From an uncultured Verrucomicrobiota bacterium (GTDB taxonomy: Bacteria; Verrucomicrobiota; Verrucomicrobiia; Verrucomicrobiales; DEV007), in assembly GCA_902589825.1 (NCBI GenBank), contig CACIUL010000008.1, positions 1 to 64,000 of the forward strand: DNA of 64,000 nucleotides, written 5' to 3'. Below, one piece after another: positions 1 to 64,000 of this stretch; position 1 is the first letter of the stretch; each line of letters begins with the position of its first letter. The position numbers and the translations under genes are program-made. The notes under the pieces are model-generated. The model did not search any database, was not told where the DNA came from, and worked only from the letters and a program-made list of their open reading frames with translations.

Positions 1-382
1 CCATGCCAACAGCGCGCCGATCCCCTGTAATTTCCTCAGACATCTCTGTCACCTGGCCAAGATGAATCCCGATGCGCACCTGAAGCGGGGCAATCTGCCA
101 TTGCTCAAGATGAAACAAGGCCTGAATACGCAATGCCGCGTTTACTGCATCACTTGCCGTGACAAACTTTGCCAACACCCCGTCTCCGGTCTCCTTGAGA
201 ATGACAGGAGGCGTATCAGACTGTGAAAAGGCCGTATGAATGAGTTCATCATGCCGGGCAACGACTCTGGTGTATGCCTCGGTTCCAAGCTGTTGCTGCA
301 GTTCGACGGAGCCAGCTATATCCGTGAAGAGCAGCACCGTCAGCTCATGCATGGATTCATTTCCTGATTCTTTATCGGGCAT
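1..382 (-). CDS. Class III adenylate/guanylate cyclase domain protein, N-terminal part (runs off left edge)
   Basis: Reading leftwards from the ATG at 382, the frame stays open to the window edge (about 127 residues). It begins MPDKESGNESMHELTVLLFT and continues DIAGSVELQQQLG, the FTDI-x-GS start of class III nucleotide cyclase domains with the first metal-binding Asp. Further on, KETGDGVLAKF matches the conserved GDG element with the second metal Asp, and VRIGIHLGQV matches the usual RIGIH-x-G segment. The protein should cyclise a nucleoside triphosphate or be a regulatory derivative. The cyclase domain is at the very N terminus, so sensor or effector domains, if any, lie beyond the window. 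Purine specificity cannot be judged because the selecting residues are outside the window. It is divergent from the Gfo/Idh/MocA gene to the right. Confidence 0.8.
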   Translation of the reverse strand, partial: MPDKESGNESMHELTVLLFTDIAGSVELQQQLGTEAYTRVVARHDELIHTAFSQSDTPPVILKETGDGVLAKFVTASDAVNAALRIQALFHLEQWQIAPLQVRIGIHLGQVTEMSEEITGDRRAVGM

Positions 383-502
383 CAACGTCGCGGGAACTTG
401 GACTATGCATCGTTTGATTTCCAGTCTCTAGCGCAAGATCGGAAAACTTTTGCCTGAAAGGCCCATGTCCGCTTGAAAAGACGAAAAGCGCAGGACTTTC
501 CC

Positions 503-1975
503 ATGCACGAGAATCAGGTTGGAAAAAAGCCCGCATCCCGCTACCTTGAAACAATGGAAAGAACCAATCAATCACCGGCTCCGGAAAAATTACACAGGAG
601 AGATGTGAACAAAATTGCCGCTGTTTCTGCCCTCTCAGGCGTAGCCATCCCTTATGTACACGCCGCCGCAGGGGATGAGCCCACCCGGCTTGCACTGATT
701 GGATGCGGGGGAAGAGGTACAGGCGCCGTGGCCAATGCCATCACGGCAAGTAAACAATCCATCCCTGTTCAACTCTATGCAATGGCCGATATCGACAACG
801 ACCAGCTGTACCAGAGTCATGCCTCGCTGGCCGGGCAAAGGGCACGTCCAGAAATCAAGGCAGCCTGCGACGTCCCGAAAGAACGCCAGTATGTCGGCTT
901 TGACGGTTATGCAAAAGCGATCGACACGCTTCGATCCGGAGACATTGCCATATTCACCTCCCCCTGTGCCTTCCGCTGGGTACACTACAGGAAAGCCATC
1001 GAGAAAGGGGTCAATGTTTTCATGGAAAAACCCCTTACCCCGGATGGGCCATCCACGCGCAGGATGTTTGCCCTGAACGAGGAAGCCAAGAAAAAGAACC
1101 TCAAGGTTGGCGTTGGCCTGATGTGTCGGCACTGTGAAGCAAGGGGGGAACTCTTCAAGCGTATACAGGACGGCGCTATTGGGGAAATCAACATGATGCG
1201 TGCCTACAGGATGCAGGGCCCCGTGGCGAGTTGCCGCACAAAGAAAAACCCGGGAAACCAGAGCGAACTCTTCTTCCAGATCCAGAATTTTCATAGTTTT
1301 CTATGGCTCTCAGGAGGTGCGTTCTCAGATTTCTTCATTCATAACATTGATGAATGCTGCTGGATGAAGAATGACTGGCCAATCGAAGCACAAGCTGTTG
1401 GCGGGAGACATTACCGGGAAGACTACATTGACCAGAACTTTGACTCGTATTCCGTTGAATACACCTTCAAGGACGGCTCGAAGCTGTTCATGGACGGTCG
1501 CAATGTGACCGGTTGCAAACAGGAGTTTGCAAGCTATGCGCACGGCAGCAAAGGTGCGGCAGTCATCTCTTCAGCCAGTCACACACCTGCACACCCACGT
1601 ATATACAAGGGGCAGAAAATCGAGAAAATCTGGCGGCGCCCCAATCAACCGGGACTTGTCTGGAAATGGAACAAGCCCGAACCAAATCCATATGAACTGG
1701 AATGGAAGCACCTGCTTGATGCCATCCGTGACAATGCTCCGCATAACGAAGTTGAGCGCGGACTGAAATCAAGTCTGGTAACAAGCATGGGGCGTATGGC
1801 CGCACACACAGGACAAGTGGTTACATATGAGGAAATGCTCAACCATGAACATGAATTCGGACCCGAAAATGACAAGCTGACACTGAAATCTGATCCTCCC
1901 TTAACTCCCGGTGCTGATGGAAAATATCCAGTACCGCATCCAGGGATCCTGCGGGATCGTGAATACGGGGTCTAG
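503..1975 (+). CDS. Gfo/Idh/MocA family oxidoreductase, Tat-exported type
   Basis: NAD(P)-dependent sugar oxidoreductase or glycosidase-like enzyme of about 490 residues. The N terminus carries a Tat-like motif (RRDVNK followed by a hydrophobic stretch to YVHAAA, residues about 32-55). A Rossmann fold follows with GCGGRG near residues 67-72, and then the family's EKPLT motif (VFMEKPLTPDG) containing the lysine typical of Gfo/Idh/MocA enzymes. The C-terminal half is the usual alpha/beta dimerisation and substrate domain. I chose the ATG at 503 because CAGGA lies 7 bases upstream; an in-frame TTG at 473 and an ATG at 554 are alternatives. The gene is followed after 11 bases by a sulfatase gene, which suggests joint use on sulfated carbohydrate. 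The substrate cannot be inferred. Confidence 0.88.
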   Translation: MHENQVGKKPASRYLETMERTNQSPAPEKLHRRDVNKIAAVSALSGVAIPYVHAAAGDEPTRLALIGCGGRGTGAVANAITASKQSIPVQLYAMADIDNDQLYQSHASLAGQRARPEIKAACDVPKERQYVGFDGYAKAIDTLRSGDIAIFTSPCAFRWVHYRKAIEKGVNVFMEKPLTPDGPSTRRMFALNEEAKKKNLKVGVGLMCRHCEARGELFKRIQDGAIGEINMMRAYRMQGPVASCRTKKNPGNQSELFFQIQNFHSFLWLSGGAFSDFFIHNIDECCWMKNDWPIEAQAVGGRHYREDYIDQNFDSYSVEYTFKDGSKLFMDGRNVTGCKQEFASYAHGSKGAAVISSASHTPAHPRIYKGQKIEKIWRRPNQPGLVWKWNKPEPNPYELEWKHLLDAIRDNAPHNEVERGLKSSLVTSMGRMAAHTGQVVTYEEMLNHEHEFGPENDKLTLKSDPPLTPGADGKYPVPHPGILRDREYGV

Positions 1976-1986
1976 CATCCTTCAGT

Positions 1987-3420
1987 ATGTCCAGAATACT
2001 GGCGCTCTACCCTCTGCTTTTTTTTCTTGCGGCCGTGCCCAAGGCACAAGCAACTCCCAATGTATTGTTTATAGCCATTGATGACCTGCGGCCTGAACTG
2101 GGCTGTTACGGGGCTCATTATGCGCAAACACCGTTCCTTGATACCTTTGCAGAAAGCTCAGTCACGTTTCTCAAGCACTATGTCCAGGTAGCTACCTGCG
2201 GAGCCTCCCGCTACGCCCTGCTCACAGGACGCTCACCCAAGCATTCAGGCGCAATGAAAAACAACGCCCTTTATGCAGGGGCAACTGCCATCAAGGATGA
2301 TGCACTTCCGGGGGCACAAACCATGCCTGAGTTATTTCGCCGCTCGGGATATGAAACAATACTCATCGGCAAGATATCACATACCGCAGACGGCCGTGTA
2401 TTCGCCTATGATGGCAAGGGTGACGGACGTCCCGAAGTCCCGCACGCCTGGGATCAAATGGCAACTCCAATGGGTAAGTGGAAACGTGGTTGGGGGGCTT
2501 TTTTCGCATACAGCGGGGGGCGGCACCGGGAAGACGGTGGAGGACACATTGACCTGCTGGAATTTGTGGCAAAAAAAGATACGGATTTGCCGGACGGACT
2601 GATGGCTGAAACCGCCATTAAAAAACTGGAGTTAATGAAAAAATCAGCCAAGCCATTCTTCATGGGACTTGGCTTCTTCAAGCCACATCTACCCTTCGTG
2701 GCCACAAGGCAGGACTGGGATGCATTCGAGAATATCAAGATACCTCCACCCGCAGATGAGGAGCCCTTTGCCTCTGCCTACCGGCATGGCAGCGGAGAAT
2801 TCTTCAAATATGCAACTCCTTACAAAAAGACCCGCCCGTTAAACAGGCAAGCATCCAATACTGCCCGTCGTGCTTACCTCGCCTGCGTACGTTATGTGGA
2901 CCGTCAGGTCGGCAAAGTCCTGAAAAGCCTGGAAAATCTCGGCTTAAAGGAAAATACGATTGTTGTCATCTGGGGGGATCACGGGTGGCACCTTGGCGAT
3001 GGACAGCAATGGGCAAAACACACTCCATTTGAGCGAGCCAACCGAAGTGTGCTGATGATACGGGCCCCGGGCATGCAACGGGGTATCACGACCCATGCCT
3101 TGGCCGAGACCATCGATATCTATCCAACACTCATGGACCTGTGCAAGACGGGTTTTAACAGGACCCATCACGCTCTCGATGGAATTTCCCTGGTGCCCGT
3201 CCTCAGTGGCCTGAAGGACTCGGTACGTTCGCATGCAATCAGTTACTGGCGTGATGCCGTTAGTGTCCGCTCAGCAAGCCACCGTCTCGTGCTCAAGGTT
3301 AAAAATGGCAAAATAGCCAACAGCGAACTCTATGACCTCCGGGAGAACATCGACTCGGTGAAAAATATCGCCGGGAGTCATCCGGGTATCGTCGAAGACC
3401 TTGCAAGGCGTATTGATTAG
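1987..3420 (+). CDS. Secreted sulfatase (S1 family, iduronate-2-sulfatase-like)
   Basis: Formylglycine-dependent type I sulfatase of 477 residues. A signal peptide (LALYPLLFFLAAVPKAQA) precedes NVLFIAIDDLRPELGCYG, the metal-binding DD motif in the form seen in iduronate-2-sulfatase-like enzymes. The active-site signature is CGASRYALLTGR with Cys71 as the residue converted to formylglycine; it has Ala where most sulfatases have Pro, which the C-x-(P/A)-x-R consensus allows. IGKISH and WGDHGWHLGD supply further expected active-site elements. It should remove sulfate from a saccharide in the periplasm or outside the cell. It lies 11 bases downstream of the Gfo/Idh/MocA gene and is probably co-transcribed with it. 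The sulfated substrate is unknown. Confidence 0.9.
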   Translation: MSRILALYPLLFFLAAVPKAQATPNVLFIAIDDLRPELGCYGAHYAQTPFLDTFAESSVTFLKHYVQVATCGASRYALLTGRSPKHSGAMKNNALYAGATAIKDDALPGAQTMPELFRRSGYETILIGKISHTADGRVFAYDGKGDGRPEVPHAWDQMATPMGKWKRGWGAFFAYSGGRHREDGGGHIDLLEFVAKKDTDLPDGLMAETAIKKLELMKKSAKPFFMGLGFFKPHLPFVATRQDWDAFENIKIPPPADEEPFASAYRHGSGEFFKYATPYKKTRPLNRQASNTARRAYLACVRYVDRQVGKVLKSLENLGLKENTIVVIWGDHGWHLGDGQQWAKHTPFERANRSVLMIRAPGMQRGITTHALAETIDIYPTLMDLCKTGFNRTHHALDGISLVPVLSGLKDSVRSHAISYWRDAVSVRSASHRLVLKVKNGKIANSELYDLRENIDSVKNIAGSHPGIVEDLARRID

Positions 3421-3422
3421 GC

Positions 3423-4676
3423 TCAAGGAAGCAATTTTTCAGCAATGGCTTCACCGGCAATCCGGCCGGTGGTCCATGCACTCTGGAAATTGAATCCGCC
3501 CGTCAGTCCGTCAATATCAAGCACTTCACCGGCAAAATAAACACCGGGAAATCGAAGACTCTGCATCGTTTTCAAGTCAATGTCTTTCAGGTCAACTCCC
3601 CCGCAGGTAACAAATTCCTCCTTGTTCATGCTCTTGCCGTCCACCTGCATCCTCTCGCCGAGAACAACATGACATAATTCACCAACCTCCTGCTTGGATA
3701 TGCTGGACCAAAGGGTCTCCTCAGTGATACCGGCCTTGCTGGTAAGCCTTGACCACAATCTTCGGGGGATTCCATCCAGGATGGAGGTGCGGATGACCCG
3801 CCGGGCCCCGTGAGACTGCCGCTGCCCGGAAATTTTTCTACGCAGGGAATCTTCTGACTCAGTGCCCCCGGACCAATCCACCTTGATGATAAAACGGTAA
3901 TGACAGGCCGCAAGTTCACGGGCACCCCATGAGGAAATCTTCAGGACGGCAGGACCGCTCAACCCCCAATGTGTCACCAGTAAGGGACCACTGGCGGCAA
4001 TCCTTCCCCCAGGGACACTGATACTTGCTGACTTTACGGAAACACCCGCCAACGCGGTAAGCTCCGGTTCATTAATTTTAAAGGTGAACAATGAAGGAAC
4101 AGGGGCAGCCATAATGTGCGACGTTGACTCAACCGGAGCCCGGGCCAAGGCATTTCGAACCCCGCCGGTTGCAATCAACACCGCATCACAGCAGATATCC
4201 TCCATGCCACGGGTAACGACCTTGAAACCACGATCAGCATGAGTCAGTACCTCATTCACCGCAGCCCCTGTTTCAACGGTTATATGCAGCGCCCTGGCTG
4301 CCTCCTGCAGGCAGTTGACCACTGTTGATGAAGTGTTGGAAACGGGAAACATCCTGCCGTCTTCCTCCGAATGTAACTCCACTCCATGCTCTGCAAACCA
4401 GGACACTGTGTCACTTTGCCGCCAGCGGCTCAAGGGACCAATCAGTGCACGGCGGCCACGGGGATAGAACTCGGAAAGTATCCTCGGATCATCCTCATCG
4501 TGGGTAACATTACACCGCCCTCCACCGGAAATTTTGACCTTCTGCAAGACATCTCTTCCCCCCTCAAGGATGTGTATAGCAAGTCTACCTCCACTTCTCT
4601 CACCACAGGCAATGGCACCAAAAAAACCGGCGGCTCCGCCGCCAATCACGACAACGCGGGCCGGGTGCGGCGGCAT
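3423..4676 (-). CDS. BaiN/HI0933 (YhiN) family FAD-dependent flavoprotein
   Basis: Predicted cytoplasmic FAD-binding oxidoreductase of 417 residues. The N terminus has the dinucleotide-binding motif VVVIGGGAAGFFGAIACGE (residues about 8-27), followed by KVKISGGGRCNVTH, a hallmark of the HI0933/YhiN/BaiN family. The C terminus has GVYFAGEVLDIDGLTGGFN, the second FAD-contacting segment of the family. Length matches the usual 390-420 residues. The cellular role of most members is unknown, although some act as reductases on steroid or bile-acid intermediates. The start ATG shares one base with the TAA stop of the upstream FKBP gene (TAATG), which indicates translational coupling. The stop lies 3 bases from the convergent sulfatase stop. 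Confidence 0.9.
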   Translation of the reverse strand: MPPHPARVVVIGGGAAGFFGAIACGERSGGRLAIHILEGGRDVLQKVKISGGGRCNVTHDEDDPRILSEFYPRGRRALIGPLSRWRQSDTVSWFAEHGVELHSEEDGRMFPVSNTSSTVVNCLQEAARALHITVETGAAVNEVLTHADRGFKVVTRGMEDICCDAVLIATGGVRNALARAPVESTSHIMAAPVPSLFTFKINEPELTALAGVSVKSASISVPGGRIAASGPLLVTHWGLSGPAVLKISSWGARELAACHYRFIIKVDWSGGTESEDSLRRKISGQRQSHGARRVIRTSILDGIPRRLWSRLTSKAGITEETLWSSISKQEVGELCHVVLGERMQVDGKSMNKEEFVTCGGVDLKDIDLKTMQSLRFPGVYFAGEVLDIDGLTGGFNFQSAWTTGRIAGEAIAEKLLP

Positions 4677-5050
4677 TACTCAAAGGAAAGCAGTTCAATC
4701 TCGAAATGGAGTGTCGCAGACGGGGGAATCACATCGCCAAATCCACCCTCACCGTAAGCAAGTTCATGAGGTATGATAAACTGGAATTTTGCCCCCACGG
4801 CCATCAATTGCACTCCTTCAGTCCATCCGGGGATAACCCCCCCAAGCGGAAATGTGGCCGGTGCATTTCGCTTGTGGGAACTGTCGAACTCCTCCCCGCT
4901 CTCTAAACAACCTGTATAGTGCACAGTCACGACACTGGACTCCTGGGGCTTGTCTCCACTGCCTTCTTCAAGAACGCGGTACTGTAATCCACTCTCTGTG
5001 GTGATATATGAAGCTGAAGAATCTGATAGCGGCATGATCACAACACTCAT
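4676..5050 (-). CDS. FKBP-type peptidyl-prolyl cis-trans isomerase
   Basis: Small FK506-binding-type prolyl isomerase of about 124 residues. Family elements are VTVHYTGCLESGEEFDSS, then PLGGVIPGWTEGVQLMAVGAKFQF, then PHELAYGEGG and IPPSATLHFEIELLS, in the canonical FKBP order. No signal peptide is evident, so it is probably cytoplasmic. I chose the ATG at 5050, which has AAGGGG five bases upstream; a TTG at 5071 would add seven residues. It sits 39 bases downstream of the ABC-F gene and overlaps the flavoprotein start by one base, so the three minus-strand genes probably form one operon. Confidence 0.92.
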   Translation of the reverse strand: MSVVIMPLSDSSASYITTESGLQYRVLEEGSGDKPQESSVVTVHYTGCLESGEEFDSSHKRNAPATFPLGGVIPGWTEGVQLMAVGAKFQFIIPHELAYGEGGFGDVIPPSATLHFEIELLSFE

Positions 5051-5089
5051 CCCTGCCCCTTGCCCTTGCAAGCATCAAAGACTCCATTC

Positions 5090-6700
5090 CTACCCTGCCG
5101 TTATAGCGGCGCGGGCATCGGAAATACCTCCTGATTTCTCCAGGTAGTAGTCATAGTCCCCGGCATACTTTTTCAACTGCCCGCTGTTAATATGCCATAC
5201 ACTGGTAGCCAACTTGCGGATGAAATGAACATCGTGCGAGATGAAAACAAGAGACCCTCCATAATTGGCCAATGCGACAATCAATGCCTCACTGCTTGTG
5301 ATATCAAGGTGCGTCGTTGGCTCATCCATCAAGAGAAGGTTGGGAGGGTCCACCAGGAATTTCACCAGGTTCAACCGGCTCTTCTCCCCTCCCGAGAGCA
5401 CTTCCGTTTTTTTAAAGACCTCCTCCTTGCGAAAAAGAAATGATCCCAAAACACCCCGGCACTCGTCCTCAGTAAGGTCCTTGGCACTCTTCACGACCTC
5501 TTCAAGAACAGTGGCACCAGGATCAAGGCTGGCGGCACGATGCTGGCTGAAATAGCCAATCCTGCAGTTATGCCCAAGATCACGTTCACCGCGCTGAAAT
5601 TCGACTTCACCGGCAAATATCTTGAGCAGCGTTGATTTCCCGGCACCATTCGGGCCTACCAGGGCCACACGATCTCCACGCTCAATATCAACATCAAGGT
5701 TCTGGTAAATATTCTCGTTCCCATAAGACATATCCACCCCTTGAAGACTGATCACCCTTTGCCCGCTACGCGAAGGTTGTGGAAACTTGATCTTGAACAT
5801 TTTCCTGATTGGCCTCGGCTTTTCCAGCTTCTCCATCTTTTCCAGCTGGCGCTGGCGACTTTGTGCCTGGGCAGCTTTTGAAGCCACCGAGCGAAAGCGA
5901 TCAATAAATTCCTGATGACGCTCAATTTCTTTCTGCTGACTTTTCCAGGCAGCTAGGCGCTGTTCATAGCGCTTCTCCTTCTGCGCTTCAAATGCGGAAT
6001 AATTACCCGTGTATTGAACAAAGCTCTTGTCCTCAATGTCATAGACCGTCTGGATCAAGTCATCCATGAATGCCCTGTCGTGAGAAATCAGCAATATCGC
6101 CCCCGGATACGCCTTCAGGTATCCCTGCAACCACAGTAATGAAGCAAGATCCAGGTGATTGGTGGGCTCATCAAGCATCAACAGGTCAGGTTCCATCGCC
6201 AGCAACCGCGCCAAATGCGCACGCATGATCCATCCCCCGCTCATCTCCCTGGCTGGTCGCTCGAAGTCAGGCTCCTGATAACCAAGCCCGCGCAACATCT
6301 TCTTGGCCTTGGCCTCCAGCCCACCATCCATTAAAACATCATATTTGGCCTGAGCCTGATAATATTCGGGGCAGTCGACCGTGCCTTTTTTCTCCAGCCC
6401 CTGGAGAGTCTGCTCTATCTCCCCTATCACTCCGGCCTTGCCTGTGGCAATCTCAATGACTGTCTCATCCCCAAGCGCTTCCCCTTCCTGGGGAAGGAAC
6501 CCGAGAGTGGTCCACTCATCACGATCAACCGTGCCACTGTCGGCAACATCTGTTGCAAGAATCACGTTGAACAATGTTGATTTACCCGCCCCGTTCGGGC
6601 CGACAAGTGCAACGCGGTCGGCATAGTTCACCGTGAAATCCGCACCGGAAAACAAGGTGCGCCCACCAACGGATTTTGCCAGTTTTCGAATATTCAACAT
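5090..6700 (-). CDS. ABC-F family ATP-binding protein
   Basis: Soluble ATPase of 536 residues with two ABC domains and no membrane segments. Both domains have the Walker A sequence GPNGAGKST, near residues 34 and 355. The signature motifs are MSGGW (domain 1) and LSGGEKSR (domain 2), and the Walker B plus D-loop elements are MLDEPTNHLD and LMDEPTTHLD. A charged linker of about 80 residues rich in Lys, Arg, Gln and Glu joins the domains, as expected for ABC-F proteins that act on the ribosome E site. It may be a translation factor of the EttA/Uup/YbiT type. Which subgroup it belongs to, and any link to antibiotic protection, cannot be decided from these motifs. Confidence 0.93.
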   Translation of the reverse strand: MLNIRKLAKSVGGRTLFSGADFTVNYADRVALVGPNGAGKSTLFNVILATDVADSGTVDRDEWTTLGFLPQEGEALGDETVIEIATGKAGVIGEIEQTLQGLEKKGTVDCPEYYQAQAKYDVLMDGGLEAKAKKMLRGLGYQEPDFERPAREMSGGWIMRAHLARLLAMEPDLLMLDEPTNHLDLASLLWLQGYLKAYPGAILLISHDRAFMDDLIQTVYDIEDKSFVQYTGNYSAFEAQKEKRYEQRLAAWKSQQKEIERHQEFIDRFRSVASKAAQAQSRQRQLEKMEKLEKPRPIRKMFKIKFPQPSRSGQRVISLQGVDMSYGNENIYQNLDVDIERGDRVALVGPNGAGKSTLLKIFAGEVEFQRGERDLGHNCRIGYFSQHRAASLDPGATVLEEVVKSAKDLTEDECRGVLGSFLFRKEEVFKKTEVLSGGEKSRLNLVKFLVDPPNLLLMDEPTTHLDITSSEALIVALANYGGSLVFISHDVHFIRKLATSVWHINSGQLKKYAGDYDYYLEKSGGISDARAAITAG

Positions 6701-6925
6701 GACTTATGTACCCATTGCCACAGGAACAGTCCCGAAGCAAGGCAAGGCCAATGACCGCTACCTGCTTATTGTGGTTATGCAAAAACCACCCGGAAATCCG
6801 AGCGTCATACCATCCACAAAAACCCGCCTTCCACCTATGCGATATGTGCCTTTTCCAGTCCGGACAGGCACATGGTTCAATGTTCAGCGCCGGGAATCCC
6901 CCCCCGGCACCAGCAGAAGCCAGGC

Positions 6926-8278
6926 CTATCTTGGTTTCGGCATCGCCGCCTTGGTCTCAGCACGCCATGCATGCAGCTGTGCCTTCAAGCGCATGGCAAG
7001 CTCAGGCTCCTTCCCGGCAAGGTTTATTTTCTCACCAATGTCCTCCCTGAGGTTATAAAGCTCAACGGATTGATCATCAAAAAATTCAAGGAGCTTATAA
7101 TCTCCTGCCCGGATCGCGGAACCGAGTCGGTTATCACGATGAAAAGCAAAATTAGGATAATGCCAGAAAACCGCCTGTCGCTTTAACTTTTTCCCGGCAG
7201 TTAACAAAGGTAATAAATCTTCACCATCGCTAGCGACGCCTTTCCCGGCAGCGATTCCGGCGGCAGAAAGCAAGGTCGGGTAAAAATCCGTGGAAATGAC
7301 AGGCGTGGCATTTAGCCCGGCCTTGACCTTTCCCGGCCAACGCACGATCAGAGGCACACGGATCCCTCCTTCGTAGAGGTGCCCCTTGTCACCACGCAAT
7401 GGACGGGCGTCGCCAACACCCCCGAAGGGACCGTTGTCAGAAGTAAAAACCACAATCGTATTCTCGGCAGCTTCAAGTTTTTTAAGAGCATCGAGCACAC
7501 GGCCAATCGAAGCATCCATGGCCTCAATCATCGCCGCATAGCGATGGTCCCTGTAGCCCTTTAGCGGCCGCCCCTTGTATTTGGCCACCAGTTCTGCCGG
7601 AGCCTCCATTGGCCAATGGACAGTATAATTCCACAGGGCGATAAAGAAGGGCTTCTTTTTGGCATGCTGCTGGCGCATGAATGAAATAGTCTCATCCGCC
7701 AGCCGGTCAGGAAGATATTCACCGGCCTTTCGGTCGGGCAGGAAATCGATCCGGTATGGATCAAAGAAAGTGGGTGGCCCTCCGAAGGAGCATCCACCGA
7801 TATTGATGTCAAATCCCTGATGCAACGGGTTGTATTGCACCTCCCTGCCCTTGTAGAGATGCCACTTGCCGATAAATGCCGTGGCGTAACCCCCCTCTGC
7901 CTTGAGCTTCTCGGCCAGTGTCACGTGCTCAAGGGGCAAGTGGTCAAGCATTTCAGCCGGCAACAGTCTGGAGTCTTCAGGAGTAAACCGGTCCTGATGC
8001 GGCAGATGATTGGTAATATGGAGGCGTGCCGGCGATTGTCCGGTCATGATAGCTGCACGGGTCGGGGAACATACCGGAGCCGCCGCGTAGGCATCGGTGA
8101 AACGCACCCCTTCTTCAGCCAATGCGTCAATATTCGGCGTCTTAAGATTTGCATTGCCCTGGCAGTGCAGGTCCATCCATCCAAGGTCATCAATGAGGAT
8201 AAAGAGAATGTTTGGCCTAACCGCATATGCAGGGGACACAACAATGACCAGAAACGAAAGCAGCGCGAGGATCTTCAC
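6926..8278 (-). CDS. Secreted arylsulfatase-like sulfatase
   Basis: Type I sulfatase of 450 residues. The signal peptide is MKILALLSFLVIVVSPAYA. RPNILFILIDDLGWMDLHCQG gives the metal-binding Asp pair. CSPTRAAIMTG is the canonical formylglycine signature with Cys70, the C-S-P-x-R type common in arylsulfatases. GKWHLY and FTSDNGPFGGVG provide the usual lysine, histidine and Asp-Asn metal ligands. It is predicted to hydrolyse sulfate esters outside the cytoplasm. It lies on the minus strand between the ABC-F gene and tadA with 100-225 base gaps, so it may be its own transcription unit. The 225 bases downstream (6701-6925) hold nothing recognisable. Confidence 0.92.
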   Translation of the reverse strand: MKILALLSFLVIVVSPAYAVRPNILFILIDDLGWMDLHCQGNANLKTPNIDALAEEGVRFTDAYAAAPVCSPTRAAIMTGQSPARLHITNHLPHQDRFTPEDSRLLPAEMLDHLPLEHVTLAEKLKAEGGYATAFIGKWHLYKGREVQYNPLHQGFDINIGGCSFGGPPTFFDPYRIDFLPDRKAGEYLPDRLADETISFMRQQHAKKKPFFIALWNYTVHWPMEAPAELVAKYKGRPLKGYRDHRYAAMIEAMDASIGRVLDALKKLEAAENTIVVFTSDNGPFGGVGDARPLRGDKGHLYEGGIRVPLIVRWPGKVKAGLNATPVISTDFYPTLLSAAGIAAGKGVASDGEDLLPLLTAGKKLKRQAVFWHYPNFAFHRDNRLGSAIRAGDYKLLEFFDDQSVELYNLREDIGEKINLAGKEPELAMRLKAQLHAWRAETKAAMPKPR

Positions 8279-8377
8279 CCGGTGAACCTAGGCATTAATG
8301 CATCAACTTTCCACCATTCTCCTTGTTTCCCGGCAGGATTCCTTGACCAAGGGCCTATTGATGTTGCAGGCAAAAGC

Positions 8378-8902
8378 TCATCCATCAATTTGCGAAGGAT
8401 CACCTCCCCTGTGCTTGTCCCGGGCCTCCTGGAAAAAGCGACGCAACAATGCAGCACAGTCCTCCGCAAGAATACCATGACTCACATCACAGGAATGATT
8501 AAGGGAAGGATTTTGCAACAGGTTGACAAATCCGCTCCCGGCAGCCCCATCCTTGGGCGAAGGACAGCCAAAAATGACCCTGCGCACCCGGCAATGAACG
8601 ATCGCGCCGGCACACATGGGGCAGGGTTCCTTGGTCACGTAAAGGTCACAATCAGTCAATCTCCAGTCCCCGGCTGCCTCCTGTGCAGCGGTCAGGGACA
8701 ACATCTCTGCATGCGCAGTGGCATCCTTGAGCATTTCAACCTGGTTATAACCCCGCGCGATGACCTGGCCATCACTTACAATCACGGCACCAACCGGGAC
8801 CTCTCCCTGCTGGTATGCCCTTAATGCTTCATCGAGGGCACGCCGCATGAAATAGTCATCACTATGCAGGTCAATAACGGGTTCATCATCAGTTATAGTC
8901 AT
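8378..8902 (-). CDS. tadA: tRNA-specific adenosine deaminase
   Basis: Zinc-dependent deaminase of 174 residues that converts A34 to inosine in the tRNA-Arg(ACG) anticodon. The zinc and catalytic motif HAE (His64, Glu66) is followed by PCPMCAGA (Cys94, Cys97), spaced as in TadA. VPVGAVIV and AGDWRLTDCDLYVTKEP are also typical. The C-terminal tail after about residue 150 is somewhat longer than in the Escherichia coli enzyme, and its last part is low in recognisable motifs. The gene is divergent from rpe with a 64-base gap. Confidence 0.93.
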   Translation of the reverse strand: MTITDDEPVIDLHSDDYFMRRALDEALRAYQQGEVPVGAVIVSDGQVIARGYNQVEMLKDATAHAEMLSLTAAQEAAGDWRLTDCDLYVTKEPCPMCAGAIVHCRVRRVIFGCPSPKDGAAGSGFVNLLQNPSLNHSCDVSHGILAEDCAALLRRFFQEARDKHRGGDPSQIDG

Positions 8903-8966
8903 TTAAAAGGATAATTTGCGATGCTGGGACTTGCGAGTCGGCAAGGACTGAACATAGTGGCGACAG

Positions 8967-9635
8967 ATGCCGGATTTCAACCAAAGGATAATTGCCCCGT
9001 CTTTGCTGGCCGCAGACTGGACAAGGCTAGGCGAGGAATGCAGGCGGGCAATGACGGCAGGCGGCGACTGGCTGCACCTTGATGTAATGGATGGACATTT
9101 CGTGAAGAATATCTCCTACGGTCCAGCTTTTGTGCAGCACGTGCGACGATCTGTGCCTGAAGCATTTCTTGATGTCCACCTGATGATTGAACGTCCCGAC
9201 CAATATCTTCAGGACTTCATTGATGCCGGGGTAAACAATATAACCATCCACCTGGAACCCGAATATGATACCGGGGAAACCCTGAAGAGGATACGTGATG
9301 CCGGGCTCAGTGCGGGCCTGGCCATTAACCCCGCAACGCCACTGAACAAGGCGGAACCTTTCCTTGATCAGATTGACCTGCTCCTGATCATGACGGTTGT
9401 ACCCGGGTTTGGAGGCCAGCAATTCATGGAAAAGGAAACCATGCCAAAAGTAGTTGAAGCCTGCCAAATGCGATCACTCAGGGGCCTCTCATTTCATATT
9501 GAAGTGGACGGAGGCATCGACGGCAACACTTCAGGAATCGCTGCCCGGAACGGTGCCAATGTTTTTGTTGCAGGAACCTCAGTATTCAGGGCTGAAGACA
9601 TGGCCACGGCATTGGACGCAATGCGGCAATCCTGA
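8967..9635 (+). CDS. rpe: Ribulose-phosphate 3-epimerase
   Basis: TIM-barrel enzyme of 222 residues that interconverts ribulose 5-phosphate and xylulose 5-phosphate in the pentose phosphate pathway. APSLLAADW opens the barrel. WLHLDVMDGHFV carries metal-binding His37 and Asp39, FLDVHLMI carries the second metal His, and VVPGFGGQ and VDGGI (third Asp) complete the metal and phosphate site. Length matches the family. It is divergent from tadA and convergent with the UDP-sugar enzyme gene, so it is probably monocistronic. Confidence 0.95.
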   Translation: MPDFNQRIIAPSLLAADWTRLGEECRRAMTAGGDWLHLDVMDGHFVKNISYGPAFVQHVRRSVPEAFLDVHLMIERPDQYLQDFIDAGVNNITIHLEPEYDTGETLKRIRDAGLSAGLAINPATPLNKAEPFLDQIDLLLIMTVVPGFGGQQFMEKETMPKVVEACQMRSLRGLSFHIEVDGGIDGNTSGIAARNGANVFVAGTSVFRAEDMATALDAMRQS

Positions 9636-9682
9636 GCCCTCGCGAATTGTTCCCGGGGTAAAAGGGATGCAGGACACCTCGC

Positions 9683-10786
9683 CTAGGCCCCAACGGAATC
9701 GGATGCCTGCTTTTTACGAAACTCATCGACAAAGTATTTCATCGTGTGAGTAATCACGGAGTCCAGATCATGTTTCGGCTCCCAGTCCAGAAGAGTGCGG
9801 GCTTTCGTGATATCAGCAATCCGGCGGTCACAATCCTCGTATCCGGGACCATAAAATTCCTCACCGCTAATGCTGACGATCTCCGGCCTTGGAGGATCAC
9901 CCTCCTGGCGGAAATGCTCATCAAATATATCGCACATTTTTTCCGCCATCTCGGCTATCGTCAGTTCATTCTCGGGCTGGCCTATGTTGAATATCTGGCC
10001 CTCGCAGTTGTTGTTCTTGTCCTCGATGATGCGGACCATGCAATCCACAGCGTCATCAATGTAAGTATAGGCTCGATAAGCATGCCCGCCATCAACAAGC
10101 TGCATCGGCTTATTGCCATACAACAGGGCATCCATGAAGTGGGAAAAGACCCGGGGATTGCCGCCCCCGGTCTCGGATGGCAGGTAGTCGATGCGAGGAC
10201 CAACAAAATTAAATGGCCGGATAACGCTGAACTGGAAACCCTCTGTTTTCCACAAGGCATCAAGGACACGCTCCAGCAATTGCTTGGCACACGCATAAAT
10301 CCACCTGTGGTTCTTGACCGGCCCCATGATCAGTGGCGTTTCATCCTCATTAAAGGGGCATGGATGCGTCTTGGAACTCAGGCCGAACTGCTCAGCAGCC
10401 TTTGCTGCAGTAATGCCATATACCTCACAGGTCGAAAACTGGATTAAGCGCTTCTTGTACTTACGGCATTGTTCCACGACCTTCATGTTCTGGGTGTAAT
10501 TCAGGTCATACACCTCAAATGGCGACTCAACATAAAGGGCGGGGTTTGCAACAGCGACTAGATCAATCACCACGTCCGCTCCTGAAACAAGCCTGTCCAG
10601 TTCTGCCTCGTCCCTAGAAATATCCAAATGCAGGTAATTCAGCCTGGACTCGGGATCATTGATCAGGTGGTCAATTTTCTCCTCTTCAATATCAATGGCG
10701 GTAACCTCATGAATTCCGTCCTTAAGCAGGCGTTCCGTCAAGTTAACGCCGATAAATCCTCCGGCACCCAGTAACAGCACTTTCAT
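9683..10786 (-). CDS. NAD-dependent UDP-glucuronate decarboxylase-type SDR, apiose/xylose synthase-like
   Basis: Extended short-chain dehydrogenase of 367 residues. GAGGFIG (residues 7-13) binds NAD and Y164-x-x-x-K168 (WIYACAKQLLER) is the catalytic pair. Overall order and motifs (RPFNFVGPRIDYLP, LVDGGHAYRAYTYIDDAVD, IFNIGQPENELTI, EFYGPGYEDCDRRI) follow both the C-terminal decarboxylase domain of ArnA and plant UDP-apiose/UDP-xylose synthase. The ArnA formyltransferase domain is absent. FSTCEVYG places Cys120-Glu121 where, from my memory of the families, ArnA has Ser-Glu and apiose synthase has Cys-Glu. The second cysteine of apiose synthase appears to be Ala80 here. It acts on a UDP-sugar, most likely UDP-glucuronate; product assignment is an inference. 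Confidence 0.8.
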   Translation of the reverse strand: MKVLLLGAGGFIGVNLTERLLKDGIHEVTAIDIEEEKIDHLINDPESRLNYLHLDISRDEAELDRLVSGADVVIDLVAVANPALYVESPFEVYDLNYTQNMKVVEQCRKYKKRLIQFSTCEVYGITAAKAAEQFGLSSKTHPCPFNEDETPLIMGPVKNHRWIYACAKQLLERVLDALWKTEGFQFSVIRPFNFVGPRIDYLPSETGGGNPRVFSHFMDALLYGNKPMQLVDGGHAYRAYTYIDDAVDCMVRIIEDKNNNCEGQIFNIGQPENELTIAEMAEKMCDIFDEHFRQEGDPPRPEIVSISGEEFYGPGYEDCDRRIADITKARTLLDWEPKHDLDSVITHTMKYFVDEFRKKQASDSVGA

Positions 10787-10938
10787 AGTATCAATCTAAG
10801 GGCCACAAATACTCCCTATTATAGCAAAGAGCCGTGACGGCTGAATTTTTACCAGCAGACAAGCCTCCATGCAAGGCATTATCACCATGCCAAGAATCCG
10901 GGGAACAACATGATGGCTTTAAAGGAGAACCGGCCGGA

Positions 10939-11406
10939 TCAGGAAATCTCATCCCCCTCCACAATCTGGAATCCCTCCACCTTATCAAGAATATCCGTCA
11001 TGTCCTCTGCCTGGTCCCATACGCTCCTCCCCACATAAATCGGGGCATCAAATTGCAGGGCCAAGGCAATACAGTCACTGGGGCGTGCATCAATTTCGAT
11101 AATTTTCTTATCAGTCAACTCATTCTCTGCCAACAGAATGAGCCTGCCGTAATAGATACCATCCTGCACATCATTGATAACCACCCGCTGCACCTTGGCA
11201 CCCAGTGCAGTCAGCATATGCCCAAACAGGTCATGTGTCTGCGGACGTGCCTTGGGAAGTTTCTTGATAAACATCATGATTGCACTGCCCACCATCTGAT
11301 CGACATAGATCACAAATGCTTTTTCATCACTGCCAAGGAAAACAGCACAACCTCCATTTGTCGGCAGTGCAGCCTTTACCTCAACCTCAAGCACCGAGTT
11401 GCTCAT
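10939..11406 (-). CDS. Bifunctional nuclease family protein (DUF151/BFN)
   Basis: Small protein of 155 residues matching the DUF151 family. The diagnostic segment IDARPSDCIALALQFDAPIYV occurs near residues 105-125, preceded by RVVINDVQDGIYYGRLIL and by THDLFGHMLTALGAKV. Members are reported as nucleases in plants and as conserved proteins of unknown role in many bacteria. The extra C-terminal stretch (EDMTDILDKVEGFQIVEGDEIS) is acidic. It lies 61 bases downstream of the gamma carbonic anhydrase homologue on the same strand. The 152 bases after its stop, before the UDP-sugar gene, hold nothing recognisable. Confidence 0.88.
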   Translation of the reverse strand: MSNSVLEVEVKAALPTNGGCAVFLGSDEKAFVIYVDQMVGSAIMMFIKKLPKARPQTHDLFGHMLTALGAKVQRVVINDVQDGIYYGRLILLAENELTDKKIIEIDARPSDCIALALQFDAPIYVGRSVWDQAEDMTDILDKVEGFQIVEGDEIS

Positions 11407-11467
11407 GTCCCCACATTGATGGTATAATCAACCAAGGTCAAGGGGTCTAAAGCTACCTAACGGGACA

Positions 11468-11986
11468 TCATTGAATTCCTTCATCAAGGTAGCGACGGGA
11501 AAGCTGGACATAATTTTCTGCCCACCCCTTCACCGAAGCCTTTTCTTTTGAGCTTAATTCCCGCACCACTCGGGCAGGAGAACCAAGGACAAGTGATCCC
11601 GGGGGGATCTTGGTCCCCATAGTAATCAGGGCACCGGCGCCGATAATTGATCGAGCGCCGATCTCAACACCATCCATTACAATGGCCCCCATCCCAACAA
11701 GGACTTCATTATCAATCCTGCAGGCATGCAGGATTGCCTTGTGCCCCACCGTCACATATTGGCCGACCTCGGTGCCTAGGTCACTTTCAAGGTGAACCAC
11801 GCAACCGTCCTGAATATTTGACCGGGCACCGATCTTGATGTGGTTGATATCTGCACGCAGCACAGATGCATACCAAATACTGGCTTCCTCGCCAACAGTG
11901 ACGGCTCCAATAAGGTCAGCACTGGCGGCAATAAAGGCGCTCGGATCAATATTCGGAGACTGTTTAAGGGGATCAGGATCAGACAT
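11468..11986 (-). CDS. Gamma carbonic anhydrase family protein (left-handed beta-helix)
   Basis: Hexapeptide-repeat protein of 172 residues. Imperfect repeats run through about residues 15-135 (for example FIAASADLIGAVTVGEEASIW and VGMGAIVMDGVEIGARSIIG). The three zinc ligands of the gamma class are visible as His in GCVVHLE and as the two His in VGHKAILH. LVLGSPARVVREL and a C-terminal helix (YVQLSRRY) are typical of the YrdA/PaaY/gamma-CA group. Carbonic anhydrase activity is plausible but not certain, because many members have lost it. It is divergent from the HU gene. Confidence 0.9.
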   Translation of the reverse strand: MSDPDPLKQSPNIDPSAFIAASADLIGAVTVGEEASIWYASVLRADINHIKIGARSNIQDGCVVHLESDLGTEVGQYVTVGHKAILHACRIDNEVLVGMGAIVMDGVEIGARSIIGAGALITMGTKIPPGSLVLGSPARVVRELSSKEKASVKGWAENYVQLSRRYLDEGIQ

Positions 11987-12015
11987 TACAAATCGCCATT
12001 ATTTAACGGTTTTTA

Positions 12016-12038
12016 GCATTTTAGCATGCCAAAATAGC
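12016..12038. promoter_or_regulatory. Imperfect palindrome upstream of the HU gene
   Basis: An imperfect inverted repeat centred on GCATGC (core TTTTAGCATGCCAAAA at 12019-12034) lies in the divergent spacer between the gamma carbonic anhydrase and HU genes. A TACAAT sequence at 12103-12108, 27 bases before the HU start codon, is a possible -10 box, with only a T-rich stretch at the -35 position. The palindrome could be an operator for either gene, but nothing in the sequence identifies a regulator. Confidence 0.3.
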
Positions 12039-12134
12039 GATTAATCACCAAAATCCCCTAAAAATAAGGATTTTTCTCACTTTTTTCGGTTCAGATCCCT
12101 TTACAATCCCTGCTTCTTTGCCTATGAAATCCTT

Positions 12135-12410
12135 ATGAACAAAGGAGAACTCATCGACGCAGTTGCAAATGCCCTCGGGGACGGCGCTTCAAAAAAAGAT
12201 GCCGAAACCGCGCTTAACGCAGTATTAGATTCTATCGCAAACGGGGTCCGCAATGACGGAGCCGTGCAGATCATCGGATACGGAACCTTCAAGAAAAAGA
12301 GCCGTGCAGCCCGCATGGGTCGCAACCCAAAAACCGGAGAGTCCATGCAAATTGCTGCATCGACTTCAATGGGCTTTAGCCCATCAGCAGCTCTGAAAAA
12401 GACGCTTTAA
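12135..12410 (+). CDS. HU family DNA-binding protein
   Basis: Nucleoid-associated protein of 91 residues that bends DNA as a dimer. It starts MNKGELIDAVANAL, the HU helix pair follows, and IIGYGTFKKKSRAARMGRNPKTGE is the beta-arm with the conserved GRNP-x-TG segment and the proline that intercalates into DNA. Length matches HU. It is a single-gene unit ending in a strong terminator at 12471-12503. The spacer upstream is AT-rich with a possible TACAAT -10 box. Confidence 0.95.
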   Translation: MNKGELIDAVANALGDGASKKDAETALNAVLDSIANGVRNDGAVQIIGYGTFKKKSRAARMGRNPKTGESMQIAASTSMGFSPSAALKKTL

Positions 12411-12470
12411 CAAAGCGTTTTCTCGTAGCTGGCTTAGCAGATAAATTAATCATATCTTAATATTGTTTGC

Positions 12471-12503
12471 AAAAACCCGCCCTTAACAGGGCGGGTTTTT
12501 TTT
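12471..12503 (+). terminator. Rho-independent terminator after the HU gene
   Basis: CCCGCCC (12476-12482) pairs with GGGCGGG (12489-12495) across a six-base loop and is followed by eight T (12496-12503). The preceding A run extends the stem. In reverse it also lies just beyond the pabB stop, so it may serve both convergent genes. Confidence 0.93.
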
Positions 12504-12526
12504 AGGAACACCAAGAGGTAATGAAA

Positions 12527-13789
12527 CTAGAACCTGCGTGCCGCAGCAAAAAAACCGGCCGCTTTATGCAGGGTCTCCTCATATTCGCAATCCGCTTTGG
12601 AATCCGCTACAATCCCTGCACCAACATGCAGGGACAAAATGCCATCCTCAATAACAGCAGTACGTATGGCTATGCTGAACTGGCTCTCGCCATTGGCTCC
12701 CAGGTAGCCTATGGCACCGGTATAGAGTCCCCGGGAGACCGGCTCAAGTTCTGAAATAATCTCCAAGGCCCGCCGCTTTGGGGCACCGCTTATGGAACCA
12801 CCGGGAAAACAGGCTTGAAGCGCATGAATATGCCCGGCATCGGGCCGCAGGCGCCCCTCGACGGTACTGACGAGATGAAACACCTGGGCAAATCGCTCCA
12901 GTTTAAGTAATTCCGCCACCCGGACAGTACCGAATTCGCATACCTTGCCAATATCGTTGCGCTCAAGATCAGTAATCATGACCAGTTCGGCAATTTCCTT
13001 GGGAGAAGTCATCAACTCATAAGCGGAACGCTCATCCTCACCCGCATTGTGGTGCCTTGGGCGGGTTCCCTTGATGGGCCGGGTAATAATCCTCGCACCA
13101 CACAGGTTAAGGAAACATTCCGGGGAAGATGAGATAACCTGCCGGTCGCCAGTATCAAAAAACGCCGCATACGGGGCAGGAGAGCAATCACGCAGCCTTA
13201 AATAAAAATCGAAAGCATCAGCCTCCTTCGGCCAGGGTGAATCAAAGCGATGCGAAAGGTTTACCTGATAAATATCCCCCGCAGCAATGTATTCCTTGGC
13301 CTGCTCTACCATGGCGCAAAACGCAGCCCTGCTCATCTGTCCGGAAAAATCCAGGCCCCCGCCGAATACAGTGGGGCCGTGGGTCTGCTCAAGAGAGCAT
13401 AGCAAATTGCCCACCTCCAGCCATTGACCGCAGTCATGACGGAAAATCAACAGGTTATCATAGCGCCCGAAATGATAAGCTCCATCAAAGTCAATCAGGC
13501 CAAAGAGTCCACCCAATGGCACCCCCCAATCAGCCTCCAGCCCAGAATCCTTTGCCATCAGGGCATTTTGAAGCTCGCCTCCGCCTGCCCCTAGGTTACC
13601 AGTGAATATTTCCACAGGCATTGCACCAATGATTGAGATTGCCCCCGGGCCAATGCCCTCATGGGATACATGCCCGGTATCCAGGAAAAAAAATCCAGGC
13701 AGGGAACGTAAGCGGGACGCCACCTCTGATGGAGAAAGATCAAGATTAATCCTGCGCAGGACTGCTGGGGTTTGCGCGGAAACAGGCAT
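12527..13789 (-). CDS. pabB: Aminodeoxychorismate synthase component I
   Basis: Chorismate-utilising enzyme of about 420 residues that makes 4-amino-4-deoxychorismate for folate, normally with an amidotransferase partner. The C-terminal chorismate-binding domain has ITRPIKGTRPR near residue 240. The Lys in PIKGT marks the PabB type, whereas anthranilate synthase has Ala there. MITDLERNDIG, FPGGSISGAPK and YTGAIGYLG complete the metal and chorismate site. I chose the ATG at 13789 (MPVSAQTPAVLRR); an in-frame ATG at 13849 adds 20 residues with no clear ribosome site. No pabA or pabC gene is adjacent. Confidence 0.9.
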   Translation of the reverse strand: MPVSAQTPAVLRRINLDLSPSEVASRLRSLPGFFFLDTGHVSHEGIGPGAISIIGAMPVEIFTGNLGAGGGELQNALMAKDSGLEADWGVPLGGLFGLIDFDGAYHFGRYDNLLIFRHDCGQWLEVGNLLCSLEQTHGPTVFGGGLDFSGQMSRAAFCAMVEQAKEYIAAGDIYQVNLSHRFDSPWPKEADAFDFYLRLRDCSPAPYAAFFDTGDRQVISSSPECFLNLCGARIITRPIKGTRPRHHNAGEDERSAYELMTSPKEIAELVMITDLERNDIGKVCEFGTVRVAELLKLERFAQVFHLVSTVEGRLRPDAGHIHALQACFPGGSISGAPKRRALEIISELEPVSRGLYTGAIGYLGANGESQFSIAIRTAVIEDGILSLHVGAGIVADSKADCEYEETLHKAAGFFAAARRF

Positions 13790-13929
13790 ATTGCTAGATT
13801 TTGGTAAAGTAACGAATAAGCAACCCGGAATTCGCTTGGTTGACCACATTCATTGTCTATCATAAGTGGATGGAATTGGTCGCCAAATCCAGCGAAAAAC
13901 CAGCCTGCTATGCGCATTTAGAACACAAG

Positions 13930-14976
13930 ATGCCCTCTCCCCGACCCATTCCCCCTACGGCTGGTCACATCACCGCGGTAGTCATTTTTAGCCTTGTGAT
14001 AGTGCTCATCAGCCTGGGCTTTGCTGCAACCCTCGCGATCCTTCGCCACCTTGACCCCTCATTGACAACTCAATCTTCCGGTGCAACCAGCCTCACAAGC
14101 CAACCTCCAACCCTCAAAGATCAGGATAAAGAAGCAATCAAGGCACCCCCGGACAAGCAACCGCTTCCCAATGCCTCGCTGCTCAATGAATCTGAAGCCT
14201 TGACTGCCCCACCAGTCCTGAAGACAACAACGGATCCTGATCCGGAGGTTTTGGAGCTCATCGAGGTTGCAAGGGCCTTGAGAAGAGATGGAGACACTGT
14301 TGGAGCATTGGAGAAATTGCGCCAGGCTGATAGCCGTATGCCTGCAACACCCCGAATCCTGTGGGAACTCAGTATTACATACAAAGCAATGGCTCTGGAA
14401 GACAAAGCACAGGATCAGCTTACCCAGATTGTGCAATTGGGCCCCAGAATTGGAGGGGATTATTTCCAAATCGCAAAGTTATCTGTGGACATCGGCAACC
14501 CTGAAAAGAACACGTCACTGGAAACCGATTTTGCATTTGGAAAAATTACCACCGTTACTCAGCCTGACGAAGGTGATGGGGAGCGCGTATTGGTGAGGAT
14601 GGCGATCCATTCTTACCTGGAGCATCCGGTTCCTGCTGAAGACATTGCCATACTTGTCGAATTTTATGACCTTGTAGACGGCACAAAAGTAGAAAAAACG
14701 CGTTCTAACACGCCAACCTCTCACTGGCCAACGCAGCCGGTGGATTGGCAGCAGCCAGCAACAGAGATTGTCGAATGGCAATATCACATGCCCATTCTCA
14801 CCCCACGTGAAATTACTGATTTCGGGCAAAGACGTTATTACGGTTTTGTTGCCCGCCTCTACCACAGAGATAAACTGCAGGACGTATATGCGCAGCCCCG
14901 CATACTGCTTGCCCGGCCTCCCAACGAGGATGTCCCCTTGCTTGATGATTCGCTTTTCCCTGATTCTGGTCAATAA
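13930..14976 (+). CDS. Membrane-anchored TPR protein of unknown function
   Basis: I do not recognise a specific family. The protein (about 348 residues) has one N-terminal membrane segment (HITAVVIFSLVIVLISLGFAATLAIL, about residues 14-39), a Pro/Lys/Gln-rich linker to about residue 95, and then two or three TPR-like helix pairs (VLELIEVARALRRDGDTVGALEKLRQA, RILWELSITYKAMALEDKAQDQL). The last 170 residues look like a beta-rich domain. ATG at 13930 is my preferred start; ATG codons at 13870 and 13840 lie in frame. It starts a same-strand cluster with the pseudokinase gene (32-base gap) and the CsgG-like gene, so the three may form one envelope complex. Confidence 0.7.
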   Translation: MPSPRPIPPTAGHITAVVIFSLVIVLISLGFAATLAILRHLDPSLTTQSSGATSLTSQPPTLKDQDKEAIKAPPDKQPLPNASLLNESEALTAPPVLKTTTDPDPEVLELIEVARALRRDGDTVGALEKLRQADSRMPATPRILWELSITYKAMALEDKAQDQLTQIVQLGPRIGGDYFQIAKLSVDIGNPEKNTSLETDFAFGKITTVTQPDEGDGERVLVRMAIHSYLEHPVPAEDIAILVEFYDLVDGTKVEKTRSNTPTSHWPTQPVDWQQPATEIVEWQYHMPILTPREITDFGQRRYYGFVARLYHRDKLQDVYAQPRILLARPPNEDVPLLDDSLFPDSGQ

Positions 14977-15008
14977 ATGTAGACATTGCATTACCTGCTC
15001 ATGCAAAG

Positions 15009-17021
15009 ATGACTATACTCTTTATCGCAGAAGAACAGCATGTCATTACCGGCATGCTTTCAGCCGTGCATCAAATTGATGACGCCCCCCATGTATTCAC
15101 GGCATCCTGCTTTGATTCAGCCCGCGAAATTGCAGAGGACCTGGACATGCTCGACGCACTGGTCACCGTGACATTCACCAATGATGGAGGTAATGCCTTC
15201 GATCTCCGCGATGATTTAGCCCGTAAATTTCCCAACCTGAAAGCTGCATTCCTGAATAATCATGACCTTTCCGGGTGGACCAATAGACTCGGCCGGGATC
15301 AGGTATTTGGAAATCCCCCCGAAGAAGACGTCCTGCTTAAGTGGCTTGAGCTTTCCAAGCCTCACAGCTCAATACAGAAAACAGAACCCACTGAATCGAT
15401 CCACAGGGATCACTTGACCCCCTTGCAGGTCCTGGAAACAGACGAAGGGCATGACGAGGATCTCCCGGTTGCAGAAACTGTAACTGCCCCCGGTAAGCAT
15501 CTTGGAGACTATGAATTGATCCGTTTCATTGTTGACGACGAGACAACCGAAACTCATGAAGCGCTGCAGCTTTCGATTGACCGCCCGGTGGCCTTGGTGC
15601 TGCTCAAGCCAGCATTTACCGGCCAAAAACACACTGTGCGCGCATTTCGCAGCCTGGTTCGCGCGCGCGCCAAGGTTTCCCACCCGAATATTGCGCCCGT
15701 CTACGAGGGGTATGAGGAGGCAGGAGCTATTTTCTACACAAGGGAACTGATTGAAGGATCCAATCTGCCCCAACTCTATGAACAGGGAAAGAGATTGGAT
15801 GACCTGACCCTTATCAGCATGGTGAAAACGATTGCTGCCGCTCATTCATACCTTGAGACCAACGAGATTGCCCATGATCCAATTAAAACAAGGCACATCT
15901 ATCTCGGCGAAGATGGGAAAACTCGCATCGCGAACACCGCCACCAGCGAACCGTGTAACCAGGAAACAGTTGCCAACCTGATCGGTTATCTGGGCACAAA
16001 GCTGCAAAACTTTGTCGATCCAGAAAAATCGGTAATCGCCAACCGCTTATTGGCCGAAATGCGCAACCCGGAAATCGCCTGGACCTGGCAGTCCCTGCAG
16101 GACGTTGTGACACGCTGTGATGATGAAATCACGCAAACAGCTTCCTACGAACCCGGGAAAACCATTCAAAAACGTCCTCCAAAATCCTTGATGGCAGCAG
16201 GTGTAATATCCCTGATAGCGCTGCTGCTTTCGGTCATTCTTTTCTTCATACTGAATAATCCCGAGGGTTCAGAAAAACGTGTTCTCAACCAGATGACAAA
16301 AATCACGGGGGGTGTTTTCGATTACCAAACTGAACCCCTCCCAGACTTCTGGATTGATACTTATGAGGTCTCAATCGCTCATTACCAGGAATTTATCACG
16401 GCCATTGGGGACACGGGAAGCAGTAAATATGACCACCCTGAACAACCCGCAGGAAAAAAAAGCCATACACCGGATAACTGGGGAGAGTATTATGATGCCG
16501 CAAGCAGGGGAATCCGCTACAAAGGCCGCCTTGTAAACCTTAACTGTCCGGTGGTTTTTGTCGACTGGTGGGACGCCTATGCATATGCAAAATGGAAGGG
16601 ACGGCGTCTTCCAACTGAAAAGGAATGGGAAGCAGCAGGGCGGGGTAAAAAGGGCAATCGCTACCCTTGGGGAAATACCCCGAATCTGGAAATGTTCAAA
16701 TCTTCACGGGAAAACTATTCCACCTGGCGACCGGTTGACAGCGTCAGTGGCGACAAGAGTTCCGCAGGTGTATCAGGCCTTGCCGGCAATGTCAGTGAAT
16801 GGACAGCCAGTTTCATCGACCATCCGGAAATATTCGGGGCAGAAATTCCCGTCATTCGCGGTGGCAGCTTCCGTAATGAGGCCAAAGGGATGCCCGATCT
16901 CACTGTTCGTCAGAGATTGAATGACCCGGGCGAATCCGCCGAAGGAGGGTTTCAGGGTCGGTACTGGATCGGTTTCAGGACTGTTTCCGACATCAATCCT
17001 GCACTGAAAATCGCTGATTAA
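15009..17021 (+). CDS. Receiver-like, pseudokinase, transmembrane and FGE-fold fusion protein
   Basis: Unusual 670-residue protein. Residues 1-118 resemble a receiver domain without a clear phosphoacceptor. From about 167 (GDYELIRFIV) to 374 there is a eukaryote-like protein kinase fold (RPVALVLLKP, VSHPNIAPVYEGYEE, FYTRELIEGSNL). Its catalytic residues are missing: the VAxK lysine is Val, HRD is replaced by AHDP, and DFG by ANT. A membrane segment lies at about 392-415. Residues 427-660 form a formylglycine-generating-enzyme-type C-type-lectin domain (RRLPTEKEWEAAGRG, GLAGNVSEWT, IRGGSF, IGFRTV). The catalytic Cys pair expected after RGGS is absent (FRNEAKGMPDLTVRQ). It should therefore sense or bind rather than catalyse, with kinase part inside and lectin-like part outside. 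It sits between the TPR and CsgG-like genes. Confidence 0.85.
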   Translation: MTILFIAEEQHVITGMLSAVHQIDDAPHVFTASCFDSAREIAEDLDMLDALVTVTFTNDGGNAFDLRDDLARKFPNLKAAFLNNHDLSGWTNRLGRDQVFGNPPEEDVLLKWLELSKPHSSIQKTEPTESIHRDHLTPLQVLETDEGHDEDLPVAETVTAPGKHLGDYELIRFIVDDETTETHEALQLSIDRPVALVLLKPAFTGQKHTVRAFRSLVRARAKVSHPNIAPVYEGYEEAGAIFYTRELIEGSNLPQLYEQGKRLDDLTLISMVKTIAAAHSYLETNEIAHDPIKTRHIYLGEDGKTRIANTATSEPCNQETVANLIGYLGTKLQNFVDPEKSVIANRLLAEMRNPEIAWTWQSLQDVVTRCDDEITQTASYEPGKTIQKRPPKSLMAAGVISLIALLLSVILFFILNNPEGSEKRVLNQMTKITGGVFDYQTEPLPDFWIDTYEVSIAHYQEFITAIGDTGSSKYDHPEQPAGKKSHTPDNWGEYYDAASRGIRYKGRLVNLNCPVVFVDWWDAYAYAKWKGRRLPTEKEWEAAGRGKKGNRYPWGNTPNLEMFKSSRENYSTWRPVDSVSGDKSSAGVSGLAGNVSEWTASFIDHPEIFGAEIPVIRGGSFRNEAKGMPDLTVRQRLNDPGESAEGGFQGRYWIGFRTVSDINPALKIAD

Positions 17022-17145
17022 CTTTCCTCCCCGCTTTCCGGAAACCCCTGGGAAGCGACAAAAATAAAGTAAGAAAAGCGTCTCAAGATGCATATACTGT
17101 ATACGGACGTGCAACAAAACGAAATAAGCCCTGCCTAGAAGGATC

Positions 17146-18096
17146 ATGAAAACAAGACTGCTCTCACTCACCCTTTCCTGTACTGTCTTTCTCGCCTCGG
17201 TGGCGGCAAAAAGCGGACATCCGAATACAAAACAGCCCATCCTGGTAATACCCGGGGAAGTGACCATTGATGGAGTAACCCGTCCGGACCTGGGACGATC
17301 TTTTTGTGACAGCATCACCGGAAAACTCCTGCAAAGCGGGATGTTTACGATTGTTGACCAGGTATCAACTGACCGTCAAAGAGCAGGTAAGGAAGATAAA
17401 TCTACAGACTGGGTCAATCCAGAGGCAATCGTCAAGCAATTGGCCGGAAAAACAAGGGCGCAATACGCCTTGATCGCAAGAATGGTTTCAGAGGATGACT
17501 TCTCAAAGTTCTCGATAAAAAAACTGCGTGTTGCTGATTCCGAGGTCTTGGATGTCTATCAATCCAGTGCAGTCAGCACAGAGCGCGCAACGATGTTTGA
17601 TCTCCTGGATAAAGCAACAAATAACCTGCTCAGGGAAGCATACCAGGAACAGTCACGTATCAGGAGAAAAAACCGCCCCAGTATCATCGAAATAGAGGTG
17701 CCGGCAAAAACCGATCCTGTTAAACAAGCAGAAAAAAGCCAACCTCAGGCTGCAGTACAGGAAGCCAAGTCCCAGGACACTCCCCCGGACAACGGGGACG
17801 ACAAAACAGATAAAAAACCAAAGGAAAGTGCCCCTAAAACCGCTCAATACGCCGGGCGTATCTGTGCCATTGATGCCAAGTGGCATTTCTGTGTCATCGA
17901 GCTTGAAAAAGAAAATCTACTGCAAGTCGATGACTTGTTGCTGGTGCGCACCGGCAACCAGGAGAAGGCTCTGGGAAGGCTCAATGTATCAAGGATTGAA
18001 GGCAACAAGGCAATCGCTGATTTCAAGGGTAATATCACCCCGTCCCTCCAACTTGGTCACAAGGTCTACCGCTGGGGCGTTGCCAAAAAGAAATAA
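17146..18096 (+). CDS. Secreted CsgG/TolB-like protein with C-terminal beta domain
   Basis: Exported protein of 316 residues. The signal peptide is MKTRLLSLTLSCTVFLASVAA. Residues about 28-165 (ILVIPGEVTIDGVTRPDLGRSFCDSI, then IARMVSEDDF) resemble the CsgG/LpoB/TolB-N alpha/beta fold found in outer-membrane accessory proteins. A low-complexity charged linker (residues about 185-235, rich in Lys, Pro, Gln, Asp) leads to a beta-rich C-terminal domain (AGRICAIDAKWHFCVIELEKENLLQVDDLLLV, LGRLNVSRIEGNKAIADFKG). Domain assignments rest on pattern, not alignment. It follows the pseudokinase gene by 124 bases. Its role is unknown; periplasmic scaffold or assembly factor is an inference. Confidence 0.7.
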   Translation: MKTRLLSLTLSCTVFLASVAAKSGHPNTKQPILVIPGEVTIDGVTRPDLGRSFCDSITGKLLQSGMFTIVDQVSTDRQRAGKEDKSTDWVNPEAIVKQLAGKTRAQYALIARMVSEDDFSKFSIKKLRVADSEVLDVYQSSAVSTERATMFDLLDKATNNLLREAYQEQSRIRRKNRPSIIEIEVPAKTDPVKQAEKSQPQAAVQEAKSQDTPPDNGDDKTDKKPKESAPKTAQYAGRICAIDAKWHFCVIELEKENLLQVDDLLLVRTGNQEKALGRLNVSRIEGNKAIADFKGNITPSLQLGHKVYRWGVAKKK

Positions 18097-18101
18097 CCGT
18101 C

Positions 18102-18136
18102 AAAAAAAACCGGATCCGCCAAAGGCGAATCCGGTT
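18102..18136 (-). terminator. Rho-independent terminator of the pseudopilin gene
   Basis: Positions 18108-18120 and 18124-18136 form a 13-pair stem with a three-base loop; the one plus-strand mismatch (C18116/A18128) becomes a G-U pair in minus-strand RNA. Reading leftwards the stem ends in eight T (A run at 18102-18109). The polarity fits termination of the minus-strand gene ending at 18177. Confidence 0.85.
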
Positions 18137-18176
18137 CGTGAAACAGGTATTGGAAATAATGGGTATCCCTGCCCTG

Positions 18177-18833
18177 TTATCCCTGGGTAGGGTTGACCAT
18201 TTCTACTTCTTCCTGACCAAAGACATCAACCTTGGTTCCGCCTTTATCTTCCATAAAGCGGAATTGTTCATCAAGTGGAACCTGCTCACCTCTGCCATCG
18301 CCGTAAATGACAATGGCGTCTAGACCTTCCCAGACACCTCCAACATCTGTCTTCACATCAGTATAAGATCCGACATTGCTGGTGAAACCTGATGCAAGGA
18401 TAGGGAAGCGCGGACCGAAATCCGACAACTTGTTCACGGCATAGTGGTTTTCGCCTGCCTCGAGTGCAGTTCCCTGTGGTTCACTTGTTTCCCACAGATC
18501 ATCTCCACCTTCACGAGTGTCGCCTCTTCCGTGCCAAGCACAACCGGTCACAAAGAAAGGTTGCTCGGACTTCAGTTTCCTGATTAAGGGTTTAAGGTAA
18601 GCATTGGCATCTTCCCCGCCATCTTCAGGATCGGGAATATAGCCAAGTTTGCCCCATTCAGCATACATTGCTACCTGTATACCCTTGGCCTGACTCAGTG
18701 ACTTGGTTAATCTTGCGCTACGCTGAACGGAAGAATACACAGGCACTGAAACGCTAGCCAGAATGGCAATGATGGTAATGACCACCAGAAGTTCAATCAG
18801 GGTGAAGCCCCGATTTTTTCGTTTATTTTTCAT
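18177..18833 (-). CDS. Type II secretion/type IV pilus-like pseudopilin (GspG-like)
   Basis: Prepilin-type protein of 218 residues. MKNKRKNRGFTLIELLVVITIIAILASVSVPVY is a classic class III signal: cleavage would occur after the Gly of RGFTLIE, with Glu at mature position 5, followed by one membrane helix. The C-terminal globular part (GCAWHGRGDTREGGDDLWETSE, VYGDGRGEQVP) is typical of the many stand-alone GspG/PulG-like pseudopilins of PVC bacteria. No secretion ATPase or prepilin peptidase gene is nearby. Reading leftwards, a TATAAT -10 box lies at 18877-18872 with no good -35. The leader contains repeated C runs. Confidence 0.9.
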   Translation of the reverse strand: MKNKRKNRGFTLIELLVVITIIAILASVSVPVYSSVQRSARLTKSLSQAKGIQVAMYAEWGKLGYIPDPEDGGEDANAYLKPLIRKLKSEQPFFVTGCAWHGRGDTREGGDDLWETSEPQGTALEAGENHYAVNKLSDFGPRFPILASGFTSNVGSYTDVKTDVGGVWEGLDAIVIYGDGRGEQVPLDEQFRFMEDKGGTKVDVFGQEEVEMVNPTQG

Positions 18834-18946
18834 TTATTGTGATTTGGGGGTTGGGGGTTGTATTATGTATTATTATATCACTGCAATGAACAGACCCCTC
18901 TTCAGTAAGACGACTGGGCGTCATTCAATCAGGGGGATCCGATCAG

Positions 18947-19624
18947 TTATATTGTAGCAACAGGATGACAGCGATCAAGGCCTTTTGTCACAGGCCTTTC
19001 CATCACCCAGGAACCGATCAGACCCTGATCAGACATGGATTTCTTTCTGCATTGCCAGCCCTGATCGGTCAACAATCCATGCCAGTCTGTTACCTTGCGG
19101 GCTGTAATACCCGCAAAAATACGAAAAAACAGCAACATCAGGCAAATCAATACCCGCCCTCCTGACCGGACAAACCAGCTACCCGACGGCAACTGGAAAT
19201 CCGTAACAACCATCTTGCACCCTGGCCTGCTGACACCTTGTATGCGCCGGGAAATATCCACCAGTTCGTTCTCCCTGAAACAATCCAGAAAAAAATGCGC
19301 ACCAATGACATCCGGTTGAAACTCCAAAGGCAGTGACAGTTGATGGATATCGCCGTTTAAAAAATGCACTTTATCTGCCTTCCCTGCCACGCGCTTGCGG
19401 GCGAGATCCAGCATGGCGGTGCTCAAATCGTAACAGATGATCTCAGCACGGCATCCCTGCTTAAGAAGTGCCTCAAGGAACCTGCCATCCCCTTCCCCAA
19501 GGAGCAGTATCTGCTCTGCCTCAAGAAAGATCTCCATGTGAGCACAACGGGCACGCTGTAGACGGTTTGCAAAAACCACCTTCTCCAGAAAATGATAAGG
19601 GCGGGCTAGGAGGTTGAATCCCAC
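18947..19624 (-). CDS. Class I SAM-dependent methyltransferase
   Basis: Predicted methyltransferase of 225 residues. QILLLGEGDGRFLEALLKQG is motif I (glycine-rich SAM loop), IICYDLSTAMLDLARKR is the acidic ribose-binding loop, and HFLNGDIHQLSLPLEFQPDVIGAHFFLDCF supplies the following strands. A hydrophobic stretch (VLICLMLLFFRIFAGIT, about residues 155-175) suggests membrane contact. The GTG start at 19624 overlaps the end of the UbiA-like gene by 19 bases, so the two are translationally linked. A lipid or quinone-type substrate is plausible from that pairing but unproven. Confidence 0.8.
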   Translation of the reverse strand: MGFNLLARPYHFLEKVVFANRLQRARCAHMEIFLEAEQILLLGEGDGRFLEALLKQGCRAEIICYDLSTAMLDLARKRVAGKADKVHFLNGDIHQLSLPLEFQPDVIGAHFFLDCFRENELVDISRRIQGVSRPGCKMVVTDFQLPSGSWFVRSGGRVLICLMLLFFRIFAGITARKVTDWHGLLTDQGWQCRKKSMSDQGLIGSWVMERPVTKGLDRCHPVATI

Positions 19625-20511
19625 GGCAACAGTGGCAGATAAACAATGGCGGGAAACAGGACGGCAATATCCGCCGCCACACGCAAGAACGCAGGCGACA
19701 TCCTATGCTCAAGTGAAGCAAGAAGGGCAAGTAACGCGCCACCGGTTGTAACAGCAAGAAAAACAGGGAAGATCACGCTGCCTGACTGCATAAAGGCAAA
19801 CACGGCACCTGCCACAACGAAACCCCAGCACAGGGCAGGAAAATAAGGGACAAGCGCAGGAAAAATCTGTGGCAGCGCATTGCCGTCATTTCCTGCATCA
19901 GCACCGCGTTCCCATATGGATATCGCCATGCAATTAAGCGAACAAAGCCCCCCAAACCATAAAACCTCAGACGAATAGAGAGCATCAGGAATATCACTGG
20001 ACCAGACGTAGCCTGTCAGGGTGGTGCCGGCGGCAAAGACCATACCGGTAAAGATCTCCTTTGGAAGGACAGCCAGCATGGGCCCTGCCACCCAAATGCG
20101 GTGGATAAAATACACGATGACAAAAAGAAAGAGGACTACCCCGCAATGCAGGAGGGTCTCCGGCAATACCGTGAGGACAACAACCGCCGAAAGAATAAAC
20201 CCGGCCACTGTCAACGGCATCATGATATGAAACCTGTCGCGGTAAAACCGATGCCTTGCAGAAGCCGCCTCCGGTGCCCCAAGGCGGCGGGCATCAAGCA
20301 GCCGGTCCGCTGAGTAGATCACCCAGACAATAAGGCCAAGTGCCAGGTAATTGCTGGTGGGGATATTCAGCCGGAATGCCCCGGCGAAAAAAAACTGCCA
20401 TGCAACCGCCACCATCGGCGCATCAAGGCCGAGCACATTCAGCCAAAGCCAACAGGGAAAAGACTTGTTTTTCAAAACGGACTCATTCTCAACCCGACTA
20501 CTAAGCCTCAC
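19606..20511 (-). CDS. Polytopic membrane protein, UbiA-prenyltransferase-like
   Basis: About 301 residues with eight or nine predicted membrane helices. The stretch LGLIVWVIYSADRLLDARR resembles the first Asp-rich motif of UbiA prenyltransferases, and FYRDRFH follows a short loop as in that family. The second Asp-rich motif is not convincing, so the call is tentative. I chose GTG at 20511, 25 bases after the M48 stop; the frame remains open to 20586, inside the M48 gene. It lies between an HtpX-like protease and a methyltransferase gene. Integral membrane protein of unknown function is the safe description. Confidence 0.6.
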   Translation of the reverse strand: MRLSSRVENESVLKNKSFPCWLWLNVLGLDAPMVAVAWQFFFAGAFRLNIPTSNYLALGLIVWVIYSADRLLDARRLGAPEAASARHRFYRDRFHIMMPLTVAGFILSAVVVLTVLPETLLHCGVVLFLFVIVYFIHRIWVAGPMLAVLPKEIFTGMVFAAGTTLTGYVWSSDIPDALYSSEVLWFGGLCSLNCMAISIWERGADAGNDGNALPQIFPALVPYFPALCWGFVVAGAVFAFMQSGSVIFPVFLAVTTGGALLALLASLEHRMSPAFLRVAADIAVLFPAIVYLPLLPWDSTS

Positions 20512-20536
20512 TGGGCACGACTGTCCAGCAGGCACA

Positions 20537-22489
20537 TTATTCCATGGTGACGAAAGGCGGAACTGGACAGTCCAGCGCATCGGCAATCGCCCGCAACAAC
20601 TCAGCTTCCTGTGGGGCTATAATGCCATCGGCTACCACCGCCTTTCCACAGGCCTGCAGAATTATCTTTTTTACCGGCGCAATGGCATGCTCAACCCGGC
20701 CTAAAGCGTCATCGATATGCTGCAGGCCACAAACTGAGGCCTGCTTGAAAGGCAATTTCCCGCCGATAAAAGGCTCAATTTCCGCTGCCCCTGCGGCAAA
20801 TGCGTAATCGACTGATGAGGGATCCTCACTGCTTAAGCCCGCAAGGCTGGAGAGCAACACTGCAATCTCATCTACCAACACCGCGACCGACTTGTAGCGG
20901 TCCTCGGAAGCCTTATGCCGGTTAAAATGGATATCGAGGTGACGGCGCACGATGCGCTGCAGCATGAACTCGAAAAGATCCACCTGGCGGTCACTCTCAA
21001 TCAGGGCATTCATCAAGGCCAGAAACTGTTCATACTCTTCCTGATCCATCCGCCTTAAGCTTGGGATGGCCAGGTCAATGAGGGGAATCTTCAGAGCAGG
21101 AGACAACCCTGCCAGTTCATCCAGGCAATCAGGGTCTCGCAGGTGGCTGTCAAAATGAATCCCGGCCTGTTCCAGTTGCTTGAGTCCTGCTTCACGCAGG
21201 GCCTCCTCCTCCGGCAACAACATTGCCAGTACCAGGGCCTTGGACCCGAGCTCACTCCGGGCTGCAGCAAGCAGGGCCCCGGACACAAAGGCATGAAACT
21301 GCCGGGCATGCGCGACATGCCCGCTCTTCATCTCACCTACGTGGTCAAGGATACCGGTCACGGGAATTGTCTCGGCCAGCCCAAGTGCTGCAGGATGTGC
21401 CTCCCCGGATGCCTTTGTCCCGGCAAGGGAAGATATTCCGGGTGCCGCAGGTGAATTTTCCCCGCCCTGCAGGGGAAATACATAATCCGCCCCGGGATAG
21501 ACGCCGTCCCACTGAGGGTCAATGGCACGGATCCGCTCATCAATAGGAGGATGGGTCGCAAAGGCATTGAACATTGCCGCCTTCAGCCCGTGGGAAAAAA
21601 ACAGGTGGCTTGCCTCCTCAGCCTTGTGACTGCTTAACTTTGATCCCTCAGCAAAACCCCCGATCTTCTTAAGGGCACCCCCAATGCCCTGTGGGTTCCG
21701 GGTGAACTGCACCGCTGAGGCATCGGCCAGGAACTCACGTTGACGGGAAACGGCAGCCTTAATCAAATTGGCCATGAGCACCCCCAGATAACCGATAATC
21801 AACAGGGCCACACCAATAAGCAGGATCACCATCTGGGCCTTGCCATCATCCTTGTTGCGGGAAGAGGACCGGGGCATTGCATGCAACGCTGCCCTTCCGC
21901 AAAGGGCGATCATGAGGATACCGAACAAAAGTCCAATGAGCCGCAGGTTCAGGCGCATGTCCCCGTTGAGGATGTGACTGAACTCATGGGCAATGACTCC
22001 CTGCAGTTCATCCCGGGTCAGGCGCCTAACACAACCCCGCGTGACACCAATCACCGCGTCACTGGTGGTTCGCCCGGCGGCAAAGGCATTGATGCCATGC
22101 TCATCCTCGAGCATGTAGACCTCCGGAACGGCAATCCCGCAGGCAATTGACATTTCCTCCACGATGTTAAGCAGGACGCGCTCATGAATATCTGCACTGT
22201 CGGGATTGATCCTGTGCCCTCCCAGTGAGCGCGCAACAGCGGATCCCCCGGCACCAAGGGACATGGTCTTGAACAAGCTGCCCAGGAGAATGAGTATCAG
22301 GGTGGCACCGCCAACCTTGTAGATAATGGAGGTGTCCATCACTGGATTGTAGCCGGCTTCCATCTTCATCATCCCCCAGGAAGCCAGTAAACCGACCGAT
22401 ACGGCGATACCGAGCACGCCGATCACGAAAAACACCACTAGGAGCTTGGAACTTTTCCTCGCAGCCGCCTGACGATCAAAAAAGTCCAT
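20537..22489 (-). CDS. HtpX-like M48 metallopeptidase with TerB-like C-terminal extension
   Basis: Membrane zinc protease of 650 residues, about twice the length of HtpX. Hydrophobic segments occur near residues 17-39 and 58-78, and two more after the active site. The zinc motif HEFSH (His168, Glu169, His172) lies in GVIAHEFSHILNGD, and REFLADASAVQFTRNP provides the third ligand. NAFAAGR and THPPIDERI are also typical of HtpX. The C-terminal 300 residues end in a TerB-like helical bundle (ACGKAVVADGIIAPQEAELLRAIADAL). It may perform quality control of membrane proteins. lemA is 97 bases upstream on the same strand, a recurrent pairing. Confidence 0.88.
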   Translation of the reverse strand: MDFFDRQAAARKSSKLLVVFFVIGVLGIAVSVGLLASWGMMKMEAGYNPVMDTSIIYKVGGATLILILLGSLFKTMSLGAGGSAVARSLGGHRINPDSADIHERVLLNIVEEMSIACGIAVPEVYMLEDEHGINAFAAGRTTSDAVIGVTRGCVRRLTRDELQGVIAHEFSHILNGDMRLNLRLIGLLFGILMIALCGRAALHAMPRSSSRNKDDGKAQMVILLIGVALLIIGYLGVLMANLIKAAVSRQREFLADASAVQFTRNPQGIGGALKKIGGFAEGSKLSSHKAEEASHLFFSHGLKAAMFNAFATHPPIDERIRAIDPQWDGVYPGADYVFPLQGGENSPAAPGISSLAGTKASGEAHPAALGLAETIPVTGILDHVGEMKSGHVAHARQFHAFVSGALLAAARSELGSKALVLAMLLPEEEALREAGLKQLEQAGIHFDSHLRDPDCLDELAGLSPALKIPLIDLAIPSLRRMDQEEYEQFLALMNALIESDRQVDLFEFMLQRIVRRHLDIHFNRHKASEDRYKSVAVLVDEIAVLLSSLAGLSSEDPSSVDYAFAAGAAEIEPFIGGKLPFKQASVCGLQHIDDALGRVEHAIAPVKKIILQACGKAVVADGIIAPQEAELLRAIADALDCPVPPFVTME

Positions 22490-22586
22490 TTTGGAAAAAG
22501 ATTGCCCGTTTAATTATACCAAGGTAATCAACAACCCCTTTTTCTAGCAACAAGACCTCAGGAAAACCAGCACCGGGTTAAAAAAA

Positions 22587-23204
22587 CTAGAACTCAACCT
22601 TAACAGGATTGCCAACCTCATCACGCTCCGCAGCACCGATCTCGAACATCGACGCCTCAGAGAAATTGAACATGCCGGCAATAATGCTTGAGGGGAACAT
22701 CTCCCTCTTGTTGTTGTAGGTCATGACACTGTCGTTGTAGTGCTGGCGGGCAAAGGCAATCTTGTTCTCCGTGGTCTTGAGCTCCTCCATCAATGAGCTC
22801 ACATTCTGGTTGGCCTTCAGGTCCGGATAGCCCTCGGAAAGTGCAAACAACTTGCCAAGCGCGCCACCAAGCCCCTCCTCCGCAGCCATCAGCGCCCCCA
22901 TGCTTTGCGGATCACCAGGATTGGCCGCAGCACTCTCACGGGCTGATGTGGCGGTACTGCGGGCCTGGATCACGGCGTCAAGTGTCTCACGTTCGTGTGC
23001 CATGTAGCCCTTGACGGTCTCGACCAGGTTTGGGATAAGGTCATAACGACGCTTGAGTTGCACGTCGATCTGGGCAAAGGCATTCTTGAACTTGTTCCTC
23101 AAGGCCACAAGGGAGTTGTATATCGCAATGACCCCGAGGAGGATAATGACGACAACGCCTATCGAGATCCACAGGGTCAATTCAGCAAGAATGGGTAAAT
23201 ACAT
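22587..23204 (-). CDS. lemA: LemA family protein
   Basis: Membrane-anchored helical protein of 205 residues. One N-terminal membrane helix (LTLWISIGVVVIILLGVIAIYNSLV) is followed by LRNKFKNAFAQIDVQLKRRYDLIPNLVETVKGYMAHE, the signature region of LemA. The remaining helices (YPDLKANQNVSSLMEELKTTENKIAFARQHYND) complete the bundle, ending with FPSSIIAGMF and a short tail. Its function is unclear in most bacteria. Here it heads the minus-strand run lemA, M48 protease, UbiA-like, methyltransferase. Confidence 0.93.
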   Translation of the reverse strand: MYLPILAELTLWISIGVVVIILLGVIAIYNSLVALRNKFKNAFAQIDVQLKRRYDLIPNLVETVKGYMAHERETLDAVIQARSTATSARESAAANPGDPQSMGALMAAEEGLGGALGKLFALSEGYPDLKANQNVSSLMEELKTTENKIAFARQHYNDSVMTYNNKREMFPSSIIAGMFNFSEASMFEIGAAERDEVGNPVKVEF

Positions 23205-23338
23205 GATTGTTGGTTGTTTTCTCCGCAGGGATACCGTTTATCCTGCAGGAAAAATGGCACAAACACCAAAGAATTCGATTATAAAAAGCCCCTCTTTTTG
23301 TAATCCTACCAAAAAAAGCAATTATGCCGACAGGTCTT

Positions 23339-24307
23339 ATGAGCGCAAATTTATCCTTTGGTAAAACGCTCGAGGCGTATCACCTGCCCCTGAGCCGCAG
23401 GCGACCTGAAATCCTGCAACTCAATGTCGGCAAGCTCTGTAACCTTACCTGCAGCCACTGCCATGTGAATGCGGGCCCCCGGCGCAAGGAAATTATCAAC
23501 GCTCACACTGTCGACCGGGTCCTTGCATGGCTTGAGTCAACGGATATCACCGTTGTGGACCTGACCGGCGGCAGCCCGGAAATGATTCCCGACTTCCGGA
23601 GGTTGATCGAGACAGTACGCCAATTTGAAACCCCACGCAGGGTCATAGACCGCCTCAATGCAACCATTATTGAGGAACCCGGCTACGAATGGGTTCCAGG
23701 ATTTCTAGCTGAAAATGAAGTGGAGATTATCGCCTCCATGCCCTGTTATCAGCCGGACAACGTGGAGGAACAACGCGGCGAGGGTGTGTTTGAGGCAAGT
23801 ATTGCCGCCTTTCAAAAACTCAATGCCTTGGGCTACGGCATCGAGCCGCACCTTCGGCTCAATTTTGTCTACAACCCGAACGGCGCCTTCCTTCCCCCGG
23901 AGCAGGAAAAGCTGGAACAGGAATACCGTAAAGCGATGCGTGAGCACTTTAACATCTCTTTTAACAGCCTTTACTGCATTGCCAATATGCCCATCGCCCG
24001 TTTTGCCAGCTATCTTAAGCGCGAAGACCGCCTTGCCGATTACCTGTCCCTGCTACGGAATGCGTTCAACCCAACGACCATCGACAGCCTGATGTGCCGT
24101 GACACCATTAATGTCAACTGGCGAGGTGAAGTGTTTGATTGCGACTTCAACCAGATGCTCAAGCTGCCCACAGAGGAAAACGGCAGGCACATCAGGGCAT
24201 GGGAAATTGATCCGGACACCTTCAGCAATCTGCCCATCCGCACCGGTTCACATTGTTTCGGCTGCACAGCAGGAGCCGGGAGCTCCTGTAGCGGCTCACT
24301 GACCTGA
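23339..24307 (+). CDS. arsS: Arsenosugar biosynthesis-type radical SAM protein
   Basis: Radical SAM enzyme of about 322 residues. LCNLTCSHCHVNAGPRR carries the Cx3Cx2C iron-sulfur motif (Cys34, Cys38, Cys41 from this start) in the form characteristic of the ArsS family. VDLTGGSPEM is the SAM-contacting segment. The C terminus has further cysteines (GEVFDCDFNQ, then SHCFGCTAGAGSSCSG), which fit the family's Cys-rich tail. ArsS takes part in arsenosugar synthesis downstream of arsenic methylation, but no arsM or other arsenic gene is in the window. I chose ATG 23339 with AGG four bases upstream; ATG 23324 is also possible. A sulfatase follows after 26 bases. Confidence 0.85.
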   Translation: MSANLSFGKTLEAYHLPLSRRRPEILQLNVGKLCNLTCSHCHVNAGPRRKEIINAHTVDRVLAWLESTDITVVDLTGGSPEMIPDFRRLIETVRQFETPRRVIDRLNATIIEEPGYEWVPGFLAENEVEIIASMPCYQPDNVEEQRGEGVFEASIAAFQKLNALGYGIEPHLRLNFVYNPNGAFLPPEQEKLEQEYRKAMREHFNISFNSLYCIANMPIARFASYLKREDRLADYLSLLRNAFNPTTIDSLMCRDTINVNWRGEVFDCDFNQMLKLPTEENGRHIRAWEIDPDTFSNLPIRTGSHCFGCTAGAGSSCSGSLT

Positions 24308-24335
24308 AAAAAAATGCGCACATCGAGGTGCGCAT
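24307..24335. promoter_or_regulatory. Hairpin between arsS and the sulfatase, covering the sulfatase start
   Basis: ATGCGCAC (24314-24321) pairs perfectly with GTGCGCAT (24328-24335) around a six-base loop. The GAGG ribosome-binding sequence (24325-24328) lies in the loop and at the stem edge. The first two bases of the likely start codon (ATG at 24334) are in the right arm. Eight A precede the left arm, so minus-strand RNA would end in a T run like a terminator, but no minus-strand gene needs one here. Confidence 0.5.
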
Positions 24336-25785
24336 GTATCCTGCCCCCATGAAATTCCTGAAACGCTTCCTGCTACCCCTTATCATCACAATCCCGCCGG
24401 TAATGGGGATCTCTGCCGGAAAAAACAACACGAATTTCCTGCTCATCACCGTTGATGACATGAGTTGTGATTCCACAGGAGTGTTCGGCTGCCCCCTGCC
24501 CGGCATCACACCCAACGTTGACCGGCTTGCCGCTGAGGGACTGCGCTTCGAGCATGGGCACGTGACGGTCGCCATCTGCCAACCCTGCAGAGCGGTATGG
24601 ATGACAGGCCGATATCCGCACAATTCCGGGGCACTTGGTTTTGACAGAATCAATCAGGGTGTTCCCACCCTCCCGGAAGCACTTCAGGCGGCCGGTTACC
24701 ATACCGGCCTCATGGCCAAGCATGGCCATGTCGTGCCTTCACGGGCAGCGGCATTCGACGAGATTGTCGCTGCAAAGGAACTGAAAAACGGACGTTCCCC
24801 GGAACTCTTTGGCAAGCGGGCCGCCAACTTTTTCGCGACGGCAAAGAAAGCCGGAAAGCCATTCTTCCTGATGGCCAACTCCCAGGATCCGCACCGGCCT
24901 TTTATCGGCAGCAAACAGGAGAATGCCGCCAAGAAACGCGACAAGAAAAACAAGAGCCACCAATACGGTGGCGGCTTTCCGGAGGCAAAGGTGGCCTTTG
25001 ACCCGGAAAAAATCCCCTTACCCGGCTTCCTGCCCGATTTACCCGACATCCGCAAGGAACTCAGTGAATACTTTACCTCGGTACAGCGGGCCGATGCCAT
25101 TACGGGCGCCGTGTTAAAGGCGCTGGATGATTCCGGAATGCGTGACAACACCCTTGTCATGTTTCTCTCTGACCACGGAATGCCCCTTCCCTACGCAAAG
25201 ACCAATTGCTGGCATCATAGTACACGCACACCCTGGATTGTACGCTGGCCAGGCAAAATCAAGGAAGGCAGCCACGACAAGGAGCACGTCATAGGAGGTG
25301 TCGACCTTGCACCAACTGTTCTTGATGCCCTTGGCTTGCCGCCCCTTGCGGGCGCAGACGGACGTTCATTCCTGCCGCTGCTGAAAGGTAATAAACAGGA
25401 CGGACGCGACATCGCTTTTGCCCATATCAATACCATCGCCAGCAAGCGAGCCTATACCATGCGTGCGGTCATCACGCGCGATTTCCGCTACATCTGGAAC
25501 GGTTGGCATGACGGTGAGACCAGCTTCCGCAATGAATCGCTCAGTGGCCTCACCTGGAAGGCAATGACAGGTGCCGCGAAAGCCAACACAGCAATTGCCG
25601 CCAGGGTTGAATTCTACTCCAAACGCGTTCCCGAAGAACTCTATCATACCACCAGGGATCCCGACGCCCTGAACAACCTGATCACCGATCCGTCACAAGA
25701 AAAACGCATTGCGGCCCTCAGGGAAAAACTGGGTGCCCACATGAAGAAATCCCGGGATCCACAACTGAAAAAATTCGCAAGGTAA
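24334..25785 (+). CDS. Secreted sulfatase with CQPCR active-site motif
   Basis: Type I sulfatase of about 483 residues. The signal peptide lies at residues about 6-28 (MKFLKRFLLPLIITIPPVMGISA). LLITVDDMSCDSTGVFG gives the metal Asp pair. The formylglycine signature is ICQPCRAVWMTGR with Cys82 as the likely modified residue; a second Cys (85) replaces the usual Ser, which the minimal C-x-P-x-R consensus tolerates. LSDHGMPLPYAKTNCWHHSTRTPWIVRWPG resembles sulfatases of the S1_8 type. GTG 24328 and ATG 24349 are alternative starts; ATG 24334 has GAGG five bases upstream. It is probably transcribed with arsS, whose stop is 26 bases away. Confidence 0.88.
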   Translation: MYPAPMKFLKRFLLPLIITIPPVMGISAGKNNTNFLLITVDDMSCDSTGVFGCPLPGITPNVDRLAAEGLRFEHGHVTVAICQPCRAVWMTGRYPHNSGALGFDRINQGVPTLPEALQAAGYHTGLMAKHGHVVPSRAAAFDEIVAAKELKNGRSPELFGKRAANFFATAKKAGKPFFLMANSQDPHRPFIGSKQENAAKKRDKKNKSHQYGGGFPEAKVAFDPEKIPLPGFLPDLPDIRKELSEYFTSVQRADAITGAVLKALDDSGMRDNTLVMFLSDHGMPLPYAKTNCWHHSTRTPWIVRWPGKIKEGSHDKEHVIGGVDLAPTVLDALGLPPLAGADGRSFLPLLKGNKQDGRDIAFAHINTIASKRAYTMRAVITRDFRYIWNGWHDGETSFRNESLSGLTWKAMTGAAKANTAIAARVEFYSKRVPEELYHTTRDPDALNNLITDPSQEKRIAALREKLGAHMKKSRDPQLKKFAR

Positions 25786-25883
25786 CACTCTGCATGGATT
25801 CATGCCATTCCTTATGGCCAAATCGCTGCCATGGTTATTTTTTCGCTTTTAAATATAATCATCCCGTGTTCAAAATTGTTCTC

Positions 25884-26429
25884 ATGAAGAATATACTGCT
25901 CTCCACTTTCACCATTCTCGCCACTGCCAATCTCACACTCGCCGACCACCACGGGGGGGAGTTCAGTGAGCCCACAATCGACCTCGGTTGCGTGGTCAGT
26001 AACATCGATGCCTCGGTCAAGTTCTACACCGAAGCAATCGGATTCAAGGTCGCCGGCGGCTTCAAGGTGCCCGCCGGATTTGCAAAAGATTCCGGACTTA
26101 CTGCCAGCAAGGAACTCGACATCAAGGTTCTCACCCTGGGAGGAGCAAGCGGCGAGGAAGCTACCAAACTTAAGCTCATGCAGGTGAAGGGGTCGGGAGG
26201 CAAGGCGGATCAGTCCCATATCGACAGCACGCTTGGCTTCAGTTATATCACCATCATGGTCAAGAGCACCGATGCCGCCCTTAAGCGCCTCAAGAAGGCG
26301 GGCGTTAAACCCATCGCCAAAGGGCCAGCCACCCTGCCCAAGAGCCTCAACCCGGCACTTGCACTGACTATTGTTCGCGATCCAGACGGCAATTTTGTCG
26401 AGCTTGTCGGGCCGAAGCCTACAAAGTAA
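25884..26429 (+). CDS. Secreted VOC (glyoxalase-like) superfamily protein
   Basis: About 181 residues. The signal peptide is MKNILLSTFTILATANLTLA. The mature part opens with IDLGCVVSNIDASVKFYTEAIGFKV, the first beta-alpha-beta-beta module of the vicinal oxygen chelate fold. The second half has FSYITIMVKSTDAALKRLKKAGV and ends LTIVRDPDGNFVELVGP, the usual DPDGN-x-x-E-L motif with a metal-ligand Glu. The reaction is unknown. The longer frame from 25794 would mask the signal peptide, so I chose the ATG at 25884. It follows the sulfatase by 98 bases. Confidence 0.82.
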   Translation: MKNILLSTFTILATANLTLADHHGGEFSEPTIDLGCVVSNIDASVKFYTEAIGFKVAGGFKVPAGFAKDSGLTASKELDIKVLTLGGASGEEATKLKLMQVKGSGGKADQSHIDSTLGFSYITIMVKSTDAALKRLKKAGVKPIAKGPATLPKSLNPALALTIVRDPDGNFVELVGPKPTK

Positions 26430-26504
26430 CTGCCTTGCAGTAGACGGTTGATGCTCTCCTCAATGGCGCCCTTCAGTCCGCCGTCTTGGGCTTATTGATT
26501 AGCG

Positions 26505-26725
26505 GCCTTGCTGCATGGCACGAATCGTGAAACGATGCGTACCATGCAGCTCCATATCTCTTCCATCGCTGCTGGCACTTGCTGTTAATGGAAGTCTGAG
26601 CGCCATTCCCTGAGAAAACGGCCAGCTCAATCATTAAACAATCAGGTGTCCGGGAAGGCTTTACAGTGCACGTCAGGAAAGGCAAACCAAGGCCTGCCCT
26701 TAGGATCAATGGCCCGCAGCTGTTT
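26505..26725 (+). pseudogene. Decayed copy of the 5' end of the giant PQQ/LamG gene
   Basis: This stretch aligns by eye with 27447-27665, which holds the start hairpin, signal peptide and first part of the methyltransferase-like domain of the gene beginning at 27476. Shared blocks include TGGCACGAATCGTGAAACGA, ACTTGCTGT, CCTGAGAAAAC, AACAATCAGG and AGGCTTT. Roughly three quarters of positions agree. The reading frame is lost: the equivalent start codon (ATG 26535) leads to a TAA after 17 codons, and indels follow. It fills most of the 349-base gap between the VOC and DUF1287 genes. I infer an ancestral tandem duplication with decay of one copy. Confidence 0.75.
26511..26549 (+). repeat. Hairpin, copy A (in the decayed fragment)
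   Basis: CTGCATGGCACG (26511-26522) pairs with CGTACCATGCAG (26538-26549) with one mismatch. An inner ATCG/CGAT stem closes a TGAAA loop. One outer pair is G-C here where copy B at 27452-27490 has T-A, a matched two-sided change. Confidence 0.7.
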
Positions 26726-26778
26726 AAATTCACCAGACAACCCTGAAACATCTCAACCTGTGTGAACGTATACAAAGT

Positions 26779-27363
26779 ATGGCTCTTTTACGTACACTCT
26801 GTATCATTTTCCTGCTAGCAGGGCACAGTCTGGCACAAGGAACCAAGAGCAAGCCACAAAGACTCGTTGATGCTACTCGTACCAAAATAGGTGTCACTCT
26901 TGTCTACGATCCCTCCTATCAGGCCATTAAATATCCCATGGGGGATGTTGCCCCGGATCGCGGTGTATGCTCTGACGTCGTGATCAGAGCCTTTCGCAAG
27001 GGACTCAGGATGGACTTGCAAGAGCTCGTGCACCTGGACATGCGGAACAACTTTTCCAAATATCCGGATAATTGGGGTCTGAAAAAAACCGATCGAAATA
27101 TCGACCACCGCAGGGTTGCAAACCTTCAAACCTATTTCACCCGCAAAGGGTGGAAAGTTCCTGTCACCAAAAACAAGGACGATTACCAGCCCGGAGATCT
27201 GGTCATCTGCAGGGTTGCGGGGCGCCTTCCACACATCATGATCGTCAGTGACAAGAAGTCGCCAAAAGGTGTTCCGCTTGTCATTCACAACATCGGCCGA
27301 GGCACTCGCGAGGAAGACACGCTGTTCACCTATCCCATCTACGGTCACTTCCGAATCAGGTAA
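26779..27363 (+). CDS. Secreted DUF1287 protein (NlpC/P60-like fold)
   Basis: Exported protein of 194 residues. The signal peptide is MALLRTLCIIFLLAGHSLA. The body matches DUF1287: YDPSYQAIKYPMGDVAPDRGVCSDVVIRAFRK contains the likely catalytic Cys after DRG, LVHLDMRNNF follows, and DYQPGDLVICRVAGRLPHIMIVSD supplies the His typical of NlpC/P60-type cysteine amidases. A role in cell-wall or peptide amide cleavage is an inference from the fold. It sits between the decayed gene fragment and the intact giant gene. Confidence 0.88.
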   Translation: MALLRTLCIIFLLAGHSLAQGTKSKPQRLVDATRTKIGVTLVYDPSYQAIKYPMGDVAPDRGVCSDVVIRAFRKGLRMDLQELVHLDMRNNFSKYPDNWGLKKTDRNIDHRRVANLQTYFTRKGWKVPVTKNKDDYQPGDLVICRVAGRLPHIMIVSDKKSPKGVPLVIHNIGRGTREEDTLFTYPIYGHFRIR

Positions 27364-27451
27364 ACAAGCCTGGGAGCACCTTCATCCCCCGCATTAACCG
27401 CCCAATCGCCTGTTAATGCCGCCTAGTTGTCTATTTCTGCAGTCAACCTTG

Positions 27452-27490
27452 CTTCATGGCACGAATCGTGAAACGATGCGTGCCATGAAG
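27452..27490 (+). promoter_or_regulatory. Hairpin over the start codon of the PQQ/LamG gene, copy B
   Basis: CTTCATGGCACG (27452-27463) is a perfect 12-base inverted match to CGTGCCATGAAG (27479-27490). After one A/G mismatch an inner ATCG/CGAT stem closes a TGAAA loop. Both candidate start codons (ATG 27476 and ATG 27485) fall inside the right half. No Shine-Dalgarno sequence is visible. In RNA this would bury the start site, which suggests translational control or an RNA-level signal. Confidence 0.65.
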
Positions 27491-30400
27491 CCCTATATCC
27501 TTTTCCCGGCGCTGCTCACACTTGCTGTAAGTGGAATCCTGACAGCAAGCCCTGAGAAAACAGCAAGCGCCATCATTGAACAATCAGGGGTCCGGGGAGG
27601 CTTTGTAGTACACCTCGGGTGCGGGGAAGGCAAACTAACGGCTGCCCTGAAGATCAATGACAGCTATCAAGTCCATGGCATTGACCGGAATCGCGAAAGG
27701 GTAAATTCAGCTCGCGGGCATATTGATGCTCTGGGCATCTACGGCAGTGTTTCAGCCGATTACTTACATGGCCAGTCACTCCCTTACTCCGATAACATGG
27801 TCAACCTGCTTGTCTGTGAGGACCCCGAGGCGCTGGCCATAAGCACCGGCGAAATTCAAAGGGTATTGGTTCCCAATGGAATCGCCTTAATCAAGGAAGG
27901 CAACGGGTGGAAAAAGACCCAGAAGCCGCGCCCGGGCAATATCGACGAATGGACACACTTCCTGCACAGTGCCACCGGCAATGCAGTGGCTAAGGATGAT
28001 GTTGTCGGTCCACCCAGGCACCTGCAATGGATCGGCAACCCTCGCTGGTCCCGACACCATGACCGGATGGCCAGCACCAGCGCCATGGTCTCGGCCAGCG
28101 GCCGCCTTTTCTACATCATGGACGAGGGTTCCCGCATATCAATCCAGCTGCCTGCCAAGTGGCGGTTGATCGCACGTGATGCATTCAATGGCACCGTGCT
28201 CTGGAAACGGAACATCAGGGACTGGCAGAGCCATCTATGGCCATTGAAAAGCGGGCCGACAAACCTCGCTAGGCGCCTGGTAGCAGAAGGTGACAGGGTC
28301 TATGTCACACTGGGATTCAATGCCCCGACAGCAGTCCTTGATGCTGCAACCGGCAAAACCTTAAAGACATTTGCGGACAGTGAAGGAACCGAGGAAATCA
28401 TCCAAACCGGTGGAGTTGTTTACCTTCTGGTCAACAAGGGCGAGATGGAAACCGCGCGGTTTGCTCCAAAACTCAATGTCGGAGACCAGGCCCGGGTCGA
28501 CAAGGAGTTCCACTGGAATAAACAGCCACGCAAGATAATGGCCTTCGACGCCAAGACCGGCGAACGGCTTTGGCAGCGGGAAACCAAAGTTGCCCCACTT
28601 ACCCTCTCGGGTGATGAGCGCAGTATCTATTTTTTTGACGGCGAGAAAGTTGTCAGCCTTGGCCAGACCAGCGGCAATGTTCTTTGGGAATCCAAGCCTC
28701 TGGGCATGAAATCATATGTTGCCCAGAACTTCGGGCCCAAACTTGTCGCCTACGGCGAGGTAGTCATGTTTGCAGGTGGTGACCGTCTGGTAAGTGCACT
28801 GGACAGGAATACCGGCAGGGAAATCTGGTCAGAAGCACATGCCAGGGGTGGTTACAAGTCTCCTGAGGATCTGCTTGTCTCCGGTGGCCTGCTGTGGTCG
28901 GCACCTACCACAAGCGGCAGGGATTCCGGGGTCTTCACGGGACGCGACCCGCTTACCGGAGAGGTTAAAAACCAGTTTGCCCCGGAGGTCGACACCTATT
29001 GGTTTCATCACCGCTGCTATATAGCCAAGGCAACCGAAAAGTATATCCTGCCCTCGCGAACCGGCATTGAGTTTGTAAACCCGAAGGAAAAAAACTGGGA
29101 AATCCACCATTGGGTGCGTGGCGGATGCCTGTATGGCAGCATGCCTTGTAACGGGTTGCTCTACTCACCACCCCACAATTGTGCATGCTACCCGGAAGCC
29201 AAGCTATATGGCCTGAATGCACTGGCTCCCGCTTCTCAAGCCCGGAACCTGCCGGCAGTCATTTCGCCCGCAGGGCGACTGGAAAAAGGTCCGGCTTACA
29301 ATGATACAATCCGGGGCGGTGAAACCGCAGGAGACTGGCCAACCTACCGCGCCAACAATGCCCGAAGCGGCAGGAGCAAAGCCGTCCTTTCAACGAACAT
29401 CAAGCCTTCCTGGAAGAGTAAACTCGGTGGCCGCCTCAGTGCCCTGAGCATTGCGGCAGGCCGGGTTTTTGTTGCCCGGGTTGATGCCCACACCCTGCAC
29501 GCCCTTGACCAGAAAAGCGGCCACCCGCTGTGGCAATACACTGCGGGTGGACGAATCGATTCACCGCCTACCATTGCCGAAGGACGTGCCATCTTCGGTT
29601 CCGCTGACGGCTGGGTCTATTGCCTGAGGGCAAATGACGGAAAACTGGTCTGGCGTTTCCGGGCAGCACCCCGCGACAGGCGCTTAATGGCAATGGAACA
29701 ACTCGAGTCCGTATGGCCGGTTCATGGCACCATACTTGTTGAGGAAAATATTGCGTATTTTGTCGCCGGACGTTCCTACTTCCTTGATGGGGGGCTGCGC
29801 TTCTTCAAGGTAGACATCAGGTCAGGAAAAAAACTTGCCGAGGTCGTGCTCAATGACCGCAACCCGGAAACCGGAAAGAACCTGCAGGACCAGCTTCAAA
29901 CCCTGCAAATGCCGGTAGGCCTTCCTGATATCCTCTCGGTCAAGGATGATCATATTTACATGCGCTCACAGCAGTTTGACCGCAACGGGAAGAGAATGTT
30001 CCTTGGTCCTCACTCAGGGGATGCGGCAAGGCAGGGATCCGTGCAAGGTGGTGCTGAAGCGCACCTTTTCTCGCCAACCGGTTTCCTGGACGGCTCGTGG
30101 TTCCACCGCAGCTATTGGGTCTACGGGCGCAGTTTTGCTGGCGGACACAATGGTTACCACCAGGCAGGAAAATTTGCACCTTCCGGGAGAATTCTCGTCT
30201 TTGATGAGGACAACGTCTTCGGGTTCGGGCGCAAGCCAGAATATTACCGTTGGACAACCACCCTGGAACACCAGCTTTTCAGTGCGCCTAAGAAAGCACC
30301 TCCGATTCCGAAAATACCAGCAAAACGCGGAATCGGCACCACTGCAATCGATTATGCAATTACCCCGAGCCTGAACCCGACTCAGAGCGCCCTGAGCATT

Positions 30401-31360
30401 CAGGCCTGGATCAATCCGAACAAGCCGACTGGGGTCGTCGTGGCACACGGCGGGCCCCAGAACGGATACGCAATCTACTTGAACAAGGGAAAACTGCACT
30501 TTGCCGTGCGGGCCAATAATGAGCTCACACAGGCGGTCTCCCCAATGCGAACACCTCCCAAAAAGTGGTCACATGTCGCCGGTGTCCTGGGCAAACAAGG
30601 TGAGATGCGCCTTTACCTCAATGGGGAACAGGTCGCTAAAGCAACCTCAAACTCCCTGATTACCGCCAACCCCATACAGGGACTCCAGATTGGTGCGGAC
30701 GCAATTAGCGCGGTTGCCGAGTATACCGCCCCCTTAGGCTTTGCCGGTTCTATCGATGAGGTGCGTATCTTCCACCGGGCACTTGCCGCTGAAGAAATCA
30801 AAAGCCATGCAGCCAACCCCGGGGGAGTGCCTGAGGACCGGAGCGGAATCGTTCTGGACTGCTCCTTTGACCGGGGACACGGACGTGACTTTTCAGGTCA
30901 AAACAACCATGGCAAGGTCGAGGGCGCGCAGCCTGCCAAGGGCAAGGCTGGCAACGCGATGCGCTTTACCGGCAAACCCGCCAAGAGCAAGGGCATAGGC
31001 GGGTATCACGTGGTTCATAAATGGACAAAACAAACACCGCTCTTCGTGCGTTCCATGCTGCTTAGTGGCGATTCCCTGTTCATCGCCGGTCCCCCCGATA
31101 TCATGGATGAGGAGGAAACCTTCAAGCGGTTAACGGAACGGGACCCCGAGGTACACAAGTTACTCGCCTCACAGGATGCGGCCCTTGAAGGGAAACAGGG
31201 CGGTATCCTCCGGGTGGTGAACAAGCATGACGGGGCCCAGTTGGCTGAATACAAGATCGGTGCCCTGCCTGTCTGGGACAGCCTTGCGGCAAGCGCAAAC
31301 CGCCTCTACTGGACCACTGAAACCGGAGAAGTCGTCAGCTACACGGCATCCAGCCAGTGA
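27476..31360 (+). CDS. Giant secreted protein: methyltransferase-like, PQQ beta-propeller, LamG
   Basis: Protein of about 1294 residues. The signal peptide is MKPYILFPALLTLAVSGILTAS. Residues about 40-138 resemble a class I methyltransferase (FVVHLGCGEGKLTAAL, VHGIDRNRERV, SLPYSDNMVNLLVC). PQQ-like propeller repeats follow from about 180 to 905 (DAFNGTVLWKRNI, DAKTGERLWQRE, LDRNTGREIWSE, DQKSGHPLWQY), with a second block opening GDWPTYRANNARSGRS near 619. A LamG/concanavalin-like domain spans about 958-1115 (ALSIQAWINPNK, LYLNGEQVAKA, SIDEVRIFHRAL). It probably works on the cell surface or in the periplasm; catalytic activity is unproven. ATG 27485 is an alternative start; both lie in a hairpin. 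A decayed copy of its 5' end lies about 940 bases upstream. Confidence 0.85.
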   Translation: MRAMKPYILFPALLTLAVSGILTASPEKTASAIIEQSGVRGGFVVHLGCGEGKLTAALKINDSYQVHGIDRNRERVNSARGHIDALGIYGSVSADYLHGQSLPYSDNMVNLLVCEDPEALAISTGEIQRVLVPNGIALIKEGNGWKKTQKPRPGNIDEWTHFLHSATGNAVAKDDVVGPPRHLQWIGNPRWSRHHDRMASTSAMVSASGRLFYIMDEGSRISIQLPAKWRLIARDAFNGTVLWKRNIRDWQSHLWPLKSGPTNLARRLVAEGDRVYVTLGFNAPTAVLDAATGKTLKTFADSEGTEEIIQTGGVVYLLVNKGEMETARFAPKLNVGDQARVDKEFHWNKQPRKIMAFDAKTGERLWQRETKVAPLTLSGDERSIYFFDGEKVVSLGQTSGNVLWESKPLGMKSYVAQNFGPKLVAYGEVVMFAGGDRLVSALDRNTGREIWSEAHARGGYKSPEDLLVSGGLLWSAPTTSGRDSGVFTGRDPLTGEVKNQFAPEVDTYWFHHRCYIAKATEKYILPSRTGIEFVNPKEKNWEIHHWVRGGCLYGSMPCNGLLYSPPHNCACYPEAKLYGLNALAPASQARNLPAVISPAGRLEKGPAYNDTIRGGETAGDWPTYRANNARSGRSKAVLSTNIKPSWKSKLGGRLSALSIAAGRVFVARVDAHTLHALDQKSGHPLWQYTAGGRIDSPPTIAEGRAIFGSADGWVYCLRANDGKLVWRFRAAPRDRRLMAMEQLESVWPVHGTILVEENIAYFVAGRSYFLDGGLRFFKVDIRSGKKLAEVVLNDRNPETGKNLQDQLQTLQMPVGLPDILSVKDDHIYMRSQQFDRNGKRMFLGPHSGDAARQGSVQGGAEAHLFSPTGFLDGSWFHRSYWVYGRSFAGGHNGYHQAGKFAPSGRILVFDEDNVFGFGRKPEYYRWTTTLEHQLFSAPKKAPPIPKIPAKRGIGTTAIDYAITPSLNPTQSALSIQAWINPNKPTGVVVAHGGPQNGYAIYLNKGKLHFAVRANNELTQAVSPMRTPPKKWSHVAGVLGKQGEMRLYLNGEQVAKATSNSLITANPIQGLQIGADAISAVAEYTAPLGFAGSIDEVRIFHRALAAEEIKSHAANPGGVPEDRSGIVLDCSFDRGHGRDFSGQNNHGKVEGAQPAKGKAGNAMRFTGKPAKSKGIGGYHVVHKWTKQTPLFVRSMLLSGDSLFIAGPPDIMDEEETFKRLTERDPEVHKLLASQDAALEGKQGGILRVVNKHDGAQLAEYKIGALPVWDSLAASANRLYWTTETGEVVSYTASSQ

Positions 31361-31419
31361 ACCCGCTGCGGCTTTCAGTGAGTAATAAGCACGAGAAAAA
31401 TTCTGAGCATAACCCTTTG

Positions 31420-33018
31420 CTAACGCCTGACGTAATCAATGGCCTTCAGTATGGCCTGCTCTTTTCCACGGGTTGATTCGAAGTGAGGGCTGATTGCCAG
31501 CACCTTGCCTTTGCCAAAATCCGAGACCACCACAGCAGGCGCACCTATCATGGTGCCCTTCTGCGCCTCGTAAATACCGTTTTCAGTTCGGAAAAAAGCA
31601 AGTGCCCGGTAAGCCGGGGCCGATGGTGTATTGCCAGGGGAGAGAATCGGCCCGTTATGGTAGCGGATTGAATGCGTCCCCTCCAGGCCGAATAATGCTG
31701 CCCCCTCGTCTGTAAACTCTACACGAACCTCGGTTGACTTACCCCGGTACCACATGGATTTGCGTCCCCTGCCTTTCACCTCAACCATCTTATTGAACAC
31801 AGAGGCATTCATGAGGTTCAGGGACCATTTGTAATGGGATGAGCAAAGGTAAGCGCCTGCACAAATACCAACCACTCCACCACCTTTACGAACAAAGCGC
31901 CGCACATTCTCCCGACCATCAGCTCCTATCGCACCACCCTGCTTGCTGCCTGATCCACCCGGAAACACCATGACTTCAAACTGCTGCAGACCCAACTCAC
32001 TCATGTCCTGTGGACCGACATGACACGCAAAAAAACGACGATCCTCCCCGATCACCTTCAGCACCTTCGCTTCATTGGCACCTGCAGCATCAAAAACCCC
32101 AACACGGGTCAATCCAGGCAGGGCCCGCGGACCCATCACATCACGCAAGTCCCGGTCGGTCATTCCAAGGCGCAGAAATGCCATGGAAATCATGACGCGG
32201 TGTTGCCGGGCCCGCAATGATACCGGTTGATCCCGGGAAGTTGTTTCCAGGATGAAACTTTTTGCGCCAAGAAGCCTGTGACACGCCCGGGCAAGGCTAC
32301 CGTTAACGGGACCCGACCTAGAGAGCAGTGAAAAATGTCTTTCCGGTGTAATCCCCTTGTTCACGGCATCCAGCATGATCCGGGCAAAAGAAGCCTCGCC
32401 GGGAAAGGTAATAATGCTTGAACCGACCGATTTCGGGTTGATGCGGTGCACATCAAAGCCCTCGTGCAGGTCAAACACCCACTCTGGTTGAAACCTGCTG
32501 ACAAATGCCCAGATTGCCTGGCAAAGCGGGGTGATCGCCGCTGCTCCCTTGTCCCGGGGGAAATTACGGTTCAGGTCCCTTTTCTCCCGGTCATTGCGGT
32601 ATTCAGGAGACCAGCGAAGATTGGCAGCGAGGCCAAGCCGGTTGACCTTGGGCAATATCAGGAGTTTGCCACGGATAATTGGCCAGTGCCTAATTTGTTC
32701 TGCAGCACGAAACCCGGCGGGTTCATTACCATGCATGCCCCCGACCAGGAGCACCGTTGCTCCCGGCTTACCACTATCGATAATCCACCATGGGGTTTCC
32801 CAGGAGGTGCCACTACCAAGTTTGCCGTGACTGATTTCGTTGGCTGACGCTGCTTTACCCGGCAGGGCTGTCACCAATGCCACGACCATAAACCAACCAA
32901 TCAATCCCCTCGCAAAATGACTTAGCCTGATTTTGCAGCGCCACCGTGCTGCGGCACTGCTGCTCAACTGCAGAAAATCAGTCAGCGAAAACCCAAGGCA
33001 ACCGGGACTGGTTCCCAT
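31420..33018 (-). CDS. Secreted M14-type (AstE/AspA-like) peptidase fused to a GATase1-like (BPL_N) domain
   Basis: Protein of about 532 residues. A membrane or signal segment (GLIGWFMVVALVTALPGKAASA) ends near residue 59. The first domain has LLVGGMHGNEPAG with zinc ligands His96 and Glu99, RDLNRNFP, and FDLHEG with the third ligand near residue 186, as in M14 carboxypeptidases and succinylglutamate desuccinylases. From about residue 302 a class I glutamine amidotransferase-like domain begins (TRVGVFDAAGANEAKVL, VFPGGSG, GVVGICAGAYLCS with the nucleophile-position Cys), the type called BPL_N. The ATG at 33018 has AAGGA six bases upstream, so I preferred it over the ATG at 33054. It follows icd on the same strand after 196 bases. 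Substrate unknown. Confidence 0.82.
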   Translation of the reverse strand: MGTSPGCLGFSLTDFLQLSSSAAARWRCKIRLSHFARGLIGWFMVVALVTALPGKAASANEISHGKLGSGTSWETPWWIIDSGKPGATVLLVGGMHGNEPAGFRAAEQIRHWPIIRGKLLILPKVNRLGLAANLRWSPEYRNDREKRDLNRNFPRDKGAAAITPLCQAIWAFVSRFQPEWVFDLHEGFDVHRINPKSVGSSIITFPGEASFARIMLDAVNKGITPERHFSLLSRSGPVNGSLARACHRLLGAKSFILETTSRDQPVSLRARQHRVMISMAFLRLGMTDRDLRDVMGPRALPGLTRVGVFDAAGANEAKVLKVIGEDRRFFACHVGPQDMSELGLQQFEVMVFPGGSGSKQGGAIGADGRENVRRFVRKGGGVVGICAGAYLCSSHYKWSLNLMNASVFNKMVEVKGRGRKSMWYRGKSTEVRVEFTDEGAALFGLEGTHSIRYHNGPILSPGNTPSAPAYRALAFFRTENGIYEAQKGTMIGAPAVVVSDFGKGKVLAISPHFESTRGKEQAILKAIDYVRR

Positions 33019-33214
33019 AAGTTTCCTTCTGTGCATCTCAGCAGGAAGCATCATGTCCGCACTACGGGCCCATTGGCTTCAACCCGGCCCATGGGCAAAC
33101 TAATCCATTACCGGCAAACATGTCCAGTGGTATGATCTTTACACCGCTTATCCCGCCAAACAGGGCAACGGCCAATTCCGGACAAGGCCAGTCACCCCCG
33201 CCCCTCAAGGTGCA

Positions 33215-35530
<2,316 letters not shown>

Positions 35531-35590
35531 TCAAGGTCAAAAGACAATCGATGAACCCTCCGGCAAGCCTTTACCTGTCATCGGGAAGAT

Positions 35591-36862
35591 CTAGCCTGCC
35601 TGATGGATATGAATGTCCTGCTGCGGATAGGGAATGCTGATACCCTCACGGTCGAATTCCGCCTTCACCTGCTGAATCACATCCCAGTGCACCTGCCAGT
35701 AATCACCGGTATTGACCCAGGGCCTGCAAATAAAATTAACCGATGAGTCCGCAAGCTCGTGAAGCTGGATAACCGGCTCAGGATCCTCAAGCACCAGCTC
35801 ATGGCGGGATACAATACGCTCAAGGATTGATCTTGCCTTGTCGGCATCATCCTCATAGCCGATACCGAAAATCATATCAACCCGCCGGGTGTTGCTTGCA
35901 GAGGCATTGGTGATCACCTGCCCCCAGACATTCCTGTTGGGAACAAGCACCACTTTATTGTCAAAGGTCCTGATCGTCGTGCTGACCAGACTTACACTGT
36001 CAATTTTCCCGTTCACGCCACCAACCTCCACGACATCACCGACATCAAATGGCCTGTAGATGAGTAACATGACACCAGAGGCAAAATTGCCGAGCGTGTC
36101 CTGCAGGGCAAAGCCAATAATGAATGATGCACCCCCTATCACGGCGAGCAATGCCCCGACATTCACGCCAACTGTCCCGAGGGCAACCAAAAGGCCAATA
36201 CACATCACCGCCCGGAATGAGATCGTCACCATGAACTGCTCAAGAAGCTCAGAAAACCGGTCGCTGAGTTCTGCAGCCCTTCGGACCACACGGCGAACAA
36301 ATCGGGCAATGATCCAGAAGACAAAAATTATGCCAAGAAATTTAAGTGCCTGCAAACCCCACTTCACACCACCCTCCTTGGCGACCAGCCAACCCGTAAA
36401 GGCATCCCATGTCGCTACCGCATCTGTCACGTCCACCTGAGCTCCGCCAACCGCATTGGCATAGTCAAGAAACGCCGAAGCATCCCCTCCCTTGGACTCC
36501 AGTTCGGCAATAACCATCCTGAAACGCGTGATGGCCAAAGCCTTTTCCTCCCTGAGTTTCGTCAATTCCGCGGCAGGCCCGGCCTTGATCGTCAATTCCG
36601 AAATCTGCGTGACCTTGCCTTTCACGATATCCAGCCAGGCACCTGCCTCCACCTCAAGCTCATCCTTTGTCAGCGGCTGGAGCAGTAACTTGAGGTGCTT
36701 TTCCGGGATCTCCAGACTTTTCCCATCAGGCAGAGCCAACGAAGCCGGCTGAGTGTCCGTCGCAGACGTTTCATCAGGAGCCTGATTAGCCCCAAGTAAG
36801 GGCAGGCAGGCCCACACACATAAAAAAGCCAATACAGGCAGGATTGATCGAAAGTTCATCAT
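35591..36862 (-). CDS. MscS family mechanosensitive ion channel
   Basis: Membrane channel of 423 residues. A signal-like N terminus is followed by a soluble region of about 140 residues with coiled-coil tendency, which is extra relative to Escherichia coli MscS. Two or three membrane helices follow (WGLQALKFLGIIFVFWIIARFV, AVMCIGLLVALGTVGVNVGALLAVIG). The pore helix and beta domain have the family hallmark GASFIIGFALQDTLGNFASGVMLLIYRPFDVGDVVEVGG, then TIRTFDNKVVLVPNRNVWGQVITN. It should open under membrane tension and release solutes on hypo-osmotic shock. Confidence 0.92.
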   Translation of the reverse strand: MMNFRSILPVLAFLCVWACLPLLGANQAPDETSATDTQPASLALPDGKSLEIPEKHLKLLLQPLTKDELEVEAGAWLDIVKGKVTQISELTIKAGPAAELTKLREEKALAITRFRMVIAELESKGGDASAFLDYANAVGGAQVDVTDAVATWDAFTGWLVAKEGGVKWGLQALKFLGIIFVFWIIARFVRRVVRRAAELSDRFSELLEQFMVTISFRAVMCIGLLVALGTVGVNVGALLAVIGGASFIIGFALQDTLGNFASGVMLLIYRPFDVGDVVEVGGVNGKIDSVSLVSTTIRTFDNKVVLVPNRNVWGQVITNASASNTRRVDMIFGIGYEDDADKARSILERIVSRHELVLEDPEPVIQLHELADSSVNFICRPWVNTGDYWQVHWDVIQQVKAEFDREGISIPYPQQDIHIHQAG

Positions 36863-37075
36863 CTGGTTGGGTTCGGTTGAGCAGCGGTGCTTGACCCTGC
36901 AATATGAACATCTAAAGGGCCGTAGTCAAAACAAGCCATGCAGATCTTAAAGGCTTGTCCGGCCAGCTGCACAAACTTCTATGCCTGGCATGATTTTGCA
37001 GGACACACAGTCAGGCTATTGTCCCTTAAAGAACCTTAATTGATACCAAGGCATCAAAGTATGCTATATTATGCC

Positions 37076-37753
37076 ATGAATATCCATGCGGTCGCCCGCT
37101 GCATACTGGGCATTCTTCTTTTAACCGGCACAACCTCTGCCGTCACCCTCTTCCAGGTTGATGATTTCAATAACGGGACTGCCGGATGGATAGAAGGAAA
37201 CCCCTCACCCAACCCGCCAATTGCCACGGGCATCGGCAATGACAATACTCCATTCCTCCGCAATGATGCATCGGGTGGTGGTGGTCTCGGCAGCAGAATG
37301 GCAATGTATAACGATCTCCAGTGGACGGGTGACTACATCGGAAGTGGTATCCGTGCAATCCGCCTGGAAGCCGGAACCTTTGGGCCTGAGACAATTAACC
37401 TCCGCCTCGCCTTCAATGGTGCCGGCGGCTGGTTTACAACCGGCGCGATACCCCTGATCAATAATGATCCCCTCGATCCCCAGTGGCGTTCGTTAACTTT
37501 CAGCATCCTGCCCGGCGACCTCACTCATGTCGGACAGGGAAACGGCATATATGCCGACACAATGGGCAACGTCACGCGCATGGAGATTTATTCCGGGGGC
37601 AGCGCATTGAGTGCGGGCAGCCTGATCCGCGGCGAGTCCATAAACTCCTCGCTGCTACTAGACCAGATACAGGCAATTCCTGAGCCTTCTTCCGGCATTC
37701 TTTTAATCATTGCTGCCCTTACCGCCCTGACCCGCCGCAACCGGACACACTGA
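37076..37753 (+). CDS. PEP-CTERM sorting-signal protein
   Basis: Secreted protein of about 225 residues. The signal peptide is MNIHAVARCILGILLLTGTTSA. The mature part has aromatic and Gly-rich beta stretches (VDDFNNGTAGWIEGNP, WFTTGAIPLI) that resemble a jelly-roll. The C terminus is IPEPSSGILLIIAALTALTRRNRTH: Pro-Glu-Pro, one membrane helix and an Arg cluster, the PEP-CTERM signal handled by exosortase. No exosortase gene is in the window. I chose ATG 37076 for the signal peptide. A TATATT at 37065-37070 lies too close to allow a normal leader if it is the -10 box. Confidence 0.88.
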   Translation: MNIHAVARCILGILLLTGTTSAVTLFQVDDFNNGTAGWIEGNPSPNPPIATGIGNDNTPFLRNDASGGGGLGSRMAMYNDLQWTGDYIGSGIRAIRLEAGTFGPETINLRLAFNGAGGWFTTGAIPLINNDPLDPQWRSLTFSILPGDLTHVGQGNGIYADTMGNVTRMEIYSGGSALSAGSLIRGESINSSLLLDQIQAIPEPSSGILLIIAALTALTRRNRTH

Positions 37754-37762
37754 GTCCATTTA

Positions 37763-38716
37763 CTACCGGGTAATGCCGAAGGCAAATGGGTCATTCGGGT
37801 CTATCACGATCACCGATTGCCCGTTAACCCATGCCCGGCCCGTCACCAGAGGAATCACCCGGTTGCCCTCAAGCGGTTCAATGCTGCCAGTGAAAACAGT
37901 GTTCAGTATACTGCTCTGTCTCCAGATATCACCCGGCTTCAGTTTCCCTGCATCATAAAGACAGGCCAGTTTTGCACTGGTTCCTGTGCCGCATGGTGAA
38001 CGATCATATTCGCCGCCGGGACACATGACAAAATTGCGGGAATCACTCTTCTCGTCCGCCGGCGGACCAAAGACCTCAACATGATCAATCCTGCCGCCAT
38101 TCTCCCCGCTGATTCCTGCCGATTCAAGAGCATCCATAACGGCCAGTGTAAAGTCCGACAAACCGGAAATATTATCCTGGGCCAATTCCGGCCCAAATCC
38201 CTCAACTAGGAAGAACCAGTTGCCTCCCCAGGCAATATCCCCCTTTACCTCACCCCAACCGGGAACTTCGACCGCAACAGACTCACGGTACCGGTAACTG
38301 GGCACATTGGCGACAGTAACTGATCCATCGGGATTCAATGTCGCAGTCACCACACCCACCGGCGTCTCAATGCGATGTTCCCCGGCAGTGATCTTTCCGG
38401 TAAATTCAAGGGTTTTCACCAATCCAATCGTCCCATGCAGGCAATGGTTTAGAAGGCCGGCATTATTGAAAAAAATCACACCGCATACGCACTCCTCTAG
38501 TTCGGAATCACAGAGTAAAGCACCCACCATCGCTTCAAACCCCCGGGGTTCACCAAGCAGGGCCGGACGCAGGAAATCCGCATGCTCGACAAAACCCGGC
38601 AATCGCTCCGCCATCGTTCCCGTGCCGATATCCGGGGCACCATCAATAACCACCCGGGTTGGCTCCCCCTCGGTATGGGAATCAATGACATTGATACGGT
38701 ACGAATTTCCGGACAT
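37763..38716 (-). CDS. Proline racemase family, 4-hydroxyproline 2-epimerase-type
   Basis: Cofactor-independent epimerase of 317 residues. Both catalytic cysteines are present: one in FNNAGLLNHCLHGTIGL (the motif 1 Cys) and one in SPCGTGTSAKLA. A Thr at the second site would have indicated a dehydratase. IDSHTEGEPTRVV at the N terminus and the overall length fit the family. With the adjacent D-amino-acid oxidoreductase it would convert trans-4-hydroxy-L-proline to the D-cis form, which that enzyme then oxidises. That substrate is inferred from family and neighbour. The upstream gene stops 15 bases before its start. Confidence 0.87.
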   Translation of the reverse strand: MSGNSYRINVIDSHTEGEPTRVVIDGAPDIGTGTMAERLPGFVEHADFLRPALLGEPRGFEAMVGALLCDSELEECVCGVIFFNNAGLLNHCLHGTIGLVKTLEFTGKITAGEHRIETPVGVVTATLNPDGSVTVANVPSYRYRESVAVEVPGWGEVKGDIAWGGNWFFLVEGFGPELAQDNISGLSDFTLAVMDALESAGISGENGGRIDHVEVFGPPADEKSDSRNFVMCPGGEYDRSPCGTGTSAKLACLYDAGKLKPGDIWRQSSILNTVFTGSIEPLEGNRVIPLVTGRAWVNGQSVIVIDPNDPFAFGITR

Positions 38717-38731
38717 TCGATAAAGCCTAGC

Positions 38732-40003
38732 TCAAAACCGGGCAGGTGCCAGCTTGGCAATGTCGATATCCGGCAATCCACCACCCAGGAGTTGCGCCAC
38801 CAAGTGGCCGGTCACCGGGGCAAGGCTCAGGCCCATCATTGCATGGCCTGTCGCTATAAACACATTACCCAAGCCAGGACCCGCCGGGCCAATATACGGC
38901 AGGCCGTCCGGAGCACAGGGACGCAATCCTGCCCAGCGGTTTACCCCGTCAAAATGCTGCATGGCAAACCTGGGAAAACAGCGTGAAACCGACTTGCAAA
39001 TCCCCCTGATGCGACGCTCGTTCACGGCAAGGTTCCTGCCACCAATCTCCATGGTTCCCGCAAACCTCAAGGTGCCTTCAATAGGAGTGACTGCCACACG
39101 GGCCTCAGTCAGAATGGAACATACCCGGGGTAATTGCACCGGTTCCTCCAGTGTCATGGAATATCCCTTTCCTGATGCCATCGGCAAGCTCAGGCCAAGT
39201 TCACGCGCCAGCAAAGGTGACCAAGCGCCCCCGGCGATCACGACCTGATCGGCATCGACTTCATCGGCACGGGAGGAACCTGACGCAATGCGCACTGCCT
39301 TGACCTTGCCGGCTTCCCTGGTAAACCCTTCCACATCGGCATCATAGCGGAAGTTCCCGCCGAGGGCGGCAATCCGCTCACGCAAACCGGACAAGAAGGC
39401 ATGAGGATTTAAATGGCAGTCCTCCTTGAACCAGACTCCGCCGGCAACCTCCATGTCGATGTCTGGATCAACCTCGGCAAGCCGGCTTGCGCTGCAAACC
39501 TCAACCTCCATCCCCAGTCCTTTCGCTGTCTCGGCCAGCAAGGCCTCACTTTCAAGGGTCTGCTGCTTTTCACAGAGCATCAGCAACCCACGTTTCACGA
39601 GCCCATAGTCAAACTCCGAGGACAACTCCACAAACAGCTCCCGGCTCTTCAGGTTAAGCCCGCAAAGCAGGCTGCGACAACCCTCAACATGAGACCTGTT
39701 GGCATGTCTCCAGAACAGGTATGCCCAGCGAAGAAGGGCGGGTCGAATACTGAAAGAAAACGGACTCTCTGGATTGAGCATCCAACGTAAGCCCAGCGCG
39801 ATCATGCCGGGTGCTGCCAACGGCACAAAGTGGCTCGGCACTACCATCCCCGCATTTTCTGCCGAGCAATTATCACCCCCCTCAGGCTCACGCTCAAGGA
39901 TCGTCACCTGCTTGCCTGATCGCAATGCATAGTAGGCAACACACAAGCCAATGACTCCGCCGCCAACCACGACGACGTGATCACCGGCTGCATTGGTGCC
40001 CAT
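38732..40003 (-). CDS. DadA-type FAD-dependent D-amino acid (hydroxyproline) dehydrogenase
   Basis: Flavoprotein of about 423 residues. VVVVGGGVIGLCVAYYALRSGKQVTILERE is the FAD-binding segment at the N terminus. CSAENAGMVVPSHFVPLAAPGM and RWAGLRPCAPDGLPYIG, then FIATGHAMMGLSLAPVTG, are characteristic of DadA/D-hydroxyproline dehydrogenase enzymes. It probably passes electrons to the respiratory chain. I chose ATG 40003; longer in-frame starts at 40018 and 40063 exist. It precedes the epimerase gene by 15 bases, forming a two-gene operon. The later steps of hydroxyproline breakdown are not encoded here. Confidence 0.85.
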   Translation of the reverse strand: MGTNAAGDHVVVVGGGVIGLCVAYYALRSGKQVTILEREPEGGDNCSAENAGMVVPSHFVPLAAPGMIALGLRWMLNPESPFSFSIRPALLRWAYLFWRHANRSHVEGCRSLLCGLNLKSRELFVELSSEFDYGLVKRGLLMLCEKQQTLESEALLAETAKGLGMEVEVCSASRLAEVDPDIDMEVAGGVWFKEDCHLNPHAFLSGLRERIAALGGNFRYDADVEGFTREAGKVKAVRIASGSSRADEVDADQVVIAGGAWSPLLARELGLSLPMASGKGYSMTLEEPVQLPRVCSILTEARVAVTPIEGTLRFAGTMEIGGRNLAVNERRIRGICKSVSRCFPRFAMQHFDGVNRWAGLRPCAPDGLPYIGPAGPGLGNVFIATGHAMMGLSLAPVTGHLVAQLLGGGLPDIDIAKLAPARF

Positions 40004-40135
40004 GGTATCTTTTCCCATAACGTAATACACATACATCCCAGCCTGCATCCGTGACTGCTGCAACCAAAGATTTTAAACATCTAATAGTGGCCGTAGATGA
40101 CAAACAGGCGTAATGAAGCCAATCAGTTCATCAAA

Positions 40136-41608
40136 ATGAAACTCCTGCTGCAGATCATCCTCGCCACCATACTTGTAGGTTCAACCACACAGGCCAGGCA
40201 AAAGCCAAACATCCTCTTCATCGCCATCGATGACCAGAATGACTGGATCGGCTGCCTTAACGGCCATCCGCAGGTCAAAACGCCACATATCGACAAGCTT
40301 GCTGAACGCGGCACGGTATTTCTCAATGCCCATTGCCAGTCACCACTCTGCAATCCGTCACGCACCAGCCTGATGACCGGACTGCGGCCAACCACAACCG
40401 GTATCTACGGGCTCGCTCCCTGGTTCCGCGACGTTCCTGAGTTAAAGGATCTCGTCACACTGCCCCAATACCTCAAGTCCCACGGCTACAAGACGCTATC
40501 TACCGGAAAGATCTATCATGGAAGGTATGGCAGGCACCCGAAAAGGGACAAGGAATTCGACGTCATCGGCCCCGGGGCCACCGGCGCCCCATTTCCAAAA
40601 GAGCGCCTCGTAAAAAACACGCCACAACCCCATAAGCTGGTTGACTGGGGAACCTTTCCACACCAGGACGAGGAGAAGGGTGACTACAGGATTGCAAGCT
40701 GGGCAGTTGATCAGCTCAATGCAAAACCGGAAGGACCTTTTTTCCTGTCCGTGGGATTTTTCCTTCCCCATGTGCCATGCTTTGCAACCCAGAAATGGTT
40801 TGACCTCTATCCCGAGCAAACCCTGAAGCTCCCGGAAATAAAACGTGATGACCGCAAGGATACACCAAGGTTTTCCTGGTATTTGCACTGGAGCCTGCCG
40901 GAAGTGCGGCTGAAATTCCTTGAACAGAATAATGAATGGAAAAACCTGACCCGCTCCTACCTGGCATGCACAAGCTTTGTCGATGCACAGGTGGGCCGGG
41001 TGCTTGCAGCACTTGAGCGCAACGGGTTTGCCGACAATACCATTGTTGTCCTCTGGTCAGACCATGGATGGCACATCGGTGAAAAGGCAATCACCGGAAA
41101 GAACACCCTGTGGGATGATGGCACACGTGTACCACTAATCTTTGCCGGTCCGGGAATCGGAAAAGGACGTTGTAACCAACCGGCAGAGCTGCTTGATATC
41201 TACCCGTCCATCAATGAACTCTGCGGATTGCCGGCCAAGAAAGAACTGGAAGGCATCAGCCTGAAGCCCCAGCTCAAGGATGCACAAGCCAAGCGCAAGC
41301 GTCCTGCCATAACCTGTCATAACCACGACAATAACGGTGTGCGTTCGGAAAAATGGCGCTACATCCGCTATGCAGACGGCAGCGAGGAGCTCTACAACAT
41401 GGTGGAGGATCCCAACGAGTGGAGAAACCTCGCCGGCAGTGCCGAATACCGGTCTGTTATCGAGGAGCACCGCAAATGGATTCCCGAAAACAATCGCAAG
41501 CCGGCCCCGGGAAGCCGCGCGCGCATCCTTACCTTTGATAAGAAAACGGGTGCAGTTACCTGGGAAGGAAAACCGATCAAGCCCAACGACCCGGTTCCGG
41601 AAATCTAG
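40136..41608 (+). CDS. Secreted sulfatase (CNPSR motif, iduronate-sulfatase-like)
   Basis: Type I sulfatase of about 490 residues. The signal peptide is MKLLLQIILATILVGSTTQA. NILFIAIDDQNDWIGCLNGHP supplies the metal Asp pair, and LCNPSRTSLMTGLRP is the canonical formylglycine motif with Cys72. STGKIYHG and WSDHGWHIGEKAITGKNTLWDDGTRVPLI complete the active site. The DDQNDW form resembles the S1_7 subgroup. The longer frame from 40097 would bury the signal peptide, so I chose the ATG at 40136. It is divergent from the hydroxyproline genes. Confidence 0.9.
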   Translation: MKLLLQIILATILVGSTTQARQKPNILFIAIDDQNDWIGCLNGHPQVKTPHIDKLAERGTVFLNAHCQSPLCNPSRTSLMTGLRPTTTGIYGLAPWFRDVPELKDLVTLPQYLKSHGYKTLSTGKIYHGRYGRHPKRDKEFDVIGPGATGAPFPKERLVKNTPQPHKLVDWGTFPHQDEEKGDYRIASWAVDQLNAKPEGPFFLSVGFFLPHVPCFATQKWFDLYPEQTLKLPEIKRDDRKDTPRFSWYLHWSLPEVRLKFLEQNNEWKNLTRSYLACTSFVDAQVGRVLAALERNGFADNTIVVLWSDHGWHIGEKAITGKNTLWDDGTRVPLIFAGPGIGKGRCNQPAELLDIYPSINELCGLPAKKELEGISLKPQLKDAQAKRKRPAITCHNHDNNGVRSEKWRYIRYADGSEELYNMVEDPNEWRNLAGSAEYRSVIEEHRKWIPENNRKPAPGSRARILTFDKKTGAVTWEGKPIKPNDPVPEI

Positions 41609-41694
41609 AAATTCGGCAGAAGGTTGTAAGGGAAAATGCCGGAATGATTGCCCCTACGTGGAATCCCAAAAGGAAAAAATAATTACTTCCAGTT

Positions 41695-41749
41695 TAAGCC
41701 AGCGGGTTTAATGTGTGGCTTAACATCCCCTCTCCCCGGAATTCCGGGG
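41695..41749. promoter_or_regulatory. Two inverted repeats upstream of the CotH/lamin-tail gene
   Basis: TAAGCCA (41695-41701) and TGGCTTA (41716-41722) form perfect seven-base arms. CCCCGGAATTCCGGGG (41734-41749) is a perfect 16-base palindrome ending 28 bases before the ATG at 41778. The symmetry suggests an operator or RNA structure. No T run follows, so termination is unlikely. Confidence 0.35.
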
Positions 41750-41777
41750 TCAAGTTGTCATCACCCCCCGTTTAGCC

Positions 41778-44700
41778 ATGCCCTCATTGCCAAGGCATCT
41801 GTCCCTGTTGCCCCTTTACCTCCTTCTGGCCACACCTGCAATTCCACAAGCCGCGCCACTGATCACCGAGTTCATGAGTGCCAACTCCTCGGTAATCTAT
41901 GATGAGGACGCACAGTCCTCGGACTGGATCGAGATTCACAATCCGGAACCAAATGCTATTGACCTTGATGGCTATTTCCTCACCGATGACCCTGAAGAGC
42001 CGGATAAATGGCGCTTCCCGGAAATCACCTTGCCGGCCGGCGGTTACCTTATTGTCTTTGCATCCGACAAAAACCGTAAAGCCGGTGAGCTTCATACCAA
42101 TTTCCGATTGTCCAACGACCCCGGGGGCTATCTTGCACTGACCGACCCGGACGGGCAAACCTTCATCTCGGGATTCACGGATTACCCCGAGCAGTTCGAT
42201 GATATCTCCTATGGCCTGACACAATCCGGCGGCAACACCACAAGTGTACTGGTGCGCGAGGGGGATGCCTGCAAGCTGCTTGTCCCCACGGCCGATATTG
42301 GCACAGCATGGCAGAACATCCAATTCGATGACAGCAACTGGGAAGACGCAACAACGGGTATTGGTTACGAGCGCTCAAGCGGTTACGAAAACCTCATTGG
42401 TGCGGGAGGAGATGTTGAAAACCAAACCTATGATATCAACTCCACGGTCTATGTCCGTATTCCTTTCAACCTGGATTCAGTCGATGGAATATCTGGCCTC
42501 AAATTCCGCATGAAATATGATGACGGGTTCATTGCCTACCTCAACGGCACGGAAATTGCCTCCGGCAACAAACCCGCGAACCCTGCCTGGAATTCAGATG
42601 CATCCAATGACCACCCCGACTCCCAAGCCACCAGCTTCGTGGACACGGACCTCAGCTCGAGGGCAGCCGAACTGCTCATTGCCGGCAATAACATTTTGAG
42701 CATCCATTCAATGAACGGTGATACCAGGAGCTCGGATCTATTGGCCCTGCCAAGACTGGAAGGCGAATTCTTCTCTGCCCCCGGCCAGATCGGCAGCCCG
42801 GGATACTTCCAGGAACCCAGCCCGGGAAATGCCAACGGCACCGAGCAGGGGCTGCCGTCCGGCCGCGTCAGTTTCTCTCAACCCGGCCGCGGATTTACCG
42901 GTTCACTTTCCGTGAGCCTTTCCTCCCCATCACCCGCCGCACAGCTTCGCTATACCACCAACGGTGATGTGCCCACGGCAAACTCATCCCTGTTCAACGG
43001 CAATCCCATCAATATATCATCTTCAACGCTGCTAAGGGCACGGGCTTTTGAGCCCGGCCTGACACCTGGTCCGGTCAGTGAAGAAGGCTATATCAGGCTC
43101 TCAAGCAATGCGCGCACCTTCAGTTCCGATCTCCCTGTCATTATCATGGAGCGTTTCAATGGGGGGCCCAGCGCATCCAACGGCAAGGCCTTTACTTTTT
43201 TCGCCTTCTTCGAGCCCGATCCGGCCAATGGCCGCACCACCCTCAATCGCCCCTACAATCTCGGTACGAGGGGAGGCTGGAAAGTTCGGGGGTCCTCCTC
43301 GTCAGGATTCTCTAAAAAAGCCTTCTCCATTGAGGCCTGGAACGAGTTCAACAGGAACAAGGACATTTCGCCGCTTGGCCTGCCTGAGGAGTCGGACTGG
43401 ATCCTTAATGCGCGATCTGTTTTTGACCGTTCACTGATGCGTAATGCCTTTATCTATGAGTTGAGCAACCAGGTGGGACGCTACGCCGTGCGAACCAGGT
43501 TCGTGGAACTTTTCAAGGACGACAACGGTGGTGACCTTAACTACAACAATGATTACGACGGGGTATACACCTTCATGGAAAAAATCTCCCGTGACAAGGA
43601 ACGGGTCGACGTCGAGCGCCTGCCACAGAGTATCAATGATGAGCCCGGCATTGCCGGCGGCTACATGATGAAAATAGACCGCCTGGATCCAGGGGACTCC
43701 GGTCTCTCTGCAGGCGGCAGGACCCTGGGCTGGGTCTACCCGAAGGAAGATGACGTCACTTCTGCGCAATCCAGCTGGCTGCGCAACTACATTAACGAGA
43801 TGAATGCTGCTCTAAGCACGCCTCAATACCGGGACTATATTGACGTTGGCTCCTGGGTTGATCACCACTTGCTAAACGTACTGACACTCAACGCGGACGC
43901 ACTCAGGCTCTCCACCTATTTTTTCAAGGGCAGGCATGGTAAGGTCGAGTTCGGTCCAATCTGGGACTTTGACCGTTCCATGGAATCCACGGACAACCGG
44001 GATAACAATCCCTCCACGTGGGCAGGTGGCACAAATTACTTCACTTACCCCTGGTGGGCGACGCTCTTTAACAATGAGAATTTCTGGCAAACCTACATCG
44101 ACCGATACTTTGAATTAAGGGATGGTGTCTTTGCCACCGCCAATGTCCACGCCATTATTGACGGCATGGCGGCCGAGCTCAATGAGGCACAAGTGCGCAA
44201 TTTCCAGCGCTGGTCTGACCAGCCGCGATTTGGCAGCTACCAGGGAGAGGTCAACCACCTCAAGGACTGGCTGGCCACCCGCCTGAACTGGATGGACGGG
44301 CAATTTGCTCCGCGCCCATCAAGCAACCGTCCTGAAGGCATCTACCCGCCCGGGACGAGAGTCAGCCTCAGCGCATCTCTGGGAGCCAACCAGAAAATTT
44401 ATTACACCCTTGATGGACGTGATCCACGGCCGACAAGTGAAACCAATGCCATTGAGGGCACGACCCTGGTTGGCGAGTCCATCAACGTTCGCGCACTTGT
44501 CCCGGGATCAGACATTGGCTCCCAATGGCGCACTGATCCAGACTTCAACGACAGCAGCTGGCTATCAGGCCGCAACGGCATAGGTTACGAAAGGGGCAAT
44601 GGTTATGAGCCCTACATCAATATTGACGTCAATACGCAAATGGAGGGACGCACCTCCTGTTACGTGCGCATCAAGTTCAATGTCAATGCGGAGGATCTTG

Positions 44701-46982
44701 CAGGCTGGAACTTCATGAACCTGCAGGCCAGGTGTGATGACGGTTTTGTCGCCTACCTAAACGGTACAGAAATCGTTCGTGACCTTGCCCCCGCCAACCT
44801 TAGCTGGAACTCCTCTGCCATCCAGACGACCGACGACGCCATTGCGACCACCTTCCAGAATTTTGAGGCCAGCAACTTCTTCAACCTGCTGCAACCCGGT
44901 GAAAACCTGCTCGCCATCCATGCCCTGAATGAAAGCACTACAAGCAGTGATTTTCTTAACCAGGTCAAGCTCGTTGCCGGATTTGATGAAGGCGCTGGTG
45001 AGGGCGGCACGGGTGGTATTGAATATACCGGGCCAATAACCCTGAATGAAACCACCCGCCTCTTCGCCCGTGTCTTTGACAGTGACGGCGGTAATTCCAC
45101 CGGGTCAGGAAGGACTCCTGTCGGGACAGGATGGAGCGCGCCACTTCAAGTGGAATACCTTGTTAATGAAACACCGGCCAGCACAGCAAACCTGGCCGTT
45201 GTCGAGATAATGAATAATCCCCATGACCTTGGTGACGACCTGACTGAAGATGGTGAATTTGAGTGGATTGAACTACAGAATGTCGCCGCTCAGACAATCT
45301 CCCTGACAGGAGTTTCCTTTAGTGAAGGCATCCAGTTCCAGTTCCCCGGCAGGAGCCTTGACCCTGGAGAGAGGGTAATTGTCGTCCGGAGCCTGGAGGC
45401 CTTTCAGCAGGTTTATGGGACCGGCCGCAATCAACAGATTGCCGGCACCTACTCCGGGGCACTCGAAAACAATGGAGAAACCCTGGTCCTGACTGCCGCC
45501 GATGGAAATACCATCCAGAACATTTCCTACCCGGGTAACATTGCGCCAAAAGGCTACTCACTGGTCCTTGCCGGCGATAATGCCTGGCAGGCCAGTCGCA
45601 GCCTGCTCGGGTCCCCGGGCGCTCCTGAACCCACACCCGACCAGGTCCCCGACATCTTTGTCACCGAAATACTCACCAACTCGATTATACCTCAACTGGA
45701 TGTCATCGAGATTCACAACCCAAACACTTCCGCGGTCGATATTTCAGGATGGCTGCTGACCGACAACCTTGGCCAACCGGATAAATTCCGCATCCCGGAC
45801 AACACAATACTCGAAGCAGGAGGTTACCTGACCTTTGATGAAAATGAATTCACCGGGTTTGCCCTTGATTCGTTCGGTGAAGAAATCTTCCTGGTGGCAT
45901 CAACTCCGTCTGGAGAACGCCGGGACTACGTGGATGGCTTCAGTTTCGGGGACGCTTCTGCCGGGGTTACATTCGGCAGGCACATTACCTCCGCGGGTGA
46001 AGTCCATTACGTGCCAATGGCTGCTGAAACCCTGGGGGCACCCAATGCAGAGCCACTTGCCGGCCCGCTCGTCATCTCCGAACTAATGTATAATCCGGCG
46101 GCCGGCGGGAGCGAGTTCATTGAAATTAAGAATATTTCCTCCTCGACTGTTTCCCTTGCCGGGGTCGAGGTAAGCGGCTGTGGATTCATTTTCCCCGCCG
46201 ATACAGCGGACCTGGATGCCGGCGGCCTTATCTTACTGGTTTCAGGAGATCCGGCAGAATTCCGCGATTTGCACAACATTGCCGGGAACGTGCCCATTTT
46301 TGGCCCTTACCCTGGCAAGCTCGACAACGGGGGAGAAAAAATCCGCATCAAGGTTCCTGAATCCAGCGGCGTGGCAGGAGAACCTGAACTGTTGGTGTCG
46401 GTGGATATCACCGATTATGAAGATAATCTGCCTTGGCCCGCTGAAGCGGATGGAAATGGTTTCTCACTCCAGCGCGTCTGGCCGGCAGGTTACGGCGGGG
46501 AACCCCTCAGCTGGGAGCTCTCACCTGAAGAGGGCGGTAACCCGGGAGTCGATGGAGCAGCGGAATTTGACTGGCGCACACTTTTCTTCTCGGCCGCCGA
46601 GATCGCCACCCCCTCCATTTCCGGTCCCCTTGCTGACGCGGACAATGACGGGGTGGCAAACGTCCTGGAATACCTTCTGGCAACAGATCCGCGTAATCCC
46701 GGATCCAGTCGTCCGCTGGGTATCTCCGCAGTCGGGCTGGCAGGCGAACGTCGACTGGAAATCACGCTGACCATCAGGAACCAGGTCTCCGGATTTACAG
46801 CTCGCATTGAATCCTCAGAGACACTGGGTGAATGGAATCAGTCCGCCGGGCAACTCACTCTCTTGAGCACGACACAGAATGACAACGGTACAACCACCCT
46901 GGTCTACCGGAGTAATGAACTCAATAATCCCCCGGATACAAAAAACCTGTTTTACCGCGTGCGTGCCGTTGAAACACCCTGA
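41778..46982 (+). CDS. Giant secreted CotH-kinase-like/lamin-tail protein
   Basis: Secreted multidomain protein of 1734 residues. After the signal peptide (LSLLPLYLLLATPAIPQA), a lamin-tail domain (LITEFMSANSSVIYDEDAQSSDWIEI) runs to about 150. A galactose-binding-like module spans about 161-324 and recurs at about 907-1063 (FDDSNWEDATTGIGYE; FNDSSWLSGRNGIGYE). Chitobiase-C-like segments (RYTTNGDVPTANSS; YYTLDGRDPRPTSE) lie near 390 and 874. A CotH-like atypical kinase region spans about 450-830 (GWKVRGSSS, YTFMEKISRDKERVDVERLP, GPIWDFDRSMES). Further lamin-tail domains start near 1139, 1293 and 1431. The last 160 residues contain DADNDGVANVLEYLLATDPR, a typical PVC C-terminal module. Substrate and localisation beyond secretion are unknown. 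Confidence 0.88.
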   Translation: MPSLPRHLSLLPLYLLLATPAIPQAAPLITEFMSANSSVIYDEDAQSSDWIEIHNPEPNAIDLDGYFLTDDPEEPDKWRFPEITLPAGGYLIVFASDKNRKAGELHTNFRLSNDPGGYLALTDPDGQTFISGFTDYPEQFDDISYGLTQSGGNTTSVLVREGDACKLLVPTADIGTAWQNIQFDDSNWEDATTGIGYERSSGYENLIGAGGDVENQTYDINSTVYVRIPFNLDSVDGISGLKFRMKYDDGFIAYLNGTEIASGNKPANPAWNSDASNDHPDSQATSFVDTDLSSRAAELLIAGNNILSIHSMNGDTRSSDLLALPRLEGEFFSAPGQIGSPGYFQEPSPGNANGTEQGLPSGRVSFSQPGRGFTGSLSVSLSSPSPAAQLRYTTNGDVPTANSSLFNGNPINISSSTLLRARAFEPGLTPGPVSEEGYIRLSSNARTFSSDLPVIIMERFNGGPSASNGKAFTFFAFFEPDPANGRTTLNRPYNLGTRGGWKVRGSSSSGFSKKAFSIEAWNEFNRNKDISPLGLPEESDWILNARSVFDRSLMRNAFIYELSNQVGRYAVRTRFVELFKDDNGGDLNYNNDYDGVYTFMEKISRDKERVDVERLPQSINDEPGIAGGYMMKIDRLDPGDSGLSAGGRTLGWVYPKEDDVTSAQSSWLRNYINEMNAALSTPQYRDYIDVGSWVDHHLLNVLTLNADALRLSTYFFKGRHGKVEFGPIWDFDRSMESTDNRDNNPSTWAGGTNYFTYPWWATLFNNENFWQTYIDRYFELRDGVFATANVHAIIDGMAAELNEAQVRNFQRWSDQPRFGSYQGEVNHLKDWLATRLNWMDGQFAPRPSSNRPEGIYPPGTRVSLSASLGANQKIYYTLDGRDPRPTSETNAIEGTTLVGESINVRALVPGSDIGSQWRTDPDFNDSSWLSGRNGIGYERGNGYEPYINIDVNTQMEGRTSCYVRIKFNVNAEDLAGWNFMNLQARCDDGFVAYLNGTEIVRDLAPANLSWNSSAIQTTDDAIATTFQNFEASNFFNLLQPGENLLAIHALNESTTSSDFLNQVKLVAGFDEGAGEGGTGGIEYTGPITLNETTRLFARVFDSDGGNSTGSGRTPVGTGWSAPLQVEYLVNETPASTANLAVVEIMNNPHDLGDDLTEDGEFEWIELQNVAAQTISLTGVSFSEGIQFQFPGRSLDPGERVIVVRSLEAFQQVYGTGRNQQIAGTYSGALENNGETLVLTAADGNTIQNISYPGNIAPKGYSLVLAGDNAWQASRSLLGSPGAPEPTPDQVPDIFVTEILTNSIIPQLDVIEIHNPNTSAVDISGWLLTDNLGQPDKFRIPDNTILEAGGYLTFDENEFTGFALDSFGEEIFLVASTPSGERRDYVDGFSFGDASAGVTFGRHITSAGEVHYVPMAAETLGAPNAEPLAGPLVISELMYNPAAGGSEFIEIKNISSSTVSLAGVEVSGCGFIFPADTADLDAGGLILLVSGDPAEFRDLHNIAGNVPIFGPYPGKLDNGGEKIRIKVPESSGVAGEPELLVSVDITDYEDNLPWPAEADGNGFSLQRVWPAGYGGEPLSWELSPEEGGNPGVDGAAEFDWRTLFFSAAEIATPSISGPLADADNDGVANVLEYLLATDPRNPGSSRPLGISAVGLAGERRLEITLTIRNQVSGFTARIESSETLGEWNQSAGQLTLLSTTQNDNGTTTLVYRSNELNNPPDTKNLFYRVRAVETP

Positions 46983-47004
46983 AAATTGCGCATTCAACCG
47001 CGCA

Positions 47005-48915
47005 TCATCGGCCAGTTTTCCAGACTGCCAAAAACTCCTCGGCATGTCGCGGGTCATTGAGGATAATTGCATCATCATCGGGCTTTGTCCCCTTGCGCAT
47101 TATCCGGAAACTTCCCCAACCTGACGGGGCAAGTTTCCTCTGCAACTCAAGTGCAACCCGTCCCATGGTCATGCGCACGTTAAGCTCTACAATATGCCTC
47201 AGGGCCAGGGTACCATCACGACGACGGTAAACCATTGCATCCACTCCCACCGGGCCGGTATAACCCGGCAAAAGCCGGGCAACGGCTTCCGGTATACTTC
47301 CTTCATACCACTGCATGCACTGCTCCCCTGAAAACAGGAACTCGGCAACTTCCCTTGCCAATAGCTTGCTCCATTTAGGAGCAACACTGATTCCTCGAAA
47401 CCTGCCAGCAGCATCATTCTCTACCCGGGTCATTCCCAAGAGATCCACTTTTCCGTCCCTCATCTCATAAAGGGCGGAAAAATCCACCACCCTTTCAAGC
47501 CATGGTTCAGCAATCACGCAACCGTGGCCGGCAATGGTTCTTTCCAGCCACCGGTGCAATTCATCCGGGTTTTGATCACTGCGCCGGTGTCCACGGCCTG
47601 CACAGGAATAAGCCGCCTTGAAGAGAAAAATATCATCCCGGGCCAGGTCCAGGGCAGATTTGACATCACGGCACACGGTTGCCCTCTTGTCAGACAATCC
47701 AAGGCTCTGCTCCAGGCGCAGGCCTGTTTCCTTGGACAACCATTGGAGAGGGTAATCATCCCGCCATTTCCACTCCACTTTTCTCGAAACCCCTTCAGCA
47801 TGTGGCCTGAGAACATCAACGGCGTCCGGTGACCATGCCCATGGGCGCAAGCCACCAAGTTTGCGTTTATCCATCCTGCCGACCCCGATAATCTCGGGCA
47901 ACTGCAATCCTGCCCCGCTCAAATAGAGAAGATGCTCGGTGGAAGGAGGCCTGCGCACCAGCAGGATATCATCGCGGCGACTCAACGAAATCATCAACAG
48001 CTCCAGGTCATGCTCCATTGCGTGTTGGAACCGGTCCGGATCAAAGCATCCCCCGGAGAGGCTGCGCATGGCATGTGACTCAGCATTGGGATTAAACCAA
48101 TGAACCACCGGTGTCCTGCCCCTTGATTGCTCACAGACCTCGAGTTGATTGATAAATTCCTCATTCAAGCCGGCCAAAAGACGCCCCTCCCTGTTAAATG
48201 GAGCAATGCCCTTTGCCCTCGAGGAACTCAATGGAAAAACGAGCCGTTTATCAAAGGCCTGCCAGTCTGTGTCCCCTTCATCCTTCCAGTGGCGAAACCA
48301 TTTCACCCCATGACCCACATGGCCAATCTCATCCCGATAAATCTTTTCCAGTATGGCCGCTGTGGCTGGATCACCTGCCTCACGAAAAAGTGCCGCGTAA
48401 TGCCTGGAAAAATCAAGGTTCGCCTGCTCAAAGGTAAGGTTAAGCCTGGTCACAAAATCCATGAGTGAGTCTACGGGGGCAATCATCCGCCAAAAATAAT
48501 CATTCAGGGGCAATTGTCCGAACTCCACACCACATTCACGCATACGCCTCAAATAAAGCTGCGTGTGGATCTGTTCCTCACGCATGGCATGGTAAACCCC
48601 GGCACGATACTCGGCAGGAGCCTCAGGAAACCTAAGCAGAGCCAAAGCCATTAATTCCGCGGCAAGCAGTTCATGATTGGCCAGGAAGTGCAGCAAAACA
48701 CCACGATCCCGCTCGTGGCCAATGCGGTGAACACCCGGAAATTCCGCCCGCGTGCCCTTTGGGCTAAGCTGCAGATTATCCGGTCGGCCCGGGCTGTCGG
48801 GAGAAACAACCGCCTTTCCCGCGGCATCATCGTTGACCTGTATCGGGGCAAGCAGAAGCTTCTCCTCAAGCGAGGATGAAAAAAGTACCCGTTCAGCTGC
48901 CTCCCTTACCTGCAA
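47005..48915 (-). CDS. DUF455 ferritin-like domain fused to an ATP-grasp domain
   Basis: Protein of 636 residues. Residues about 1-250 match the DUF455 ferritin-like helical bundle (IGHERDRGVLLHFLANHELLAAELMALALLRFPEAP, YHAMREEQIHTQLYLRRMRECG, YRDEIGHVGHGVKWFRHW), with Glu and His at positions fitting a di-metal site. The C-terminal half looks like an ATP-grasp ligase (FLFKAAYSCAGRGHRR, GCVIAEPWLERVVDFSALYE, VGVDAMVYRRRDG, HIVELNVRMTMGR). No Met or GTG start fits: the frame opens with TTG 48915, preceded by a strong AGGAGG nine bases upstream, which I take as the start. It follows a methyltransferase gene by 42 bases on the same strand. Substrate unknown. Confidence 0.82.
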   Translation of the reverse strand: MQVREAAERVLFSSSLEEKLLLAPIQVNDDAAGKAVVSPDSPGRPDNLQLSPKGTRAEFPGVHRIGHERDRGVLLHFLANHELLAAELMALALLRFPEAPAEYRAGVYHAMREEQIHTQLYLRRMRECGVEFGQLPLNDYFWRMIAPVDSLMDFVTRLNLTFEQANLDFSRHYAALFREAGDPATAAILEKIYRDEIGHVGHGVKWFRHWKDEGDTDWQAFDKRLVFPLSSSRAKGIAPFNREGRLLAGLNEEFINQLEVCEQSRGRTPVVHWFNPNAESHAMRSLSGGCFDPDRFQHAMEHDLELLMISLSRRDDILLVRRPPSTEHLLYLSGAGLQLPEIIGVGRMDKRKLGGLRPWAWSPDAVDVLRPHAEGVSRKVEWKWRDDYPLQWLSKETGLRLEQSLGLSDKRATVCRDVKSALDLARDDIFLFKAAYSCAGRGHRRSDQNPDELHRWLERTIAGHGCVIAEPWLERVVDFSALYEMRDGKVDLLGMTRVENDAAGRFRGISVAPKWSKLLAREVAEFLFSGEQCMQWYEGSIPEAVARLLPGYTGPVGVDAMVYRRRDGTLALRHIVELNVRMTMGRVALELQRKLAPSGWGSFRIMRKGTKPDDDAIILNDPRHAEEFLAVWKTGR

Positions 48916-48957
48916 TTGCTGAATCCTCCTGTCATCACTGCATTGAGAGAAGTCCGG

Positions 48958-49731
48958 TTATTTTCTCTTCGCAAAGACGGCCATCGCAGCATGGCCATCA
49001 CCGGCTTGCTCATCTCCGAAATCGCCGAGGATTTCCACGGACTGGAACCCTGCAGAGGCGAGGAGCAGCTCGAGTTCATATTTCCCGTACCAACGCAGCC
49101 GGGAACGCTTCAACTCGGACTTTACTGTAACCCCGCTCCTGTCAATCACTTCAAAGCGATGTCTCAAATCCATGACTTGTTCACACCTGTCAAGGTCTGC
49201 ACAAACGTGGCAGATTGCCCGTTGCCCGTCATTCCCGATAGCCTCGTCCCTCTCAAGCCGCCAGACCCCGTCCAGTGACTCGTGCACGATCTCATAATAG
49301 GGTATAAAGAGGCTCATCAACATCAGCCCGTCTGGTAACAGGTGAGCCCGGACCTGTTGCAGGGCAGAAATCACATCCTCCCTTTCTTCAAGGAGCTGAA
49401 AAGTGGCTCCAGGTAAAAGAATCAGGTCAAATTGCCGGCCAAGGTCAAAAGTCCTCATGTCATCGTGCAGAATTTCCGCGGATAATCCCTCCGCGGCAAC
49501 CCTTGCGCGGCATTCCTCAACCATGAATTGCGATGCATCCAGACCCGTTATATGGATGCCCTGCCGTGCCAGTGGAAGGAGGACACGACCGGTACCACAT
49601 CCCAGGTCAAGGCAGTTGCCGCCCTGATCAGCAGCCACCTCGCTGTAAAATCCTATTTCATCCAGTTCGTCGCCACCGCGAAAAATATCATACAATTCAG
49701 CTTCCAGACCGTTATAATCCTTATAAGACAT
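48958..49731 (-). CDS. Class I SAM-dependent methyltransferase
   Basis: Small-molecule-type methyltransferase of about 257 residues. GNCLDLGCGTGRVLLPLARQG is SAM motif I, ITGLDASQFMVEECRARV the acidic loop, and ILHDDMRTFDLGRQFDLILLPGATFQLLEERED covers motifs II and III. The C-terminal part (FEVIDRSGVTVKSELKRSRLRWYGKYELELLLASAGF) is like those of methyltransferases acting on small metabolites. Starts at 49740 and 49758 are also in frame. It is divergent from metX and upstream of the DUF455/ATP-grasp gene, with which it probably forms an operon. Confidence 0.87.
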   Translation of the reverse strand: MSYKDYNGLEAELYDIFRGGDELDEIGFYSEVAADQGGNCLDLGCGTGRVLLPLARQGIHITGLDASQFMVEECRARVAAEGLSAEILHDDMRTFDLGRQFDLILLPGATFQLLEEREDVISALQQVRAHLLPDGLMLMSLFIPYYEIVHESLDGVWRLERDEAIGNDGQRAICHVCADLDRCEQVMDLRHRFEVIDRSGVTVKSELKRSRLRWYGKYELELLLASAGFQSVEILGDFGDEQAGDGHAAMAVFAKRK

Positions 49732-49795
49732 ACTGCCCATTCGCCCGAATTTCGTCATTCGTCATTCTGAAATTCGCGATTACAGTCCAAATCGC

Positions 49796-50953
49796 ATGAT
49801 TGAAAGCATCGGCCAGACAAAAACAGAGTTTTTTCATTTCTCGGACGCAGCATCGCCGCTGGCACTCCGCTGTGGAGATACCCTTGCCAATTTTACCCTC
49901 GCCTACGAGATGTATGGTGAGCTCTCGAAGGATCGCGACAATGTGATCCTTCTCTTTCATGCCCTGAGCGCCAGCCAGCATGCTGCCGGGCATACCGAGA
50001 ATGTCCCCGGCCTCAACGTGGAGTGGGACAAGGAGTGCCAATCCGGGTGGTGGGACGGCTTCATCGGCCCGGGAAAGGCACTGGACACGGACAAGTTCTG
50101 TATCATCTGTGCAAACTACCTTGGCGGCTGTTATGGCTCAACTGGACCCGGTTCAGAGAACCCCGAAACCGGTCAGCCATATGGGTCATTATTCCCCCGT
50201 GTGGCCATCAGTGACATTGTCGATTCACAGGTCAAGCTCCTTGATCAACTGGGGATAGAAAAACTGCATGCCACGGTCGGCAGCTCACTGGGAGGCATGA
50301 TGGGACTCAGCCTGGCCACGCGCTATCCGGAACGGGTAGATAAAGTGGTGGCACTGGCAAGTGGCGTTGCAACCTCAGTTCTACAACGTATCCACAACTT
50401 GGAACAAATATCTGCAATTGAAGCTGACGGGAACTTCAAGGGTGGGGACTACTATGGGGGAAATCCTCCGGAACGCGGGCTGGCACTGGCCAGAATGATC
50501 GGGCACAAGGCATTTATTTCACTCGACACACTCGAGCGCAGGGCAAGCAAGATTGTCGAGGACGGCACCGAAAAAGACAACGGCTGGTATAAATTGCTCA
50601 CCCCGACAGAATCTTACATGCTGCACCAGGGGCGCAAATTTGTTCGCCGATTTGACGCCAACACATACCTAAGAATCATGGATGCCTGGCAGAGCTTTGA
50701 CCTGCTGGAAGAAGCCGGCTTCAATGATTACGCGTCCATGTTTGAACGCTGCAGGCATCAGCAATACCTCATTTTCACCATTGACTCCGACGTTTGTTAT
50801 TACCCGGGCCAGCAGGAGGAACTTGCAAATGCCATTGCACAGGGTGGTATAGCCCCCGTACGCATCACCGTACACTCGGAAAAAGGTCACGATTCTTTCC
50901 TGCTAGAGCCCAATCTCTACACACCACACCTGCATTTCATGCTCGGTGAATAA
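49796..50953 (+). CDS. metX: Homoserine O-acyltransferase (MetX family)
   Basis: Alpha/beta-hydrolase of 385 residues that acylates homoserine in methionine synthesis. YEMYGELSKDRDNVILLFHALSASQHAAG opens the fold. HATVGSSLGGMMGL carries the nucleophile Ser near residue 164. IFTIDSDVCYYPGQQEEL carries the Asp near 330 and SEKGHDSFLLEP the His near 364. ANYLGGCYGSTGPGSENP is diagnostic of MetX. Acetyl versus succinyl donor specificity cannot be read safely, so I use the family name. A palindromic CTTGC/GCAAG follows the stop without a T run. Confidence 0.93.
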   Translation: MIESIGQTKTEFFHFSDAASPLALRCGDTLANFTLAYEMYGELSKDRDNVILLFHALSASQHAAGHTENVPGLNVEWDKECQSGWWDGFIGPGKALDTDKFCIICANYLGGCYGSTGPGSENPETGQPYGSLFPRVAISDIVDSQVKLLDQLGIEKLHATVGSSLGGMMGLSLATRYPERVDKVVALASGVATSVLQRIHNLEQISAIEADGNFKGGDYYGGNPPERGLALARMIGHKAFISLDTLERRASKIVEDGTEKDNGWYKLLTPTESYMLHQGRKFVRRFDANTYLRIMDAWQSFDLLEEAGFNDYASMFERCRHQQYLIFTIDSDVCYYPGQQEELANAIAQGGIAPVRITVHSEKGHDSFLLEPNLYTPHLHFMLGE

Positions 50954-51008
50954 TCTCCCGGGCCTGGCTTGCCGGGGCAAGGCACTGTTCTGACCATCCG
51001 ACTCGCCT

Positions 51009-51842
51009 CTAGGTAACACGCCAGGTTCCCCGCCTGCGTGCCGCGCAAAAGTGACCGGACTTCCTGCCAACGTCATGCGCGCTGATCTCGCCGCCCTTGA
51101 TCTCAACCACCATGGCCCGGGAAAGAGGCATGAAGGCACCGGTATTGATAACGTGCTTATCATCATGCTCATGAACCATGGCCCGGTGAGTATGCCCGTA
51201 TATGATAAAATCAGCCCCGGGCCGGAACCGGTTTCGCAACGCGTGTCCGAGATAATGGGAACGCAGCCATGTCTTGATGATCTTTGCCGGACGGTGTGGC
51301 GGCCATGCCTCTGCCAACAGTGTCCTCAGCTTACGCAGTCGACCGTCCCTGATTGCAGGACGCACCCTCGTCTCTGCTGAAATCCGCTTGGCAACCTCAA
51401 GGCTCAGCTCAAGGTCATCACGGTAATCGGGAGGATACTCACTACGGATTCGGCCTAGAACCTCACGCATTTCCGCAATCAGTTTGCTCCATGGCGACAC
51501 ATCCTCATAGAGAATATCACCATGGGTCAGGAAAACCTTGCCAGTACAAAGGTCAAGGTAATGGGTCCCGGAAACCTCCGGGTCATGATTTCCGGTCAAA
51601 AACACGGGTTCCGTCCCGATTTTGGCGCACAATTGCTCCAACTCTGCACGGTAATCCTTCGCCCTTTGGAGCAGTGCCTTTTTGCGTAACTCAAAGGTGT
51701 CTCCATTAAACAAAATGGTCCCTGCCCCCTCAAGCAAGGGACGCAACTCATGGATTGCGGACACGGTGCTTCCCGGATGTGCCAGGTGTAGGTCAGAAAG
51801 GATCCTTACCGGTTCTTCAAAGCTCGTTCCGGAGAAAATCAT
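51009..51842 (-). CDS. Calcineurin-like metallophosphoesterase
   Basis: Cytoplasmic phosphoesterase of 277 residues with no signal peptide. The di-metal motifs are in order: SDLHLAH (Asp17, His19), LFNGDTFEL, TGNHDPE, FLTHGD and YGHTHR. The order and spacing resemble UDP-2,3-diacylglucosamine hydrolase-type enzymes, but a helical insertion of about 80 residues (SPWSKLIAEMREVLGRIRSEYPPDYRDDLELS) separates the later motifs, so the substrate is not assigned. It is convergent with metX and lies downstream of ychF on the same strand. Confidence 0.85.
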   Translation of the reverse strand: MIFSGTSFEEPVRILSDLHLAHPGSTVSAIHELRPLLEGAGTILFNGDTFELRKKALLQRAKDYRAELEQLCAKIGTEPVFLTGNHDPEVSGTHYLDLCTGKVFLTHGDILYEDVSPWSKLIAEMREVLGRIRSEYPPDYRDDLELSLEVAKRISAETRVRPAIRDGRLRKLRTLLAEAWPPHRPAKIIKTWLRSHYLGHALRNRFRPGADFIIYGHTHRAMVHEHDDKHVINTGAFMPLSRAMVVEIKGGEISAHDVGRKSGHFCAARRRGTWRVT

Positions 51843-51912
51843 GCAGCATGCGAATGTTCCCTGCCACTATTGATTTGCAAGGTGATTACTGTTTGCCGTA
51901 AAGCAGCAGAAG

Positions 51913-53031
51913 CTAGACGTTAAAGCGAAACTCGACAACGTCCCCGTCCTTAACCTCATAATCCTTGCCCTCGATGCGAAGCTTCCCTGCATCCCGGGCA
52001 GCAGCCTTGGACCCAAGCTCCTTGATATCATCAAAATGCACAACTTCAGCGGCAATGAAACCGCGTTCAAAATCCGTATGGATCACCCCTGCCGCCTGGG
52101 GTGCCTTTGCCCCGGTTGGGATCGTCCATGCACGCGTCTCCTTCTCTCCTGTTGTCAGGTAAGTGCTCAGGCCAAGCAGGTGATAGACGGAGCGGATCAG
52201 GGTTGATACTCCGCTGTCACTGACACCCATTTCCGCCAGCAGTTCTCCCGCCTCCTCAGGTTCCAGGTCAATCAGCTCCTCTTCAATATGTGCTGAAATA
52301 ACGATGACCTCCGCACCATGGGCCTCTTTCACATACTGCCGCACCTTGCTAACCATCAGGTTGCTGTCCGGGTCATCGAGCGCGGCAGCCAACTCGCCTT
52401 CAGAAACATTGCAGGCAAAAATCGTGCGCTTGGAACTGAGAAGGAAAAACTCCCGCATCATGAGCTTGCGCTCATCATCATTCAAATCAGCGGTGAGGGC
52501 CGGGTTGCCGGCATCAAGATGCGGCAGAAGCTTCTCCATCACCTCAAGTTCCGCCTTGGCCTCCTTGTCCCCCCCCTTGGCTTTCTTTTCCCGTGAAGCC
52601 TTCCGTTTTTCAAGCGCCGAATGATCTGCGAGGATAAGCTCCGCGTTGATAATCTCAATATCGCGTAATGGATCAACGTTTCCAAGTTCATGGATAATCT
52701 CATCGTTCTCAAAACAGCGGACAACCTGCACAATGGCATCGGTCTCCCGAATATTGGCAAGGAACTTGTTTCCCAGTCCGGCGCCCTCGGATGCGCCTTC
52801 AACCAACCCGGCAATATCCACAAACTCGATAGCTGCGGGGATAAGTTTCTCGGAGCCTGACATGTCCCGTAATACCTGCAGGCGGGGATCAGGAACCGTC
52901 ACCACGCCAACATTGGGATCAATGGTGCAGAACGGGTAATTTGCAGCCTCCGCGTTGCGGTTTCTTGTTACGGCATTAAACAATGTCGATTTGCCGACAT
53001 TCGGCATTCCTACTATTCCGGCCTTAAGCAT
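51913..53031 (-). CDS. ychF: Obg-like ATPase YchF
   Basis: Universal translation-associated ATPase of 372 residues. [20 protein letters not shown] is the P-loop, [13 protein letters not shown] is switch I, and [26 protein letters not shown] is switch II. The TGS domain ends the protein ([44 protein letters not shown]). NVSE replaces the NKxD guanine-specificity motif, as expected for ATP preference in YchF. It is divergent from the Nif3-like gene, 47 bases away. Confidence 0.96.
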
Positions 53032-53078
53032 AGGGCGAGGAGACTAGACTTAAAGCACAATGAGCGCAAGAGTGACGC

Positions 53079-53834
53079 ATGGCAAAGCTTGAAGACATCG
53101 TAAACTATCTCGATGAACAGCTCAATATTAGTGAAATACCTGATTATTCCGGGGCCCTCAACGGACTGCAGCTGCATAGCGCTGGCCCGATAGAGAAAGT
53201 CACCTCTGCAGTGGATGCAGCACTGCCCGTGATCCGTGAGGCAGTGGAAATGGGCAGTGACCTGCTGATCGTCCACCATGGCTTGTTCTGGGCAGGAGCA
53301 CAAAGGATCGAGGGCGCCCTTTATGAGAAGCTGAAACTGGCCATGGAGGCGGAAATGGCCATCTATTCCTGCCATATTCCACTGGATGTGCATCCGCAAT
53401 TCGGCAACAACATCCTGCTGGCAAAAGCAATCGGCTTGAGCAATGGCAGTGACTTCCTGGAATGGCAGGGAATCCGCACGGGGCTTCGCTTCAATGTGGA
53501 TATGCAGCGCGCCTGCCTGCTGGAAAAAATCGTGGACGCTGTCGGGGGACCTGTCCACCTTGCCCCGGGTGGACCCTTAACAGTCAAGAACATTGGCCTG
53601 GTTACCGGCGGTGCCGGGTCACAGGTTGCCACCGCTGCCGCCGCTGGCATCGATACCTTCATCACCGGCGAAGGCCAACACCATACCTATACTCTGGCCG
53701 AGGAACTGGGGGTGAACCTTATTTATGCGGGCCACTATGCGACTGAAACGTTCGGCGTGAAGGCCCTTGCCGCCCACTTGGCAGAGGAGTTTGGCACTGC
53801 CCACACTTTTATTGACCACCCCACCGGCTTGTAG
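53079..53834 (+). CDS. Nif3-like dinuclear metal-centre protein
   Basis: Protein of 251 residues matching the Nif3/YbgI family (GTP cyclohydrolase I type 2 fold). DYSGALNGLQLHS is the typical opening. LLIVHHGLFWAG has the His pair of the first metal cluster, YSCHIPLDVHPQFGNNILLA a further ligand set, and FITGEGQHHTYTLAEELGVNLIYAGHYATE the last. The protein forms hexameric rings in homologues; its biological role is unsettled. The following gene starts 54 bases later. Confidence 0.93.
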   Translation: MAKLEDIVNYLDEQLNISEIPDYSGALNGLQLHSAGPIEKVTSAVDAALPVIREAVEMGSDLLIVHHGLFWAGAQRIEGALYEKLKLAMEAEMAIYSCHIPLDVHPQFGNNILLAKAIGLSNGSDFLEWQGIRTGLRFNVDMQRACLLEKIVDAVGGPVHLAPGGPLTVKNIGLVTGGAGSQVATAAAAGIDTFITGEGQHHTYTLAEELGVNLIYAGHYATETFGVKALAAHLAEEFGTAHTFIDHPTGL

Positions 53835-53888
53835 CGGCAACACAATGGCTACCGGATCCATGATATCAATGATGCGCATCCACAGGAG

Positions 53889-54476
53889 ATGAAAAGCACT
53901 GAAATACTCAGCAGTGACACATTTCGATCGGATCCACTGACTGCGGCCAGAAAATTAATCGGCGCTGAACTGTTGTGCGGAAATTGCTCGGGAATTGTCG
54001 TCGAAACCGAGGCCTATGCCGCCGTCGGAGATGAGGCTGCCCATACATTCTCGCGCCCATCAGCACGTCAATTCGTTGCCGAAAATGATGCAGGTAGCGC
54101 ATATGTCTATCTTAATTACGGGATGTATTGGCTGGCCAACGTGCTTGTCAAGAGCAGCTCAGGTGATGGTTTCGTCCTGCTGCGTGCACTTGAGCCTAAA
54201 AGCGGGATTGCAACCATGCGGCGCAGGCGGGGCCGAAGGCACCTCCATGACTTATGCTCCGGCCCCGGAAAATTGACCATTGCCATGGGAATTAACGGAA
54301 AGGATCACGGCAAGAGCTTTGTCGGCCGCAATGCGAGGTTCTACTTCCGCCAGTCCGCATCGCCGGTTGAAGTCATTACTGACACCCGTATTGGGATTAC
54401 CAAGTCAGCTGACCTGCCATGGCGTTATTTAAAGAAGGGAAGCCGGTTTGTCAGCGTGCAAAAAAAAGGCGGGTGA
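53889..54476 (+). CDS. DNA-3-methyladenine glycosylase (AAG/MPG type)
   Basis: Base-excision repair enzyme of 195 residues. GIVVETEAYAAVGDEAAHTFSRP carries the catalytic Glu (Glu41) and the flanking Tyr and His that stack the flipped base. AYVYLNYGMYWLANVL holds the intercalating Tyr region, and LCSGPGKLTIAMGIN is the conserved SGPGKL segment. It should remove alkylated purines. It is probably in an operon with the Nif3-like gene. Its stop codon lies inside the left arm of a terminator used by the opposing lipoprotein gene. Confidence 0.94.
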   Translation: MKSTEILSSDTFRSDPLTAARKLIGAELLCGNCSGIVVETEAYAAVGDEAAHTFSRPSARQFVAENDAGSAYVYLNYGMYWLANVLVKSSSGDGFVLLRALEPKSGIATMRRRRGRRHLHDLCSGPGKLTIAMGINGKDHGKSFVGRNARFYFRQSASPVEVITDTRIGITKSADLPWRYLKKGSRFVSVQKKGG

Positions 54477-54493
54477 TCCTCAGACCACCCGCC
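54460..54493 (-). terminator. Rho-independent terminator of the small lipoprotein gene
   Basis: GGCGGGTG (54468-54475) pairs with CACCCGCC (54486-54493). Leftwards the stem is followed by eight T in minus-strand sense (A run at 54460-54467). The polarity fits the minus-strand lipoprotein gene ending at 54522. The element overlaps the last codons of the glycosylase gene. Confidence 0.85.
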
Positions 54494-54521
54494 CTGAATA
54501 AGCCTTGTAGGCTGAATGTAT

Positions 54522-54665
54522 TTACTTCCCGCTGTCAATATAGGCACCGGGTGCGGCATCAGGCTCTGCATAGATAGGAGCTACTGCTTCATTGGATTTA
54601 CAGGCACCGAGAATCAGAAAACCCGAAGCGGCGGCAATGAGTGAAAAGATGCGAAGCAATTTCAT
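54522..54665 (-). CDS. Small lipoprotein, 47 residues
   Basis: Reading leftwards from ATG 54665 to TAA 54522, the frame gives a 47-residue protein beginning MKLLRIFSLIAAASGFLILG and then ACKSNEAV. The lysine and arginine, the hydrophobic core and LGAC make a good type II signal peptide with a lipobox; the mature protein is about 25 residues, Ala/Pro-rich and ending AYIDSGK. A dedicated terminator follows. It lies 84 bases downstream of the L,D-transpeptidase stop on the same strand. Function unknown; small envelope lipoproteins of similar size occur widely. Confidence 0.75.
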   Translation of the reverse strand: MKLLRIFSLIAAASGFLILGACKSNEAVAPIYAEPDAAPGAYIDSGK

Positions 54666-54748
54666 AGAGTATGTTTAATATGGTGTGGTTGGTGGTTGGT
54701 TATGCGGCAAGCTAGCGAACCCGGCACCTATTGCAAGTAGATGCTCCG

Positions 54749-55303
54749 CTACTCAATAATCCGCACCTTGCTGCCCACATCCACCATCCCGAAAAGCCTC
54801 ACGACATCCTCATTGCCCATGCGGATACAACCAAAACTGGCCGGCTGGCCGAGATCCTGCTCATGATTGGTGCCGTGAATATAGATATACCGCCCGCGGG
54901 TATTCGCATTGTGCTGCTCACATCCATGCAGCCAAAGGATCCGGGTCATCACGAGGTCGCCGTCTGCAGCCTGCTTGAGGTCTTGGATTCCAATTGGTCT
55001 ACGCCCCTTGAACACTGTCATAAGCTGTGCGCCGTCCCCGATCTTCTCGCCTACCTCAAAGTCACCCAGGGGCGTCTTGTTGCTTCCTTCCCTGCTTCCA
55101 ACACCGAATTTTGAAGTGGAAACCACAAAAGAGGCAATTTGACTGTTGCCTTGTAATACCTGCAAATTCTGATCGGAAATGGATATCCCGATACGGGTTT
55201 CCGCTTCATTTCTCTCTCCTGTTTGCATCGGCGTAACCACGGGGTAGAATCTCCGTCCCGCAAGCACTGCACAAAACACCCAAACCAATGCCAGACAAAC
55301 CAA
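54749..55303 (-). CDS. L,D-transpeptidase (YkuD) family protein
   Basis: Membrane-anchored or exported cell-wall enzyme. The YkuD domain occupies the last 150 residues, with [34 protein letters not shown], and the active-site block YIYIHGTNHEQDLGQPASFGCIRMGNEDV holding the catalytic His and Cys. The N terminus has a hydrophobic helix (VCLALVWVFCAVLAG). No ATG is usable: TTG at 55303 and TTG at 55288 are the best candidates, and the ATG-started frame to 55408 would lie deep in asd. Its 5' end therefore overlaps or abuts the divergent asd start. It should make 3-3 or lipoprotein cross-links in peptidoglycan. Confidence 0.82.
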   Translation of the reverse strand: MVCLALVWVFCAVLAGRRFYPVVTPMQTGERNEAETRIGISISDQNLQVLQGNSQIASFVVSTSKFGVGSREGSNKTPLGDFEVGEKIGDGAQLMTVFKGRRPIGIQDLKQAADGDLVMTRILWLHGCEQHNANTRGRYIYIHGTNHEQDLGQPASFGCIRMGNEDVVRLFGMVDVGSKVRIIE

Positions 55304-56289
55304 ATATAGCGATTGCCGGAATAACCGGGGCTGTAGGACAAGAAATGGCCAGATGCCTTGAACAGCGCAATTTCCCGATTGGAAACCTGAAGCTACTGGC
55401 CTCGGCAAGATCTGCCGGAAAAAAAATCCGCTTCCGGGATCAGGACCTCATCGTTGAGGAACTCACTGAGCATTCCTTTGAAGACACCGATATCGCGCTG
55501 TTTAGTGCCGGAGGCGACATATCCAGGCAATATGCCCCTCTGGCCGCAGAAGCCGGAGCCACGGTCATTGACAACTCCTCAGCCTTCCGCATGGAGAAAG
55601 ATGTCCCTCTTGTGATTCCGGAAATCAATCCCGACGATGCAGCACGTCACAAGGGCATCATCGCCAATCCTAACTGCACAACGATTGTCACGCTGGTGGG
55701 ACTCAACCCGCTGCACCGGCAATGGCATGCCAGCAAGCTGATTGCATCAAGCTACCAGGCTGTTTCGGGCAGTGGTGCAGCCGGGATCCTTGAACTTGAG
55801 GCGCAGGTAAAGGCACTGGCTGAGGGTAATCCCGTCCAGCCAAGTGTCTATCCGCACCAGATTGCCTTTAACGTGATCCCCCAAGTCGATCAATTCCTGG
55901 AAAACGGGTACACCAAGGAAGAAATGAAAATGGAAAACGAAAGCCGGAAAATCCTCGGCAATGGGGAGTTGTGCGCCTCGGTTACCTGTGTACGGGTCCC
56001 CGTCTACCGTTCTCACTCTGTTTCAGTAACCGTCCAGTTCCTTGAAAAACCGGATGTAGACAGGGCACGTTCGCTCATTGATGCCGCACCTGGTGTTGAC
56101 ATCTGTGACAACCCTTCCGAAGGATTGTTCCCCACGCCCCTGGACACAACCGCCAAGGATAACTGCCTTGTAGGGCGTATCCGCGAGGATATCGTGCTGG
56201 ACAATGCACTGACATTCTGGGTGGTAGGAGACCAGGTCCGCAAGGGAGCCGCGCTCAATGCAGTACAGATTGCAGAACTTTTAATCTGA
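55288..56289 (+). CDS. asd: Aspartate-semialdehyde dehydrogenase
   Basis: Enzyme of 333 residues that reduces aspartyl phosphate to aspartate semialdehyde for Lys, Met, Thr and diaminopimelate synthesis. IAIAGITGAVGQEMARCLEQR binds NADP. IIANPNCTTIV has the active-site Cys near residue 130, SSYQAVSGSGAAGILELE follows, and VPVYRSHSVSV contains the acid-base His near 248. FFWVVGDQ-like sequence (FWVVGDQVRKGAALNAVQIAELL) ends the protein as expected. The polyprenyl synthase gene starts 6 bases after its stop. Confidence 0.96.
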   Translation: MPDKPNIAIAGITGAVGQEMARCLEQRNFPIGNLKLLASARSAGKKIRFRDQDLIVEELTEHSFEDTDIALFSAGGDISRQYAPLAAEAGATVIDNSSAFRMEKDVPLVIPEINPDDAARHKGIIANPNCTTIVTLVGLNPLHRQWHASKLIASSYQAVSGSGAAGILELEAQVKALAEGNPVQPSVYPHQIAFNVIPQVDQFLENGYTKEEMKMENESRKILGNGELCASVTCVRVPVYRSHSVSVTVQFLEKPDVDRARSLIDAAPGVDICDNPSEGLFPTPLDTTAKDNCLVGRIREDIVLDNALTFWVVGDQVRKGAALNAVQIAELLI

Positions 56290-56294
56290 TCACC

Positions 56295-57188
56295 GTGAAG
56301 CCTGAAAAGGACTTTAAAGCTTATACCGCTGCACAGCAGAAGCGGATCAATGAGGCACTGCGAGGTTTGTTGCCGCGTGCCTCATGCCGGCCGAGAACAC
56401 TTCATGAATCCATGCGCTACAGTGTTTTTGCAGGCGGCAAACGACTGCGCCCGATTCTTTGCCTGGCGGCAGCTGAAGCATGCGGAAGCAGTGACAACCG
56501 TGCAATGCCTGCAGCCTGTGCCGTGGAATGTGTCCATACCTACTCGCTGATCCACGACGATCTGCCATGCATGGATGATGATGACTTGCGACGCGGCAAG
56601 CCGACCAATCACAAGGTCTACGGTGAGGCGGTAGCTGTGCTTGCCGGTGATGCGCTGCTCGCCCTTGCCTTTGAACTTATCAGCCAGAGCAAGCCGGCAG
56701 GGAAGCACACGGCAGGGAAAATGGCACAGGAACTGGCACTTACGGCTGGAAGCAAACATCTCGTTGGTGGCCAGGTCATGGACATGGAGGGCGAGGGAGC
56801 CGGGCTCTCCGCACGCCAGTTGCGCTTTATCCATGAAAGCAAGACTGCAGCCCTGCTGACCTGCTCACTGCGTCTCGGAGCCATGGCTGCAGGAGCCAGT
56901 CAGGGAAAAATGGATTCCCTGAGCCAATTCGGGAAATCCACCGGTCTCGCCTTTCAGATCATCGACGACATCCTGGACATTACGCAAAGCAGCGAGAAAC
57001 TGGGCAAGAGTGCCGGCAAGGACCTGGCAACGGAAAAGGCCACTTACCCCGCAGTCCATGGACTGGAAAAATCACGCAGGGAGGCCGCACGCCTTACAGC
57101 GGATGCAATAGCCGCCCTGAAGCCTCTGGGCTCCAAGGCATCACGCCTTCGTGAAATTGCAGGATACCTCCTTGACCGTGAATACTAG
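56295..57188 (+). CDS. ispA: Polyprenyl diphosphate synthase (farnesyl/geranylgeranyl type)
   Basis: Trans-prenyltransferase of 297 residues with a GTG start. The first Asp-rich motif is HDDLPCMDDDDLRRGKPTNHK near residue 88 and the second is QIIDDILDITQ near residue 223. KRLRPILCLAAAEACG and GGQVMDMEGEG are typical of short-chain IspA-type synthases. Product length (C15 versus C20) cannot be fixed by eye. It starts 6 bases after asd, so the two are co-transcribed. Confidence 0.92.
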   Translation: MKPEKDFKAYTAAQQKRINEALRGLLPRASCRPRTLHESMRYSVFAGGKRLRPILCLAAAEACGSSDNRAMPAACAVECVHTYSLIHDDLPCMDDDDLRRGKPTNHKVYGEAVAVLAGDALLALAFELISQSKPAGKHTAGKMAQELALTAGSKHLVGGQVMDMEGEGAGLSARQLRFIHESKTAALLTCSLRLGAMAAGASQGKMDSLSQFGKSTGLAFQIIDDILDITQSSEKLGKSAGKDLATEKATYPAVHGLEKSRREAARLTADAIAALKPLGSKASRLREIAGYLLDREY

Positions 57189-57222
57189 CCTGGTCGCCAA
57201 AAGGCACCCGCACGCTGCATCA

Positions 57223-58134
57223 TTACTCCTCCTTGCCGCTGAGGTGCCCGCAACGATCACCCACACGAGCATAAACCTCCCGGCCCTCCGCCCCATGCTC
57301 AAGAAGATCAGGGGAAAACCTCACGCGACCGGGCTCGAAAAACATCATGAACATTGATCCCCCAAACCTGAAATACCCCTTCTCATCCCCCTTCCCGACC
57401 GGTCCGGGAACATAACTCTGCACGATACTCCCTACACAGGTTGCCCCGATCTCAAGCAAAGCCACCGAGCCGAAAAACGGTGACTCCAGCATGGTCATGC
57501 AGCGCTTGTTTTCCCAGAGATAAGATACCCGCTGGCGCAAAGCGATGGGGTTAACCGAGTAAAGAAAGCCATTCATCAATTGCGTCTCCCCTGCCTCGCC
57601 GCCGCATGGAAAATGATAACGGTGATAGTCTGTTGGACACAGGCGCGAAATCAGGACTGCCCCGCCGGAGTAACGTTCGGCAAGCTCTCCGCTTCCCAGC
57701 AGCCTTATTAAATCAAACTTCTGCCCCTTTGCCCATAGCCCATCATAGGAGGAGAGATCCGCCACGGCCAGATGCCGGCCCTCAGCTGGAAATCCGAGCT
57801 CATGGTCATTTTCTGGAAAAGGGCGGGCCCCGGCACGCAGTCGTCTGACAAAAAAAGCATCAAAATGCTCAAACTTGGATATCGGGTCGGCAAACTCCCC
57901 GGGATCCAGACCGTAACGGGCCACGAAGGGTTTTATTTTGCTAGCCGAGGCACTTTGACGCATTCTCCATCCATAAAACCGTGAAAAACATGCCCGGCGA
58001 ACCAGAGCTGACAGGGCAAGTTTTCCCAGTGGGTTGCCATAAGTGAACTTCAGGAAACTTTCACCATAGACAGACTCGCCCTCGATCTTCCCCGTATAAC
58101 GATTATAGTATAGAATTGGCTCAGTTGCAGGCAT
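57223..58134 (-). CDS. psd: Phosphatidylserine decarboxylase
   Basis: Membrane-associated pyruvoyl enzyme of about 303 residues that makes phosphatidylethanolamine. FVRRLRAGARPFPE marks the N-terminal region, CPTDYHRYHFPCGG contains the conserved His, and RFGGSMFMMFFEPGRVRF holds the Gly-Ser self-cleavage site near residue 254, in the form GGS rather than the commoner LGST. The C terminus (EVYARVGDRCGHLSGKEE) is charged. I chose ATG 58134; TTG 58152 is also in frame. It starts 38 bases from a divergent lipoprotein gene. Confidence 0.9.
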   Translation of the reverse strand: MPATEPILYYNRYTGKIEGESVYGESFLKFTYGNPLGKLALSALVRRACFSRFYGWRMRQSASASKIKPFVARYGLDPGEFADPISKFEHFDAFFVRRLRAGARPFPENDHELGFPAEGRHLAVADLSSYDGLWAKGQKFDLIRLLGSGELAERYSGGAVLISRLCPTDYHRYHFPCGGEAGETQLMNGFLYSVNPIALRQRVSYLWENKRCMTMLESPFFGSVALLEIGATCVGSIVQSYVPGPVGKGDEKGYFRFGGSMFMMFFEPGRVRFSPDLLEHGAEGREVYARVGDRCGHLSGKEE

Positions 58135-58172
58135 CGCCCTCACTATCGTCAAACAATCGCCCAGTGCAATCT

Positions 58173-59081
58173 ATGCTCCGTATCTTCGCAACCTGTCTTG
58201 CCATTCTCAATGCCTGCAGCATGGCCGGCGAGCAAGCCGACCAGCTGGTATTTTCCGCCATGGGATGCGGACCCTATAGTGGTGATGACTTTAAGGCCAT
58301 CCGCCATTATGTCAGTGAGGAAAACAGGCAAAAGGGATCTGAATTCCTGATTCACCTTGGCGACATCAACTCCGGCGACATGGCGCGCCAGGGGAAACTC
58401 ACTGAGGCTCATTACCTGTCGATTAAAAAACTGCTTACCAGGGGCAATCAAATCCCGACATACATCATTCCCGGTGATAACGAATGGAATGACCGTCCTG
58501 ACCCTGAAACCGGGTGGAAACACTGGACTGCCCACCTTGGCAGCCTGGAAAAAAACTACACCGTGAAATGGAGCACCGATCGGCAGAAAGCCAGACCGGA
58601 GAATTTTACCTTTATCAAGTCAGGTGTCCTTTTCATAGGTATTAACCTCGTCGGGGGGCGCATTCACGACAGGAAGGAATGGACACGGCGCTTTGCTGAA
58701 AACAATGACTGGATAGAGACACAGTTCATCAAACACAGGAAAACAGTGCAAGTCGCCGTGGTCTGCTGCCATGCCAATCCAATCCGGATGGTGAAGGGTA
58801 AACCACAGGCAAGGCCGCCCTTTGCACCGTTCTGTGATCGTTTTGCCAAGCTTGGAGCTGCATTCGGCAAACCTGTGCTCTTTTTACACGCAGACGGACA
58901 CCAATGGATTGTCGACCAGCCATGGAACAATGCCCCGAACATCACGCGCATCCAGCTCGATCGCGTAAACCAAACCTTTCCCCCGGTGCAGTTTACCATC
59001 AGGCCCGCAGCCAAAAAACCGTTCTCCTTTGACCGGCGACTGAAAAAACCCGGATGGAAATTTCCCGGCAGTACCAGATGA
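58173..59081 (+). CDS. Exported metallophosphoesterase-like protein, probable lipoprotein
   Basis: About 302 residues. MLRIFATCLAILNAC gives a short signal peptide with a possible lipobox (LNAC). The body resembles calcineurin-like phosphoesterases: LIHLGDINSGD, IPGDNEWND (in place of GNHD), VVCCHANP and LHADGHQW are the metal motifs in order. GDNE replacing GNHD is a known variant in secreted members. Substrate unknown. The ATG at 58116 would bury the signal peptide. The 99 bases after its stop contain a repeated ATGTGGTA and nothing else of note. Confidence 0.75.
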   Translation: MLRIFATCLAILNACSMAGEQADQLVFSAMGCGPYSGDDFKAIRHYVSEENRQKGSEFLIHLGDINSGDMARQGKLTEAHYLSIKKLLTRGNQIPTYIIPGDNEWNDRPDPETGWKHWTAHLGSLEKNYTVKWSTDRQKARPENFTFIKSGVLFIGINLVGGRIHDRKEWTRRFAENNDWIETQFIKHRKTVQVAVVCCHANPIRMVKGKPQARPPFAPFCDRFAKLGAAFGKPVLFLHADGHQWIVDQPWNNAPNITRIQLDRVNQTFPPVQFTIRPAAKKPFSFDRRLKKPGWKFPGSTR

Positions 59082-59180
59082 ATATCCCGCTATGTGGTAA
59101 TGTGGTACCAAGCAGGAGGCACATCAATCCCAGTTGTTGCACCAGGCTTGTCATTGGAAGCGGGAAACAGTAATATTTAG

Positions 59181-60422
59181 ATGAAGATGAAATTCCTCCT
59201 TTTCACCCTGCCGGCTTTCCTGGTCGCCCTTGAGAACGTATTCGCCATTCCCCAGAATTTCGGTGGTAATTTTTTCGGGGCCACTTTCCAGCCCAGGGAC
59301 ATTAATGAGGATTTTACCGAGCAATTGCTTGCCGAGGCAATCTGGAGAGGCGAAGAGCTGCCCCAGGTCTGGAAATCCATCCCTTCCCTGGACGGCAATG
59401 AGGTCAAGTTACTTGCCGTAAACCCCGTGATCCTTGGCCAGCGCCCGGCAGCAGTGTTCGCCAACACCCAAAAGGGCAGACTGCAATCCATCGCAGCCCT
59501 CTACCTGGATGCAGGCCATTTCTTCGGGTATCACGGCAACAGGGAAAAGGACGACATAAAGGCTCTGCAGCGTGACTTCAAGAAGCGCTACGCTCAGCTT
59601 GAAAAAGCACTTGGCAAAACACTTGGCGAGCGAGCTGAGGATGGCCCTGATGATGCTGTTATCGGCCGCACGGCCTTGCTTAGAAACACCTACCAGGATT
59701 ACCGGATCGGCAAGCTGACCCTGCGATTTTCAGCCATCGAGAACCATTCAATAAGCCTGATCATTTTGCGCACCGAGGATATCTCCGATGATTACCTTGA
59801 TGTCGATATTGCCTCGCTGGACAAAAGACAGCGCCGCAAGCAACTACTTGCCAACGTCCGCCAGGATCGTTCCGGTGATGTCACCATAGGCGGCATCCCC
59901 ATGTTTCGCCAGGGCCTGCGCCCATATTGCGCAGTAAGCACGCTGGGAATGGCCACCCATTACCTGGGATTGCGCATGAGCACGGATGCGCTGGCATCCG
60001 GAGCCCGTTTCCGCAACACAGGCAGCGCAAAAGGCTCTAAAATCCTCGACCTCTACCGTGCTGCGGCAGAAGAGGCACTAGCCAGTGTGCAGCGCAGCGG
60101 CAGTTTTGACTTCAAGCGGGCCAAGAAATATCTGGAAAAGGGGTTTCCTGTCGTCGTCTGGCGCCGCTACAGCTCAGAAAGAAACCTGCTGCACAGTGCT
60201 GCTGCCAAGGGCAAGGTCCTGCCGGAAGCCAATCCCGCGGATCGCGCCTCCTGGCCCACTTCAAAGACAGATCCCGGTCACGCTTCCGTTGTCACCGGTT
60301 ATAATGAAAAAACCGGCGAAGTAATCTTCATGGAAAGCTGGGGTGAACACACCAGAGGCAAGCGCATGCATATCGAGGAACTGGAGGCCACCAGTTATGC
60401 CGCCTTCTACTTCAAGATTTAG
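59181..60422 (+). CDS. Secreted papain-like/C39-like cysteine peptidase-fold protein
   Basis: Exported protein of 413 residues. The signal peptide is MKMKFLLFTLPAFLVALENVFA. The N-terminal 220 residues are unrecognised. From about residue 230 (IGGIPMFRQGLRPYCAVSTLGMATHYLGLRM) the sequence matches a papain-like or C39 fold: Cys in RPYCAVS as nucleophile, His in DPGHASVVTGYNEKTGEVIFMESWGE, and the following Asn/Glu-Ser-Trp-Gly segment. It could be a peptidase or an inactive relative. It is convergent with fetB, with stop codons 4 bases apart. Regulation not visible. Confidence 0.75.
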   Translation: MKMKFLLFTLPAFLVALENVFAIPQNFGGNFFGATFQPRDINEDFTEQLLAEAIWRGEELPQVWKSIPSLDGNEVKLLAVNPVILGQRPAAVFANTQKGRLQSIAALYLDAGHFFGYHGNREKDDIKALQRDFKKRYAQLEKALGKTLGERAEDGPDDAVIGRTALLRNTYQDYRIGKLTLRFSAIENHSISLIILRTEDISDDYLDVDIASLDKRQRRKQLLANVRQDRSGDVTIGGIPMFRQGLRPYCAVSTLGMATHYLGLRMSTDALASGARFRNTGSAKGSKILDLYRAAAEEALASVQRSGSFDFKRAKKYLEKGFPVVVWRRYSSERNLLHSAAAKGKVLPEANPADRASWPTSKTDPGHASVVTGYNEKTGEVIFMESWGEHTRGKRMHIEELEATSYAAFYFKI

Positions 60423-60425
60423 CCG

Positions 60426-61247
60426 TTAGCCGATCAGCTTGTTGGCTTGCCCGTCCCCGGCCAACCGGTCCAGTCGCAACCGGTCCCGCTCATCGAACAG
60501 CCGGCCTGCAGCCATGCGCACGGCAATTAGCATCCCGAATCCACACCCGGCGGCAATCAGCAACCAGATGAGAATCTGATACCGCACCGCATCCCCTGGC
60601 GGATTACCTGCCAGTATCTGCCCGGTCATCATGCCCGGAAGGGAAACCAGCCCCGCAACGGCCATGGAATTAATTACCGGGATAAGTCCTGAACGCAGTG
60701 CTTCCCGGGCAAAATCGCTGACTGCCTGCCTGCCGGTCTCACCAAGCATCAAACGTGCTTCTATTATCTCCCGGCCCTGCCATGTTGAAACCGTCAACCG
60801 GTCAATGCTGAGTGCTACAGCCGTCATTGTATTGCCAAGCAGCATGCCCAGCACAGGGATTGCGTATCGGGGATCCCACCAGGGATCTGCGCGAACCACA
60901 GCTGCTAACCCGAAAATGGATACCGCAAATGAAGATACAAACATTGCACCGGTACCGATGCCATAACCCCACATGCCCCGTAAACGGTATTTCTGGCGGG
61001 CGGACACTTCACGCCCGGCAACCGCCAGCATAACAAGGGCAATTATGCCGACCCACAATGGTTGCCTCGCCTCAAAGAGTTCCCTGAGCACCAGCCCGAT
61101 TAAGGATAACTGCAAAACCATTCGAACCGCCGAAATCAACAGCGACCTGGTAACACCAAGTCTGGCAGAGAACGTGCAGGCAGCCAGGGCAGCCACCAGC
61201 ACGCCTGCAAGGGAGAGTTCCCACGGCTCAAGTTCGATAATTTTCAC
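60426..61247 (-). CDS. fetB: FetB-type ABC transporter permease (UPF0014/YbbM)
   Basis: Membrane protein of 273 residues with about seven helices, matching the UPF0014 permease family (SLLISAVRMVLQLSLIGLVL, AVAGREVSARQKYR, IPVLGMLLGNTMTAVALSIDRL, GLVSLPGMMTGQILAGNPPGDAVRYQI). With FetA it forms a transporter linked to iron export and oxidative-stress resistance in Escherichia coli. The GTG start overlaps the fetA stop by four bases (GTGA), which indicates translational coupling. Confidence 0.93.
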   Translation of the reverse strand: MKIIELEPWELSLAGVLVAALAACTFSARLGVTRSLLISAVRMVLQLSLIGLVLRELFEARQPLWVGIIALVMLAVAGREVSARQKYRLRGMWGYGIGTGAMFVSSFAVSIFGLAAVVRADPWWDPRYAIPVLGMLLGNTMTAVALSIDRLTVSTWQGREIIEARLMLGETGRQAVSDFAREALRSGLIPVINSMAVAGLVSLPGMMTGQILAGNPPGDAVRYQILIWLLIAAGCGFGMLIAVRMAAGRLFDERDRLRLDRLAGDGQANKLIG

Positions 61248-61840
61248 CAGGACTCTTCAAGTTGTTTGCCATGCATCCGCAAGGCTGTGTTTGCCACACG
61301 CTTCAACTGCTCCTCATCATGTCCCACCCAGACAACCGGAACCTGTTGCTCCTCCCGGTATTCCGAAATGACTTCCTCGACAAGGGAAGTCGACCGGGGG
61401 TCAAGGTTGGCGGTGGGCTCATCCAGCAACAGCACATCAGGCCCACGTACAAGCAACCTCGCCAGTGCCAAGCGCTGTTTTTCCCCCGCCGACAAACGGG
61501 ATATCTCCCAGTCCATGACTTCAGAACCCGGAAAACCCAGCTTTAATAAAACCGGCTCATGGTCGCCTTCAGGGAAATGTAATCCAACCGAGTCAAACCA
61601 CCAGCGTGACTCTGCCGCCAGCATCGCCACACTACCACGCCACGCCGCACCCGGATAATCCACACAATTCTTGCCCTCAAGAAAAACTTCCCCCTCATGA
61701 ACATCCAGGTCGGCAATCGCACGTAACAGCAGGGACTTCCCGGACCCGGACTCGCCGCTGAGGCCCACGCACTGCCCCGCCCCGACAGAAAAGCTCAGGG
61801 GCCCCCAATCCAGAAAACACAGATGTTCAACCTGCAACAC
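61244..61840 (-). CDS. fetA: FetA-type ABC transporter ATP-binding protein
   Basis: ATPase subunit of 198 residues with a GTG start. GLSGESGSGKSLLLRAI is Walker A, RLSAGEKQRLALARLLV the signature, and VLLLDEPTANLDPRS Walker B with D-loop. WVGHDEEQLKRVANTALRM gives the switch His. Sequence order and the adjacent UPF0014 permease gene identify the FetAB pair. Transport substrate (iron or another metal) is inferred from the family. Confidence 0.92.
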   Translation of the reverse strand: MLQVEHLCFLDWGPLSFSVGAGQCVGLSGESGSGKSLLLRAIADLDVHEGEVFLEGKNCVDYPGAAWRGSVAMLAAESRWWFDSVGLHFPEGDHEPVLLKLGFPGSEVMDWEISRLSAGEKQRLALARLLVRGPDVLLLDEPTANLDPRSTSLVEEVISEYREEQQVPVVWVGHDEEQLKRVANTALRMHGKQLEESW

Positions 61841-61878
61841 GGGTAAACCCTAAAACCCTTCCTGCTTCTCCTCAAGAG

Positions 61879-63138
61879 TCACTTGCGGCGGCGGATCGCG
61901 TTTTTTTTGTCACCGTATAACTCCTCACCCTTGATGCCCGCATATTTATGGGAAACTTTTTCAGCCGGCGGCAGCTTGAAATTTTTCTCCGGGTTCATCA
62001 CGTCCACAATTCTCCTGCTGCCATCCTCCAGGGTAATTTCATTCCACGCATGCCTGCCAAGCAACCTTCCGCGCGACTTCATGTGACCACGCCTCAGCCC
62101 CACCTTCAAGCCGGCCTCATCGCCCATGATCTTGAAGAGCAATGACCGATGTCGACAAACACCACCTCCACAATATTCAGCAACCTGGCCGAGTAATATC
62201 TCGCTGTTTCGATAATCCATCAATTGCCGGGTTGCCGCCTCGGCCTGGTCCCTCTGGCCATTGGGTGAAGTCATACTGTCAATGTATCGGGCCAGAACCT
62301 GGGCACGCTCAACTTCCGGCAAATCTTTCTTGCCCCGGGCAAAATCAATATATCCGGCAAGCTTGCTGTCACGCTTTCTGTCGACCATGATCACCTCTCG
62401 CGTAGCGACCACTGTGCCGTCCTCCTTAATCTTCATGTATGTGCCCCCATCCGCATAACCATCCGGAATACGCATGGCAGGCGCCACAAAATGCCCCTTG
62501 TGATAGGCATTGATGACCTGCCTGGCTTCGGCACGCACGACCGCCTTCTTTGGCAACTCCTCCTCTGTCAGCGCGAAAATCTCCAGGTCAAGCACCAGAT
62601 CACTGCTGGCCGGACCCACCTGGTGGACGCTGACTGCCAATACGTTTTTACCCGCGCGCAACAAATCAACCGGCACCTGCATGCGGTGAAACTCCTGCTC
62701 CTCCTCACCTGACAGGGCCTGTTCGGCAAATGTCCTTGCAGTTACCGCACCCCTCCCCAGATTCAATCGGGCAAGCGGTTTACCATTCAAGGTCAGAGCG
62801 GCCCCATCATCACAGCGCAGGGCAAGGTTCACCCGGGCAAATTCCCCCCCCGCAGGGACCTCAAAATGCCGGCGGAAAAATGTCGCCGCATGCTTCTTTT
62901 CCGGATCTCCACCGAACCCCACGATGGTCGAGATACCCCGGTCACCATAGCCCAGCGGCGATGCCCCCTTTTTCCAATGATGATCATTGAAAGCAGCACC
63001 CTGCCAGCCTACATCAGCAGTACCATCATCATCATAACTCCATCCTGCCGAGGAACGTTCCAGTAACACTGTCCGGGACAATGCCGGGGCAAGGCATGCA
63101 GCAAGTGCCAAAAGGGCCAGGATAATCAATCGCATCAT
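61879..63138 (-). CDS. Secreted protein: galactose-binding-like module plus transglutaminase-like domain
   Basis: About 419 residues. Signal peptide MRLIILALLALAACLAPALS. Residues about 25-190 form a beta module (DVGWQGAAFNDHHWKKGASPLGYGD, LALRCDDGAALTLNGKPLARLN, AGKNVLAVSVHQVGPASSDLVLDLEIF) of the same kind found twice in the CotH protein at 41778-46982. The C-terminal 150 residues resemble a transglutaminase/EDR1-like fold: YCGGGVCRHRSLLFKIM holds the Cys, GRHAWNEI the His and IVDVMNPE the Asp. It could be a peptidase or amide-bond enzyme. I chose ATG 63138; a TTG at 63141 and an ATG at 63135 are also possible. Confidence 0.78.
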   Translation of the reverse strand: MMRLIILALLALAACLAPALSRTVLLERSSAGWSYDDDGTADVGWQGAAFNDHHWKKGASPLGYGDRGISTIVGFGGDPEKKHAATFFRRHFEVPAGGEFARVNLALRCDDGAALTLNGKPLARLNLGRGAVTARTFAEQALSGEEEQEFHRMQVPVDLLRAGKNVLAVSVHQVGPASSDLVLDLEIFALTEEELPKKAVVRAEARQVINAYHKGHFVAPAMRIPDGYADGGTYMKIKEDGTVVATREVIMVDRKRDSKLAGYIDFARGKKDLPEVERAQVLARYIDSMTSPNGQRDQAEAATRQLMDYRNSEILLGQVAEYCGGGVCRHRSLLFKIMGDEAGLKVGLRRGHMKSRGRLLGRHAWNEITLEDGSRRIVDVMNPEKNFKLPPAEKVSHKYAGIKGEELYGDKKNAIRRRK

Positions 63139-63283
63139 CAAAATGTAACCCTCATCAAGGTCGGCAGCGAACCAAATAATACCCTCCGAAATGAAAGAAA
63201 ACGGTGAAAAGATGCATCAAGCAGGAATTCAACCGTCTAACCAGGTAACGACTCCTGAAATCAATCAGGAAAAGGGAATATTC

Positions 63284-64000
63284 ATGCAATTAGACAAAAT
63301 GATCATACAGCCGAAATACCACCTCCATCAACTCACCTGCCTGCTCATCATACTGGCCTTGACAATTGCCCTTAAAACAGGCCCCGCCATTGCTGAGGTA
63401 ACCAAGGAAAATCTGGATGAAAGCCGCACATTCACCCATGATGGAGTGAATTACACCATTACCTATACGGACACACCTGGAGATGCCGACCGAGTCAGCA
63501 CAACCGATATAGACAACACAGAAGCCTTCACCAAGGACTCTTATGACTCGCTGGTTGGCAGCATGGGGTTTCGCGCACCATGGTTGAGCACCTTGCCTGA
63601 TTATGGGATTTTTGTGCACGACATTGCCAGCGCAGGAGTATTGGGAAGCGCCCATCCGGATTGCTTTGAACTGGATGCACCCATGTTCAGTACACAAACG
63701 GCGCTGGCCGTCAAAACAGTATTGCTCCACGAGATGTTCCACACTGTTCAACGTAATTATAAAGACAGTATCAATGGAGGCAGCAGCGGATATATCGGGA
63801 GCACATTCGGCAAATGGGTTTCTGAAGGAACTGCCGTCGCCATAGAAGACAAGGCTTTCGCTGACACGGATGATAGCACCGGGTCACCTTTCTATGAGGG
63901 GTGGGCTTCGAGTTTCCTGAACAGTCCGGACGAGACCCTGTTCAACAAGGATTATGATTGCGGACTCTGGTGGAATTACCTGATGGAGCAACTTGGCACC
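63284..64000 (+). CDS. Secreted zinc metalloprotease, N-terminal part (runs off right edge)
   Basis: The frame is open from ATG 63284 to the window edge (239 codons). A signal or membrane segment (LTCLLIILALTIALKTGPAIA) ends near residue 38. VLLHEMFHTVQRNY is a zincin HExxH motif, and KWVSEGTAVAIED supplies the expected downstream Glu. The region before it (TFTHDGVNYTITYTD, YGIFVHDIASAG) is beta-rich. AAGGG lies seven bases upstream of the ATG; an in-frame ATG at 63191 would add 31 residues. It is divergent from the transglutaminase-like gene. The C-terminal part is outside the window. Confidence 0.78.
   Translation, partial: MQLDKMIIQPKYHLHQLTCLLIILALTIALKTGPAIAEVTKENLDESRTFTHDGVNYTITYTDTPGDADRVSTTDIDNTEAFTKDSYDSLVGSMGFRAPWLSTLPDYGIFVHDIASAGVLGSAHPDCFELDAPMFSTQTALAVKTVLLHEMFHTVQRNYKDSINGGSSGYIGSTFGKWVSEGTAVAIEDKAFADTDDSTGSPFYEGWASSFLNSPDETLFNKDYDCGLWWNYLMEQLGT

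Follow-up and report, generated by a model that had tools for sequence, protein, structure and literature searches.

A hairpin over the start codon of a large secreted PQQ/LamG gene as a possible translational control element in one genus of Verrucomicrobiota

What does a very stable hairpin do on the start codon of a large secreted protein? The gene in question, at 27485–31360 on the forward strand, encodes 1291 residues with methyltransferase-like, PQQ/BamB-type β-propeller and LamG-like (Laminin_G_3) domains, and is referred to here as the PQQ gene. It lies in the window, a 64,000-nucleotide stretch of DNA from an uncultured Verrucomicrobiota bacterium (contig CACIUL010000008.1). The hairpin (27451–27491, forward strand) has arms at 27451–27469 and 27473–27491 with 18 of 19 positions paired, and reads GCTTCATGGCACG-A-ATCGT-GAA-ACGAT-G-CGTGCCATGAAGC. 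It thus consists of 13 outer pairs, one A·G mismatch, 5 inner pairs and a 3-base GAA loop. An earlier note on this DNA had described a perfect 12-base stem with an inner stem and a TGAAA loop, covering both candidate start codons. The stem is slightly larger than that, the TGAAA loop corresponds to the GAA loop plus its closing T-A pair, and its 3′ half does contain both in-frame ATGs. The first (27476–27478) is on the loop-proximal side of the 3′ arm. The second (27485–27487, ATGAAG), within the same arm, is the likely start codon, since a signal peptide (MKPYILFPALLTLAVSG...) follows it.

As RNA, the hairpin folds at −28.5 kcal/mol (z −8.3), and none of 200 dinucleotide shuffles gave an equally good fold. 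It is the second strongest near-perfect hairpin in the 864 kb of genome surveyed (the window and sampled stretches totalling 800 kb), the single stronger one having a different sequence. A chance origin is ruled out. The start region of the PQQ gene (−35 to +20) folds at −29.3 kcal/mol, compared to −15.2 kcal/mol for the next strongest among 34 other start positions in the window (one of them not at a start codon). A genome-wide class of start-codon hairpins was considered and rejected, as the survey gave one other strong near-start palindrome, of unrelated sequence and unconserved.

The 33-base core of the hairpin was searched in 96 genomes of the order, with up to three mismatches allowed. 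Matches were found twice in this genome and once in each of two congeners, Verrucomicrobiales MAG PW8 (G001, L044) and Verrucomicrobiaceae MAG Ust_9 (G002, L043), which carry PQQ orthologues of 84–87% identity. All of them sit at the start of this PQQ gene, the two in this genome both at PQQ 5′ ends. The core is absent from a third congener (G003), where the PQQ gene is a 3′ remnant only. Homologues of the gene in other genera reach identities of up to 59%, and neither a similar sequence nor a comparable start structure was found at them. The hairpin is kept in the two congeners and in a remnant described below, and other genera are without it. The earlier suggestion that it might be part of a repeated DNA element does not hold: the 96-genome search points to a gene-linked rather than a genome-wide sequence, with none of the many unrelated copies of a generic repeat. 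A REP-like dispersed repeat is ruled out by the two copies in this genome, both at PQQ 5′ ends, and a phage or plasmid element by viral contigs and plasmids that lack the hairpin pattern. The window also has no Rfam match at the gathering score (riboswitch, thermometer and leader families). By these searches, the hairpin is specific to one gene and one genus and is not a generic repeat.

The second hairpin in this genome (26510–26550; 17 of 19 positions paired, −24.0 kcal/mol) belongs to a 5′ remnant of a second PQQ gene (26506–26711), frameshifted and comprising its first ∼55 codons. At 26711/26712, a junction known from the assembled genome, the remnant meets a second, relative-like copy of a sulfatase 3′ tail (26712–26740). 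The sulfatase gene itself (24328–25785) is the left neighbour common to all four congeners. G001 and G002 are arranged as sulfatase, DUF1287, hairpin and PQQ, and G003 as sulfatase, VOC, PQQ 3′ remnant and next gene, the PQQ gene having decayed to a 3′ remnant on contig C521 (L087:1192–1484). The window holds the two orders one after the other, with all these features on the forward strand: sulfatase, VOC, hairpin, PQQ 5′ remnant, sulfatase tail, DUF1287, hairpin and PQQ. The Glyoxalase/VOC gene (25794–26429) lies 5′ of the remnant and has the same place in G003, and the DUF1287 gene (26779–27363) is directly 5′ of the hairpin, 122 bases ahead of the PQQ start. Relative to G001 and G002, the stretch 25790–26740, with VOC, the PQQ 5′ remnant and the second sulfatase tail, is inserted between the sulfatase and DUF1287. 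Since both orders stand in series, the remnant would most simply derive from the PQQ gene at a locus of the VOC type, with a segment of the DUF1287 type joined to it. It is closest to the window's own PQQ gene (77%, compared to 56–57% for G001 and G002). Thus, what the earlier note called a decayed copy is indeed a second copy of the hairpin, but it is better described as a PQQ remnant of a different gene order than as a simple local duplicate.

Homology between the two copies starts 4 bases ahead of the hairpin, and the DNA 5′ of the remnant has no homology above shuffles to the functional spacer. As the upstream contexts are unrelated, the VOC-PQQ and DUF1287-PQQ arrangements have nothing in common upstream of the gene except CCTTGC plus the hairpin. 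We also observed that in the DUF1287 gene (26740–27363) 8–17% of four-fold sites differ among the window, G001 and G002, compared to 30–59% in the neighbouring genes compared; its homologues outside the genus are ordinary, with at most 65% identity. This similarity may reflect either a recent spread between species or an unusual constraint.

Conservation was assessed in an alignment of the functional copy, the 26510 remnant, G001 and G002. The block 27447–27489, which is CCTTGC and the hairpin up to the start codon, has 5 variable columns out of 43, compared to 87 out of 163 in 27490–27660 (Fisher p = 6e-7; four sequences). At the three intact loci, identities within the hairpin (27452–27489) are 97%, 97% and 95%, compared to 84%, 83% and 80% in the preceding spacer. 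Given the low column variation relative to the downstream region, the hairpin sequence is likely under constraint, and this is the best-supported statement that can be made about it.

Whether the pairing itself is selected is a separate matter. In the remnant copy, the fourth pair has changed from T-A to G-C and the tenth from C-G to C-A, as the earlier note described. Its reading of the double change as selection on pairing is unsupported, since this is the one compensated pair over the four sequences and 108 of 500 shuffles did as well as the observed count, in a comparison of four sequences only. The C12-G30 pair has one wobble and one broken state, C10-G32 one broken state, and the outermost pairs in G001 and G002 are lost or reduced to G-U. 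Covariation over the four sequences is not significant, and homologues outside the genus have no matching hairpin. With three random substitutions in the hairpin, a Watson-Crick pair is compensated in 2.2% of cases, a figure that does not yet allow for the unchanged lineages. Compensated pairs are also documented to arise in one step when the template is switched between arms (PMC8794818), and one such event could explain the double change. A stable fold is found in all four sequences (−17.7 to −28.5 kcal/mol, z −5.4 to −8.3), that of G001 reaching only −17.7 kcal/mol, and both G001 and the remnant have lost pairs through changes in the core. Pairing-specific selection is thus, at the level of these alignments, neither demonstrated nor excluded. 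The case shows clearly how a comparison of two copies with a lone “compensatory” pair can be misleading, as the sequence conservation is real and the covariation is not significant.

The hairpin is probably a local, regulatory element of the PQQ gene. We tentatively favour, among the explanations considered, a cis-acting control element, specific to the genus and fused with the secreted PQQ/LamG gene at its start, which would occlude the start codon on read-through mRNA. Transcription would arrive from upstream, as read-through from DUF1287 or, formerly, from VOC. The read-through mRNA would fold into the hairpin, leaving the start codon hidden and translation very low, and translation would occur only if the hairpin were opened, or from a transcript with its 5′ end within the hairpin and hence no 5′ arm. 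Judging from the known effects of structure in start regions, a stem this strong on a start codon would be expected to prevent initiation on every mRNA with both arms. The stable stem that covers the start codon is what a start-codon- or RBS-occluding hairpin calls for. We counted in favour of occlusion the outlying fold of the start region, the strong folds of all four sequences, the low number of variable columns together with the presence of the hairpin at this gene only, the stretch that the two gene orders have in common upstream, and the precedent of the sigG leader described below. Against it we counted the non-significant covariation with the pair-breaking core changes in G001 and the remnant, the same gene without a hairpin in other genera, and a stem of −28 kcal/mol, which exceeds the usual strength for a tunable switch.

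The palindrome could instead act as DNA, as a nested site for a putative dimeric regulator, possibly overlapping a promoter, with its sequence rather than its pairing under selection. We consider this somewhat unlikely. The outer (CATGGCACG/CGTGCCATG) and inner (ATCGT/ACGAT) half-site pairs are both symmetric, the sequence is kept while pair-breaking mutations are tolerated, and the conserved block is the sole upstream sequence common to the two gene orders. However, the four genomes of the genus contain the inner palindrome at no other place and the outer one at a single unrelated sequence in G002, so that any regulator would serve one site, and a scan of the neighbouring genes gave no regulator. 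An operator recognized by further genomic sites or a linked regulator is therefore not what we find, which leaves a single-target regulator compatible. A promoter scan at the hairpin locus gave nothing convincing and no promoter-like match at the site. A σ54-type promoter in the arm (TGGCACG) was rejected because the −12 GC is absent on both strands, as judged by eye.

A less likely explanation is a functionless palindrome that owes both its origin and its near-perfect state to template switching between its arms, with the double change made in a single event of this kind. Template switching is able to create and repair hairpins (PMC8794818), and the lack of significant covariation agrees with it. 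A 22-pair perfect palindrome elsewhere in this genome (G000 C35, L116:8419–8465), 13 bases 5′ of an ORF for a 741-residue secreted protein, is absent from the 56 relatives among the 57 genomes searched, consistent with such palindromes appearing and vanishing. However, this explanation does not account for the contrast in variable columns, which includes loop and mismatch positions and extends over four lineages.

It is improbable that the hairpin is an intercistronic stem that ends the message of the gene ahead of it, DUF1287 (or VOC), or protects the 3′ end of that message. It is very stable and lies 88 bases past the stop codon of the preceding gene in one context and 81 bases past it in the other, but it is located on the downstream start codon rather than near the upstream stop. 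An intrinsic terminator, with a GC-rich stem and a T run, was rejected: CCTATATCCT follows the stem, the T run is absent and the terminator scan did not report it. We consider it quite improbable that the palindrome is a 5′ module travelling with the PQQ gene, which would silence upstream read-through and mark the edge of a VOC/DUF1287 cassette exchange. Constraint on a coding sequence is very improbable. In this reading the block would be translated, either to extend the N terminus or as a 10-codon upstream ORF (MARIVKRCVP, 27456–27488, with an ATGA overlap with the PQQ start). The frame is open across the hairpin and the ORF is unbroken in the window and G001, but the core changes are non-synonymous in the PQQ frame, and the ORF is cut to two codons in G002 and has lost its stop codon in the 26510 remnant. 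A conserved upstream peptide is ruled out by the break in G002. There, a C to T change in the hairpin (L043:2041–2049) turns the upstream ORF into ATGGCATGA and creates a new in-frame ATG, with the ATGA overlap retained.

Start-codon occlusion, the reading that we favour, has relatives among known systems. A conserved hairpin in the B. subtilis sigG leader occludes the RBS and cuts translation up to 4-fold (PMC5942855). The likeness is that, in both, a conserved stem covers the place where ribosomes land on a single gene; the stem here differs in being on the AUG itself, longer and known from one genus. REP and other dispersed palindromic repeats are similarly palindromic, intergenic and about 40 bases long, whereas a genome carries the present hairpin once or twice, each time at the PQQ gene. 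The IS10/Tn10 transposase read-through mRNA is subject to fold-back inhibition, and the present hairpin, also an inverted repeat at a gene start, would likewise silence outside transcripts. In contrast to IS10/Tn10, neither a transposase nor element ends were found here, and the locus is not a mobile element.

Large secreted PQQ/LamG proteins are common in Verrucomicrobiota and Planctomycetota, and to our knowledge their regulation is unstudied. If the hairpin works, it would provide a simple and strong translational lock on one of these proteins.
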